The translations under genes and the position numbers were made by a program. 31,978 nt of DNA from a virus. The DNA is taken from the IMG/VR virus record IMGVR_UViG_3300009151_000237, positions 1 through 31,978 of that record; one strand, 5' to 3'. Positions 1-31,978 of the stretch are shown piece by piece. The first letter of the stretch is position 1, and every line of letters starts with the position of its first letter. The notes under the pieces are model-generated. The model searched no databases. It was not told the DNA's origin and was given only the letters and a program-made list of their open reading frames with translations.

Positions 1-1336
1 CAATTGCTGCGCCGCCAGTGCTTAAAGTAACTGTTGCTGTTGCTACCGCTTGAACACCGGAAGTAGTCGGGGCAGTAATGGCAACAGTTGGAACGCTGGT
101 GTAAGTTGACCCGCCGTTTGTCCTAGTAACAGCAGTAACCGTACCCCCGTTACTAATGTTCACACCACTGGAGCCTGCTGCTAGGTCAATGGCTCCAGTG
201 CCTTTCGACTGGAGTGCCATTGAAATGTTGGTATCTGAACCAACGACAGCAGTAACAGGCGTATTTGCGGTTAGTGCGCTTGATTTAGTCCAATAGTTTG
301 CCTGCTGACTACCAAAGGTCGTTATACCTGTATTTTTTGGTTGTAGTGCTAGGTCTATGTTGGTGTCGGAACCAAACGCTGTAGCTATAACTGGAGAACC
401 TGCGGCTGTTGAACCTGCAAAACTCCACCAATTTGTTGATCCCCGCCCGATCCCAGTTGATTGATATAGATTAATCAATCCTGTTCCTTTAGCAGCTATT
501 GCCAATGGAATATTAGCGTCGCTACCCTGGGCTGAAATTATTGTTTGGTTTGTTGTGGAACTACCAGTAACCTGCACATAGTTGACTGCGGAGGCTGTAT
601 GAGATATACGCATCTGCGCGCTACCATCTGACAATCCATCAGAAGACGAACCAGTATAGAAATTTGTGAAGGTGGGTGCCATTATTCTAAAATCGGCAAC
701 ACTGGTACCTGCTGGTCCTAACCGTACAACGCTTGAATTAGGAATACCCACTTGCAACCGTAATCCTGCGGCTGCTACTGGAGTTAATACTCTAAATGAC
801 TCTGAGTTTGTTACGCCACCTAAGGATACTTGACCATTTGCAGTCAGGGTGGTAAAAATGCCACCGACCGGTGCCGTATTTCCTATCCAAGTATTATCAA
901 TATTGCCGCCGGTGATGGTCACCAGATTATAATCCTGAGTACCTATTGTGCCTATCGTATTCGCTTTATTGAAAGCGGAAGTAATACTTGAGTTCTGGGT
1001 TAGGTTTACTCCGTTATTAATGGATACCTGGGTGTTCGCATAGTTAAATGCTGAATTGGCCTGGTTAAAGGCTGCAGTAATACTTGAGTTCTGGGTTAGG
1101 TTTACTCCGTTATTAATGGATACCTGGGTGTTCGCATAGTTATAAGAGGCATTAGCCGTTGCCAGAGCAGTTTGTGCAAATACGTTAGCAGAATTTGCAG
1201 TGTCCATTGCCCTTTGGACATAAGGCATTTGACTTTCAGCCCCAAAGAACGTCGCGGTAGATTGTACTTCCGAAGGTGACCCCGGACCAACCCTCACATT
1301 AATTGTATTGATTGGAGTAACTGTAACATTTGGCAT
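1..1336 (-). CDS. Tail fibre protein, N-terminal 445 residues (3' end beyond left edge)
   Basis: I read this open frame directly from the reverse strand; it has no stop before the window edge, so the C-terminus is missing. The start ATG overlaps the stop of the upstream small gene (TAATG). Residues about 45-130 carry Ala/Asn-rich repeats ('FNYANTQVSINNGVNLTQN' twice). Residues about 143-167 contain the common phage-fibre motif 'IDNTWIG...P.GGIFTTLTA'. Further on are three copies of a 'GSD.NI.LA...KGTG' repeat, near residues 270, 320 and 370. The visible end has a 'G.TYTSVPTVAIT' beta-repeat like those in the wedge proteins. This is a typical mosaic of fibre modules, so a trimeric host-recognition fibre is likely. 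The receptor is unknown, and the missing end could carry a chaperone or tip domain. Confidence 0.8.
   Translation of the reverse strand, partial: MPNVTVTPINTINVRVGPGSPSEVQSTATFFGAESQMPYVQRAMDTANSANVFAQTALATANASYNYANTQVSINNGVNLTQNSSITAAFNQANSAFNYANTQVSINNGVNLTQNSSITSAFNKANTIGTIGTQDYNLVTITGGNIDNTWIGNTAPVGGIFTTLTANGQVSLGGVTNSESFRVLTPVAAAGLRLQVGIPNSSVVRLGPAGTSVADFRIMAPTFTNFYTGSSSDGLSDGSAQMRISHTASAVNYVQVTGSSTTNQTIISAQGSDANIPLAIAAKGTGLINLYQSTGIGRGSTNWWSFAGSTAAGSPVIATAFGSDTNIDLALQPKNTGITTFGSQQANYWTKSSALTANTPVTAVVGSDTNISMALQSKGTGAIDLAAGSSGVNISNGGTVTAVTRTNGGSTYTSVPTVAITAPTTSGVQAVATATVTLSTGGAAI
980..1142 (-). repeat. Perfect 67-bp direct repeat, two copies, in fibre gene
   Basis: Positions 980-1046 and 1076-1142 are identical over 67 bp, with a 96-bp period. 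That period is exactly 32 codons, so the reading frame is kept. Each copy encodes the segment around 'NTQVSINNGVNLTQNS'. The identity at DNA level points to a recent duplication or ongoing gene conversion. Confidence 0.95.
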
Positions 1337-1698
1337 TATATATCCGTACCGTAAGAAGAGTATACTCCGGTTACACCAGGAGAAACAAAAATTTGACCCT
1401 CTAGCACTCTTGTTATAGTTGTTCCGGTGTTTGCAATTACATCATACACATATTTGCCGTATGGTACGTTTGCAGATGCGGCTGAACTTAATGATAGCGT
1501 TACGATACCGGTATTGGCGTTCGTAATCGCCGTCGTGAATACTATAGCAACATTACTTGAAGTGTAAGATTTTTTCGCCCGGCTGGTTATAGTAAACCCA
1601 GTTAAATTGTAAGGGTTGCCGTATGCGTCAGCAAGTGTCAATTGAGTGGTGAATGTACTACCTTGTTCTAGAAATTGATCTGAATATCCTGCGGCCAT
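1336..1698 (-). CDS. Small BppU-N-like fibre/baseplate protein, 120 aa
   Basis: The 120-residue product looks like the small all-beta proteins that sit next to fibre genes in aquatic and Gram-positive phages (baseplate upper protein BppU N-terminal type). Such proteins start with a polar 'EQGSTF' strand, then 'D.YGNPYNLTGFT' and a later 'YGKYVYDVI' strand. Those motifs are visible at residues about 11-16, 24-36 and 80-87. It probably links or decorates a fibre. A GGTGGGAT ribosome-binding site lies just before the ATG, and a CATAAATA box lies 28 nt upstream of the start, so it probably opens its own late transcript with the downstream fibre gene. The stop overlaps the start of that fibre gene by one base. 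The assignment rests on remembered family pattern, not on an alignment. Confidence 0.6.
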   Translation of the reverse strand: MAAGYSDQFLEQGSTFTTQLTLADAYGNPYNLTGFTITSRAKKSYTSSNVAIVFTTAITNANTGIVTLSLSSAASANVPYGKYVYDVIANTGTTITRVLEGQIFVSPGVTGVYSSYGTDI

Positions 1699-1725
1699 GT
1701 TATCCCACCCATGAGTTGTTTATCT

Positions 1726-1733
1726 TATTTATG
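1726..1733 (-). promoter_or_regulatory. Candidate late promoter (CATAAATA) before the 120-aa gene
   Basis: CATAAATA differs at one base from the T4 late promoter box TATAAATA. It lies in the 69-nt gap between two genes, 28 nt before the start codon. This would leave a leader of about 20 nt that includes the ribosome-binding site. Confidence 0.6.
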
Positions 1734-1767
1734 CCGCATACTTACCTTGAATTTTTACAGTTTAATT

Positions 1768-4437
1768 TCATTTATTTTCTAGTGCAGCGATACGTGCGGT
1801 CAGTGCTACGATTTCATTTTGTTGCGCTTTCAATGCTTCAACTACTACCGCAAGCACTGATCTATCATAGAAGCCCCAAGGTGGAGTGACGGTGCTTTCT
1901 GTACCATCCATATTTTTTGTTGTTGATGGTTGCGGTACAGGAGCAGCCTCTTGCCCAATAGCAGCATATACGTTTTGTGCATAAAAACCTAGGTGTCGTT
2001 CTGTTCCTAAGTTCGAACCTGGTTTACCGTAAAAGTAACCAGGCTCTAAAGCCATAATCTTCGAAATAGGATTAGAAATCCCGCCGTCTTTGATTTTCAG
2101 ATTTTCATCTGAAGTTGTAGAGATAACCCCTCCAGACATGACAACGGTGCCGGAACCATAAGCATACATTGTAATAATACCGGCACTGTCGATCTTCATC
2201 CTAGTTGCACCGTTGTTCGTCTGTGTGCCGGTGGAAAAACCTAAAGACATTGGAATATAGCTATATGCAGCAGCGCCACCAACAGCAGGCTGAAACCACG
2301 GCGTCGCCTCAACCTGGGCATAAATTTCTGCAGTCGGTGCGGCGCCGCCGCCTGTTGAACCTCCGCCAGATGACGTACCGGCTGATCCAGCAAAAACTAT
2401 TGATCCAACTTTATCTCCAGCATAACAAGACTTCAAATCATTGACCGAATCGCCTCTAGATTTGATCAATGCTATTACAGGAAAGTAAGAATTCGCTCCA
2501 TCACCCCAATGCCACAGGTAAGCTGAGGCACCATTTATAGTATTACTATTCAGTTGTAGCCCATATGTGTATGCGTAAGCTGGTGCGTCACCAATATAAA
2601 GTTTAGAAGCAACTGATGCATTTCCATATGATGTGAGTTGACTGCCTGAAACTGTGCCGGCTGTAGAAATGGAACCACCTATGATTGATCCTGCTACAGT
2701 GAGTGCTGGTACAGAAAGTGTGCTGCTCGTAGAAATTGCGCCCGATACATTAAGTGATCCTGCAACATCAAGAGTATATCCTGGAGTTGTAGTGCCGATA
2801 CCTACCTTACCATCACTCCTGATTACCATTCTGGTCGTAGGGCTTTGTGAATATCCACCGCGCACATCAGATCCAGTAACGAAATATAAAGATGAAGGTA
2901 CTATATAATTTGATACTGCACCGTCAACGTGACATTCAATTGATGCTGTTGGATTTGCGCCGTGACCACTGGTGCCGGCGTTTGGATCTGTACCGCTTGT
3001 TCCAGAAAAAACTATTGAACCTAATAAGTCTCCAGTTTGTACCGCTGAATTCGCTGAAAAATCGTTAGGGGTGATGCCCCTTGTTTTAATAAGTGCAATA
3101 TATGGAGCATAAGCAGTGTTGCCGTATTGCCATTGGTAAGTAGAAGACCCGTTTTGCGTATTACTATTAATTTGAATTGGTTGGTCATATGTATAAGAAG
3201 GAGCAGCACCAAGAATCATTTTAGCAACATTAAAACTTCCTGTAGTCAGTGCTCCAGATACATTCAGTGATCCTGCAACATCAAGAGTATATCCTGGAGT
3301 TGTAGTACCGATACCAACCTTACCATCACTCCTGATTACCATTCTGTTAGAACCAGCAGTCGAACCAGTGCTAAAATATAAGGCCGTTGGAATACTATTG
3401 GGGTTGCTTGTTGGTGTACCATCAATATAAGCACCCATCTCTGCCATTGGCTGAGCGCCGTTTGTGGATGTATTGCCGCTGGCACCAGCAAAAGCTATTG
3501 TGCCTAGGGTTTCATTTAAGCTAGAAGATACACTCAAATCTCCGGGGCTAGTGCCTCTAGTTCTAATGAGTGCAATATACGGCAAATTGGCACTTGGTCC
3601 GTAACTCCATTGATAAGTAGCCGCTTCATTTTCACCAGTACCAATAACTTGTATTGCATGTCTGAAGTATTTCGACGGAAGGATTGTTGTATTGCCGGTA
3701 AAGACTTTGGATACAGTTAGATTACCTGCTGTAAAGATACCGGTATTGGCAATCAATATATTGGTGTATGTGTTTCCGGTTACCGTCAAAGTAGCTGTAT
3801 TGACAGTAGTGTTTGCTTGCAGGATGTTGGTGAATGTTTTTCCTGTCACCATCAAAGTACCTGTATTGATGGTGCTGTTTGCTTGCAATGTATTGGTGTA
3901 TGTTGGTCCAGTTATTGTTGCTGCTGCAGTTGTAACAATTGTGTTTGCTTGTAGGATGTTGGTGTAAGCGGTATTGTAAATATTTAAACTTTGTAGCCCT
4001 GTGATTAATCCTGATACACTCAGTGTGCCACCCACACTTGTCGCACCGCTAACACTCAATGTGCCACCCATCAGTGTATTATTTGCAACAGATAAACTTG
4101 TGCCTGTGTTCTGAGCATACAGAGTTCCATTGGCATATGTAATCCCAGAAGAGTATAAGCTAATTTGAGTATTGGTCAAGTATGCTGCGCCACCGACAGT
4201 CAAATTGTTGTCGATTAATGCTGATGAACCTACACCTTGAACCTGCAACTGCCCATTAACTAATGCATTGTTGATTACATTTAGCCCAATATTTGTGCCG
4301 TTCAGTGTAAGTTTTCCGGAATCTTTAGTCCAATCGGATTTGCCAATTGAATTTATTTCTTTTGATCCCGCATTCGTTGAGACTACCCAGTCACCAAATG
4401 TGTTAGCATAACCTAAAATGTTTACTGTGTTAGCCAT
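1768..4437 (-). CDS. Tail fibre with C-terminal peptidase S74 intramolecular chaperone
   Basis: An 889-residue modular fibre. Residues 1-150 are beta-rich with short 'GGTLSVSG' repeats. Residues 158-245 hold four 22-residue 'YTN.LQAN' repeats. Residues 253-396, 407-566 and 613-757 are three copies of one larger module with the signature 'Y.W.YG....PYIALI.TRG'. The first two end in 'VIRSDGKVGIGTTTP' followed by 'YTLDVAGSLNVSG'. The C-terminus from residue 776 is an S74 domain: 'SDENLK' gives Ser776 and Lys781, the five-residue spacing expected of the self-cleaving Ser-Lys pair. Then come 'HLGFYAQNV' and a terminal coiled coil. In this family the chaperone drives trimer folding and then cuts itself off. 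Mature fibre would therefore end near residue 775. The start overlaps the upstream coiled-coil gene by 8 nt. Confidence 0.88.
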   Translation of the reverse strand: MANTVNILGYANTFGDWVVSTNAGSKEINSIGKSDWTKDSGKLTLNGTNIGLNVINNALVNGQLQVQGVGSSALIDNNLTVGGAAYLTNTQISLYSSGITYANGTLYAQNTGTSLSVANNTLMGGTLSVSGATSVGGTLSVSGLITGLQSLNIYNTAYTNILQANTIVTTAAATITGPTYTNTLQANSTINTGTLMVTGKTFTNILQANTTVNTATLTVTGNTYTNILIANTGIFTAGNLTVSKVFTGNTTILPSKYFRHAIQVIGTGENEAATYQWSYGPSANLPYIALIRTRGTSPGDLSVSSSLNETLGTIAFAGASGNTSTNGAQPMAEMGAYIDGTPTSNPNSIPTALYFSTGSTAGSNRMVIRSDGKVGIGTTTPGYTLDVAGSLNVSGALTTGSFNVAKMILGAAPSYTYDQPIQINSNTQNGSSTYQWQYGNTAYAPYIALIKTRGITPNDFSANSAVQTGDLLGSIVFSGTSGTDPNAGTSGHGANPTASIECHVDGAVSNYIVPSSLYFVTGSDVRGGYSQSPTTRMVIRSDGKVGIGTTTPGYTLDVAGSLNVSGAISTSSTLSVPALTVAGSIIGGSISTAGTVSGSQLTSYGNASVASKLYIGDAPAYAYTYGLQLNSNTINGASAYLWHWGDGANSYFPVIALIKSRGDSVNDLKSCYAGDKVGSIVFAGSAGTSSGGGSTGGGAAPTAEIYAQVEATPWFQPAVGGAAAYSYIPMSLGFSTGTQTNNGATRMKIDSAGIITMYAYGSGTVVMSGGVISTTSDENLKIKDGGISNPISKIMALEPGYFYGKPGSNLGTERHLGFYAQNVYAAIGQEAAPVPQPSTTKNMDGTESTVTPPWGFYDRSVLAVVVEALKAQQNEIVALTARIAALENK
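2167..3681 (-). repeat. Three tandem copies of a fibre receptor-type module
   Basis: The copies encode residues 253-396, 407-566 and 613-757 of the S74 fibre, roughly at 3681-3250, 3219-2740 and 2601-2167. The third copy has diverged most and lacks the 'VGIGTTTP' end. A fourth copy is in the fibre gene at 13377-15269. The most conserved DNA is an 85-nt stretch at 2749-2833 and 3262-3346, with only a few mismatches by eye. Confidence 0.85.
3745..3966 (-). repeat. 66-bp tandem repeat (four units) in S74 fibre
   Basis: The motif YTNILQAN or a close variant occurs at residues 158, 180, 202 and 224, exactly 22 residues (66 bp) apart, with 'T.T.T.TVTG' between. A fixed 22-residue period suggests a shaft of repeated beta turns. 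Confidence 0.9.
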
Positions 4438-4660
4438 TTGTGTTTTTACCTATTAATTGTTTCAGTAGAAATTTGATTTCAATAACATCATTTTTAATGT
4501 CGTCCATTTCCGATTTTACTTTATTTATTTCTTCTTTTTGAGTTTTTACCACTCGGAGTTTTGCATAATATTCATTTTTTTCTGCATTATCGGTTGGAGT
4601 AATTGCCATACTTTTAATGTCTCTCACAAAATTTGCGCCAGTAAGTTTAACAAGTGTCAT
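4430..4660 (-). CDS. Small coiled-coil virion-associated protein, 76 aa
   Basis: The first half holds 'ANFVRDIKSMAITPTDNAEKNEY'-like sequence, quoted here only in part. The second half (residues about 30-70) is a charged heptad-like helix with 'KEEINKVKSEMDDIKNDVIEI'-type spacing, predicted to form a coiled coil. Comparable small proteins next to fibre or DUF4815-type genes are familiar from aquatic T4-like phages, but their function is not known to me. It starts one base after the 731-residue gene and its end overlaps the S74 fibre start by 8 nt. Translation is therefore probably coupled, and a role in attaching or trimerising that fibre is plausible but unproven. Confidence 0.65.
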   Translation of the reverse strand: MTLVKLTGANFVRDIKSMAITPTDNAEKNEYYAKLRVVKTQKEEINKVKSEMDDIKNDVIEIKFLLKQLIGKNTNG

Positions 4661-4661
4661 G

Positions 4662-6857
4662 TTAAATTCCAGTGGCTGCCGGCAAAGCCAAAGCGCGAAT
4701 GTCGGTCAAGAACGGTACAGTAGTTGTATCTGAGCTTGCTAGTACTACCTTAATTGCAAATTGTATAAACGTATTAAAAGTTTGCCCTGCAGAATTTGTG
4801 TAGCTGATACTAGAAGTGTTTGCTTGGTTCGATGAAAACACACCAGGAGCACATTCATATTCAATTAGATTAGTTCTTGACGTTGAAAATATATTTGGGC
4901 TACCTACAGTTGCCATTAATTGCCAATTCGAAGTTTCAAAAACTGAAGCATCTTGTGAACTTAGAATTTTATAATAGACATATATTTGTGTGTTATTTGG
5001 TCTATATGCGGTGTAAAACACACGAAGGTCTGCAGAGTCGTTACCTGGAACCAATACAACCTTTTTCGTGAAATATTTTGCAATAGCATTTCCGCCCGTA
5101 GGAGAAGTTTCTCCAGATATAGTAACAACTGCATTTGCATTACCTGCTCGGGTCAGTGGGTCTAGAATTGTAATTGTTGGTGTTACCAAATAACCTGAAC
5201 CTGGATTTGTTGTGTACACTGAAGTCAATGCTCCAAGTGTGTTTGCTGTGAGCTTGAATATTGGTGTAGGTCCACCAAGATCATTTGTTGTATTCGAACC
5301 TGTTAATGCTGAAGTAATAACTACTGTTGCATTGGCTATATTGTAACCATAACCAGGATTAGCAATTGAAATAACATTGTTTGAAATTCCCATGTTATTG
5401 ATGCTATACCGGATTGTATATAACGAAACTCCGTCGTCTGAAATTATAGGAGATACATTAGGATCACTAGAACTTATTGTAGCATACAGAGCAAACGATT
5501 GGTCTGTAGAATTATACAACACTCTTTGCCCGAGCCCATCATTTAAATAGAATTGGTCCGGCGTCGGCATTCCTAATTTACCAGGAGTAATTGGTTTAAT
5601 TGGAGTTTGCACATTGCCATTGAATAATGTCGAACTATATGAATAGTTGATTGATGTATCTGTAGGGATAAAATCTGTAGTTGTTACATTTATGGCATCA
5701 ACAAGAACGCTTCTGGAATAATTACCTGAGAGTTGAGAGACACTATTTGCATTCATTTTAAGTAATATATCATCGCCGGCCGTTTTTCTATACGGCAAAT
5801 TTCTAGGCGTAGTAAACGGAATAACCGAGGTTCCAGTGTTAAACACACAACGATCAATAACAAACATTAAATCTTTAGATTGGTCTGCTGTCCACGTGAT
5901 ACCATTCTGAGATGCAAACAATGCACCAACATATGGTGCTGCACCAATTTTCGTCGGATTAGTAGGAGCTTCATCCTCTAACTTCGCTTTGGCTGATGAT
6001 GGAATTGCAAATTCATTTTGTTGCGCGTAATATAACGTATATTCTTTATCGTTGGACTTTATCAGAATTGCATAAAGGACTCCTGATTGTATATACACTG
6101 GTGCAGCGAATGTGAATGCAGTAAACGCTGTAGTGTCCAAATAATGCGGCGTCAATGAAGTTTTTACTTTATCTGGAGTCAAAGTGACTGTCGAATAGTC
6201 TAATGATAAGCCAGCAGGATAACCATTTATCGTAGGTATGATTGAAATCGTAATCGGCGTAGAACTTGCTGGCTTGGTCCGGAAAAACAATTTGACTGAA
6301 CTTAAAAATATTCCATTAGGATAAACATCTTTGGTCACCAAGAATGTTTGTGCAATCGGATCGAATGGGTTTGGTTCGTCAATTGTCTTCACTACTTCAG
6401 ATGAAATTTTACTAGTTTGTGTGAATGAGGATACAGAGGAATCTACAGCAGGTGAAAGTCCCAACAATTGTGATTGTACTGATAGCCCTGAAGCAGTGAA
6501 TGTAGCTTCAGCATATGTTGTAGCACTCGACTCACTTGTTGGTGTTATTCTATTGTCTATACGAAAAACTTTGTGCCCCGTCTGGAACATACCTGCCGGG
6601 ACATTAAAAATTGCAGAAAAACTACCAGACTCATCCGTCGAAGGAACAGGCAATGCAGTGCCAAGTTTGATTGCCTTTGCGACGTTGGTGAGTGTTCCGC
6701 GTATAGAATATTTGGAAGTTATATCACCACCCACAGTGGTATTTACTCCCATTGAGACGCCTACAGGCCTGTCCAAAGTTGCAATTTTGGTCGTCGCATT
6801 ATATGCAATAATATTTGCAGAATAATTGTATAAACTCGAAAGGGTTATTGTTGCCAT
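4662..6857 (-). CDS. Virion structural protein paired with DUF4815 protein, 731 aa
   Basis: A beta-rich structural protein. Residues about 78-120 read like a conserved segment of aquatic T4-like virion proteins ('FNVPAGMFQTGHKVFRIDNR', then 'TTYAEATFTASGL'). Residues 160-215 contain 'DPIAQTFLV' and 'NGIFLSSVKLFF', also hallmarks of that group. Residues about 490-590 hold two 'NPG.GY' beta-repeats ('NPGYGYN', 'NPGSGYL'). In related phages I recall such segments as belonging to, or lying beside, the large DUF4815 baseplate protein. The gene directly follows that gene here, so it likely forms part of the baseplate periphery or fibre mount. A CTAAATA box lies 27 nt upstream and a GGAAA ribosome-binding site before the ATG. 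No exact T4 counterpart can be named. Confidence 0.65.
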   Translation of the reverse strand: MATITLSSLYNYSANIIAYNATTKIATLDRPVGVSMGVNTTVGGDITSKYSIRGTLTNVAKAIKLGTALPVPSTDESGSFSAIFNVPAGMFQTGHKVFRIDNRITPTSESSATTYAEATFTASGLSVQSQLLGLSPAVDSSVSSFTQTSKISSEVVKTIDEPNPFDPIAQTFLVTKDVYPNGIFLSSVKLFFRTKPASSTPITISIIPTINGYPAGLSLDYSTVTLTPDKVKTSLTPHYLDTTAFTAFTFAAPVYIQSGVLYAILIKSNDKEYTLYYAQQNEFAIPSSAKAKLEDEAPTNPTKIGAAPYVGALFASQNGITWTADQSKDLMFVIDRCVFNTGTSVIPFTTPRNLPYRKTAGDDILLKMNANSVSQLSGNYSRSVLVDAINVTTTDFIPTDTSINYSYSSTLFNGNVQTPIKPITPGKLGMPTPDQFYLNDGLGQRVLYNSTDQSFALYATISSSDPNVSPIISDDGVSLYTIRYSINNMGISNNVISIANPGYGYNIANATVVITSALTGSNTTNDLGGPTPIFKLTANTLGALTSVYTTNPGSGYLVTPTITILDPLTRAGNANAVVTISGETSPTGGNAIAKYFTKKVVLVPGNDSADLRVFYTAYRPNNTQIYVYYKILSSQDASVFETSNWQLMATVGSPNIFSTSRTNLIEYECAPGVFSSNQANTSSISYTNSAGQTFNTFIQFAIKVVLASSDTTTVPFLTDIRALALPAATGI

Positions 6858-6883
6858 TTATTTTTCCAATAGATTCTTTTAAT

Positions 6884-6891
6884 TATTTAGC
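6884..6891 (-). promoter_or_regulatory. Candidate late promoter (GCTAAATA) before 731-aa gene
   Basis: The box lies in the 70-nt gap between the 1642-residue and 731-residue genes, 27 nt before the start codon. That is nearly the same distance as for the 120-aa gene (28 nt) and gene 48 (30 nt). It matches TATAAATA at six of eight positions. Confidence 0.45.
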
Positions 6892-6927
6892 AGCAGGATT
6901 TGATAGAAATTTTATAACGGGCACTCA

Positions 6928-9900
6928 CTAGAAATCGCCGATGCCGCCGATTTCTTGAATCCAAGGAGTTTCCACATAAATTGGATCCGAACCTGCACCT
7001 GAACCTGGTGGTGTAGTGTCTATAACTGGACCAACAATATCTGGTATAGTCGGCGGCACATATGTTGCTGAAAGCGGTACGGTGTATGCTAACTTAGATT
7101 GTATGCTTATCGATGAACCGACATAATAATTTGCAACATTTGACGAATTCAATGGATCTAATGCAATTTGTGTTGCGCCTACGAACCAAGAACCTCCACC
7201 TGGCATAGTAATCTGTGTACCCGCATTTATGTATGCTAGTGTTGGATTTACTGATGAGAATACTACGTTATTTGCCGAATCTTGGATTACTAACGCAAAG
7301 GCCGATGTTGTTGTGCCTGAACTTGTTGCGGCCCACGATAAAACTGCAGTTCCTGCCGGTAAAGTTGCTGTCGCCACCGTGGCACTTGAGCCAGCCGTAA
7401 ATGTTGCAATATTTGCACTGTTTGCAGATACATATGCACCACCTGAACAGGCTAAAATAATTGTGTAAGTTCCTGCTGCAAACGTCACTGGAATACTAGC
7501 TGCATATGCTATGCTGTTGTTTACATCTCCCCAAATGCCATACTCATTTAAAAACGATGAGTATGTGCTTACGGGTGGAATACTATAGAAATTAGCTATT
7601 GTGCCGGAATTGTATGTGTTTGAGTATCCGCCACCCACTGCGGAGATTATTCCACTGGAACTCATACTGACGATCGAATTTACAGTTGAGTTATTCGATA
7701 GTGTTGCTGATGCCGTTGAGGATAGATAATTGCCAATGCTGTCGAACAATCCATTCCGAATTTCAGTAGAAGCAACTGTTCCCGGTGCACCAACAATATT
7801 CAAAACATACAGTCTACAATTACTTGTATTAGGATAATTATAAATTGAGATTATACGAGCAATTGGAAAGAACTGGTTTGAAGAATAGAATCCAACAATA
7901 TCGTCTTTATTAAATGTACCCCCAGTAACGAGCGGAACAATCCCCACTAATTCTATCGTATTTAATGCTGTCATATATTTCGACACATCAATACCGTCGA
8001 AGAACGTTGATATTGGTGTATTCACCAATAACCCCGAAGCACTGACCAAGATTTGTTGAGGTCTGATGTATGGTAATATTGCAATGTTGGTTATAATTCC
8101 ATTACTCACTGCTAATGATGTGGAGTATGGATTATAAGATGTCGAAGTCGTATTCTGTATTTGACTTGAATATGTTTGTGTTGTGGTTGAAGTGAAGCCC
8201 GCTGACAACCCGAATCTGGAATTTGTATTGGTGACTGTTGTAAGTGAAGTCGAAGTTCCTGGTATCAAAGTCCAATTACTGGCATTTAATGAATTGACAC
8301 CAATACCTGCTTGATTTATTTGAACCCCTGGGTCTGAACTTATAATTGCCGGCGCTTGAGTATTATCTACCCAATTGTCCATGGGTGGATTCAACTGTGC
8401 AATACCTTGTTGTGATGTAACTGAGAATGGATTCACAGAAACTGTATTAGTTGCAAATTGTTGAAGTACTGTGGCCTCAGTTGTGTATGGCAGGGTGAAT
8501 ACGTTTGTTTGTGTAGCTCCAACGTTTCCAATTGCATAATCGTTCGTGCTGGCTAGTGTACCTAAAGATGCTAGTACTACTGGATTTTGTAATTGGAAAT
8601 TATTCACAGTCTGTAAAGCTGTCATTCTATTGTTTCGGATATCTATGTTTGCAGCATAATTCGCATTGTACGTATCGGCTGTAGAGAATGATGAAAAGTC
8701 ATCAACCAATATGCCATTTTTGAATCTGTTTATTCCATTGGTATCAGGCACCTGTAATGATTGTGCATTTTGTTCTAAAACACTTAATGAGGTATAATAC
8801 TCCAGATTGTTTACGCGAGATTCTAAGTTTGTAATGTCCATCTTAGCCCATCGCTTATGCTTGATCTTATTGAACGACATATTTGGTGTGATTGTCGGAG
8901 GACCTTCACCCGGAACATATGCTGTATATGGATCATGTAATAAATTTGCAATCAACATCGCATCAGTGAGTTCATTAGGTAGTGAAGGTGTTATTGAAGA
9001 TGCACCTTGGATAATTTTGAAGTTCTTATCTCTTGTTAATACCAACCTGTCTTGCCTAGCCAAATAGTAATAATAGCTATTCACAAAGTTTGTTAAGTTT
9101 CTAGGCAATAGTAAGCCAACGTCCGTATTGGTGGATGAATATTCCCAAATATAAGCAGTCTGCCCATTCTTTCGACAAGGCCTAAAATCTATTGTGTCTG
9201 CCAACGGATATACGTATCCGCTTTTGGCTGTGAATGTTGGAATTTGCTGGTATAATTCCGGCGCAGTTGAAGTGCCACCAAAAACAGACGTTGTGCCTGA
9301 ATATGATTGAATACTGAAATATCCATCACCAGTCGAGTCTTGTGTGTGGTCATAGTAATTAAATATTACTAGAATATGCCCAGCCGGCATAGGTGCACCA
9401 GGAACTAAAGAAATTGATGCATGGTCATAAAAGTTATCACGTTGGCCATTATCTAACGTGAAATTTCTAGTTATGTCTTTAAAACTAGCTAATGCACCTG
9501 TAGGTAAACCTGATGTGCTGTTTGTATCTATAATTTTAGAAATTAGTTTTACGTCATTAACATACAATGTATTTTTAGCACTAGGTGATAATGCTGTTTT
9601 GCTAATGAGTACTTGGCCTTTTGTTAAATCTTGATACACTCCAGTAGATGCAATTTGCACTAATGATCCACTTGCAGTTGTACTATCACCTGTAATTAGA
9701 TGTTTTGTCTTTAACACAAAAGTAGCTTCTTTGTCTGCATTATTAACAAACAAATTAGCAATAATTGTGACAACTTTATTATTATATGCGGCTGAAGTGA
9801 ACGTCGCAGTTCTTTTGTCACCTGAGATGCTTATTGTGTTTCCAGAAGTGTTGAAATCTAGAATACTACCTGTTGCATTTTCAATGACAATGAAAGCTTG

Positions 9901-11856
9901 CTGTGCTGCGGAACCAGAAAGTGTGCCGGTAGAAGTATCAAATTGTAACGGATATATGCTGCTGGATCCTTGAGCAGACAATGATATGACATTAGTATTG
10001 AATGTTTTGTTATGATACACTCTTTGTGTACTATAACTTGTATTTGTAACGTTTGCTACGAACGGATATCCAACTGACCAAAGAAGTTCTGGTGCTGAGG
10101 GATCTACTAAAATTGAATCTCCGGTAGAAAGCCCATTAACTTTACCTAATGTTGTGTTGATGTTCACATTTGCAGTTAACGCATACGATCCGGATCCAGT
10201 TGTCTTGACAATTGATTCAACATCATATGGTTCAAATATCAATTTAAATGTAGATGAGGATGTTGGTACTAAAGTGAATGCTGCATCGACCACAACATTT
10301 TTTGTTGGTGTTCCGGTGTAACTTATGATGTTTCTTATATCGGTTATGCCAGAAGTTGTCACAGCAACAGTTGTTTGATAATATGCATTGTTGGATGTAG
10401 AAAACACACCCGTAGTATCAGTAAATGTGAATGTGGTTAATGTATTTCCTGTGCCCGCAACAGTACCTGACAACGTATTAGTTGATATGTCTGAAACATA
10501 TGTATTATAGATGTAATTTTTAGTTGTTGCTCCTGAGCCTGAAACATAGTTCATACCACGGACATAGCCAGTGCCAACTAAAGTAGATGAATAACCAGTG
10601 CTGAATGCCACATTGATATTTGCTGCAGGCACAGAATGGAAATCAACCTGCGGCATTGTATTCACTTCGAATACGCCGTTTGCAGTATCGACTACGAAAT
10701 AATTTCCATGTTCTATGAATACTGGATTAGTTGAAACGTTAGCTGTACTGCGGGCCCTATCATTGGTCAAGACAATTTGTGATTGATTTTCAACCCTATA
10801 ACCATGCACATATGCAATACCTTTACCAATGCTGATATTGTATTTTGATGGATCTGATGTGTTTGCTGTAGGTATTAATTTGAAATCATCGACAATATAA
10901 TCACCATTTGTTTCATAATCGCGCTTGGCGAAATAATCATCGATTGTGGAATATACTGTTCCATCAACCTGTTTTACAATTTGCCCATCAATTATTCGCG
11001 CCAATTCAATAAAACCATCATCACTGCCTAATGACAATGGTAATGCGACCAGGGTTAATGTGATAACATAACGATCTGCGCCAGGTGCTTGATAATTGGA
11101 TGCACCGACTGCGGGATCTAAAAGTGAAATGTCATCTACATAATCAATATATGTTTCATTGATTTGTAAACCTATCCGCAGTGAAGGCACATTATCATAA
11201 ATGTCCAATACGACTGTCTGTGGATTTACTTGAACAAAATTGCCAATGGAATATTTCACTCCGGTGGTTTCTGAAATTGAATAACCATTAACAATATAGA
11301 ATACACCATCCGCGATGGATGCTACGGATGACAATCCAACAGAATTTAATGTTGTTGTCACACCACTCAGCGTTGTTTGTAATGAAGTTGCCACAGAAGC
11401 GAGGAACGTGGTTGGAGTAGTTTCTGTTGGAATTGTGTATACAACTGAACCGTCAACAAATTTTGGTCCAGTAAGGAAAACAACTACCAGGGTTGCTGGA
11501 TTTTGTGGGCTGATATATTCTGATGTGGCAATGACTTTTGCTAAGATCGTTCCAGTTACATCTGTAATATTTTGATCTGCAAAATTTGCCGCGGCAACCG
11601 TACCGCCATTAGGATCAATTTGATTAAGTTTGATGTAGTGACATTGTTGGTTAATCGTTAATTGCCCACCACTGACCGGAGTATTTTGAGAAAAAATACT
11701 ACTTGCAAAATTTGAAATCTGATTTTGCAATATGGTTTGAGATTGTGTAAGCTCACGGGCTTGTACCGCCACACCAGGTTTAAACAGAATGCGATGGAAG
11801 TTTTTTGATGGATCGAAGTCGTCAAGGTATTGACCACTATTAAAATTTATAGACAT
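6928..11856 (-). CDS. Large DUF4815-type baseplate/fibre structural protein, 1642 aa
   Basis: The N-terminus carries the DUF4815 signature of aquatic T4-like phages: 'KNFHRILFKPGVAVQAREL' at residues 18-36, then 'QTILQNQI'. A second conserved block at about residues 995-1080 ('LESRVNNLEYYTSLSVLE', then 'RFKNGILVDDFSSF') is also typical of these very long virion proteins. Near residues 1440-1560 is a beta-rich segment beginning 'LNEYGIWGD' that resembles a jelly-roll binding domain. The C-terminal 30 residues are Pro/Gly-rich. The gene follows wedge gene 8, where T4 has genes 9-12, so it may take over the role of those fibre-network proteins (inference). A GATAAATA box lies 78 nt upstream, with AAAGG before the ATG. 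The domain name is recalled from memory. Confidence 0.75.
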   Translation of the reverse strand: MSINFNSGQYLDDFDPSKNFHRILFKPGVAVQARELTQSQTILQNQISNFASSIFSQNTPVSGGQLTINQQCHYIKLNQIDPNGGTVAAANFADQNITDVTGTILAKVIATSEYISPQNPATLVVVFLTGPKFVDGSVVYTIPTETTPTTFLASVATSLQTTLSGVTTTLNSVGLSSVASIADGVFYIVNGYSISETTGVKYSIGNFVQVNPQTVVLDIYDNVPSLRIGLQINETYIDYVDDISLLDPAVGASNYQAPGADRYVITLTLVALPLSLGSDDGFIELARIIDGQIVKQVDGTVYSTIDDYFAKRDYETNGDYIVDDFKLIPTANTSDPSKYNISIGKGIAYVHGYRVENQSQIVLTNDRARSTANVSTNPVFIEHGNYFVVDTANGVFEVNTMPQVDFHSVPAANINVAFSTGYSSTLVGTGYVRGMNYVSGSGATTKNYIYNTYVSDISTNTLSGTVAGTGNTLTTFTFTDTTGVFSTSNNAYYQTTVAVTTSGITDIRNIISYTGTPTKNVVVDAAFTLVPTSSSTFKLIFEPYDVESIVKTTGSGSYALTANVNINTTLGKVNGLSTGDSILVDPSAPELLWSVGYPFVANVTNTSYSTQRVYHNKTFNTNVISLSAQGSSSIYPLQFDTSTGTLSGSAAQQAFIVIENATGSILDFNTSGNTISISGDKRTATFTSAAYNNKVVTIIANLFVNNADKEATFVLKTKHLITGDSTTASGSLVQIASTGVYQDLTKGQVLISKTALSPSAKNTLYVNDVKLISKIIDTNSTSGLPTGALASFKDITRNFTLDNGQRDNFYDHASISLVPGAPMPAGHILVIFNYYDHTQDSTGDGYFSIQSYSGTTSVFGGTSTAPELYQQIPTFTAKSGYVYPLADTIDFRPCRKNGQTAYIWEYSSTNTDVGLLLPRNLTNFVNSYYYYLARQDRLVLTRDKNFKIIQGASSITPSLPNELTDAMLIANLLHDPYTAYVPGEGPPTITPNMSFNKIKHKRWAKMDITNLESRVNNLEYYTSLSVLEQNAQSLQVPDTNGINRFKNGILVDDFSSFSTADTYNANYAANIDIRNNRMTALQTVNNFQLQNPVVLASLGTLASTNDYAIGNVGATQTNVFTLPYTTEATVLQQFATNTVSVNPFSVTSQQGIAQLNPPMDNWVDNTQAPAIISSDPGVQINQAGIGVNSLNASNWTLIPGTSTSLTTVTNTNSRFGLSAGFTSTTTQTYSSQIQNTTSTSYNPYSTSLAVSNGIITNIAILPYIRPQQILVSASGLLVNTPISTFFDGIDVSKYMTALNTIELVGIVPLVTGGTFNKDDIVGFYSSNQFFPIARIISIYNYPNTSNCRLYVLNIVGAPGTVASTEIRNGLFDSIGNYLSSTASATLSNNSTVNSIVSMSSSGIISAVGGGYSNTYNSGTIANFYSIPPVSTYSSFLNEYGIWGDVNNSIAYAASIPVTFAAGTYTIILACSGGAYVSANSANIATFTAGSSATVATATLPAGTAVLSWAATSSGTTTSAFALVIQDSANNVVFSSVNPTLAYINAGTQITMPGGGSWFVGATQIALDPLNSSNVANYYVGSSISIQSKLAYTVPLSATYVPPTIPDIVGPVIDTTPPGSGAGSDPIYVETPWIQEIGGIGDF

Positions 11857-11933
11857 TTAATTAACCTTTGTGAGTCTTTGTTTACCATCTGTTTTTTGGT
11901 ACTTCCAAGCATAAACAGTTTTATATTGTAGCT

Positions 11934-11941
11934 TATTTATC
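11934..11941 (-). promoter_or_regulatory. Candidate late promoter (GATAAATA) before DUF4815 gene
   Basis: GATAAATA lies in the 100-nt gap after gene 8, the longest gap in the window, and 78 nt before the next start. It differs from TATAAATA at one base. The leader would be about 65-70 nt, longer than for the other candidates, with no obvious stem-loop seen. Confidence 0.5.
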
Positions 11942-11956
11942 TTACAAATTTATAAC

Positions 11957-13366
11957 TTAGAATCCCAGAACAAACTTAAAATGTTCAATGCCGTCAGGAC
12001 TTCTCTGAACACCGATTCGATTTTCTATGTACATAATATATCCAGAATATGGCACCAATTTGCTTTCGGATGCGGTAAACAACGTTCTAAAAGTACCAGA
12101 TTGCATACCTTTAATTCCTTGGTTCTGAGTGTAGCTTCCGTAAGTATTTATTACTTGTAATATATTAGACGCACTGTCGAAGTTTAAAACTGTGCCGGAA
12201 AATATTTCAACTGGTGGTGAACTATTATCATACTGTTTAACAATCTCATCTGATAAGTAAGATCCTTGACCTGAGGACATCAATAATTGTAAAGTTGTAT
12301 TATAAAAATCTCCTGTTGCCATTGTCGTAGAACCGGATGTGCTACCGTATTCCATTGGTAATGCTAATAAACCAACTTGTCTAAACTTGACACCATCGAC
12401 AGGCAACAAACCATCTTCTGTACCGTTAAATTGTGCGGTATACATGAGATTATCGCAGCCTAATTCGGATATAGGATCCCAAGCGTGGCCACCAATTGGA
12501 GAGGCCGGAGCAATCGCAGTTGCACCTGAACCAGCTGCAGAAGAGATTGTAACGGTGGCGTTTGTATAATTTTTCCCCGCAAATCCAGGTCTTACAACAA
12601 CATCTGTAATTACACCATTACTCACTTGGCTGCTCGTTACATTGCCTGTTGCACCTAAGCCATCACCGGATACAGTGACAGTGATTGGTGCATTGATTGG
12701 ATCATAGCCTGAACCGCCATCTGTTATGTTGATGACTTCAATGTCACCGTAACCTGCGATATTACCTATAGGCTGCGGCACATTCACACCTACGAGAACT
12801 GGCATCCAACTAGAATCCATGAAACTTCTTTTTGATCCCGCATCAATAGTGTATATGAATTTCCATTTATACCCATCTGCATTTTGGTAGATGTTGTTTG
12901 TGCCGTATGACCCTGGCTGGAAATAAGGTTCTTCTGTTGAAGGAGCACCATTATTATTACAAAGGCACTTGAATACTTGGTCATATCTATTTTTTACATA
13001 GAAATTATGAATTAAGAATCCATTTGCATCTTTTTCCAACATATCAATGGTGTCGCTATATTCAGCGTAAATTCTATTGTTGGTCCAATCAATCCGTTGG
13101 AGTACTGGGCAAATATTACTGGTGTTAATCAACTTAGCGACAAACATGTTCTTGAATACTTTTTTCAAATATCGTTGATCTTGTCTTGGCTGCTCCGGAA
13201 TTTCTACGCCATCCACATAAGGCCATGGATCTGCTTGCCCTAAGAATGCATAAATTGTGAGTAATGGTTGCCCTTGTATAGTGGCAACCGGAGAGTAAAA
13301 CTCCATTTGCGCTTGGACAGCTTTTGCGTTGTATGTCAGTACGTTTAGATTAGGATTATTTGCCAT
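11957..13366 (-). CDS. 8: Baseplate wedge protein gp8
   Basis: A homologue of T4 gp8, the wedge protein that dimerises on gp7 and gp10. Matching features are 'YAFLGQADPWPYVDG' at about residues 38-52 (T4 has an FGRSEPW segment), 'DGYKWKFIYTID' near residue 165, and the C-terminal 'YIMYIENR' plus 'EHFKFVLGF', which mirror the T4 end. At 469 residues it is about 135 longer than T4 gp8. The extra length is explained by a glycine-rich beta-repeat insert at about residues 207-290 ('GGSGYDP', 'GDGLGATGNVT', 'GKNYTNATV'). The gene follows the fibre gene by ten bases. No Shine-Dalgarno sequence is seen before the ATG; AATAAATA sits four bases upstream instead. Confidence 0.85.
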   Translation of the reverse strand: MANNPNLNVLTYNAKAVQAQMEFYSPVATIQGQPLLTIYAFLGQADPWPYVDGVEIPEQPRQDQRYLKKVFKNMFVAKLINTSNICPVLQRIDWTNNRIYAEYSDTIDMLEKDANGFLIHNFYVKNRYDQVFKCLCNNNGAPSTEEPYFQPGSYGTNNIYQNADGYKWKFIYTIDAGSKRSFMDSSWMPVLVGVNVPQPIGNIAGYGDIEVINITDGGSGYDPINAPITVTVSGDGLGATGNVTSSQVSNGVITDVVVRPGFAGKNYTNATVTISSAAGSGATAIAPASPIGGHAWDPISELGCDNLMYTAQFNGTEDGLLPVDGVKFRQVGLLALPMEYGSTSGSTTMATGDFYNTTLQLLMSSGQGSYLSDEIVKQYDNSSPPVEIFSGTVLNFDSASNILQVINTYGSYTQNQGIKGMQSGTFRTLFTASESKLVPYSGYIMYIENRIGVQRSPDGIEHFKFVLGF

Positions 13367-13370
13367 GATT

Positions 13371-13378
13371 TATTTATT
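13371..13378 (-). promoter_or_regulatory. AATAAATA box four bases before gene 8 start
   Basis: AATAAATA is followed by AATC and then ATG. If it acts as a late promoter, transcription would begin at or inside the start codon. It overlaps the stop of the previous gene, and no Shine-Dalgarno sequence is present. A chance A/T-rich match is also possible. Confidence 0.25.
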
Positions 13379-15269
13379 AAGCGTGTTGAACTGACACAAA
13401 AGTATTTGCAAGGTCGCCCGCAATACAAAAATATCTTATGTATGCTGCGCTTGTGCCTGCCATCGAGAATGAGGTGCTATTAACAGTTGAATTTATTGCA
13501 AGGCCGCCGTGAGTGATTGTTCGCGCACCACCGGCTTCATTAACGACAATCAAGTCCACAAATTTACCTGGAATAAAATTAGCTAATGTGACTGTTAGCC
13601 CAGTCGAAGTATTACATCTGATTAGTGATGAATTATTGAACATGACGGTGATAGCCGTCTGCGCGGCTGAATATACAATCGGTATTCTAATCGTATTTGC
13701 AGCAACCAATGAGCCAGTGATAGTTACCGTATCAGATACATTAAGTGATCCAGCAACATCAAGTGTGTATGCTGGAGTTGTAGTGCCGATACCTACCTTA
13801 CCATCACTCCTGATTACCATTCTTGCATTGCCGCCGGTTGCGGTTGAAGATCCAGTAGAGAAGTATAATGCTGCCGGCACTTGACCAGTTAATGTTGCAA
13901 CATTATATGATACTGCACCATCAACTCGACATTCAATCGCCGCAGTTGGATTTGCACCATGACCACTAGAACCTGATCCTGGATTCCCACCACTTGCTCC
14001 AGCAAAAACTACTGAGCCTAATGTATCTCCAGTTTGTACTGCACCGATTAGGTCGTTAGGAACAGCACTTCTTGTTTTAATGAATGCCAGATATGGTGTA
14101 TATGAATTATTACCATATTGCCATTGATACGCCGCCGCTCCTTGTGGAAAACTACTATTAACTTGAATTGCTTGATCATATACCCATGCAGCGCCAATAT
14201 CCCCTACAAGCAATTTAAGTCCGCTTATATTATTCGCGGCATTTATTTTTCCAGCAACATCAAGTGTGTATGCTGGAGTTGTAGTACCGATACCGACTTT
14301 ATTGCTTGCAACAGTGATCGGGCTGTTGTTTGCGATATAATTGTTTTGTATGTACGTATTCGCTGTATTGGTATATGATTTGGCTGAAACCAATGTTGAT
14401 GCTATGTTACTCTGTAACCAATTATTCGCTGTATCGGTATAAAAATTGGTAGTAAATATGGCCGCAGCCAATCCGGATGCTATGTTGGCTTGTAACCAGT
14501 TATTCGCTGTATCGGTATATGATTTGGCTGAAACTAATGTTGATGCTATGTTACTCTGTAACCAGGTGTTAGAACTGTATGCATAAGCATTGGCTGTATT
14601 AGCTTGTGCAAACCCTGCTTGTGCGTATGTGTATGTGGCCTGTGAGAATGCATTTGCGACGGCCGAGGTGGTTTGTTTTGTTCCATCTGGAAAAGTTATT
14701 GCCGTTGCAGTATTCATCACCATCCCAGAAGATGTGAACTTAGCAACGATGTTTGATGATGTGCCACCACCAACAATTAACCGCAATTCGGTGTTTGATG
14801 TTGTTGTGCCTACAATTAAATTTCCACCAGGAGAAGTTCCGTTTAATCCCTGTACATATAAATATCCGTCTAATGGATTAATAGAAGTGCCGATGTTATT
14901 GAATTCAAGCCCCGGCTGGTAATACTTATTTGCTAGACCCATATCAATGAAATATGCAGAGTCTGTTCCCCCTGAAGCTGCATTAGCAGTAACTACTATA
15001 TCTGCAGAACCGCCATCATCCGTATTAACTAAGTTTGTTTGGATGTAGGAAGAACCATTACTTGCAAATTGGGCAACTGTGTGTGGTAAAACATTCGGAT
15101 TAACACCCACATTCAAAATTTCGTTTTTATAGAGCCCCTGTGCTATTGTGTGTGCGCTATATCTACCAGTTGTTAGTGTGGGAATGTCAACACCAACAAA
15201 TAAAGTGTTCGAAGTATTTGATGAAATTGATGAGGCCGCTGGTAATCCCGTGATTGTAATTTTAGACAT
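13377..15269 (-). CDS. Tail fibre protein inserted between wedge genes 7 and 8
   Basis: A 630-residue modular fibre. Residues 83-117 hold the phage-fibre motif 'DDGGSADIVVTAN' to 'YFIDMGLAN'. Residues 190-200 have 'FPDGTKQTT', another common fibre motif. Residues 233-312 contain three 'NNWLQ.NIAS' repeats separated by 'AKSYTDTAN'. Residues 324-340 and 491-507 each carry 'VGIGTTTPAYTLDVAG'. Residues 351-512 match the receptor-type module of the S74 fibre. The last 120 residues form a beta-rich tip ('VDLIVVNEAGGARTITHGG') with no S74 domain, so it must fold without that chaperone. In T4, genes 7 and 8 are adjacent, so this gene looks like an insertion. The receptor is unknown. Confidence 0.82.
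   Translation of the reverse strand: MSKITITGLPAASSISSNTSNTLFVGVDIPTLTTGRYSAHTIAQGLYKNEILNVGVNPNVLPHTVAQFASNGSSYIQTNLVNTDDGGSADIVVTANAASGGTDSAYFIDMGLANKYYQPGLEFNNIGTSINPLDGYLYVQGLNGTSPGGNLIVGTTTSNTELRLIVGGGTSSNIVAKFTSSGMVMNTATAITFPDGTKQTTSAVANAFSQATYTYAQAGFAQANTANAYAYSSNTWLQSNIASTLVSAKSYTDTANNWLQANIASGLAAAIFTTNFYTDTANNWLQSNIASTLVSAKSYTNTANTYIQNNYIANNSPITVASNKVGIGTTTPAYTLDVAGKINAANNISGLKLLVGDIGAAWVYDQAIQVNSSFPQGAAAYQWQYGNNSYTPYLAFIKTRSAVPNDLIGAVQTGDTLGSVVFAGASGGNPGSGSSGHGANPTAAIECRVDGAVSYNVATLTGQVPAALYFSTGSSTATGGNARMVIRSDGKVGIGTTTPAYTLDVAGSLNVSDTVTITGSLVAANTIRIPIVYSAAQTAITVMFNNSSLIRCNTSTGLTVTLANFIPGKFVDLIVVNEAGGARTITHGGLAINSTVNSTSFSMAGTSAAYIRYFCIAGDLANTFVSVQHA
13734..14219 (-). repeat. Fibre module shared with the S74 fibre gene
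   Basis: Residues 351-512 here align by eye with residues 407-566 of the 889-residue fibre: 'AYQWQYGN..YTPYLAFIKTR', 'QTGDTLGSVVFAGASG', 'SGHGANPTAAIEC.VDGAV', 'RMVIRSDGKVGIGTTTP'. At DNA level 13740-13824 is nearly the same as 2749-2833. A shorter extra piece of the same sequence is at 14251-14300. Confidence 0.88.
14340..14585 (-). repeat. Tandem coiled repeats in fibre shaft
   Basis: Near-identical DNA blocks encoding 'SNTWLQSNIASTLVSAKSYT' and its variants occur around 14360-14435, 14440-14510 and 14515-14575. The middle unit carries an alternate 'GLAAAIFTTNFYT' version. The repeat is in frame and probably builds a helical shaft. Confidence 0.8.
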
Positions 15270-15273
15270 TCTT

Positions 15274-18200
15274 TTATCCTATTAGAAGTGTTGTGCCATC
15301 TTCAGTTGTTATTGATTGGTCGTCCTCGGTTGTCAATTCTGTATAATATTCTACGCCAGTAGAATTAAATAATAGTACGGATTGTATATCCCCTGGATTT
15401 GAAACCAACAATCTACTAACAGAAACTGTTCCTGAATTATTTATCCCCGGCACCGACAGTATTGCTGTGCTTTTGTAGAATGCATTTGCGGTGGCAACAT
15501 ATGAGGAATTTGCAATTAAGTATAATGTTGTGTCGTTGCTAATGTAATTAATAATCCCCAACAGTACGTTTGTATTTGCAACTAAAGGTGCACCACTTGT
15601 CAATTGTGTTGTAAATGATGTTCCGGTGCCAGTTACAGCATTACTAGTATTGGCGGCAGTAATCGTTCCGATAGCAACATTGGCAACCACTAAAGTAGGC
15701 ACAGCATATATGCTATAGTTTAAGCCGCCCAAAGGTTGTGGATTAGCAGTATTACTCACATATCCAACTGAGGTTATTGCACCTGTTGTAGTATTTACAC
15801 TCAACACATTTGCATATGCACCGAATCCATTTGCACTATTGACAAAAATAATTTTATCATTAGTTGAATAATTAGCACCTGGACTTTTCAACGAGATTGT
15901 TTGTAGTGTACCAGTGATAGGTGCATTCAAAGTCAGTGCGGTATAACTTGTGTCTATAGAGGTTACTGTTCGAGAAACACCATTGACAGAAACCAAATCG
16001 CCGACATTCACTATGTCCCTCATTGGATACATTGTGTTACTATAATTACCATTATTAACAATGTTGTATGAATTTGTTAATGATTGTATTTTTAATATAG
16101 AATTGTTACCTGAATATGCTTTAACGACTGCAACGTTTGCGAGGTATGTCCAAACATTTTCTGATATTGTAACTGTATTTGCTGGTGCATTTACAGAAAT
16201 AATCAAGGAACTAATTATATCATTATTTCCGGTACCATAAGCGAATTCAATAGATGTGGTGTTTGGAATTATGAAATTGTTAAGGTTAGAATCTACAGTC
16301 CAATTAGGAGCAGTAATGCGGATGATATTATTACTCGGATTTGCAAGAGTTCCTACAACCATTGAAGCATAAGCTCCTCCACCAGAATAATAGCTCAATG
16401 TGTGAGCTTCTTCCAGCCCACTTTTTATGTCATACGTGTTTGTATTTTCTGAAGACATTGCAATACGGCCGATGACTTTCATGCCGGCTGGATGTAACAG
16501 ATTCAGTAATACATCTCGGTATTTTTCAATCTCTTTAGATAAAGTTAGTTCATATGTATAGTTGTTATAATCGACACTTTGTAACACATCAAACGAACTT
16601 GGTTGCCCAGAAGAGTCCAAATACTGCCCATTACTAAGAACCAGACCATTTAGGAAAGTTGCGTTTGCTTTTGCTTGACCATCACCATATACCATGACTG
16701 CGTTTGCGGAATCGAACGATGAATTGTCTGCTGCTGTAGAAATTGTTGCTCTATTGTTATTAATGAAATTTGGAACTAAAGCTAACGTTGCTCCAGAGGA
16801 ATCTATTTTTAGTGGGCTTGTCGGTACAGGTTTTGAAGTATAATTATATACTCTTAATTGATATACTGATGTGTTGGCAGGTTCTGACGCTTGAATTCTA
16901 ATAATTGAATCTACTTTAGCACTGTATGATGCAGTCGCCAGACTTGTGCCTTGGTAAATATGCTCACCGGTAGGAACTACCAACGTAGACGCAACATTTG
17001 TGATTATTAGGTCTTGTATCTTTAATGAAACTCCTGGTGCTGCGATGTAATCTTCACCGTTTTCTGAAATTGAGAATGAGGTGATTTGCCCAATTTTATT
17101 CACAATTTGTGTAAATTCTGCTCCGGCACCTAGATGCCCAGGTGCAGCTAATATTGATGTGTTGAAATAGAAAGAATTTGCTATCAACGCAGTTGTAGCA
17201 TTTGAAGTCAATATGATTGTATTGGCATTGAAGACGGATTTTACTGTGCCTAGGATTATGTTCGTGTTACTTACCAGTAATGAACCTGCACTTATTTGTG
17301 TAGAGAATGATGTGCCGTTACCTGTGACTACACTACTTGTATTTGATGTAGTCACCTTGCCTGTGGCCAATTTTGCTACAACGACAACTGGTGGATTGAA
17401 ATACCCCATGCCGCCGTGTGGGAAAGGATCTGCTGTGTTACGTACAAAACTAATGGCGTTAATTGCTCCGTCTAATGCCGCCACACTTGTTACATTTGCA
17501 TATGCGCCATAACCAGAACCTCCAATAAACGCAATTTTGTCGTTGACCGAATAGCCTTTTCCTGGGTTAATAATTTGAATTGGTGCAAGTATGCCTAATC
17601 TTTCGAGATTTGTTTTGGATAGAATATCTGTATTGTATACGGATACAACTTCCAGTGTTGGTGTTGTTGTAAGCCCACCACCTTGATTATTAACGATTAT
17701 TGAACTGATTGGAAAAGTCGGAAATGTAGAGAAAGTAAATGCGCTAGCTAAGGTTGTATTGGCATTGGCTGTTGCGTTGTTTGCAAATTTATAATATTGT
17801 TGTGTATAATTTCGGTTTCCGACATGATACGGATTGTTATTGACTGCAACTGCGGCCGGCGCTGTCAGTATGAAAATCGTATCGTTGGCAATTGAACTAA
17901 CTGCACCAATAAAATCACCACCTGTGCCAACAGAATCTGTGGCATATATCAATTTGCCAGGAAATAAATCTGTAGTAAAATAAGTTCCTGTACCAATTAC
18001 TTGAGTACTCATTTCTGGAGTTATTGGAGGATTAGCTGACAGATTGGTTGTTATTGTTGTGATAGCGCCAACAGTGGCATATGTTTGTGTTCCTATTGTA
18101 TTGGCACCAGACGATCCAGCAATATTACCGATGTAGTGGTATCGTTTTAAAACAATACTATCCGACGGAATCATGGTTGCATTTGCTTGCTGTGTTGAAT

Positions 18201-19185
18201 CTAAACCGCCGATGCTCGCGAATGGTGCTTTTGGGTTGTTACCTTGTATGTTCAAAAAGAGTATTTCTGTGTTTGCTCCACCAATCATAGTGTTGGGTTC
18301 TGAACGTGTGAACCCGTATCCACCTTTTTTAACATCTATACGTTGAACTGATCCTGAAGTTGTTGTTCCAACTGTTGCAATTGCTTTTACTGGATTTACT
18401 GTAGCTGGGTTTATCCCGCCATATAATACCACAGGATCTCCACTGGAGTAGTTTGTTCCTCTGAACTTTGAATTTATCAGAACTTGACTGATCTGACCCA
18501 CAATCAACGCACTCAGAGTTTCTGATCCAACGGTGCCTGCAGGTACAATTTTGTTGTCTAAGAAATATACCAGTTGATTAGAAGAATCTACTACAGTAAC
18601 CGTTTCACCGGACTGAAACAACCTCTCAATATTTGAAATGAATACTTCAGTCTTTAGGCCATCATATGTTGCAGCTTCAACTGTAGCAATTGATTTTGAA
18701 ATGTTGCCGAATACTCGCAAATTTTGGATTTCTAGGAAATTCTGATTGCTTGTAGCTAACTTCAAGCTTTTGGAAATATACCATTTACCTGAAGAAGTTT
18801 TTAATACAACATCCTTGGTGTAAAATAATTCAACATCTGAATTGTATAGTGTACGAAATAGAAACTGGAAAGATGCTGGAGTGCCCTTGGATTGATATAG
18901 TTGTTTTGCGATTTTAATTACTTTTGTCTTGTCCGCAAGGATATCTTGTGGAAAATAAGACATAAAATCATTGACAAAATAATTTAAAAATTCATTCGTG
19001 GTTGTATCCACGTCCATGTAATTAGGTAAGCTCTTAGAAAAATCTAAAGTGTTACCTTGTTGTTCCATCCATTCATAATACGCTTGTAGAAACAGAGTAA
19101 AATTGGCGTAGTTTGGATCTTCGGTGATAAAGTTTGGTAACTGATATGGAATCAGCGTTGAGGTTTTATGATTACTTTGCATCAT
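15274..19185 (-). CDS. 7: Very large baseplate wedge protein, gp7-like, 1303 aa
   Basis: The gene lies directly after 6 and before 8 (apart from one fibre gene), the place of T4 gene 7, whose product starts wedge assembly with gp10, gp8 and gp6. The N-terminus (residues 12-40: 'IPYQLPNFITEDPNYANF' and 'FLQAYYEWMEQQGN') and residues 85-122 ('DKTKVIKIAKQLYQSKG') are conserved in aquatic T4-like phages. A later block at 884-907 has 'EKYRDVLLNLLHPAGMKVIG'. Length exceeds T4 gp7 (1032) by about 270. The excess is explained by a duplicated block at residues 536-680 and 1097-1245, plus a partial third copy at 394-460. The C-terminus is acidic ('TTEDDQSITTEDGTTLL'). Two adjacent ATGs are possible starts; the upstream one is used here. 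The gp7 call rests on gene order and remembered family pattern. Confidence 0.65.
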   Translation of the reverse strand: MMQSNHKTSTLIPYQLPNFITEDPNYANFTLFLQAYYEWMEQQGNTLDFSKSLPNYMDVDTTTNEFLNYFVNDFMSYFPQDILADKTKVIKIAKQLYQSKGTPASFQFLFRTLYNSDVELFYTKDVVLKTSSGKWYISKSLKLATSNQNFLEIQNLRVFGNISKSIATVEAATYDGLKTEVFISNIERLFQSGETVTVVDSSNQLVYFLDNKIVPAGTVGSETLSALIVGQISQVLINSKFRGTNYSSGDPVVLYGGINPATVNPVKAIATVGTTTSGSVQRIDVKKGGYGFTRSEPNTMIGGANTEILFLNIQGNNPKAPFASIGGLDSTQQANATMIPSDSIVLKRYHYIGNIAGSSGANTIGTQTYATVGAITTITTNLSANPPITPEMSTQVIGTGTYFTTDLFPGKLIYATDSVGTGGDFIGAVSSIANDTIFILTAPAAVAVNNNPYHVGNRNYTQQYYKFANNATANANTTLASAFTFSTFPTFPISSIIVNNQGGGLTTTPTLEVVSVYNTDILSKTNLERLGILAPIQIINPGKGYSVNDKIAFIGGSGYGAYANVTSVAALDGAINAISFVRNTADPFPHGGMGYFNPPVVVVAKLATGKVTTSNTSSVVTGNGTSFSTQISAGSLLVSNTNIILGTVKSVFNANTIILTSNATTALIANSFYFNTSILAAPGHLGAGAEFTQIVNKIGQITSFSISENGEDYIAAPGVSLKIQDLIITNVASTLVVPTGEHIYQGTSLATASYSAKVDSIIRIQASEPANTSVYQLRVYNYTSKPVPTSPLKIDSSGATLALVPNFINNNRATISTAADNSSFDSANAVMVYGDGQAKANATFLNGLVLSNGQYLDSSGQPSSFDVLQSVDYNNYTYELTLSKEIEKYRDVLLNLLHPAGMKVIGRIAMSSENTNTYDIKSGLEEAHTLSYYSGGGAYASMVVGTLANPSNNIIRITAPNWTVDSNLNNFIIPNTTSIEFAYGTGNNDIISSLIISVNAPANTVTISENVWTYLANVAVVKAYSGNNSILKIQSLTNSYNIVNNGNYSNTMYPMRDIVNVGDLVSVNGVSRTVTSIDTSYTALTLNAPITGTLQTISLKSPGANYSTNDKIIFVNSANGFGAYANVLSVNTTTGAITSVGYVSNTANPQPLGGLNYSIYAVPTLVVANVAIGTITAANTSNAVTGTGTSFTTQLTSGAPLVANTNVLLGIINYISNDTTLYLIANSSYVATANAFYKSTAILSVPGINNSGTVSVSRLLVSNPGDIQSVLLFNSTGVEYYTELTTEDDQSITTEDGTTLLIG
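15451..17580 (-). repeat. Internal duplication in gp7-like protein
   Basis: Residues 536-680 (17580-17146) and 1097-1245 (15897-15451) share the order 'PG..YS.NDKI.F', 'G.GAYANV.SV', 'AI..V..V.NTA.P.P.GG..Y', 'TGTGTSF.TQ..SG' and 'L.AN.FY..T.IL'. Residues 394-460 hold a third, partial copy ('VIGTGTYFTTDLFPGKLIY' and 'SIANDTIFIL'). The copies are well diverged at DNA level, so this is older than the fibre-module copies. Confidence 0.85.
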
Positions 19186-19190
19186 TTATC

Positions 19191-21266
19191 TTAACTTCTT
19201 GATTGATTAACGTTTACAACAATTGCATTTGGATCATACGGATCTATTGTAATTATTTTGTTGTATGTTGAAGCTATGATTGTAGTAGTGGGGCTTGCGG
19301 TAATAGTCAATTGACCTAAAGGATTGTCAACTTGGAGTACATTCATTTCTGGTATTGTTATAACACCCAATACATAATCTATTGTTCCTGCATTACTATT
19401 TACCACAACTTTACCATATGTAGAATCATTGTAATAAGTTTTTAAGACACCATAACGACCTTGCAGAGTACATACCAATACTGCATTGGTTCCTGTTTGG
19501 TCGCCAACTGCAGCAGTAACTGTGGCAATTGCTGTTGTATAGCCAGACCCAGTACTCAATACATTAATGGAATAAAGTCTTCCGTTTACTATAGTGGCTG
19601 ATGCGGTTGCACCTGTGCCGTCACCGGTGATAGTGATTTTTGGTATAGATGTATAATTAAACCCGGGATTTACTATGTAAACAATTTCTAATCCACCAGT
19701 CGGAGTAGGCACTTCTTCAAAAAAGACATCCGAAAACGTGTCTGTAGTATTAGTTAAATCTGGAACTCTAATTCCTGGTGAACTGGAAATACTACTTCCA
19801 TATATGCCCCGTTTCAACGGAGTGTTATAGTTTAAAATGTATGTGGTTGTAGTGCCTAGTGTTGGGTATATTTTCTTCTGTAGATTAACTGTAAAATCGG
19901 AAGAAACAATGGACTTGTCGAATGAATTAATTGCAGATAATATTGCAAAAGAACTGAATGTTGAATTGAAAGTATTCAAGCTGGTTGCTGAGTAGCTGTA
20001 TAGTGTGGATTGAATGCCTGTTTGTATTTCACCTGCAGTCAATTTGGTTTTTGCTGGGCTATACATCAAAGTAATTGCTAACTGAATATATGTGTAATCT
20101 GGATTAACCAACACCGGCTCAACTGTCACTACACTGATTGGTCTGATAACCTGGTCCAATAATAACTTTTTCTGTGTTTCGGTTAAATCATATGCTCCTG
20201 CAGGTTTCAATGAAATGAATACTTGGCCGTACGCTGGTGGAGTATTTTCTTCTCCACCCCAAACTGATACTGCATCAAATGATATTCCAAGATTATTCCG
20301 TTTGAGTATCGTGATGTAGTCATTTTTACTCACTGCGCGGCCCTGTGAAGCAAATGCTTTAGGTGCTTGAAACTTAATCGAATCAATTGATTCTTTGTAT
20401 CTACCTTGTGTTGCTGCTTGATACGGAGTGACTGTTACGGACGATACCGAGCCAAGATTATCCATCAATGCAAAATTATTTGCTAATCCACCTGCAGCAC
20501 CATTTGTTGAAATGTATGTTATACTTATAATGTTTCCGTCTGTAAGTTTCTGCCCTAGGATTCCGTCTCCAAAATAAAGCTGGTAATTTCCATTAATTGC
20601 TTCTTGTAGGAAATATACCTCGTCAGTTGATCCAAGAGTCAAATAGTCTGTAGTTGGGTTGAATGTCTGTTGTGCATTGTTATTTAAAGATTGTTGCACC
20701 CTAACAACCAACGTCGATGTGTCGATGTTTGCGTCCGGAATTTCAAAAATGTATTTTGGATTGGTTGTGCTATCAACGGTAAACGTGTATGTTGCAACTT
20801 TTCCTTGTTTTAGTTCTATTTGGTTAAATTGTGCTTGACCATTAGAAACTGATGTAGTATATGAGTCTGTGGTAACATAGTTATAATTCACACCGTCAAT
20901 GGCCTCAGACATGAAGTTGGCATATCTTGGAACTGTAAACGTGGTAGTTGTTACTCCGCCGAATGCAAGATTAATTTGCGCTACTGCACCGACATAGGAC
21001 TGCGGCACGTAGTTCATCAGTTTAGCGTGTGATATCACAGATGCCCGTTGTAATGCGGAATCTAGAAACATCTCATTTGCAACCATGTTCAAATAAAACG
21101 CATTGTATTGCGTGTTATATGCCAATACATCTAACAAAGTGGACATAGCCGAACCTGAAAAGTTGTAATCCTTAAAGGTGTCTTGAGACTGCAAATATGT
21201 AATGAAATTCTGTTTTATGTCTCCAAAATCAAGATTGGCGACTTGGATATTTGTATTTGATGCCAT
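19191..21266 (-). CDS. 6: Baseplate wedge protein gp6 (baseplate J-like)
   Basis: A homologue of T4 gp6, which forms the inner dodecameric ring of the baseplate and belongs to the J-like wedge family. The N-terminal third is diagnostic: 'DYNFSGSAMSTLLDVLAYNT' at residues 33-52, then 'NAFYLNMVANEMFLDSALQR'. The middle has 'YQLYFGDGILGQKL' and 'GRAVSKNDYITILKR', typical of J-like proteins. Length 691 is close to T4's 660. Residues about 525-600 carry an added pair of 'GFNYTS.PKITITGDGTGA' and 'GSGYTTAIATVTAA' beta-repeats. The start ATG overlaps the stop of gene 25 by one base, and the next gene follows after five bases, so 25-6-7 is one translational unit. Confidence 0.88.
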   Translation of the reverse strand: MASNTNIQVANLDFGDIKQNFITYLQSQDTFKDYNFSGSAMSTLLDVLAYNTQYNAFYLNMVANEMFLDSALQRASVISHAKLMNYVPQSYVGAVAQINLAFGGVTTTTFTVPRYANFMSEAIDGVNYNYVTTDSYTTSVSNGQAQFNQIELKQGKVATYTFTVDSTTNPKYIFEIPDANIDTSTLVVRVQQSLNNNAQQTFNPTTDYLTLGSTDEVYFLQEAINGNYQLYFGDGILGQKLTDGNIISITYISTNGAAGGLANNFALMDNLGSVSSVTVTPYQAATQGRYKESIDSIKFQAPKAFASQGRAVSKNDYITILKRNNLGISFDAVSVWGGEENTPPAYGQVFISLKPAGAYDLTETQKKLLLDQVIRPISVVTVEPVLVNPDYTYIQLAITLMYSPAKTKLTAGEIQTGIQSTLYSYSATSLNTFNSTFSSFAILSAINSFDKSIVSSDFTVNLQKKIYPTLGTTTTYILNYNTPLKRGIYGSSISSSPGIRVPDLTNTTDTFSDVFFEEVPTPTGGLEIVYIVNPGFNYTSIPKITITGDGTGATASATIVNGRLYSINVLSTGSGYTTAIATVTAAVGDQTGTNAVLVCTLQGRYGVLKTYYNDSTYGKVVVNSNAGTIDYVLGVITIPEMNVLQVDNPLGQLTITASPTTTIIASTYNKIITIDPYDPNAIVVNVNQSRS

Positions 21267-21658
21267 TATCTGGACCTTTGAAGGATTAGATTTACCGCTG
21301 AAGGTGTTGTATTATTACCAACATAAAACTGTATGTATACTGTAAAAGAATTCATGTCCGGATTCAATTTCACCTGCAGAACATCAATAGCGGCTCTAGG
21401 TTCGAAATTGGATATCACATTCCTAATTTCACCTTCCAGTATGTTTGCCGTCAAATCAGTTGCCATCTCAAATAGTAGTGCATCTATATTTGCGCCAAGG
21501 TCCGGCTGAAATGGTCGCTCATAAAAATTTGTCAGTAGTAGATTCCTAATTGACGCAATAACCGCCTGGTCATCATAACGCATAGCAACATCCCGCGTAC
21601 CTGGAGTACGTTTGAACGTTAAATCTAAATCTGCATAAATCTTTTTTAATTGTGCCAT
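21266..21658 (-). CDS. 25: Baseplate wedge protein gp25 (GPW/gp25 family)
   Basis: The 130-residue length matches the T4 gp25 / P2 gpW family, which binds the gp6 dimer and nucleates sheath polymerisation. Diagnostic residues are 'NLLLTNFYERPFQPDLGANI' at 38-57, with the conserved ERPF..D.G. element and 'ALLFE' after it, and 'NVISNFEPRAAI' near residue 83 with the conserved EPR triplet. It sits directly ahead of gene 6, as expected for a physical partner, with a one-base overlap. CATAAATA lies four bases before the ATG and there is no Shine-Dalgarno sequence. Confidence 0.92.
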   Translation of the reverse strand: MAQLKKIYADLDLTFKRTPGTRDVAMRYDDQAVIASIRNLLLTNFYERPFQPDLGANIDALLFEMATDLTANILEGEIRNVISNFEPRAAIDVLQVKLNPDMNSFTVYIQFYVGNNTTPSAVNLILQRSR

Positions 21659-21662
21659 TTGT

Positions 21663-21670
21663 TATTTATG
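21663..21670 (-). promoter_or_regulatory. CATAAATA box four bases before gene 25 start
   Basis: The box lies in the 43-nt gap between the 117-residue gene and gene 25. It is the same octamer as the promoter candidate at 1726-1733 but is followed by only ACAA before ATG. As a late promoter it would give a leaderless or nearly leaderless transcript for the 25-6-7-fibre group. Confidence 0.4.
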
Positions 21671-21701
21671 TGTGATGAATTGACTGTGTGGTTAACTATT
21701 G

Positions 21702-22055
21702 TTATGCTGGTGTATTTACTTGCATTACAATCCAAGCACCAGTTTCTTCATCCCATGTATATGGCTTATCATCCCCCGGTCGCGGAATTGGTGCATCCCA
21801 TAAACAAGTTTCTTCATTGAGTGCCCAACTAGGAAATGGTTTTGGTGGAATAAATGCATCCCTGTCTACGTCGTAAGTGTAACCAATACCTGCGTAGTTC
21901 TTACGAAGTGGGCGACCTTCAGGATGCACTCCACCCGAGGTATTGTAACTGGTCTGAACCCAACCTGTACCAAAAAGACCTGTGTCAATAACGTCTTGTT
22001 CAATGACTAATACTTGTGTGACAATGCCGTCAACTACTTGTGCAAAATGAGACAT
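21702..22055 (-). CDS. Conserved aquatic-phage protein of unknown function, 117 aa
   Basis: I recognise the pattern but not a function. Many aquatic phages encode a small protein with 'SHFA...DGIVTQV' at the start, then 'W.QTSYNT.GG', 'LRKNYAGIGYTYD', 'RDAFIPPKP.PSW.LNEETC' and a final 'YTWDEETGAWI'. All of these are present here in that order. It is Trp/Tyr-rich, without signal peptide or membrane segment. It lies between the glycine-rich fibre gene and wedge gene 25, with AAGGAAAG as ribosome-binding site, so a virion or tail-assembly role is plausible. A structural tip or fibre-decorating protein fits as well as a chaperone. Confidence 0.75.
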   Translation of the reverse strand: MSHFAQVVDGIVTQVLVIEQDVIDTGLFGTGWVQTSYNTSGGVHPEGRPLRKNYAGIGYTYDVDRDAFIPPKPFPSWALNEETCLWDAPIPRPGDDKPYTWDEETGAWIVMQVNTPA

Positions 22056-22067
22056 ACTTATCTTTCC

Positions 22068-23669
22068 TTAAAATATAATTGTTCCTGTAGATGTGAATTT
22101 ATAGGTTCGATATCCACCAGAAACTGTGATGGTTGGTGAACCTGTTACGAGAGTCGGTGTTGGATATGTATCTGCATAGCGAAGTATCACAACACCTGAG
22201 CCGCCATAACCTGCAGTCCAGTTTCCAGAATTGCCGCCACCGCCGCCGCCAGTGTTTGTGCTGCCCGAGGTGCCAGATCCGTAGCCAGACAAATAGGCTG
22301 CTTGCCCTGCACCGCCGCCGCCTTGCCCGCCAGCACCACCATATTGAATCCATGCACCACCACCGCCGCCACCGGCATAGTATGTTCCTGAACCAATGGG
22401 CCATTCTCTACCTGCGCCGCCGGCACCGCAATATGTATAATCTCCGTTTCCACAATTACCGCCGACGGCACTAGCACCACCGCCACCACCGCCACCACCG
22501 TAGCCTCCAGTCGAGCTACCTGCGCCGCCACCATAACCTTGACCAGGAGTACCTGCACCACCAGCGGTGCTTGAGTATCCGCCACCATAACCACTACCGC
22601 CTGCAATTCCAGATGAATAACCGCCACCACCAACTGAAGATATGGTCGAGAAACTAGAAGCTATACCCGCAAGCCCTGTAGTATTTTGCCCGCCGGCGCC
22701 ACCGGCTCCAATAGTAACAGCTAGAATGCTGGCTGATGGAACCACTGCAAAACCTGTGCGGAACCCGCCAGCGCCACCACCGCTGCCGCTGCTTGAATTA
22801 CCTCCACCGCCACCAGCAACAATTAGATATTCAACCGTAGGAGTTGGCAACACTGCCGCTGAAGGTATTGCAATACCCAGTGTGTTGGAAAGTAATTTTG
22901 GTGTTCCTATGAAATTTTTTATCAAGTAATCTGAAGACACTCCAGTACTGTTCAATTGACTTATCGTTTGGAAATCTTTTATCAATGCAAGTGAGTTCAC
23001 ATAAAAAGAAGTATCTGCAGTTCTTCTAGTGTTCAATAAAGAGTAACACCCTTGCACATGCCCAATAATAGTATTCATAGATGCTGCACTTACCGCCGGG
23101 TCTGCTATAGTCACTGCATCTGCACTCAAAGTAATGACATTAGCAGCAACTGCTGGAGCAATCGTTAGACTTGTAAAATTACCTAGAATTGGAGTATTAT
23201 TTTGTAATTTGTCTGTTTGGTTTAATATTGAAACTACTTGTCTACCGACTGCAGTAGCAATTTGATAATCTGGTGTATTTGCACTATCCTGGGATTGTGT
23301 AACATTCGATAAGTTGTTCGTGTGTATAATGAAAGACGCAATTTCTGCATTCAATGTATTTGCGGACATCATTAGTGTGTTTGCTACACTAAATTTAGTC
23401 GAATCGGATCCTAAGTATGTAATACTGATAGTGTTCGCAGAAGACATTATCATAGTTGATAACGTCGAAATGAAAGCCAAATTGGCCGACATTGGATTTT
23501 GATAATAGCTGGAAATACTTGAGGTGTTGGAACTGGCCAAATCATTTATTTGCCATTGAGCTAGATTGGTCTGCCCAGTATAGAACTGCTTTTGTGCATC
23601 GGTAAAATTCACAACCGAGCCAAAAACAGTCGAATCGAAATTGTAACCTAATCTAGAAAATACAGACAT
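22068..23669 (-). CDS. Glycine-rich tail fibre/adhesin protein, 533 aa
   Basis: The product has two parts. Residues 1-275 are largely helical, Ser/Asn/Ala-rich, without a recognised motif ('SRLGYNFDSTVFG' at the start). Residues 279-498 form a classical glycine-rich domain: 'VEYLIVAGGGGG', 'GGAGGFRTG', 'VTIGAGGAGGQ', several poly-Gly runs and a closing 'GGSGVVILRYA'. A short beta segment follows ('GGYRTYKFTSTGT'). Such domains occur at the ends of phage fibres and are thought to pack as polyglycine helices that present receptor-binding loops. Cys406 and Cys414 in a loop could form a pair. The gene lies between the spike gene and wedge 25, an unusual place that may reflect a central baseplate fibre. 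TTGGAG precedes the ATG. Confidence 0.75.
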   Translation of the reverse strand: MSVFSRLGYNFDSTVFGSVVNFTDAQKQFYTGQTNLAQWQINDLASSNTSSISSYYQNPMSANLAFISTLSTMIMSSANTISITYLGSDSTKFSVANTLMMSANTLNAEIASFIIHTNNLSNVTQSQDSANTPDYQIATAVGRQVVSILNQTDKLQNNTPILGNFTSLTIAPAVAANVITLSADAVTIADPAVSAASMNTIIGHVQGCYSLLNTRRTADTSFYVNSLALIKDFQTISQLNSTGVSSDYLIKNFIGTPKLLSNTLGIAIPSAAVLPTPTVEYLIVAGGGGGNSSSGSGGGAGGFRTGFAVVPSASILAVTIGAGGAGGQNTTGLAGIASSFSTISSVGGGGYSSGIAGGSGYGGGYSSTAGGAGTPGQGYGGGAGSSTGGYGGGGGGGGASAVGGNCGNGDYTYCGAGGAGREWPIGSGTYYAGGGGGGAWIQYGGAGGQGGGGAGQAAYLSGYGSGTSGSTNTGGGGGGNSGNWTAGYGGSGVVILRYADTYPTPTLVTGSPTITVSGGYRTYKFTSTGTIIF

Positions 23670-23682
23670 AAAGAAACTCCAA

Positions 23683-24429
23683 TTATATCATTAAAGTCAA
23701 TGGCGGCGTCGTCGGCACACCTTTGGCTAGATGCACATGTGTATTATACGCGAGCCGCATCATCATCATTGAACCTGCAACGTCTTGAACCATTATCCCC
23801 GAAATCCATCCTGGTATTGGTGTCAAAGGTATAGGTGAACCCGCACATATGAAACCTGGCGTAATAAAACCTAAAGCTGCGGATGATTGCATACCTGCAC
23901 TTATATTCAACATTGCAGATACACTTTGTTCTGCGGTAATGCTACCTGAAACATTTAAGTCACCATTGATATTAACTGATTCCGAAAATAGACTTATGTT
24001 ACCTTGAGAAGTAATGTCAACATCGCCTGTTCCATTGATTGTTGTATCTCCTTCCACAACTTGGTCTAAGTTTCCTTTTACTATCTGCTGTAGATCACCA
24101 TCAACACGAATTAAACCATCACCTAATATGTGTATAACACATGCGCCGTTGACTGTGATGTTACATTGGCCTTCTACTAGGACATTGTTATTGCCTGCAG
24201 TTATCTGGTAATTGTCTCTCACGACTTTAGTTACAACGTCGCCGTTTGGTTGAAACTCTTGGAACGAACCATCGCGATGTTGAATACGAACCCGTTCTCT
24301 GTCTGGTGTGTCGTCTAATTCAATTGAGTGCCATGATTCAGATTGCCATACTTTATCATAAGGATACGTAGGAAGATTGTCTGGATCAAGGACCACAGGT
24401 TCCGTCCACATACTAATATTTGCTGTCAT
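23683..24429 (-). CDS. Baseplate central spike protein (gp5 C-terminal beta-helix type)
   Basis: This 248-residue protein looks like the membrane-piercing spike that in T4 is the C-terminal part of gp5. After an N-terminal segment ('WHSIELDDTPDRERVRIQHR', residues 34-53) comes a regular series of short beta strands at residues 60-165 ('NYQITAGNNNVLVEGQ', 'NITVNGA', 'GDLQQIVKGNLDQVVEGDTT', 'GDVDITSQGNISLF') typical of a triple-stranded beta-helix. The C-terminus has 'NTHVHLAKGVPTTPP' with His231 and His233. An HxH motif at the tip of the P2 and phi92 spikes binds iron. It directly follows the gp5-like OB gene, so here the T4 gp5 functions are divided between two genes. Confidence 0.78.
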   Translation of the reverse strand: MTANISMWTEPVVLDPDNLPTYPYDKVWQSESWHSIELDDTPDRERVRIQHRDGSFQEFQPNGDVVTKVVRDNYQITAGNNNVLVEGQCNITVNGACVIHILGDGLIRVDGDLQQIVKGNLDQVVEGDTTINGTGDVDITSQGNISLFSESVNINGDLNVSGSITAEQSVSAMLNISAGMQSSAALGFITPGFICAGSPIPLTPIPGWISGIMVQDVAGSMMMMRLAYNTHVHLAKGVPTTPPLTLMI

Positions 24430-24440
24430 TTTAGGAGACC

Positions 24441-25451
24441 TTATGCCAATTTTGGTATTACTGCATTTGCTGCTGAAGTAATTTGATTAGTTAATGCTGT
24501 GCTAGCGGTATTTATAGTGGTTTGAGCAATCGCCTGAGCATTAGTGAGCACCGTGGCCGCAGCAATTAACGGTTTTGCTGCAGCAGTCACCTGACCTAAA
24601 GCACTGGTAAAATTGGCTAAACATGCTTTCAATGCAGCGGCAGCTTTAGCGGGTAATGATAGGATGAATTGTATAATTTGTTGAACTAATTTTATATATT
24701 TTTGAATTGCTTTAATTTCATCAAGTATAGGCTTCAACTCTTTTTGGATTAACTTGATTTTTTGTTTTATGTACCGAACTGCTTGAGTAATTTGTGTCAC
24801 AATAGGTAGCGCAGCAGCTCCAGCAAACAGTGCTGCAATTGCATCACGAATTATTTTCACAGCTTTCATAATGACAGATTTGATTTTAGCGATAGCTAAT
24901 GTTGTTTCTGCTGTAATGTCACAAACGTGTGCTCTGTTATTGTATGCTTTTTCGAATACTGTGCCTACAAAAACTCCTCTAGCAATAGCTGGTGTAGTTG
25001 GTTGCCCAATGTATGTTTGTGCAGATACAGTTTGAGTATTTGCTGTTGTTGATGTGGTTGTTGAGGCTGCCGCAGGAACTCTAGGTGCTGCTGCAATCTG
25101 TGCTGGTGTTCTTGGATCTTGAAATCCAGTGTTTCCTGATGGGTCTGCTGTCTTTATACCAGGTAGCACGCCGAGCATGATAGGGAACTGGCCAGCTTCG
25201 GCGTCAGCAAAAAAACCGGTAACATAATCACCTTCTTTTGGTGTGCTAAAATTACCCGAATTGTTCGACGGCAACACAGGTAAAGCCCAGGGTAAATCGG
25301 ATGAAGGTATTAGTTGGAGATTATCAGTGTGCCAACCAAAAATTCTAACCTGGCATCGACCTAACCCTAGTGGATCCATCCGATTTTCAACTACGCCCAT
25401 CCACCAGATGAAACCATTCATGCCGGCAAAATTATTAATCATTTTAGACAT
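24441..25451 (-). CDS. 5: Baseplate hub protein, gp5 OB-fold with helical C-terminus, no lysozyme
   Basis: The N-terminus is the gp5-type OB fold that sits on the gp27 ring: 'WWMGVVENRMDPLGLGRCQV' at residues 16-35, 'IFGWHTDN', 'LPWALPVLPSNNSG' and 'GDYVTGFFADAEAGQFPIML' up to residue 93. Residues 100-160 are a Pro/Ala/Thr linker. From 185 to 336 the chain is Ala/Ile/Lys-rich and helical ('AIQKYIKLVQQIIQFILSL'), with no T4-lysozyme motif. T4 gp5 has 575 residues with a lysozyme and a spike; here the spike is a separate downstream gene and the lysozyme is absent. The start overlaps the stop of the gp27-like gene by one base, as expected for hub partners. Confidence 0.78.
   Translation of the reverse strand: MSKMINNFAGMNGFIWWMGVVENRMDPLGLGRCQVRIFGWHTDNLQLIPSSDLPWALPVLPSNNSGNFSTPKEGDYVTGFFADAEAGQFPIMLGVLPGIKTADPSGNTGFQDPRTPAQIAAAPRVPAAASTTTSTTANTQTVSAQTYIGQPTTPAIARGVFVGTVFEKAYNNRAHVCDITAETTLAIAKIKSVIMKAVKIIRDAIAALFAGAAALPIVTQITQAVRYIKQKIKLIQKELKPILDEIKAIQKYIKLVQQIIQFILSLPAKAAAALKACLANFTSALGQVTAAAKPLIAAATVLTNAQAIAQTTINTASTALTNQITSAANAVIPKLA
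24509..24516 (-). promoter_or_regulatory. Exact TATAAATA inside gene 5, upstream of spike gene
   Basis: A perfect minus-strand TATAAATA is 80 nt before the spike start, within the C-terminal codons of the gp5-like gene. It could give an extra spike transcript, needed in three copies per virion, but a chance match inside coding sequence cannot be excluded. Confidence 0.25.
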
Positions 25452-26812
25452 TAGAATATGCCTCCTACTGTATTAGTCCATAACGCAGAATTATTATCTA
25501 CTGAAGAGTATTGAGTAACTGAACTATCTTTAGCTAACTCCAAGACTGTCCTATATGAATGTATGGTTAACAAATGTCTTACTGCAGTAACTAAGTATTT
25601 GCCGGAATAGAACTCATCAGGCTCCTTTTTAACTGGATCTTTAGATAGCAAGTTAAATTTTATTACTCTACCAACAGTTATACCAGGATCACCAGGAACT
25701 GAAATCTTGATCCTTGTATAATTCAATAACGGCAGTTGTGCGGTCCTATATGGGATATAAGTTTCTGCAAAAATATTTGGCGCAACAGAACCCGGTTTCT
25801 CTTTAATAAATGTAGCATCCGACTGGTTATAGTTTGAAAAGACTAATTTATATGCAGCTTGTGGTGTTTGGTTTAACCCATCACCGAATCTATTCGTGAA
25901 ATTATTTGTGACAGGATAAGAATTCAATTTAGTTGCTCGACTTGAGTAGTCTCCGTAGTCAAAATTTGTTATCTTATATCTTCTTAACAATGGATCTACA
26001 GATAACAGTTTGTTACCAAAAACTCCGGAATTGATTGCACCCAAGGTATCAAATGAATCCATGATTTCATATGTTTGCACATTATACATTTTATCCGATA
26101 AGGTCTGCGTCATTGCGTCTATATTTTTGGGATTAAAAGCATACTCATGGTATACAGTTTGACCAAATAAGGACTGTAGCGATCTGAAGTTATAGCCAAA
26201 TTTATCCTCGTATAGTAACATATCTGCACCAAGATTGTTTGAATTTGGTCTTGCGTATGTAGACAACCAGTTAATGGCATCGAATGGCTTTAGATTAGGT
26301 ATAATGAAACTGTATACACCAACAGTAGATTCAATAGCTGCAATCCTAGAAGTGGGAACTTTCAAAAAAGTTCTTAGTATATCATTAACATTTGAAGCAA
26401 TGTCCTTATTACTATAGGATTTACTTACTTTGTATTGTTCAGACAACAGTAATTCTTCAGAACAAAAGTATAGTGAATAGGTTTCTGTATTACCTTCGTT
26501 TTCAGGTTTTCTTTTTGCAACTTTGAAAATACGGAATAACTTATCAACAATCTGAGTTGTGCTGTCTGCTTTACCGAAAGTTATTCTAATAAATTCGTTG
26601 CCGTTCATGTGGAGTTTTTCAATGTACCCGGTCGAATCCACGACCATCAGGTAACCAGAAGCGGTATTGTTGAAAAGGTCTTCATTGTACGACAATTCAA
26701 CGAGTATATTCTTGACATCAATAGAAGTAACTGAAGTCAGTATCGTCAAATTTACAAGGGTGTAATCATTAGGATAAACTACACCTGGCTGTGTTAACGC
26801 TGCATCTGCCAT
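25451..26812 (-). CDS. 27: Baseplate hub protein, gp27-like
   Basis: This 453-residue protein lies directly before the gp5-like OB gene with a one-base overlap, the usual partnership of the trimeric hub ring gp27 with gp5. The N-terminal half has beta strands typical of hub domains ('SIDVKNILVELSYNEDLFNN', 'GYLMVVDSTGYIEKL', 'EFIRITFGK'). Residues 100-130 ('YSLYFCSEELLLSEQYKVSK') and 150-190 ('LKPFDAINWLSTYAR') fit the inserted tube-like domain and a conserved hub motif. The C-terminus (residues 365-420) has 'RIKISVPGDPGITVGRVIKF' and 'YSGKYLVTAVRHLL', a pattern I associate with D-like/gp27 hub proteins. T4 gp27 has 391 residues. The family is assigned by pattern and position rather than by alignment. 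Confidence 0.68.
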   Translation of the reverse strand: MADAALTQPGVVYPNDYTLVNLTILTSVTSIDVKNILVELSYNEDLFNNTASGYLMVVDSTGYIEKLHMNGNEFIRITFGKADSTTQIVDKLFRIFKVAKRKPENEGNTETYSLYFCSEELLLSEQYKVSKSYSNKDIASNVNDILRTFLKVPTSRIAAIESTVGVYSFIIPNLKPFDAINWLSTYARPNSNNLGADMLLYEDKFGYNFRSLQSLFGQTVYHEYAFNPKNIDAMTQTLSDKMYNVQTYEIMDSFDTLGAINSGVFGNKLLSVDPLLRRYKITNFDYGDYSSRATKLNSYPVTNNFTNRFGDGLNQTPQAAYKLVFSNYNQSDATFIKEKPGSVAPNIFAETYIPYRTAQLPLLNYTRIKISVPGDPGITVGRVIKFNLLSKDPVKKEPDEFYSGKYLVTAVRHLLTIHSYRTVLELAKDSSVTQYSSVDNNSALWTNTVGGIF

Positions 26813-26813
26813 A

Positions 26814-27473
26814 TCATTGACTCATTAACGATTTAAATTGACTTTCGATCTGTGGAACATAAATTGAGTTTATGAGATTGATATTTCTCTTTGCTTCATT
26901 CTGTTGCACTTCGTAATCATATATTGATTGTGTGTATAGTGTCACGGTTTCAGAAACTTGTGTGCCGTCAGCAAAAGTTCCGATATTGGATCCGACCACG
27001 GTATTATTATATGCCGTTTGGTCAATCACATAAGTTGAAGTGTTGGCTTGTGAAGATAAGCTATCGACTGTGGTTATGCTTTTGATATAATTTTGAATCG
27101 TGCTTTGAGTATATGAGAACACTTGTGTTGGTGATACGGTATTAGCTGTGGTGTTTAATGAGTTTGCGGTATCATCTGTATATTTTTTCACAATGTAATC
27201 TTGGTGTAGGTTTGGGTTCATTGGCCAATCCCATTGTGGATCAATAATTAAATTCGCAAATAACACTAACCAATAACGATAAGAGTCGCCGTAGTATTTG
27301 TGGGCAATGATTTCTGGAGTATCGCCGTCTTGAATGTCATAAGAATAAAATAGCAACGGATTTCTTAGTAACCCTGGAATAATCTCAGATCGAACCATGA
27401 GATTTGTGAGTGTGATTAGGTTACCTGAGTAATCAATTGACGCAATCTTAGGTAATGATTGGAAGTATTTCAT
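26814..27473 (-). CDS. 53: Baseplate wedge protein gp53 (LysM-like)
   Basis: A homologue of T4 gp53, which clamps wedges together around the hub. The decisive block is residues 42-90, with 'YDIQDGDTPEIIAHKYYGDS' and 'YWLVLFANLIIDPQWDWPM'. It parallels the T4 region in which a LysM-like element is followed by 'YWVLL' and 'PYYGW'. Length 219 compares with 196 in T4. The middle (residues 100-185) is Thr/Ser-rich and differs from T4. The last 35 residues are helical ('YEVQQNEAKRNINLINSIYV'). It overlaps the gene 48 stop by one base and precedes the hub gene by one base. Confidence 0.87.
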   Translation of the reverse strand: MKYFQSLPKIASIDYSGNLITLTNLMVRSEIIPGLLRNPLLFYSYDIQDGDTPEIIAHKYYGDSYRYWLVLFANLIIDPQWDWPMNPNLHQDYIVKKYTDDTANSLNTTANTVSPTQVFSYTQSTIQNYIKSITTVDSLSSQANTSTYVIDQTAYNNTVVGSNIGTFADGTQVSETVTLYTQSIYDYEVQQNEAKRNINLINSIYVPQIESQFKSLMSQ

Positions 27474-28654
27474 TATCTTAGCCCTCTGTCGTCACTACTA
27501 GTATGACCAAGCTCAAGTCTCTTCCTATCAACAATTTCAATTTCTTCAAATCCTAGGGTCATTGTTGTTTGTATTGGAGCGCCGTCAGCATGTGCAGCAA
27601 ATCCATTGGGTGCGAAATTGACACTAATATCTTTTAATACGCAGTCAGTGTATCTGGGTAGGAATGTGTTTTCTTTACCCTTATTATAAAATTTAACCGC
27701 AAAAAGTGCAGGCGGTATTAAATACATACTTTGACTTGATATGGTATCTCCACTAGAGAAAGTTGGTGCAGCATAACGTTTGAACGTGTATATGATTTCA
27801 TCCACAGTCTTTGCTTCTTTTATGGATTTTGGACTAAACGTGAAAGATAATGAAAATGCCCGGACACCTAAGCCTCGATATAACATTTGTAGTTGTGGGT
27901 TACTTGTAAACCCCTGACCCTGTAATAATACTTCGGCAAGCCCGGAGGAATCTGCACCAGCAAAACCGGCAACCTTACCTATGCCTTTAGCAATCTTGTC
28001 TTGAATGAATGGGTCACTTGATACTGCACCCCAAACGGCTCCGGCTTTGTTTAAAGCCCCACTAGCACCTCCGGCTGCACTAAACCCTTTAGGTGCAAGT
28101 TGTTCTAGTGCCCGCACACTTTGTATAGTACTACCTAAAATGTCTCTCATGCTTACTGTATCCCACTGTGCGCTATAATCTTGCAATACAGTATCTGGCA
28201 TGTACAATGATATGATTGCTTTTGTGTTTTTAATTGGTGCCGTTACTTGCAGGCCTTCTTTTAATCCACTACTTATTGCTTTAGTAATATTGACGCCGGT
28301 TTCTGATCCGGTAGATATTATACCCAACTCAGCCAAAAATGGAGATACAGAATCTACAGCAGTTTGAATCTTACCTCCAACTTGACTGGTTACACCTTCG
28401 AGAGCGGTAGCTGCACTTTTAAAACCTATACCTGTTCCTTGATTGGTATCTTTATATTGTGCGGGAACAATTTCCTTTATCGAAAACGTAACGTAATGAC
28501 TTTTAGTCGCATCAGTTGAAAGTTCAGTAGGATAATTGAGTGTAGATAAAGATTTGCCACCAAAGAGTGAGGCTAATGGCCCACTAGCAAATTGCCCGAT
28601 AGTTCCGGGTAGTGCTACTCCACCGATTGATGTAGGTATGGAAATTATTGCCAT
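27473..28654 (-). CDS. 48: Baseplate tail-tube cap/initiator, gp48/gp54-like
   Basis: A 393-residue member of the gp48/gp54 group that caps the baseplate and starts tail-tube growth. Residues 38-65 ('LNYPTELSTDATKSHYVTFS', then 'IKEIVPAQ') match the opening strand of this group. The C-terminal third (about residues 265-385) shows 'LYRGLGVRAFSLSFTFSPKS', 'EAKTVDEIIYTFKRYAAPTF', 'PALFAVKFY' and 'TMTLGFEEIEIVDRKRL', the usual gp48-type finish. The middle is Ala/Gly-rich. T4 gp48 has 364 residues and gp54 has 320. I prefer 48, because a second tube-fold protein is encoded across the divergent point, but 54 cannot be ruled out. TATAAATA lies 30 nt upstream, so this gene opens the leftward late operon. 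Confidence 0.72.
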   Translation of the reverse strand: MAIISIPTSIGGVALPGTIGQFASGPLASLFGGKSLSTLNYPTELSTDATKSHYVTFSIKEIVPAQYKDTNQGTGIGFKSAATALEGVTSQVGGKIQTAVDSVSPFLAELGIISTGSETGVNITKAISSGLKEGLQVTAPIKNTKAIISLYMPDTVLQDYSAQWDTVSMRDILGSTIQSVRALEQLAPKGFSAAGGASGALNKAGAVWGAVSSDPFIQDKIAKGIGKVAGFAGADSSGLAEVLLQGQGFTSNPQLQMLYRGLGVRAFSLSFTFSPKSIKEAKTVDEIIYTFKRYAAPTFSSGDTISSQSMYLIPPALFAVKFYNKGKENTFLPRYTDCVLKDISVNFAPNGFAAHADGAPIQTTMTLGFEEIEIVDRKRLELGHTSSDDRGLR

Positions 28655-28683
28655 TGGGGTTCTCTAAAAATGATTATACATAG

Positions 28684-28691
28684 TATTTATA
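28684..28691 (-). promoter_or_regulatory. Late promoter (exact TATAAATA) for leftward baseplate operon
   Basis: A perfect T4-type late box on the minus strand, 30 nt before the gene 48 start, in the gap between two divergent genes. The expected start site near 28677 would leave a leader of about 20 nt. Its first base (28691) coincides with the A of the chosen gene 4 start codon on the other strand. T4-like phages read such boxes with the gp55/gp33 sigma-like pair. Confidence 0.75.
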
Positions 28692-29125
28692 TGGCATATT
28701 CTGGAAAGTTCGTCCCCAAAAATCCACACAAATATGTGGGTGACTATAAAAACATCATTTACCGGTCAAGCTGGGAATGTAGGGTCATGTCCTATCTGGA
28801 CAAAGAACCCACCATAATATCCTGGGCATCAGAAGAACTCATTATCCCTTATATATCCCCGGTTGACGGAAAGAGGCACAGATACTTCCCAGATTTCTTG
28901 GTGAAGTATCGTTCACCGGATAATAAGTTAAAAACTATGTTGATTGAAGTCAAGCCCAAGAAACAGGCCATGGAACCTGTAAAGAAGAAACGAATAACAC
29001 CGCAATATATTCGTGAGGTTGCAACTTGGGGTGTAAATCAAGCAAAGTGGGCAGCAGCAACTGAGTTGTGTTTAGATAGAGGCTGGGTGTTCAAAATACT
29101 AACTGAAGACGATTTAGGAATATAA
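28691..29125 (+). CDS. 4: Head completion nuclease-fold protein gp4
   Basis: A 144-residue homologue of T4 gp4 (also called gp50 in older maps), which finishes DNA-filled heads before tail joining. The sequence has a PD-(D/E)xK nuclease layout like TnsA: 'YRSSWECRV' with Glu29, 'YFPDFLVKY' with Asp68, and 'LIEVKPKKQ' with Glu86 and Lys88. The end 'WGVNQAKWAAA' and 'WVFKILTEDDLGI' is typical of the aquatic T4-like version. I chose the ATG at 28691 because the protein family begins 'YSGKFVPKNPHKY'. The in-frame ATG at 28670 would add seven residues and cross the opposite promoter. No clear Shine-Dalgarno is seen for either. It heads the rightward gene set. Confidence 0.83.
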   Translation: MAYSGKFVPKNPHKYVGDYKNIIYRSSWECRVMSYLDKEPTIISWASEELIIPYISPVDGKRHRYFPDFLVKYRSPDNKLKTMLIEVKPKKQAMEPVKKKRITPQYIREVATWGVNQAKWAAATELCLDRGWVFKILTEDDLGI

Positions 29126-29132
29126 CTAAATA
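29125..29132 (+). promoter_or_regulatory. ACTAAATA box five bases before the gp2-like gene
   Basis: CTAAATA followed by CGCAT and ATG. The same core is at 6884-6891 on the other strand. The spacing is almost the same as at genes 25 and 8, and again no Shine-Dalgarno sequence is seen. Weak as a promoter by itself. Confidence 0.25.
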
Positions 29133-29137
29133 CGCAT

Positions 29138-29764
29138 ATGGCTACTCAATCAAAACTCACCATACTCGCGGAACAAAAGAAAACTGAAGGGCTGAGGACT
29201 ATGTCCAAAGACTCGGTGACCTGGTTGCGTGAAAAAATAGATGAGATTAAGAAAACATCTAATATTGCTTCGACAATTTCCCGTGAAACATTCAGACAAA
29301 CCAATCAGTTTAGATTAGGTATGTTGTATTGTTTCTACTATGACCCCAAGACCAAAGCAGATATGCCATATTGGGATAAGTTCCCGATGGTTCTGGTCTT
29401 GGAACGATACAATGACGGTTTTCTTGGGTTGAATTTACATTATTTGCCGGTTAAATATCGTGTTGCGTTTTTAACCAAATTGATGAAATTTGCTCAACTA
29501 ACACCAGATAATGATATCAAGCGTATGCGTATATCATATGATATTTTGCAAGCAACTAAACGGTATGCTGAGTTCAGACCATGCATCAAGCGTTATTTAC
29601 ACAACCATGTCAGATCAAAGTTGTTGACGATTCAGCCAAACGAATGGGATGTAGCCATAATGTTACCTCTACACCAATTCAAAGGTGCTAAGGCGCAGAC
29701 TGTATGGAAAGATTCTGTACAAGAATACAAAGAACACATGGCTCACTTTAATCAGGACGAATAA
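29138..29764 (+). CDS. Probable DNA end protector protein, gp2-like, 208 aa
   Basis: The central block 'LYCFYYDPKTKADMPYWDKF' (residues 63-82), followed by 'PMVLVLERYNDGFLGLNLHY' and 'LPVKYRVAFLTKLMKFA', is a pattern I know from T4-like phages, where it is often labelled DNA end protector (T4 gp2). That protein sits on the packaged DNA end and guards it from RecBCD. The C-terminal half continues 'FRPCIKRYLHNHVRSKLLTI' and 'EWDVAIMLPLHQFKGA'. In T4, gene 2 is also next to gene 4, which supports the call. T4 gp2 is longer (274 residues). A different virion role is possible, since the label is inherited and I cannot align it. The stop overlaps the next start (TAATG). Confidence 0.5.
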   Translation: MATQSKLTILAEQKKTEGLRTMSKDSVTWLREKIDEIKKTSNIASTISRETFRQTNQFRLGMLYCFYYDPKTKADMPYWDKFPMVLVLERYNDGFLGLNLHYLPVKYRVAFLTKLMKFAQLTPDNDIKRMRISYDILQATKRYAEFRPCIKRYLHNHVRSKLLTIQPNEWDVAIMLPLHQFKGAKAQTVWKDSVQEYKEHMAHFNQDE

Positions 29765-30459
29765 TGCCAGTAAATATCACAGAATTCTTATCATCTTTTA
29801 ATGGTGATCCAGCCAGACCTAATAGATTTGATGTATCTATTCCTGCTCCTGTGCCTTTGCTTCCGTATTTGGCTACATCCAGGAAACTTACATTCCGTTG
29901 TGAGACTGCACAACTACCTAGCAGATCATTTGCAACTGCGGATCAAAAGTTTGGCTCCAATCCAATTGAAAAACATGCATACCATTCGAATTATAATGAA
30001 TCTGAGATGACTTTTGTTGTTTCTAATGACATGAGTGAGAAGATTTTCTTTGATATGTGGATGGAGTATATCAATCCAACGATGAGTTTTGATTTCAATT
30101 ACCGAGATGATTATATTTCCACTTTGGTAGTGAATCAATATGACAATTCAAATTCTTTGGTTTACTCAGTCAACCTGATCGATGCTTTTCCGATTGCAGT
30201 TAATCAATTAGACCTCGATTGGTCCAGCGATTCAACGCATCATAAGTTGGCTGTAGTATTTGCATATAGATACTGGCAGAATAATTCCATTCGCCAATTA
30301 GGCTCTAGTTTACTACAGGCTGGCATTTCTAGTATACTGAATTCAGCAGGCGGTTTAACTGGGCTAACAACGCCGACACCTAATGATATGTTTTTGTCAT
30401 CGACTGAAATGGATGTATTAAACCAGCAAGCACAAGATAATGGTGAATTTGCAATTTAA
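29764..30459 (+). CDS. Tail-tube-fold protein (gp19/gp54 family), 231 aa
   Basis: A beta-sandwich protein of the T4 gp19 tail-tube group. Markers are 'RPNRFDVSIPAPVP' (residues 18-31), 'KLTFRCETAQLPSRSFAT' (41-58), 'EMTFVVSNDMSEKIFFDMWM' (80-99), 'FNYRDDYISTLVVNQYD' and 'DAFPIAVNQLDLDWSSDSTH', ending in 'VFAYRYW'. The last 55 residues are a flexible Ser/Leu/Gly-rich tail not expected in a simple tube monomer. It is not next to sheath gene 18 here but beside 26 and 51. A tube initiator (gp54-like) or second tube protein is therefore as likely as the main gp19. It starts at the overlapping stop of the gp2-like gene. Confidence 0.7.
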   Translation: MPVNITEFLSSFNGDPARPNRFDVSIPAPVPLLPYLATSRKLTFRCETAQLPSRSFATADQKFGSNPIEKHAYHSNYNESEMTFVVSNDMSEKIFFDMWMEYINPTMSFDFNYRDDYISTLVVNQYDNSNSLVYSVNLIDAFPIAVNQLDLDWSSDSTHHKLAVVFAYRYWQNNSIRQLGSSLLQAGISSILNSAGGLTGLTTPTPNDMFLSSTEMDVLNQQAQDNGEFAI

Positions 30460-30478
30460 AATGAAATGAGGGAATATT

Positions 30479-31204
30479 ATGGCCTTACCAAAAATTGACG
30501 CACCTGTATATGATTTGATTTTACCACTTTCCAAGAAAAAGATACGTTATCGGCCTTTCTTAGTGAAAGAGCAAAGAAATCTTATGATGGCGATGGAATC
30601 CAATGAACCGGAAACCATTGAGAAAAACATCAAACAAGTTTTACATAATTGTACTTTGACTGAGGACCTTGATATTGATAGTTTACCGATTGTTGATGTT
30701 GAATACTATTTCATTCAGTTGCGAGCAAGGTCTGTTGGTGAAGTAGTAGAAAACAAATATAAGTGTGAAAATGTTGTAGAAGATACGCCATGTGGTAATC
30801 TCATGGACGCCAATTTTAACCTATTAGAGATTCAAGTTAATCAGGACCCAGATACAAAAGATGAGATTCAGTTAACGGATAACATTTTTATTAAATTGCG
30901 TTACCCAACATTTTCTGTCTTGAATTCATCTAAGAACATTGATAATGCAACTGATTTAGTATTTGAAATGATTCTAGATAGTATTGAACATATATTTGAC
31001 GGGGAACAGTTCTTTTATGCAAAAGAGTCGAGCAAGGAAGAATTAGTTGAATTCGTTGAATCATTGAATACTACACAATTCGGTAAGATTGAAGAATTCT
31101 TTAGTAATCTTCCTACGTTAAATAAGAAAATTGAGATGGACTGTAAGAAGTGTGGCTTTCACCACATTATCGATGTGGAGGGACTCGAAAATTTTTTCGG
31201 ATAG
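30479..31204 (+). CDS. 26: Baseplate hub assembly protein gp26 (T4 baseplate protein family)
   Basis: A 241-residue homologue of T4 gp26 (208 residues), needed to assemble the hub. The N-terminus 'LPKIDAPVYDLILPLSKKKI' with 'RYRPFLVKEQRNLMMAME' is the family hallmark, followed by 'VEYYFIQLRARSVGE' at residues 74-88. Four cysteines stand as two pairs, Cys96/Cys105 and Cys222/Cys225 ('DCKKCGF'), which could bind zinc. A strong GAGGGAA ribosome-binding site precedes the ATG. The small 51-like gene follows after two bases, mirroring the T4 26-51 order. It probably acts as an assembly factor with that partner. Confidence 0.85.
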   Translation: MALPKIDAPVYDLILPLSKKKIRYRPFLVKEQRNLMMAMESNEPETIEKNIKQVLHNCTLTEDLDIDSLPIVDVEYYFIQLRARSVGEVVENKYKCENVVEDTPCGNLMDANFNLLEIQVNQDPDTKDEIQLTDNIFIKLRYPTFSVLNSSKNIDNATDLVFEMILDSIEHIFDGEQFFYAKESSKEELVEFVESLNTTQFGKIEEFFSNLPTLNKKIEMDCKKCGFHHIIDVEGLENFFG

Positions 31205-31206
31205 CA

Positions 31207-31392
31207 ATGCGGCATGATACCTTGAGGAATTATTATACGACAAACTTTGCATTAATGCAACACCATCATTATAGTTTGTCTGAGCTTGAAGGTATGATAC
31301 CGTGGGAACGTGAAGTTTATGTAGGTTTGTTATCGCAATATGTGGAAGAAGAGAATGATAAGATAAAACAAAGGAATTCGGAACGTAGATGA
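31207..31392 (+). CDS. 51: Small baseplate hub assembly protein, gp51-like, 61 aa
   Basis: A 61-residue protein from the ATG at 31207, just after gene 26. The core 'YSLSELEGMIPWEREVYVGL' followed by 'LSQYVEEENDK' is a known aquatic-phage pattern for the gene following 26, usually called gp51. The central IPWERE.Y segment also occurs in tail assembly chaperone partners. The frame is open upstream to 31150, but the earlier start lies inside gene 26, so 31207 is preferred. The product is far shorter than T4 gp51, so homology may be limited to one helical motif. The stop overlaps the next start (ATGA), implying coupled translation. Confidence 0.6.
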   Translation: MRHDTLRNYYTTNFALMQHHHYSLSELEGMIPWEREVYVGLLSQYVEEENDKIKQRNSERR

Positions 31393-31978
31393 ACAATCGA
31401 AATGTAAACTCCCAATTAGGTCCACTTATTGCCCAACTTGGTCAAGAGAATGATCTTGGGAAGTTAAATAATCAGCGTGCTGAATTAGATAAGAAGATTG
31501 TAGACCTGTTAGTAAAACAGCAGTCTACGATTGCAGGTTTACAAAAAAATCTTGGTGTTAGTAAACCGCAGAAGCCTGCTGGTGCGCCAAGCACTGCTCA
31601 GAAGGTGGGCAATGTCAACACCGGGTTCTATGCTGATGTAGTCTCAGGGAGCAAACCAAGACTGACCAAAGGTGATGGCGCTGCAAGAGTCGGCGTAAAA
31701 ATCTATAACGTCATCAAAAACGACATAGAAGATAGAAGACTGAAGGCTGAATTGACTAAGAATTTTCAGTCCGACAATTTTGATAGTGAAAAACGCAGAC
31801 ATGACGAACTCATTGCTGCTATCAAGAAGGCCAAAGGTAAACCAGGTAAAGCACCTTTACCTGGGCGAGATGAAAAAGGCCGGTTCATTAAGAAACCCGA
31901 TGAGGCTCCGGGTGTTAAACCTCCTGCACAAGCACCAGCGCCAGCAGCCGCACCTGCTCCAGCACCGGCACCAGCACC
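31389..31978 (+). CDS. Large tail/hub protein, N-terminal 196 residues (cut by right edge)
   Basis: The open frame begins at ATGA overlapping the 51-like stop and runs to the window edge. Residues 20-55 form a predicted coiled coil ('LNNQRAELDKKIVDLLVKQQ'). Residues 72-130 are charged and mixed. Residues 134-147 have 'EKRRHDELIAAIKK'. Residues 160-169 hold 'RDEKGRFIKK', a motif often seen in the N-terminal part of very long phage tail proteins. From residue 175 a Pro/Ala repeat starts and continues off the edge. In T4 the genes after 51 are 27 and 29 (hub, tape measure). Since 27 is on the other strand, this may be the tape-measure or a hub protein. The missing tail lysozyme could lie here (speculation). 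Confidence 0.55.
   Translation, partial: MNNRNVNSQLGPLIAQLGQENDLGKLNNQRAELDKKIVDLLVKQQSTIAGLQKNLGVSKPQKPAGAPSTAQKVGNVNTGFYADVVSGSKPRLTKGDGAARVGVKIYNVIKNDIEDRRLKAELTKNFQSDNFDSEKRRHDELIAAIKKAKGKPGKAPLPGRDEKGRFIKKPDEAPGVKPPAQAPAPAAAPAPAPAPA

Follow-up and report, generated by a model that had tools for sequence, protein, structure and literature searches.

Two fibre genes of an uncultured T4-type phage carry four copies of one module, and the best explanation of our data as a whole, which we regard as probable, is that such modules have been exchanged, and the DNA of the loop that caps them homogenised, by recombination at the recurrent copies of that capping loop. For the module family at large, cassette exchange through the capping-loop DNA is well supported; in this phage it is likely.

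The two fibre genes and their modules

The window, that is, the whole stretch of DNA analysed, is the 31,978-base virus record IMGVR_UViG_3300009151_000237, which holds a T4-type baseplate cluster in the order gp53, gp5, gp25, gp6, gp7-like gene, fibre F, gp8, DUF4815 protein, second structural protein and fibre S. The features of the two fibre genes are as follows.

1768..4437, minus strand: S gene, 889-aa fibre protein with a putative C-terminal S74 chaperone/protease domain (weak Pfam match)
3727..4437, minus strand: N-terminal part of S, residues 1-237, the conserved chassis in relatives
3319..3681, minus strand: interior of module S1, residues 253-373; saturated at synonymous sites when set against S2 and F1
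3271..3318, minus strand: capping-loop seam after S1, VGIGTTTPGYTLDVAG, residues 374-389; DNA repeat
2806..3270, minus strand: interior of module S2, residues 390-544; loop at both sides
2758..2805, minus strand: capping-loop seam after S2, residues 545-560; DNA repeat
2113..2757, minus strand: module S3, residues 561-775, the last before S74; downstream loop motif lost
1768..2112, minus strand: putative S74 domain, starting at SDENLK, residue 776 (motif definition from PMC10769870)
13377..15269, minus strand: F gene, 630-aa fibre protein between the gp7-like gene and gp8
14409..15269, minus strand: N-terminal part of F, residues 1-287; conserved in relatives
14250..14297, minus strand: capping-loop seam before F1, residues 325-340; fourth DNA copy
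13797..14249, minus strand: interior of module F1, residues 341-491; loop at both sides, nearest to S2
13749..13796, minus strand: capping-loop seam after F1, residues 492-507; DNA repeat
13380..13736, minus strand: C-terminal part of F, residues 512-630; 39-51% aa in relatives

The SDENLK sequence at residue 776 of S matches SDxxxK, and the Pfam match to S74 was weak (18.8 bits against a cut-off of 22, E = 0.002). The four modules could be aligned with one another (S1, residues 255-388; S2, 409-568; S3, 616-765; F1, 355-511) with 27 invariant columns, and a profile built from them scored 206-253 bits on each, bearing out the claim of the first-pass annotation that the same module is present four times across two fibre genes. 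That annotation had also described nearly identical DNA at the module borders. Three copies of it are real, forming a repeat of 105 nt at 2729-2833, 3242-3346 and 13720-13824 (92% and 87% identical), but a shorter one at 14240-14301, the fourth, which lies upstream of F1, had been overlooked; because of this fourth copy, F1 and S2 are seen to be complete border-to-border cassettes lying between two direct repeats. The conserved DNA marks the borders of S1, S2 and F1, as had been stated, but not the downstream end of S3, where S74 starts and the loop motif has been lost.

Over the 30 border codons, 29-30 amino acids are identical among the copies. We counted synonymous mismatches in border and interior, compared them by Fisher's test, and computed the number expected from random codons, which for the border is 18-19. 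S1 and S2 differed at 4/29 border sites (18.9 expected) and 25/46 interior sites (28.6 expected; p = 3.7e-4), and S1 and F1 at 6/28 border sites (18.2 expected) and 30/48 interior sites (30.0 expected; p = 5.2e-4), whereas S2 and F1 differed at 4/28 border sites and at 22/69 interior sites, where 40.5 were expected at random (p = 0.06). The earlier statement that the module interiors differ thus holds for S1, with its synonymous saturation, but less so for S2 and F1, whose interiors are clearly related at the DNA level; likewise, the proposed comparison of border with interior gave non-uniform divergence for S1 against S2 and F1, but nearly uniform divergence for S2 against F1. The low interior mismatch of S2 and F1 indicates that they share a fairly recent whole-module ancestor, and interior sites pair S2 with F1 (86 shared sites versus 36 and 31 for the other groupings). 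Judged from sequence, S2 and F1 look like a whole-module copy, although near-uniform divergence is also expected from copying any larger gene segment, and S1 has mainly the border in common with them. The loops at both sides of F1 are identical at 43/45 nt, while the outer bases differ at 30/48 (p = 9e-10), and both F loops share four variants that set them apart from the S loops. A mosaic test inside F3 against S2 gave no significance (p = 0.07).

Fold of the module and identity of the loop

No Pfam family covers the module. A profile that combined the window modules with 43 phage relatives matched crystal structures in the PDB, namely five fibre chains of the Bdellovibrio 'mosaic adhesive trimer' (MAT) type (E = 2e-31 to 7e-11), with the alignment running directly through the loop motif '..MRI...GnVGIGT..P...L.V.G'. 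The MAT paper (PMC10769870) names this motif 'capping loops', which close the trimeric beta-helix, states a consensus for it and reports MATs both with and without S74. The consensus is printed as V-G-G/N-pi-X-X-P-X-X-X-L, and VGIGTTTPGYTL, present in four copies, fits it on the assumption that printing dropped an I after V-G. The loop is also the most conserved protein part of the module family.

An AF2 monomer model of F residues 318-535 was of medium confidence, with a mean pLDDT of 77 and a pTM of 0.68; its upstream third was poor, and pLDDT was about 96 in the downstream loop (residues 171-190). In Foldseek, the F1 model resembled 8onf, 8oml and 8ol4 (E = 6e-8 to 7e-7), as well as more than 100 predicted phage proteins (E <= 1e-3), many of them named fibres or intramolecular-chaperone proteins. 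The T5 L-shaped fibre (4uw7), likewise a trimeric beta-helix that is followed by an S74-type domain, gave a weaker fold match (E = 8e-3). By profile and model, the modules match S74/MAT-type fibre beta-helix modules, and the border encodes the MAT capping loop. S3, judged by its position, would form the exposed end once S74 has been cleaved, and the modules may make contact with the host.

Relatives sharing the fibre chassis

The chassis set comprised 80 related loci found with S; the window and most of these relatives are metagenome assemblies. The N-terminal 237 residues of S are common to the relatives at up to 60% (80 loci), the N-terminal 287 and C-terminal ~120 residues of F recur among them, and gene order is kept. 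None of the 80 carries the S1, S2, S3 or F1 modules, and one (L012) has the loop motif with different interiors. Since the fibre ends are conserved in relatives that lack these modules, the modules occupy a variable zone between conserved ends. This arrangement in 80 module-less relatives, and the position of F1 between its 43/45-nt repeats with unlike sequence outside, speak in part for the cassette swapping that had been proposed from the window.

A protein search with the module found only remote relatives, mostly about 30-44% over the module, and exact-peptide DNA patterns for the loop and module interior had no match outside this genome. Module swapping or reordering in the phage's own lineage was not seen, no relative with the same modules having been found. 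DNA common to F and S was present in 13/56 relatives; what they share is a repeat of the shaft, in most cases of the ANGAF kind, rather than the module, and thus lends no support to exchange of this module. Two pairs of loci were set aside as population evidence. L068 and L071 are identical over 14,026 nt and differ by about 2.5 kb with a 417-aa ORF, but the repeats that flank this segment (about 180 nt, 94%) are other than capping loops, and the difference may stem from assembly; L045 and L046 differ by several indels, one of them frame-breaking, probably owing to assembly.

In the window, further in-gene tandem repeats of 66-96 nt (3729-3964, 14341-14598 and 959-1150) lie in the shafts of both fibres and of the next fibre gene; they are separate from the modules.

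Uniformity of the loop DNA within genomes

The loop motif is common, with at least 120 stretches in IMG/VR and at least 115 in prokaryote genomes. Among 88 non-redundant viral contigs, loops of the same contig agree in their synonymous codons more than codon usage would predict, the effect being confined to about nine codons (~27 nt), from two before the V through the S/T before the P. With codon usage computed outside the borders, and pairs within genomes set against pairs between genomes (n = 84 phage contigs), the observed/expected synonymous mismatch of this nine-codon core was 0.627 within genomes (per-genome mean 0.70, n = 84), that of the remaining border codons within genomes was 0.973, and that of the core between genomes was 0.95-1.03, whatever the class of codon-usage distance. 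Loop pairs were equally alike whether adjacent, distant or in different genes (0.752, 0.754 and 0.758), which fits genome-wide homogenisation without a distance signal. Repeated 5-mers outside the borders were also alike (0.72), but with true repeats among them they make a poor control, and the between-genome test was used in their place.

A weaker pattern was present in bacteria and archaea, where 79 loci gave a mismatch of 0.48 versus 0.68 expected for the core and of 0.64 versus 0.68 for the rest. Capping-loop genes (L224-L338) were found in Patescibacteria, Elusimicrobia, Bdellovibrionota, Bacteroidota, other bacterial lineages and archaeal bins.

Block ends and module exchange in the wider family

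Fibre ORFs with at least two loops were compared across contigs, excluding pairs alike over >60%; the resulting set of block ends includes a few near-duplicates (L135/L194). Block ends of unlike phage fibres lie at capping loops at about twice the chance frequency: 37/95 were no more than 45 nt from a loop in one sequence, against a shuffled mean of 17.4 and a maximum of 28 in 1000 shuffles, and the majority (58/95) were away from loops. At 25 of the 95 the end was at a loop in both sequences, with unlike protein beyond in 24/25, but as aligned sequences share loops this count is inflated, and the count from one sequence is the more trustworthy.

Movement of whole modules could be read from individual pairs. 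L200 and L218, read as protein, have one module in common, from loop to loop, in foreign surroundings, and L145 and L197 likewise share a single loop-to-loop module in different surroundings; L215 has, compared with L201, one whole extra module between loops; and two neighbouring modules of one gene in L189 are found in two separate genes in L219. The rearranged module order that the first-pass annotation had suggested looking for was therefore found in the wider family, as sharing, insertion and reordering at loops, but not in this phage.

Proposed mechanism and alternatives

We propose that S1, S2, S3 and F1 are S74/MAT-kind trimeric-fibre beta-helix modules strung along two T4-type phage fibres, and that the repeated border encodes a capping loop, each of which would close the beta-helix. 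Because a loop is required at every joint, loop DNA recurs in frame many times per genome. This recurrent DNA may offer short homology exactly where modules can be joined harmlessly, and recombination between loops, by short conversion-like events within a genome or between co-infecting phages, would move whole modules and at the same time keep the loop DNA uniform. In this phage, an S2/F1-type cassette would have been copied between both fibre genes, and the loops, including that of S1, homogenised. Since the S and F loops form direct repeats that enclose baseplate genes over a distance of about 10 kb, those genes would be lost in a simple crossover, and exchange between S and F would require either a short conversion-like exchange or an exchange between two genomes. 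Both the agent, homologous recombination, and the direction of copying are what we infer from these patterns. Homologous exchange at loops would jointly explain the joints at loops, the uniform loop DNA within genomes and the interiors of differing age, and we favour regarding it as a by-product of a repeated structural loop rather than as an evolved swapping system. In our judgement, the chances are about even that the S74/MAT capping loop generally has a dual nature, as protein cap and as ~27-nt homogenised seam, through which phages, and perhaps adhesin-bearing bacteria, assemble fibres from a shared pool of modules.

The uniformity of the loop codons bears on two other explanations. If the modules were old paralogues that had never exchanged DNA, purifying selection could have fixed the amino acids of the loop, which is indeed the most conserved protein part of the family, while the interiors diverged; but selection on protein accounts for none of the synonymous data, neither the 4/29, 6/28 and 4/28 mismatches in the window loops against 18-19 from random codons nor the core value of 0.627 within genomes against about 1.0 between them, and we find this account highly improbable. 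It is very unlikely, too, that a DNA- or RNA-level signal, codon optimisation or codon context holds the loop codons fixed. Some context effect does exist, a same-tripeptide control giving 0.51 versus 0.63 for the same residue, but codons -2 and -1 fell well under the tripeptide control (0.42 versus 0.64 and 0.19 versus 0.43), the loop codons are not the commoner ones of the genome (0.631 versus 0.613 at random), and the pattern is genome-specific, being absent between genomes of like codon usage (0.95-1.02).

The block ends can also be accounted for by illegitimate recombination occurring anywhere, with selection retaining joints at domain edges and the loop DNA playing no role. Domain mosaicism is widespread in phage fibres (PMC10684548), and such a structural filter is an explanation to which we give some weight while considering it unlikely, for it leaves unexplained why synonymous uniformity within genomes is limited to the loop core. 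A recent origin of the modules by tandem duplication within genes, with interiors that then diverged fast, would suit the many tandem repeats in the S and F genes and in 62/80 relatives; it is nevertheless quite unlikely, as the copies sit in two genes 10 kb apart, loop pairs from different genes are as alike as neighbouring ones, and the interior of S1 is saturated at synonymous sites. Finally, repeats of 45-105 nt are a known hazard in metagenome assembly and short repeats might have been misjoined, but the frames of both genes are intact, the conserved C-terminal part of F follows its module and the gene order matches that of many relatives, so that an artefact is scarcely credible. Recombination at the capping loops remains the explanation that we prefer.

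Comparison with known systems

The MAT fibres of Bdellovibrio bacteriovorus (PMC10769870; PDB 8ol4, 8oml, 8ond and 8ojn) share the beta-helix module and capping-loop motif with the window proteins, and resemble them in having S74 and non-S74 members and one end conserved while the other varies. However, MATs are cellular surface proteins, those proper having a signal peptide and a conserved ~130-aa N-terminal domain, whereas the window proteins are phage fibres with N-terminal parts common to phage relatives, and we do not class S and F as MAT proteins. In its available text, the MAT account deals with structure and tip diversity, and not with loop DNA as an exchange seam.

The closest precedent for the exchange itself is that of the T-even phages, for which work from 1998 is reported to describe adhesin specificity swapped by recombination between conserved motifs. 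As in the window modules, variable segments there lie between conserved motifs and exchange takes place between the motifs, and block joints at a conserved motif are what we found in the wider family (37/95, shuffled 17.4). The T-even motifs are glycine-rich (polyglycine helices in gp38; PMC6851490), whereas here they are capping loops, belonging to beta-helix modules of 100-150 aa that recur several times within a gene. Domain mosaicism of phage receptor-binding proteins (PMC10684548) likewise involves, as here, fragments common to otherwise unlike fibre proteins; that study used protein profiles and does not contain the words breakpoint and S74, whereas here the seam is located with a DNA-level mark. 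A limited literature search found no description of the capping loop as an exchange seam. The principle of exchange is thus known from T-even adhesins, while this module and seam look new.

Although fibre mosaicism is known, the positions of the joints in long, repeat-rich fibres of uncultured phages are not. Here the joint is a structurally defined loop with a signature at synonymous sites, measurable in any genome; the seam predicts where modules start and end, which will aid annotation of many fibre genes that lack a name, and opens module exchange to laboratory tests.

Other features of the baseplate cluster

The DUF4815 protein and the next structural protein (window 4662-11856) are encoded by two genes here and in some relatives; other relatives have a single ORF of about 2,100-2,330 aa in their place. 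The baseplate cluster also encodes a 533-aa protein with a Gly_rich_2 domain (22068-23669, minus strand; Pfam E = 3.6e-17), and a TnsA-like endonuclease domain (28670-29125, plus strand; Pfam E = 1.6e-25) adjoins the cluster.
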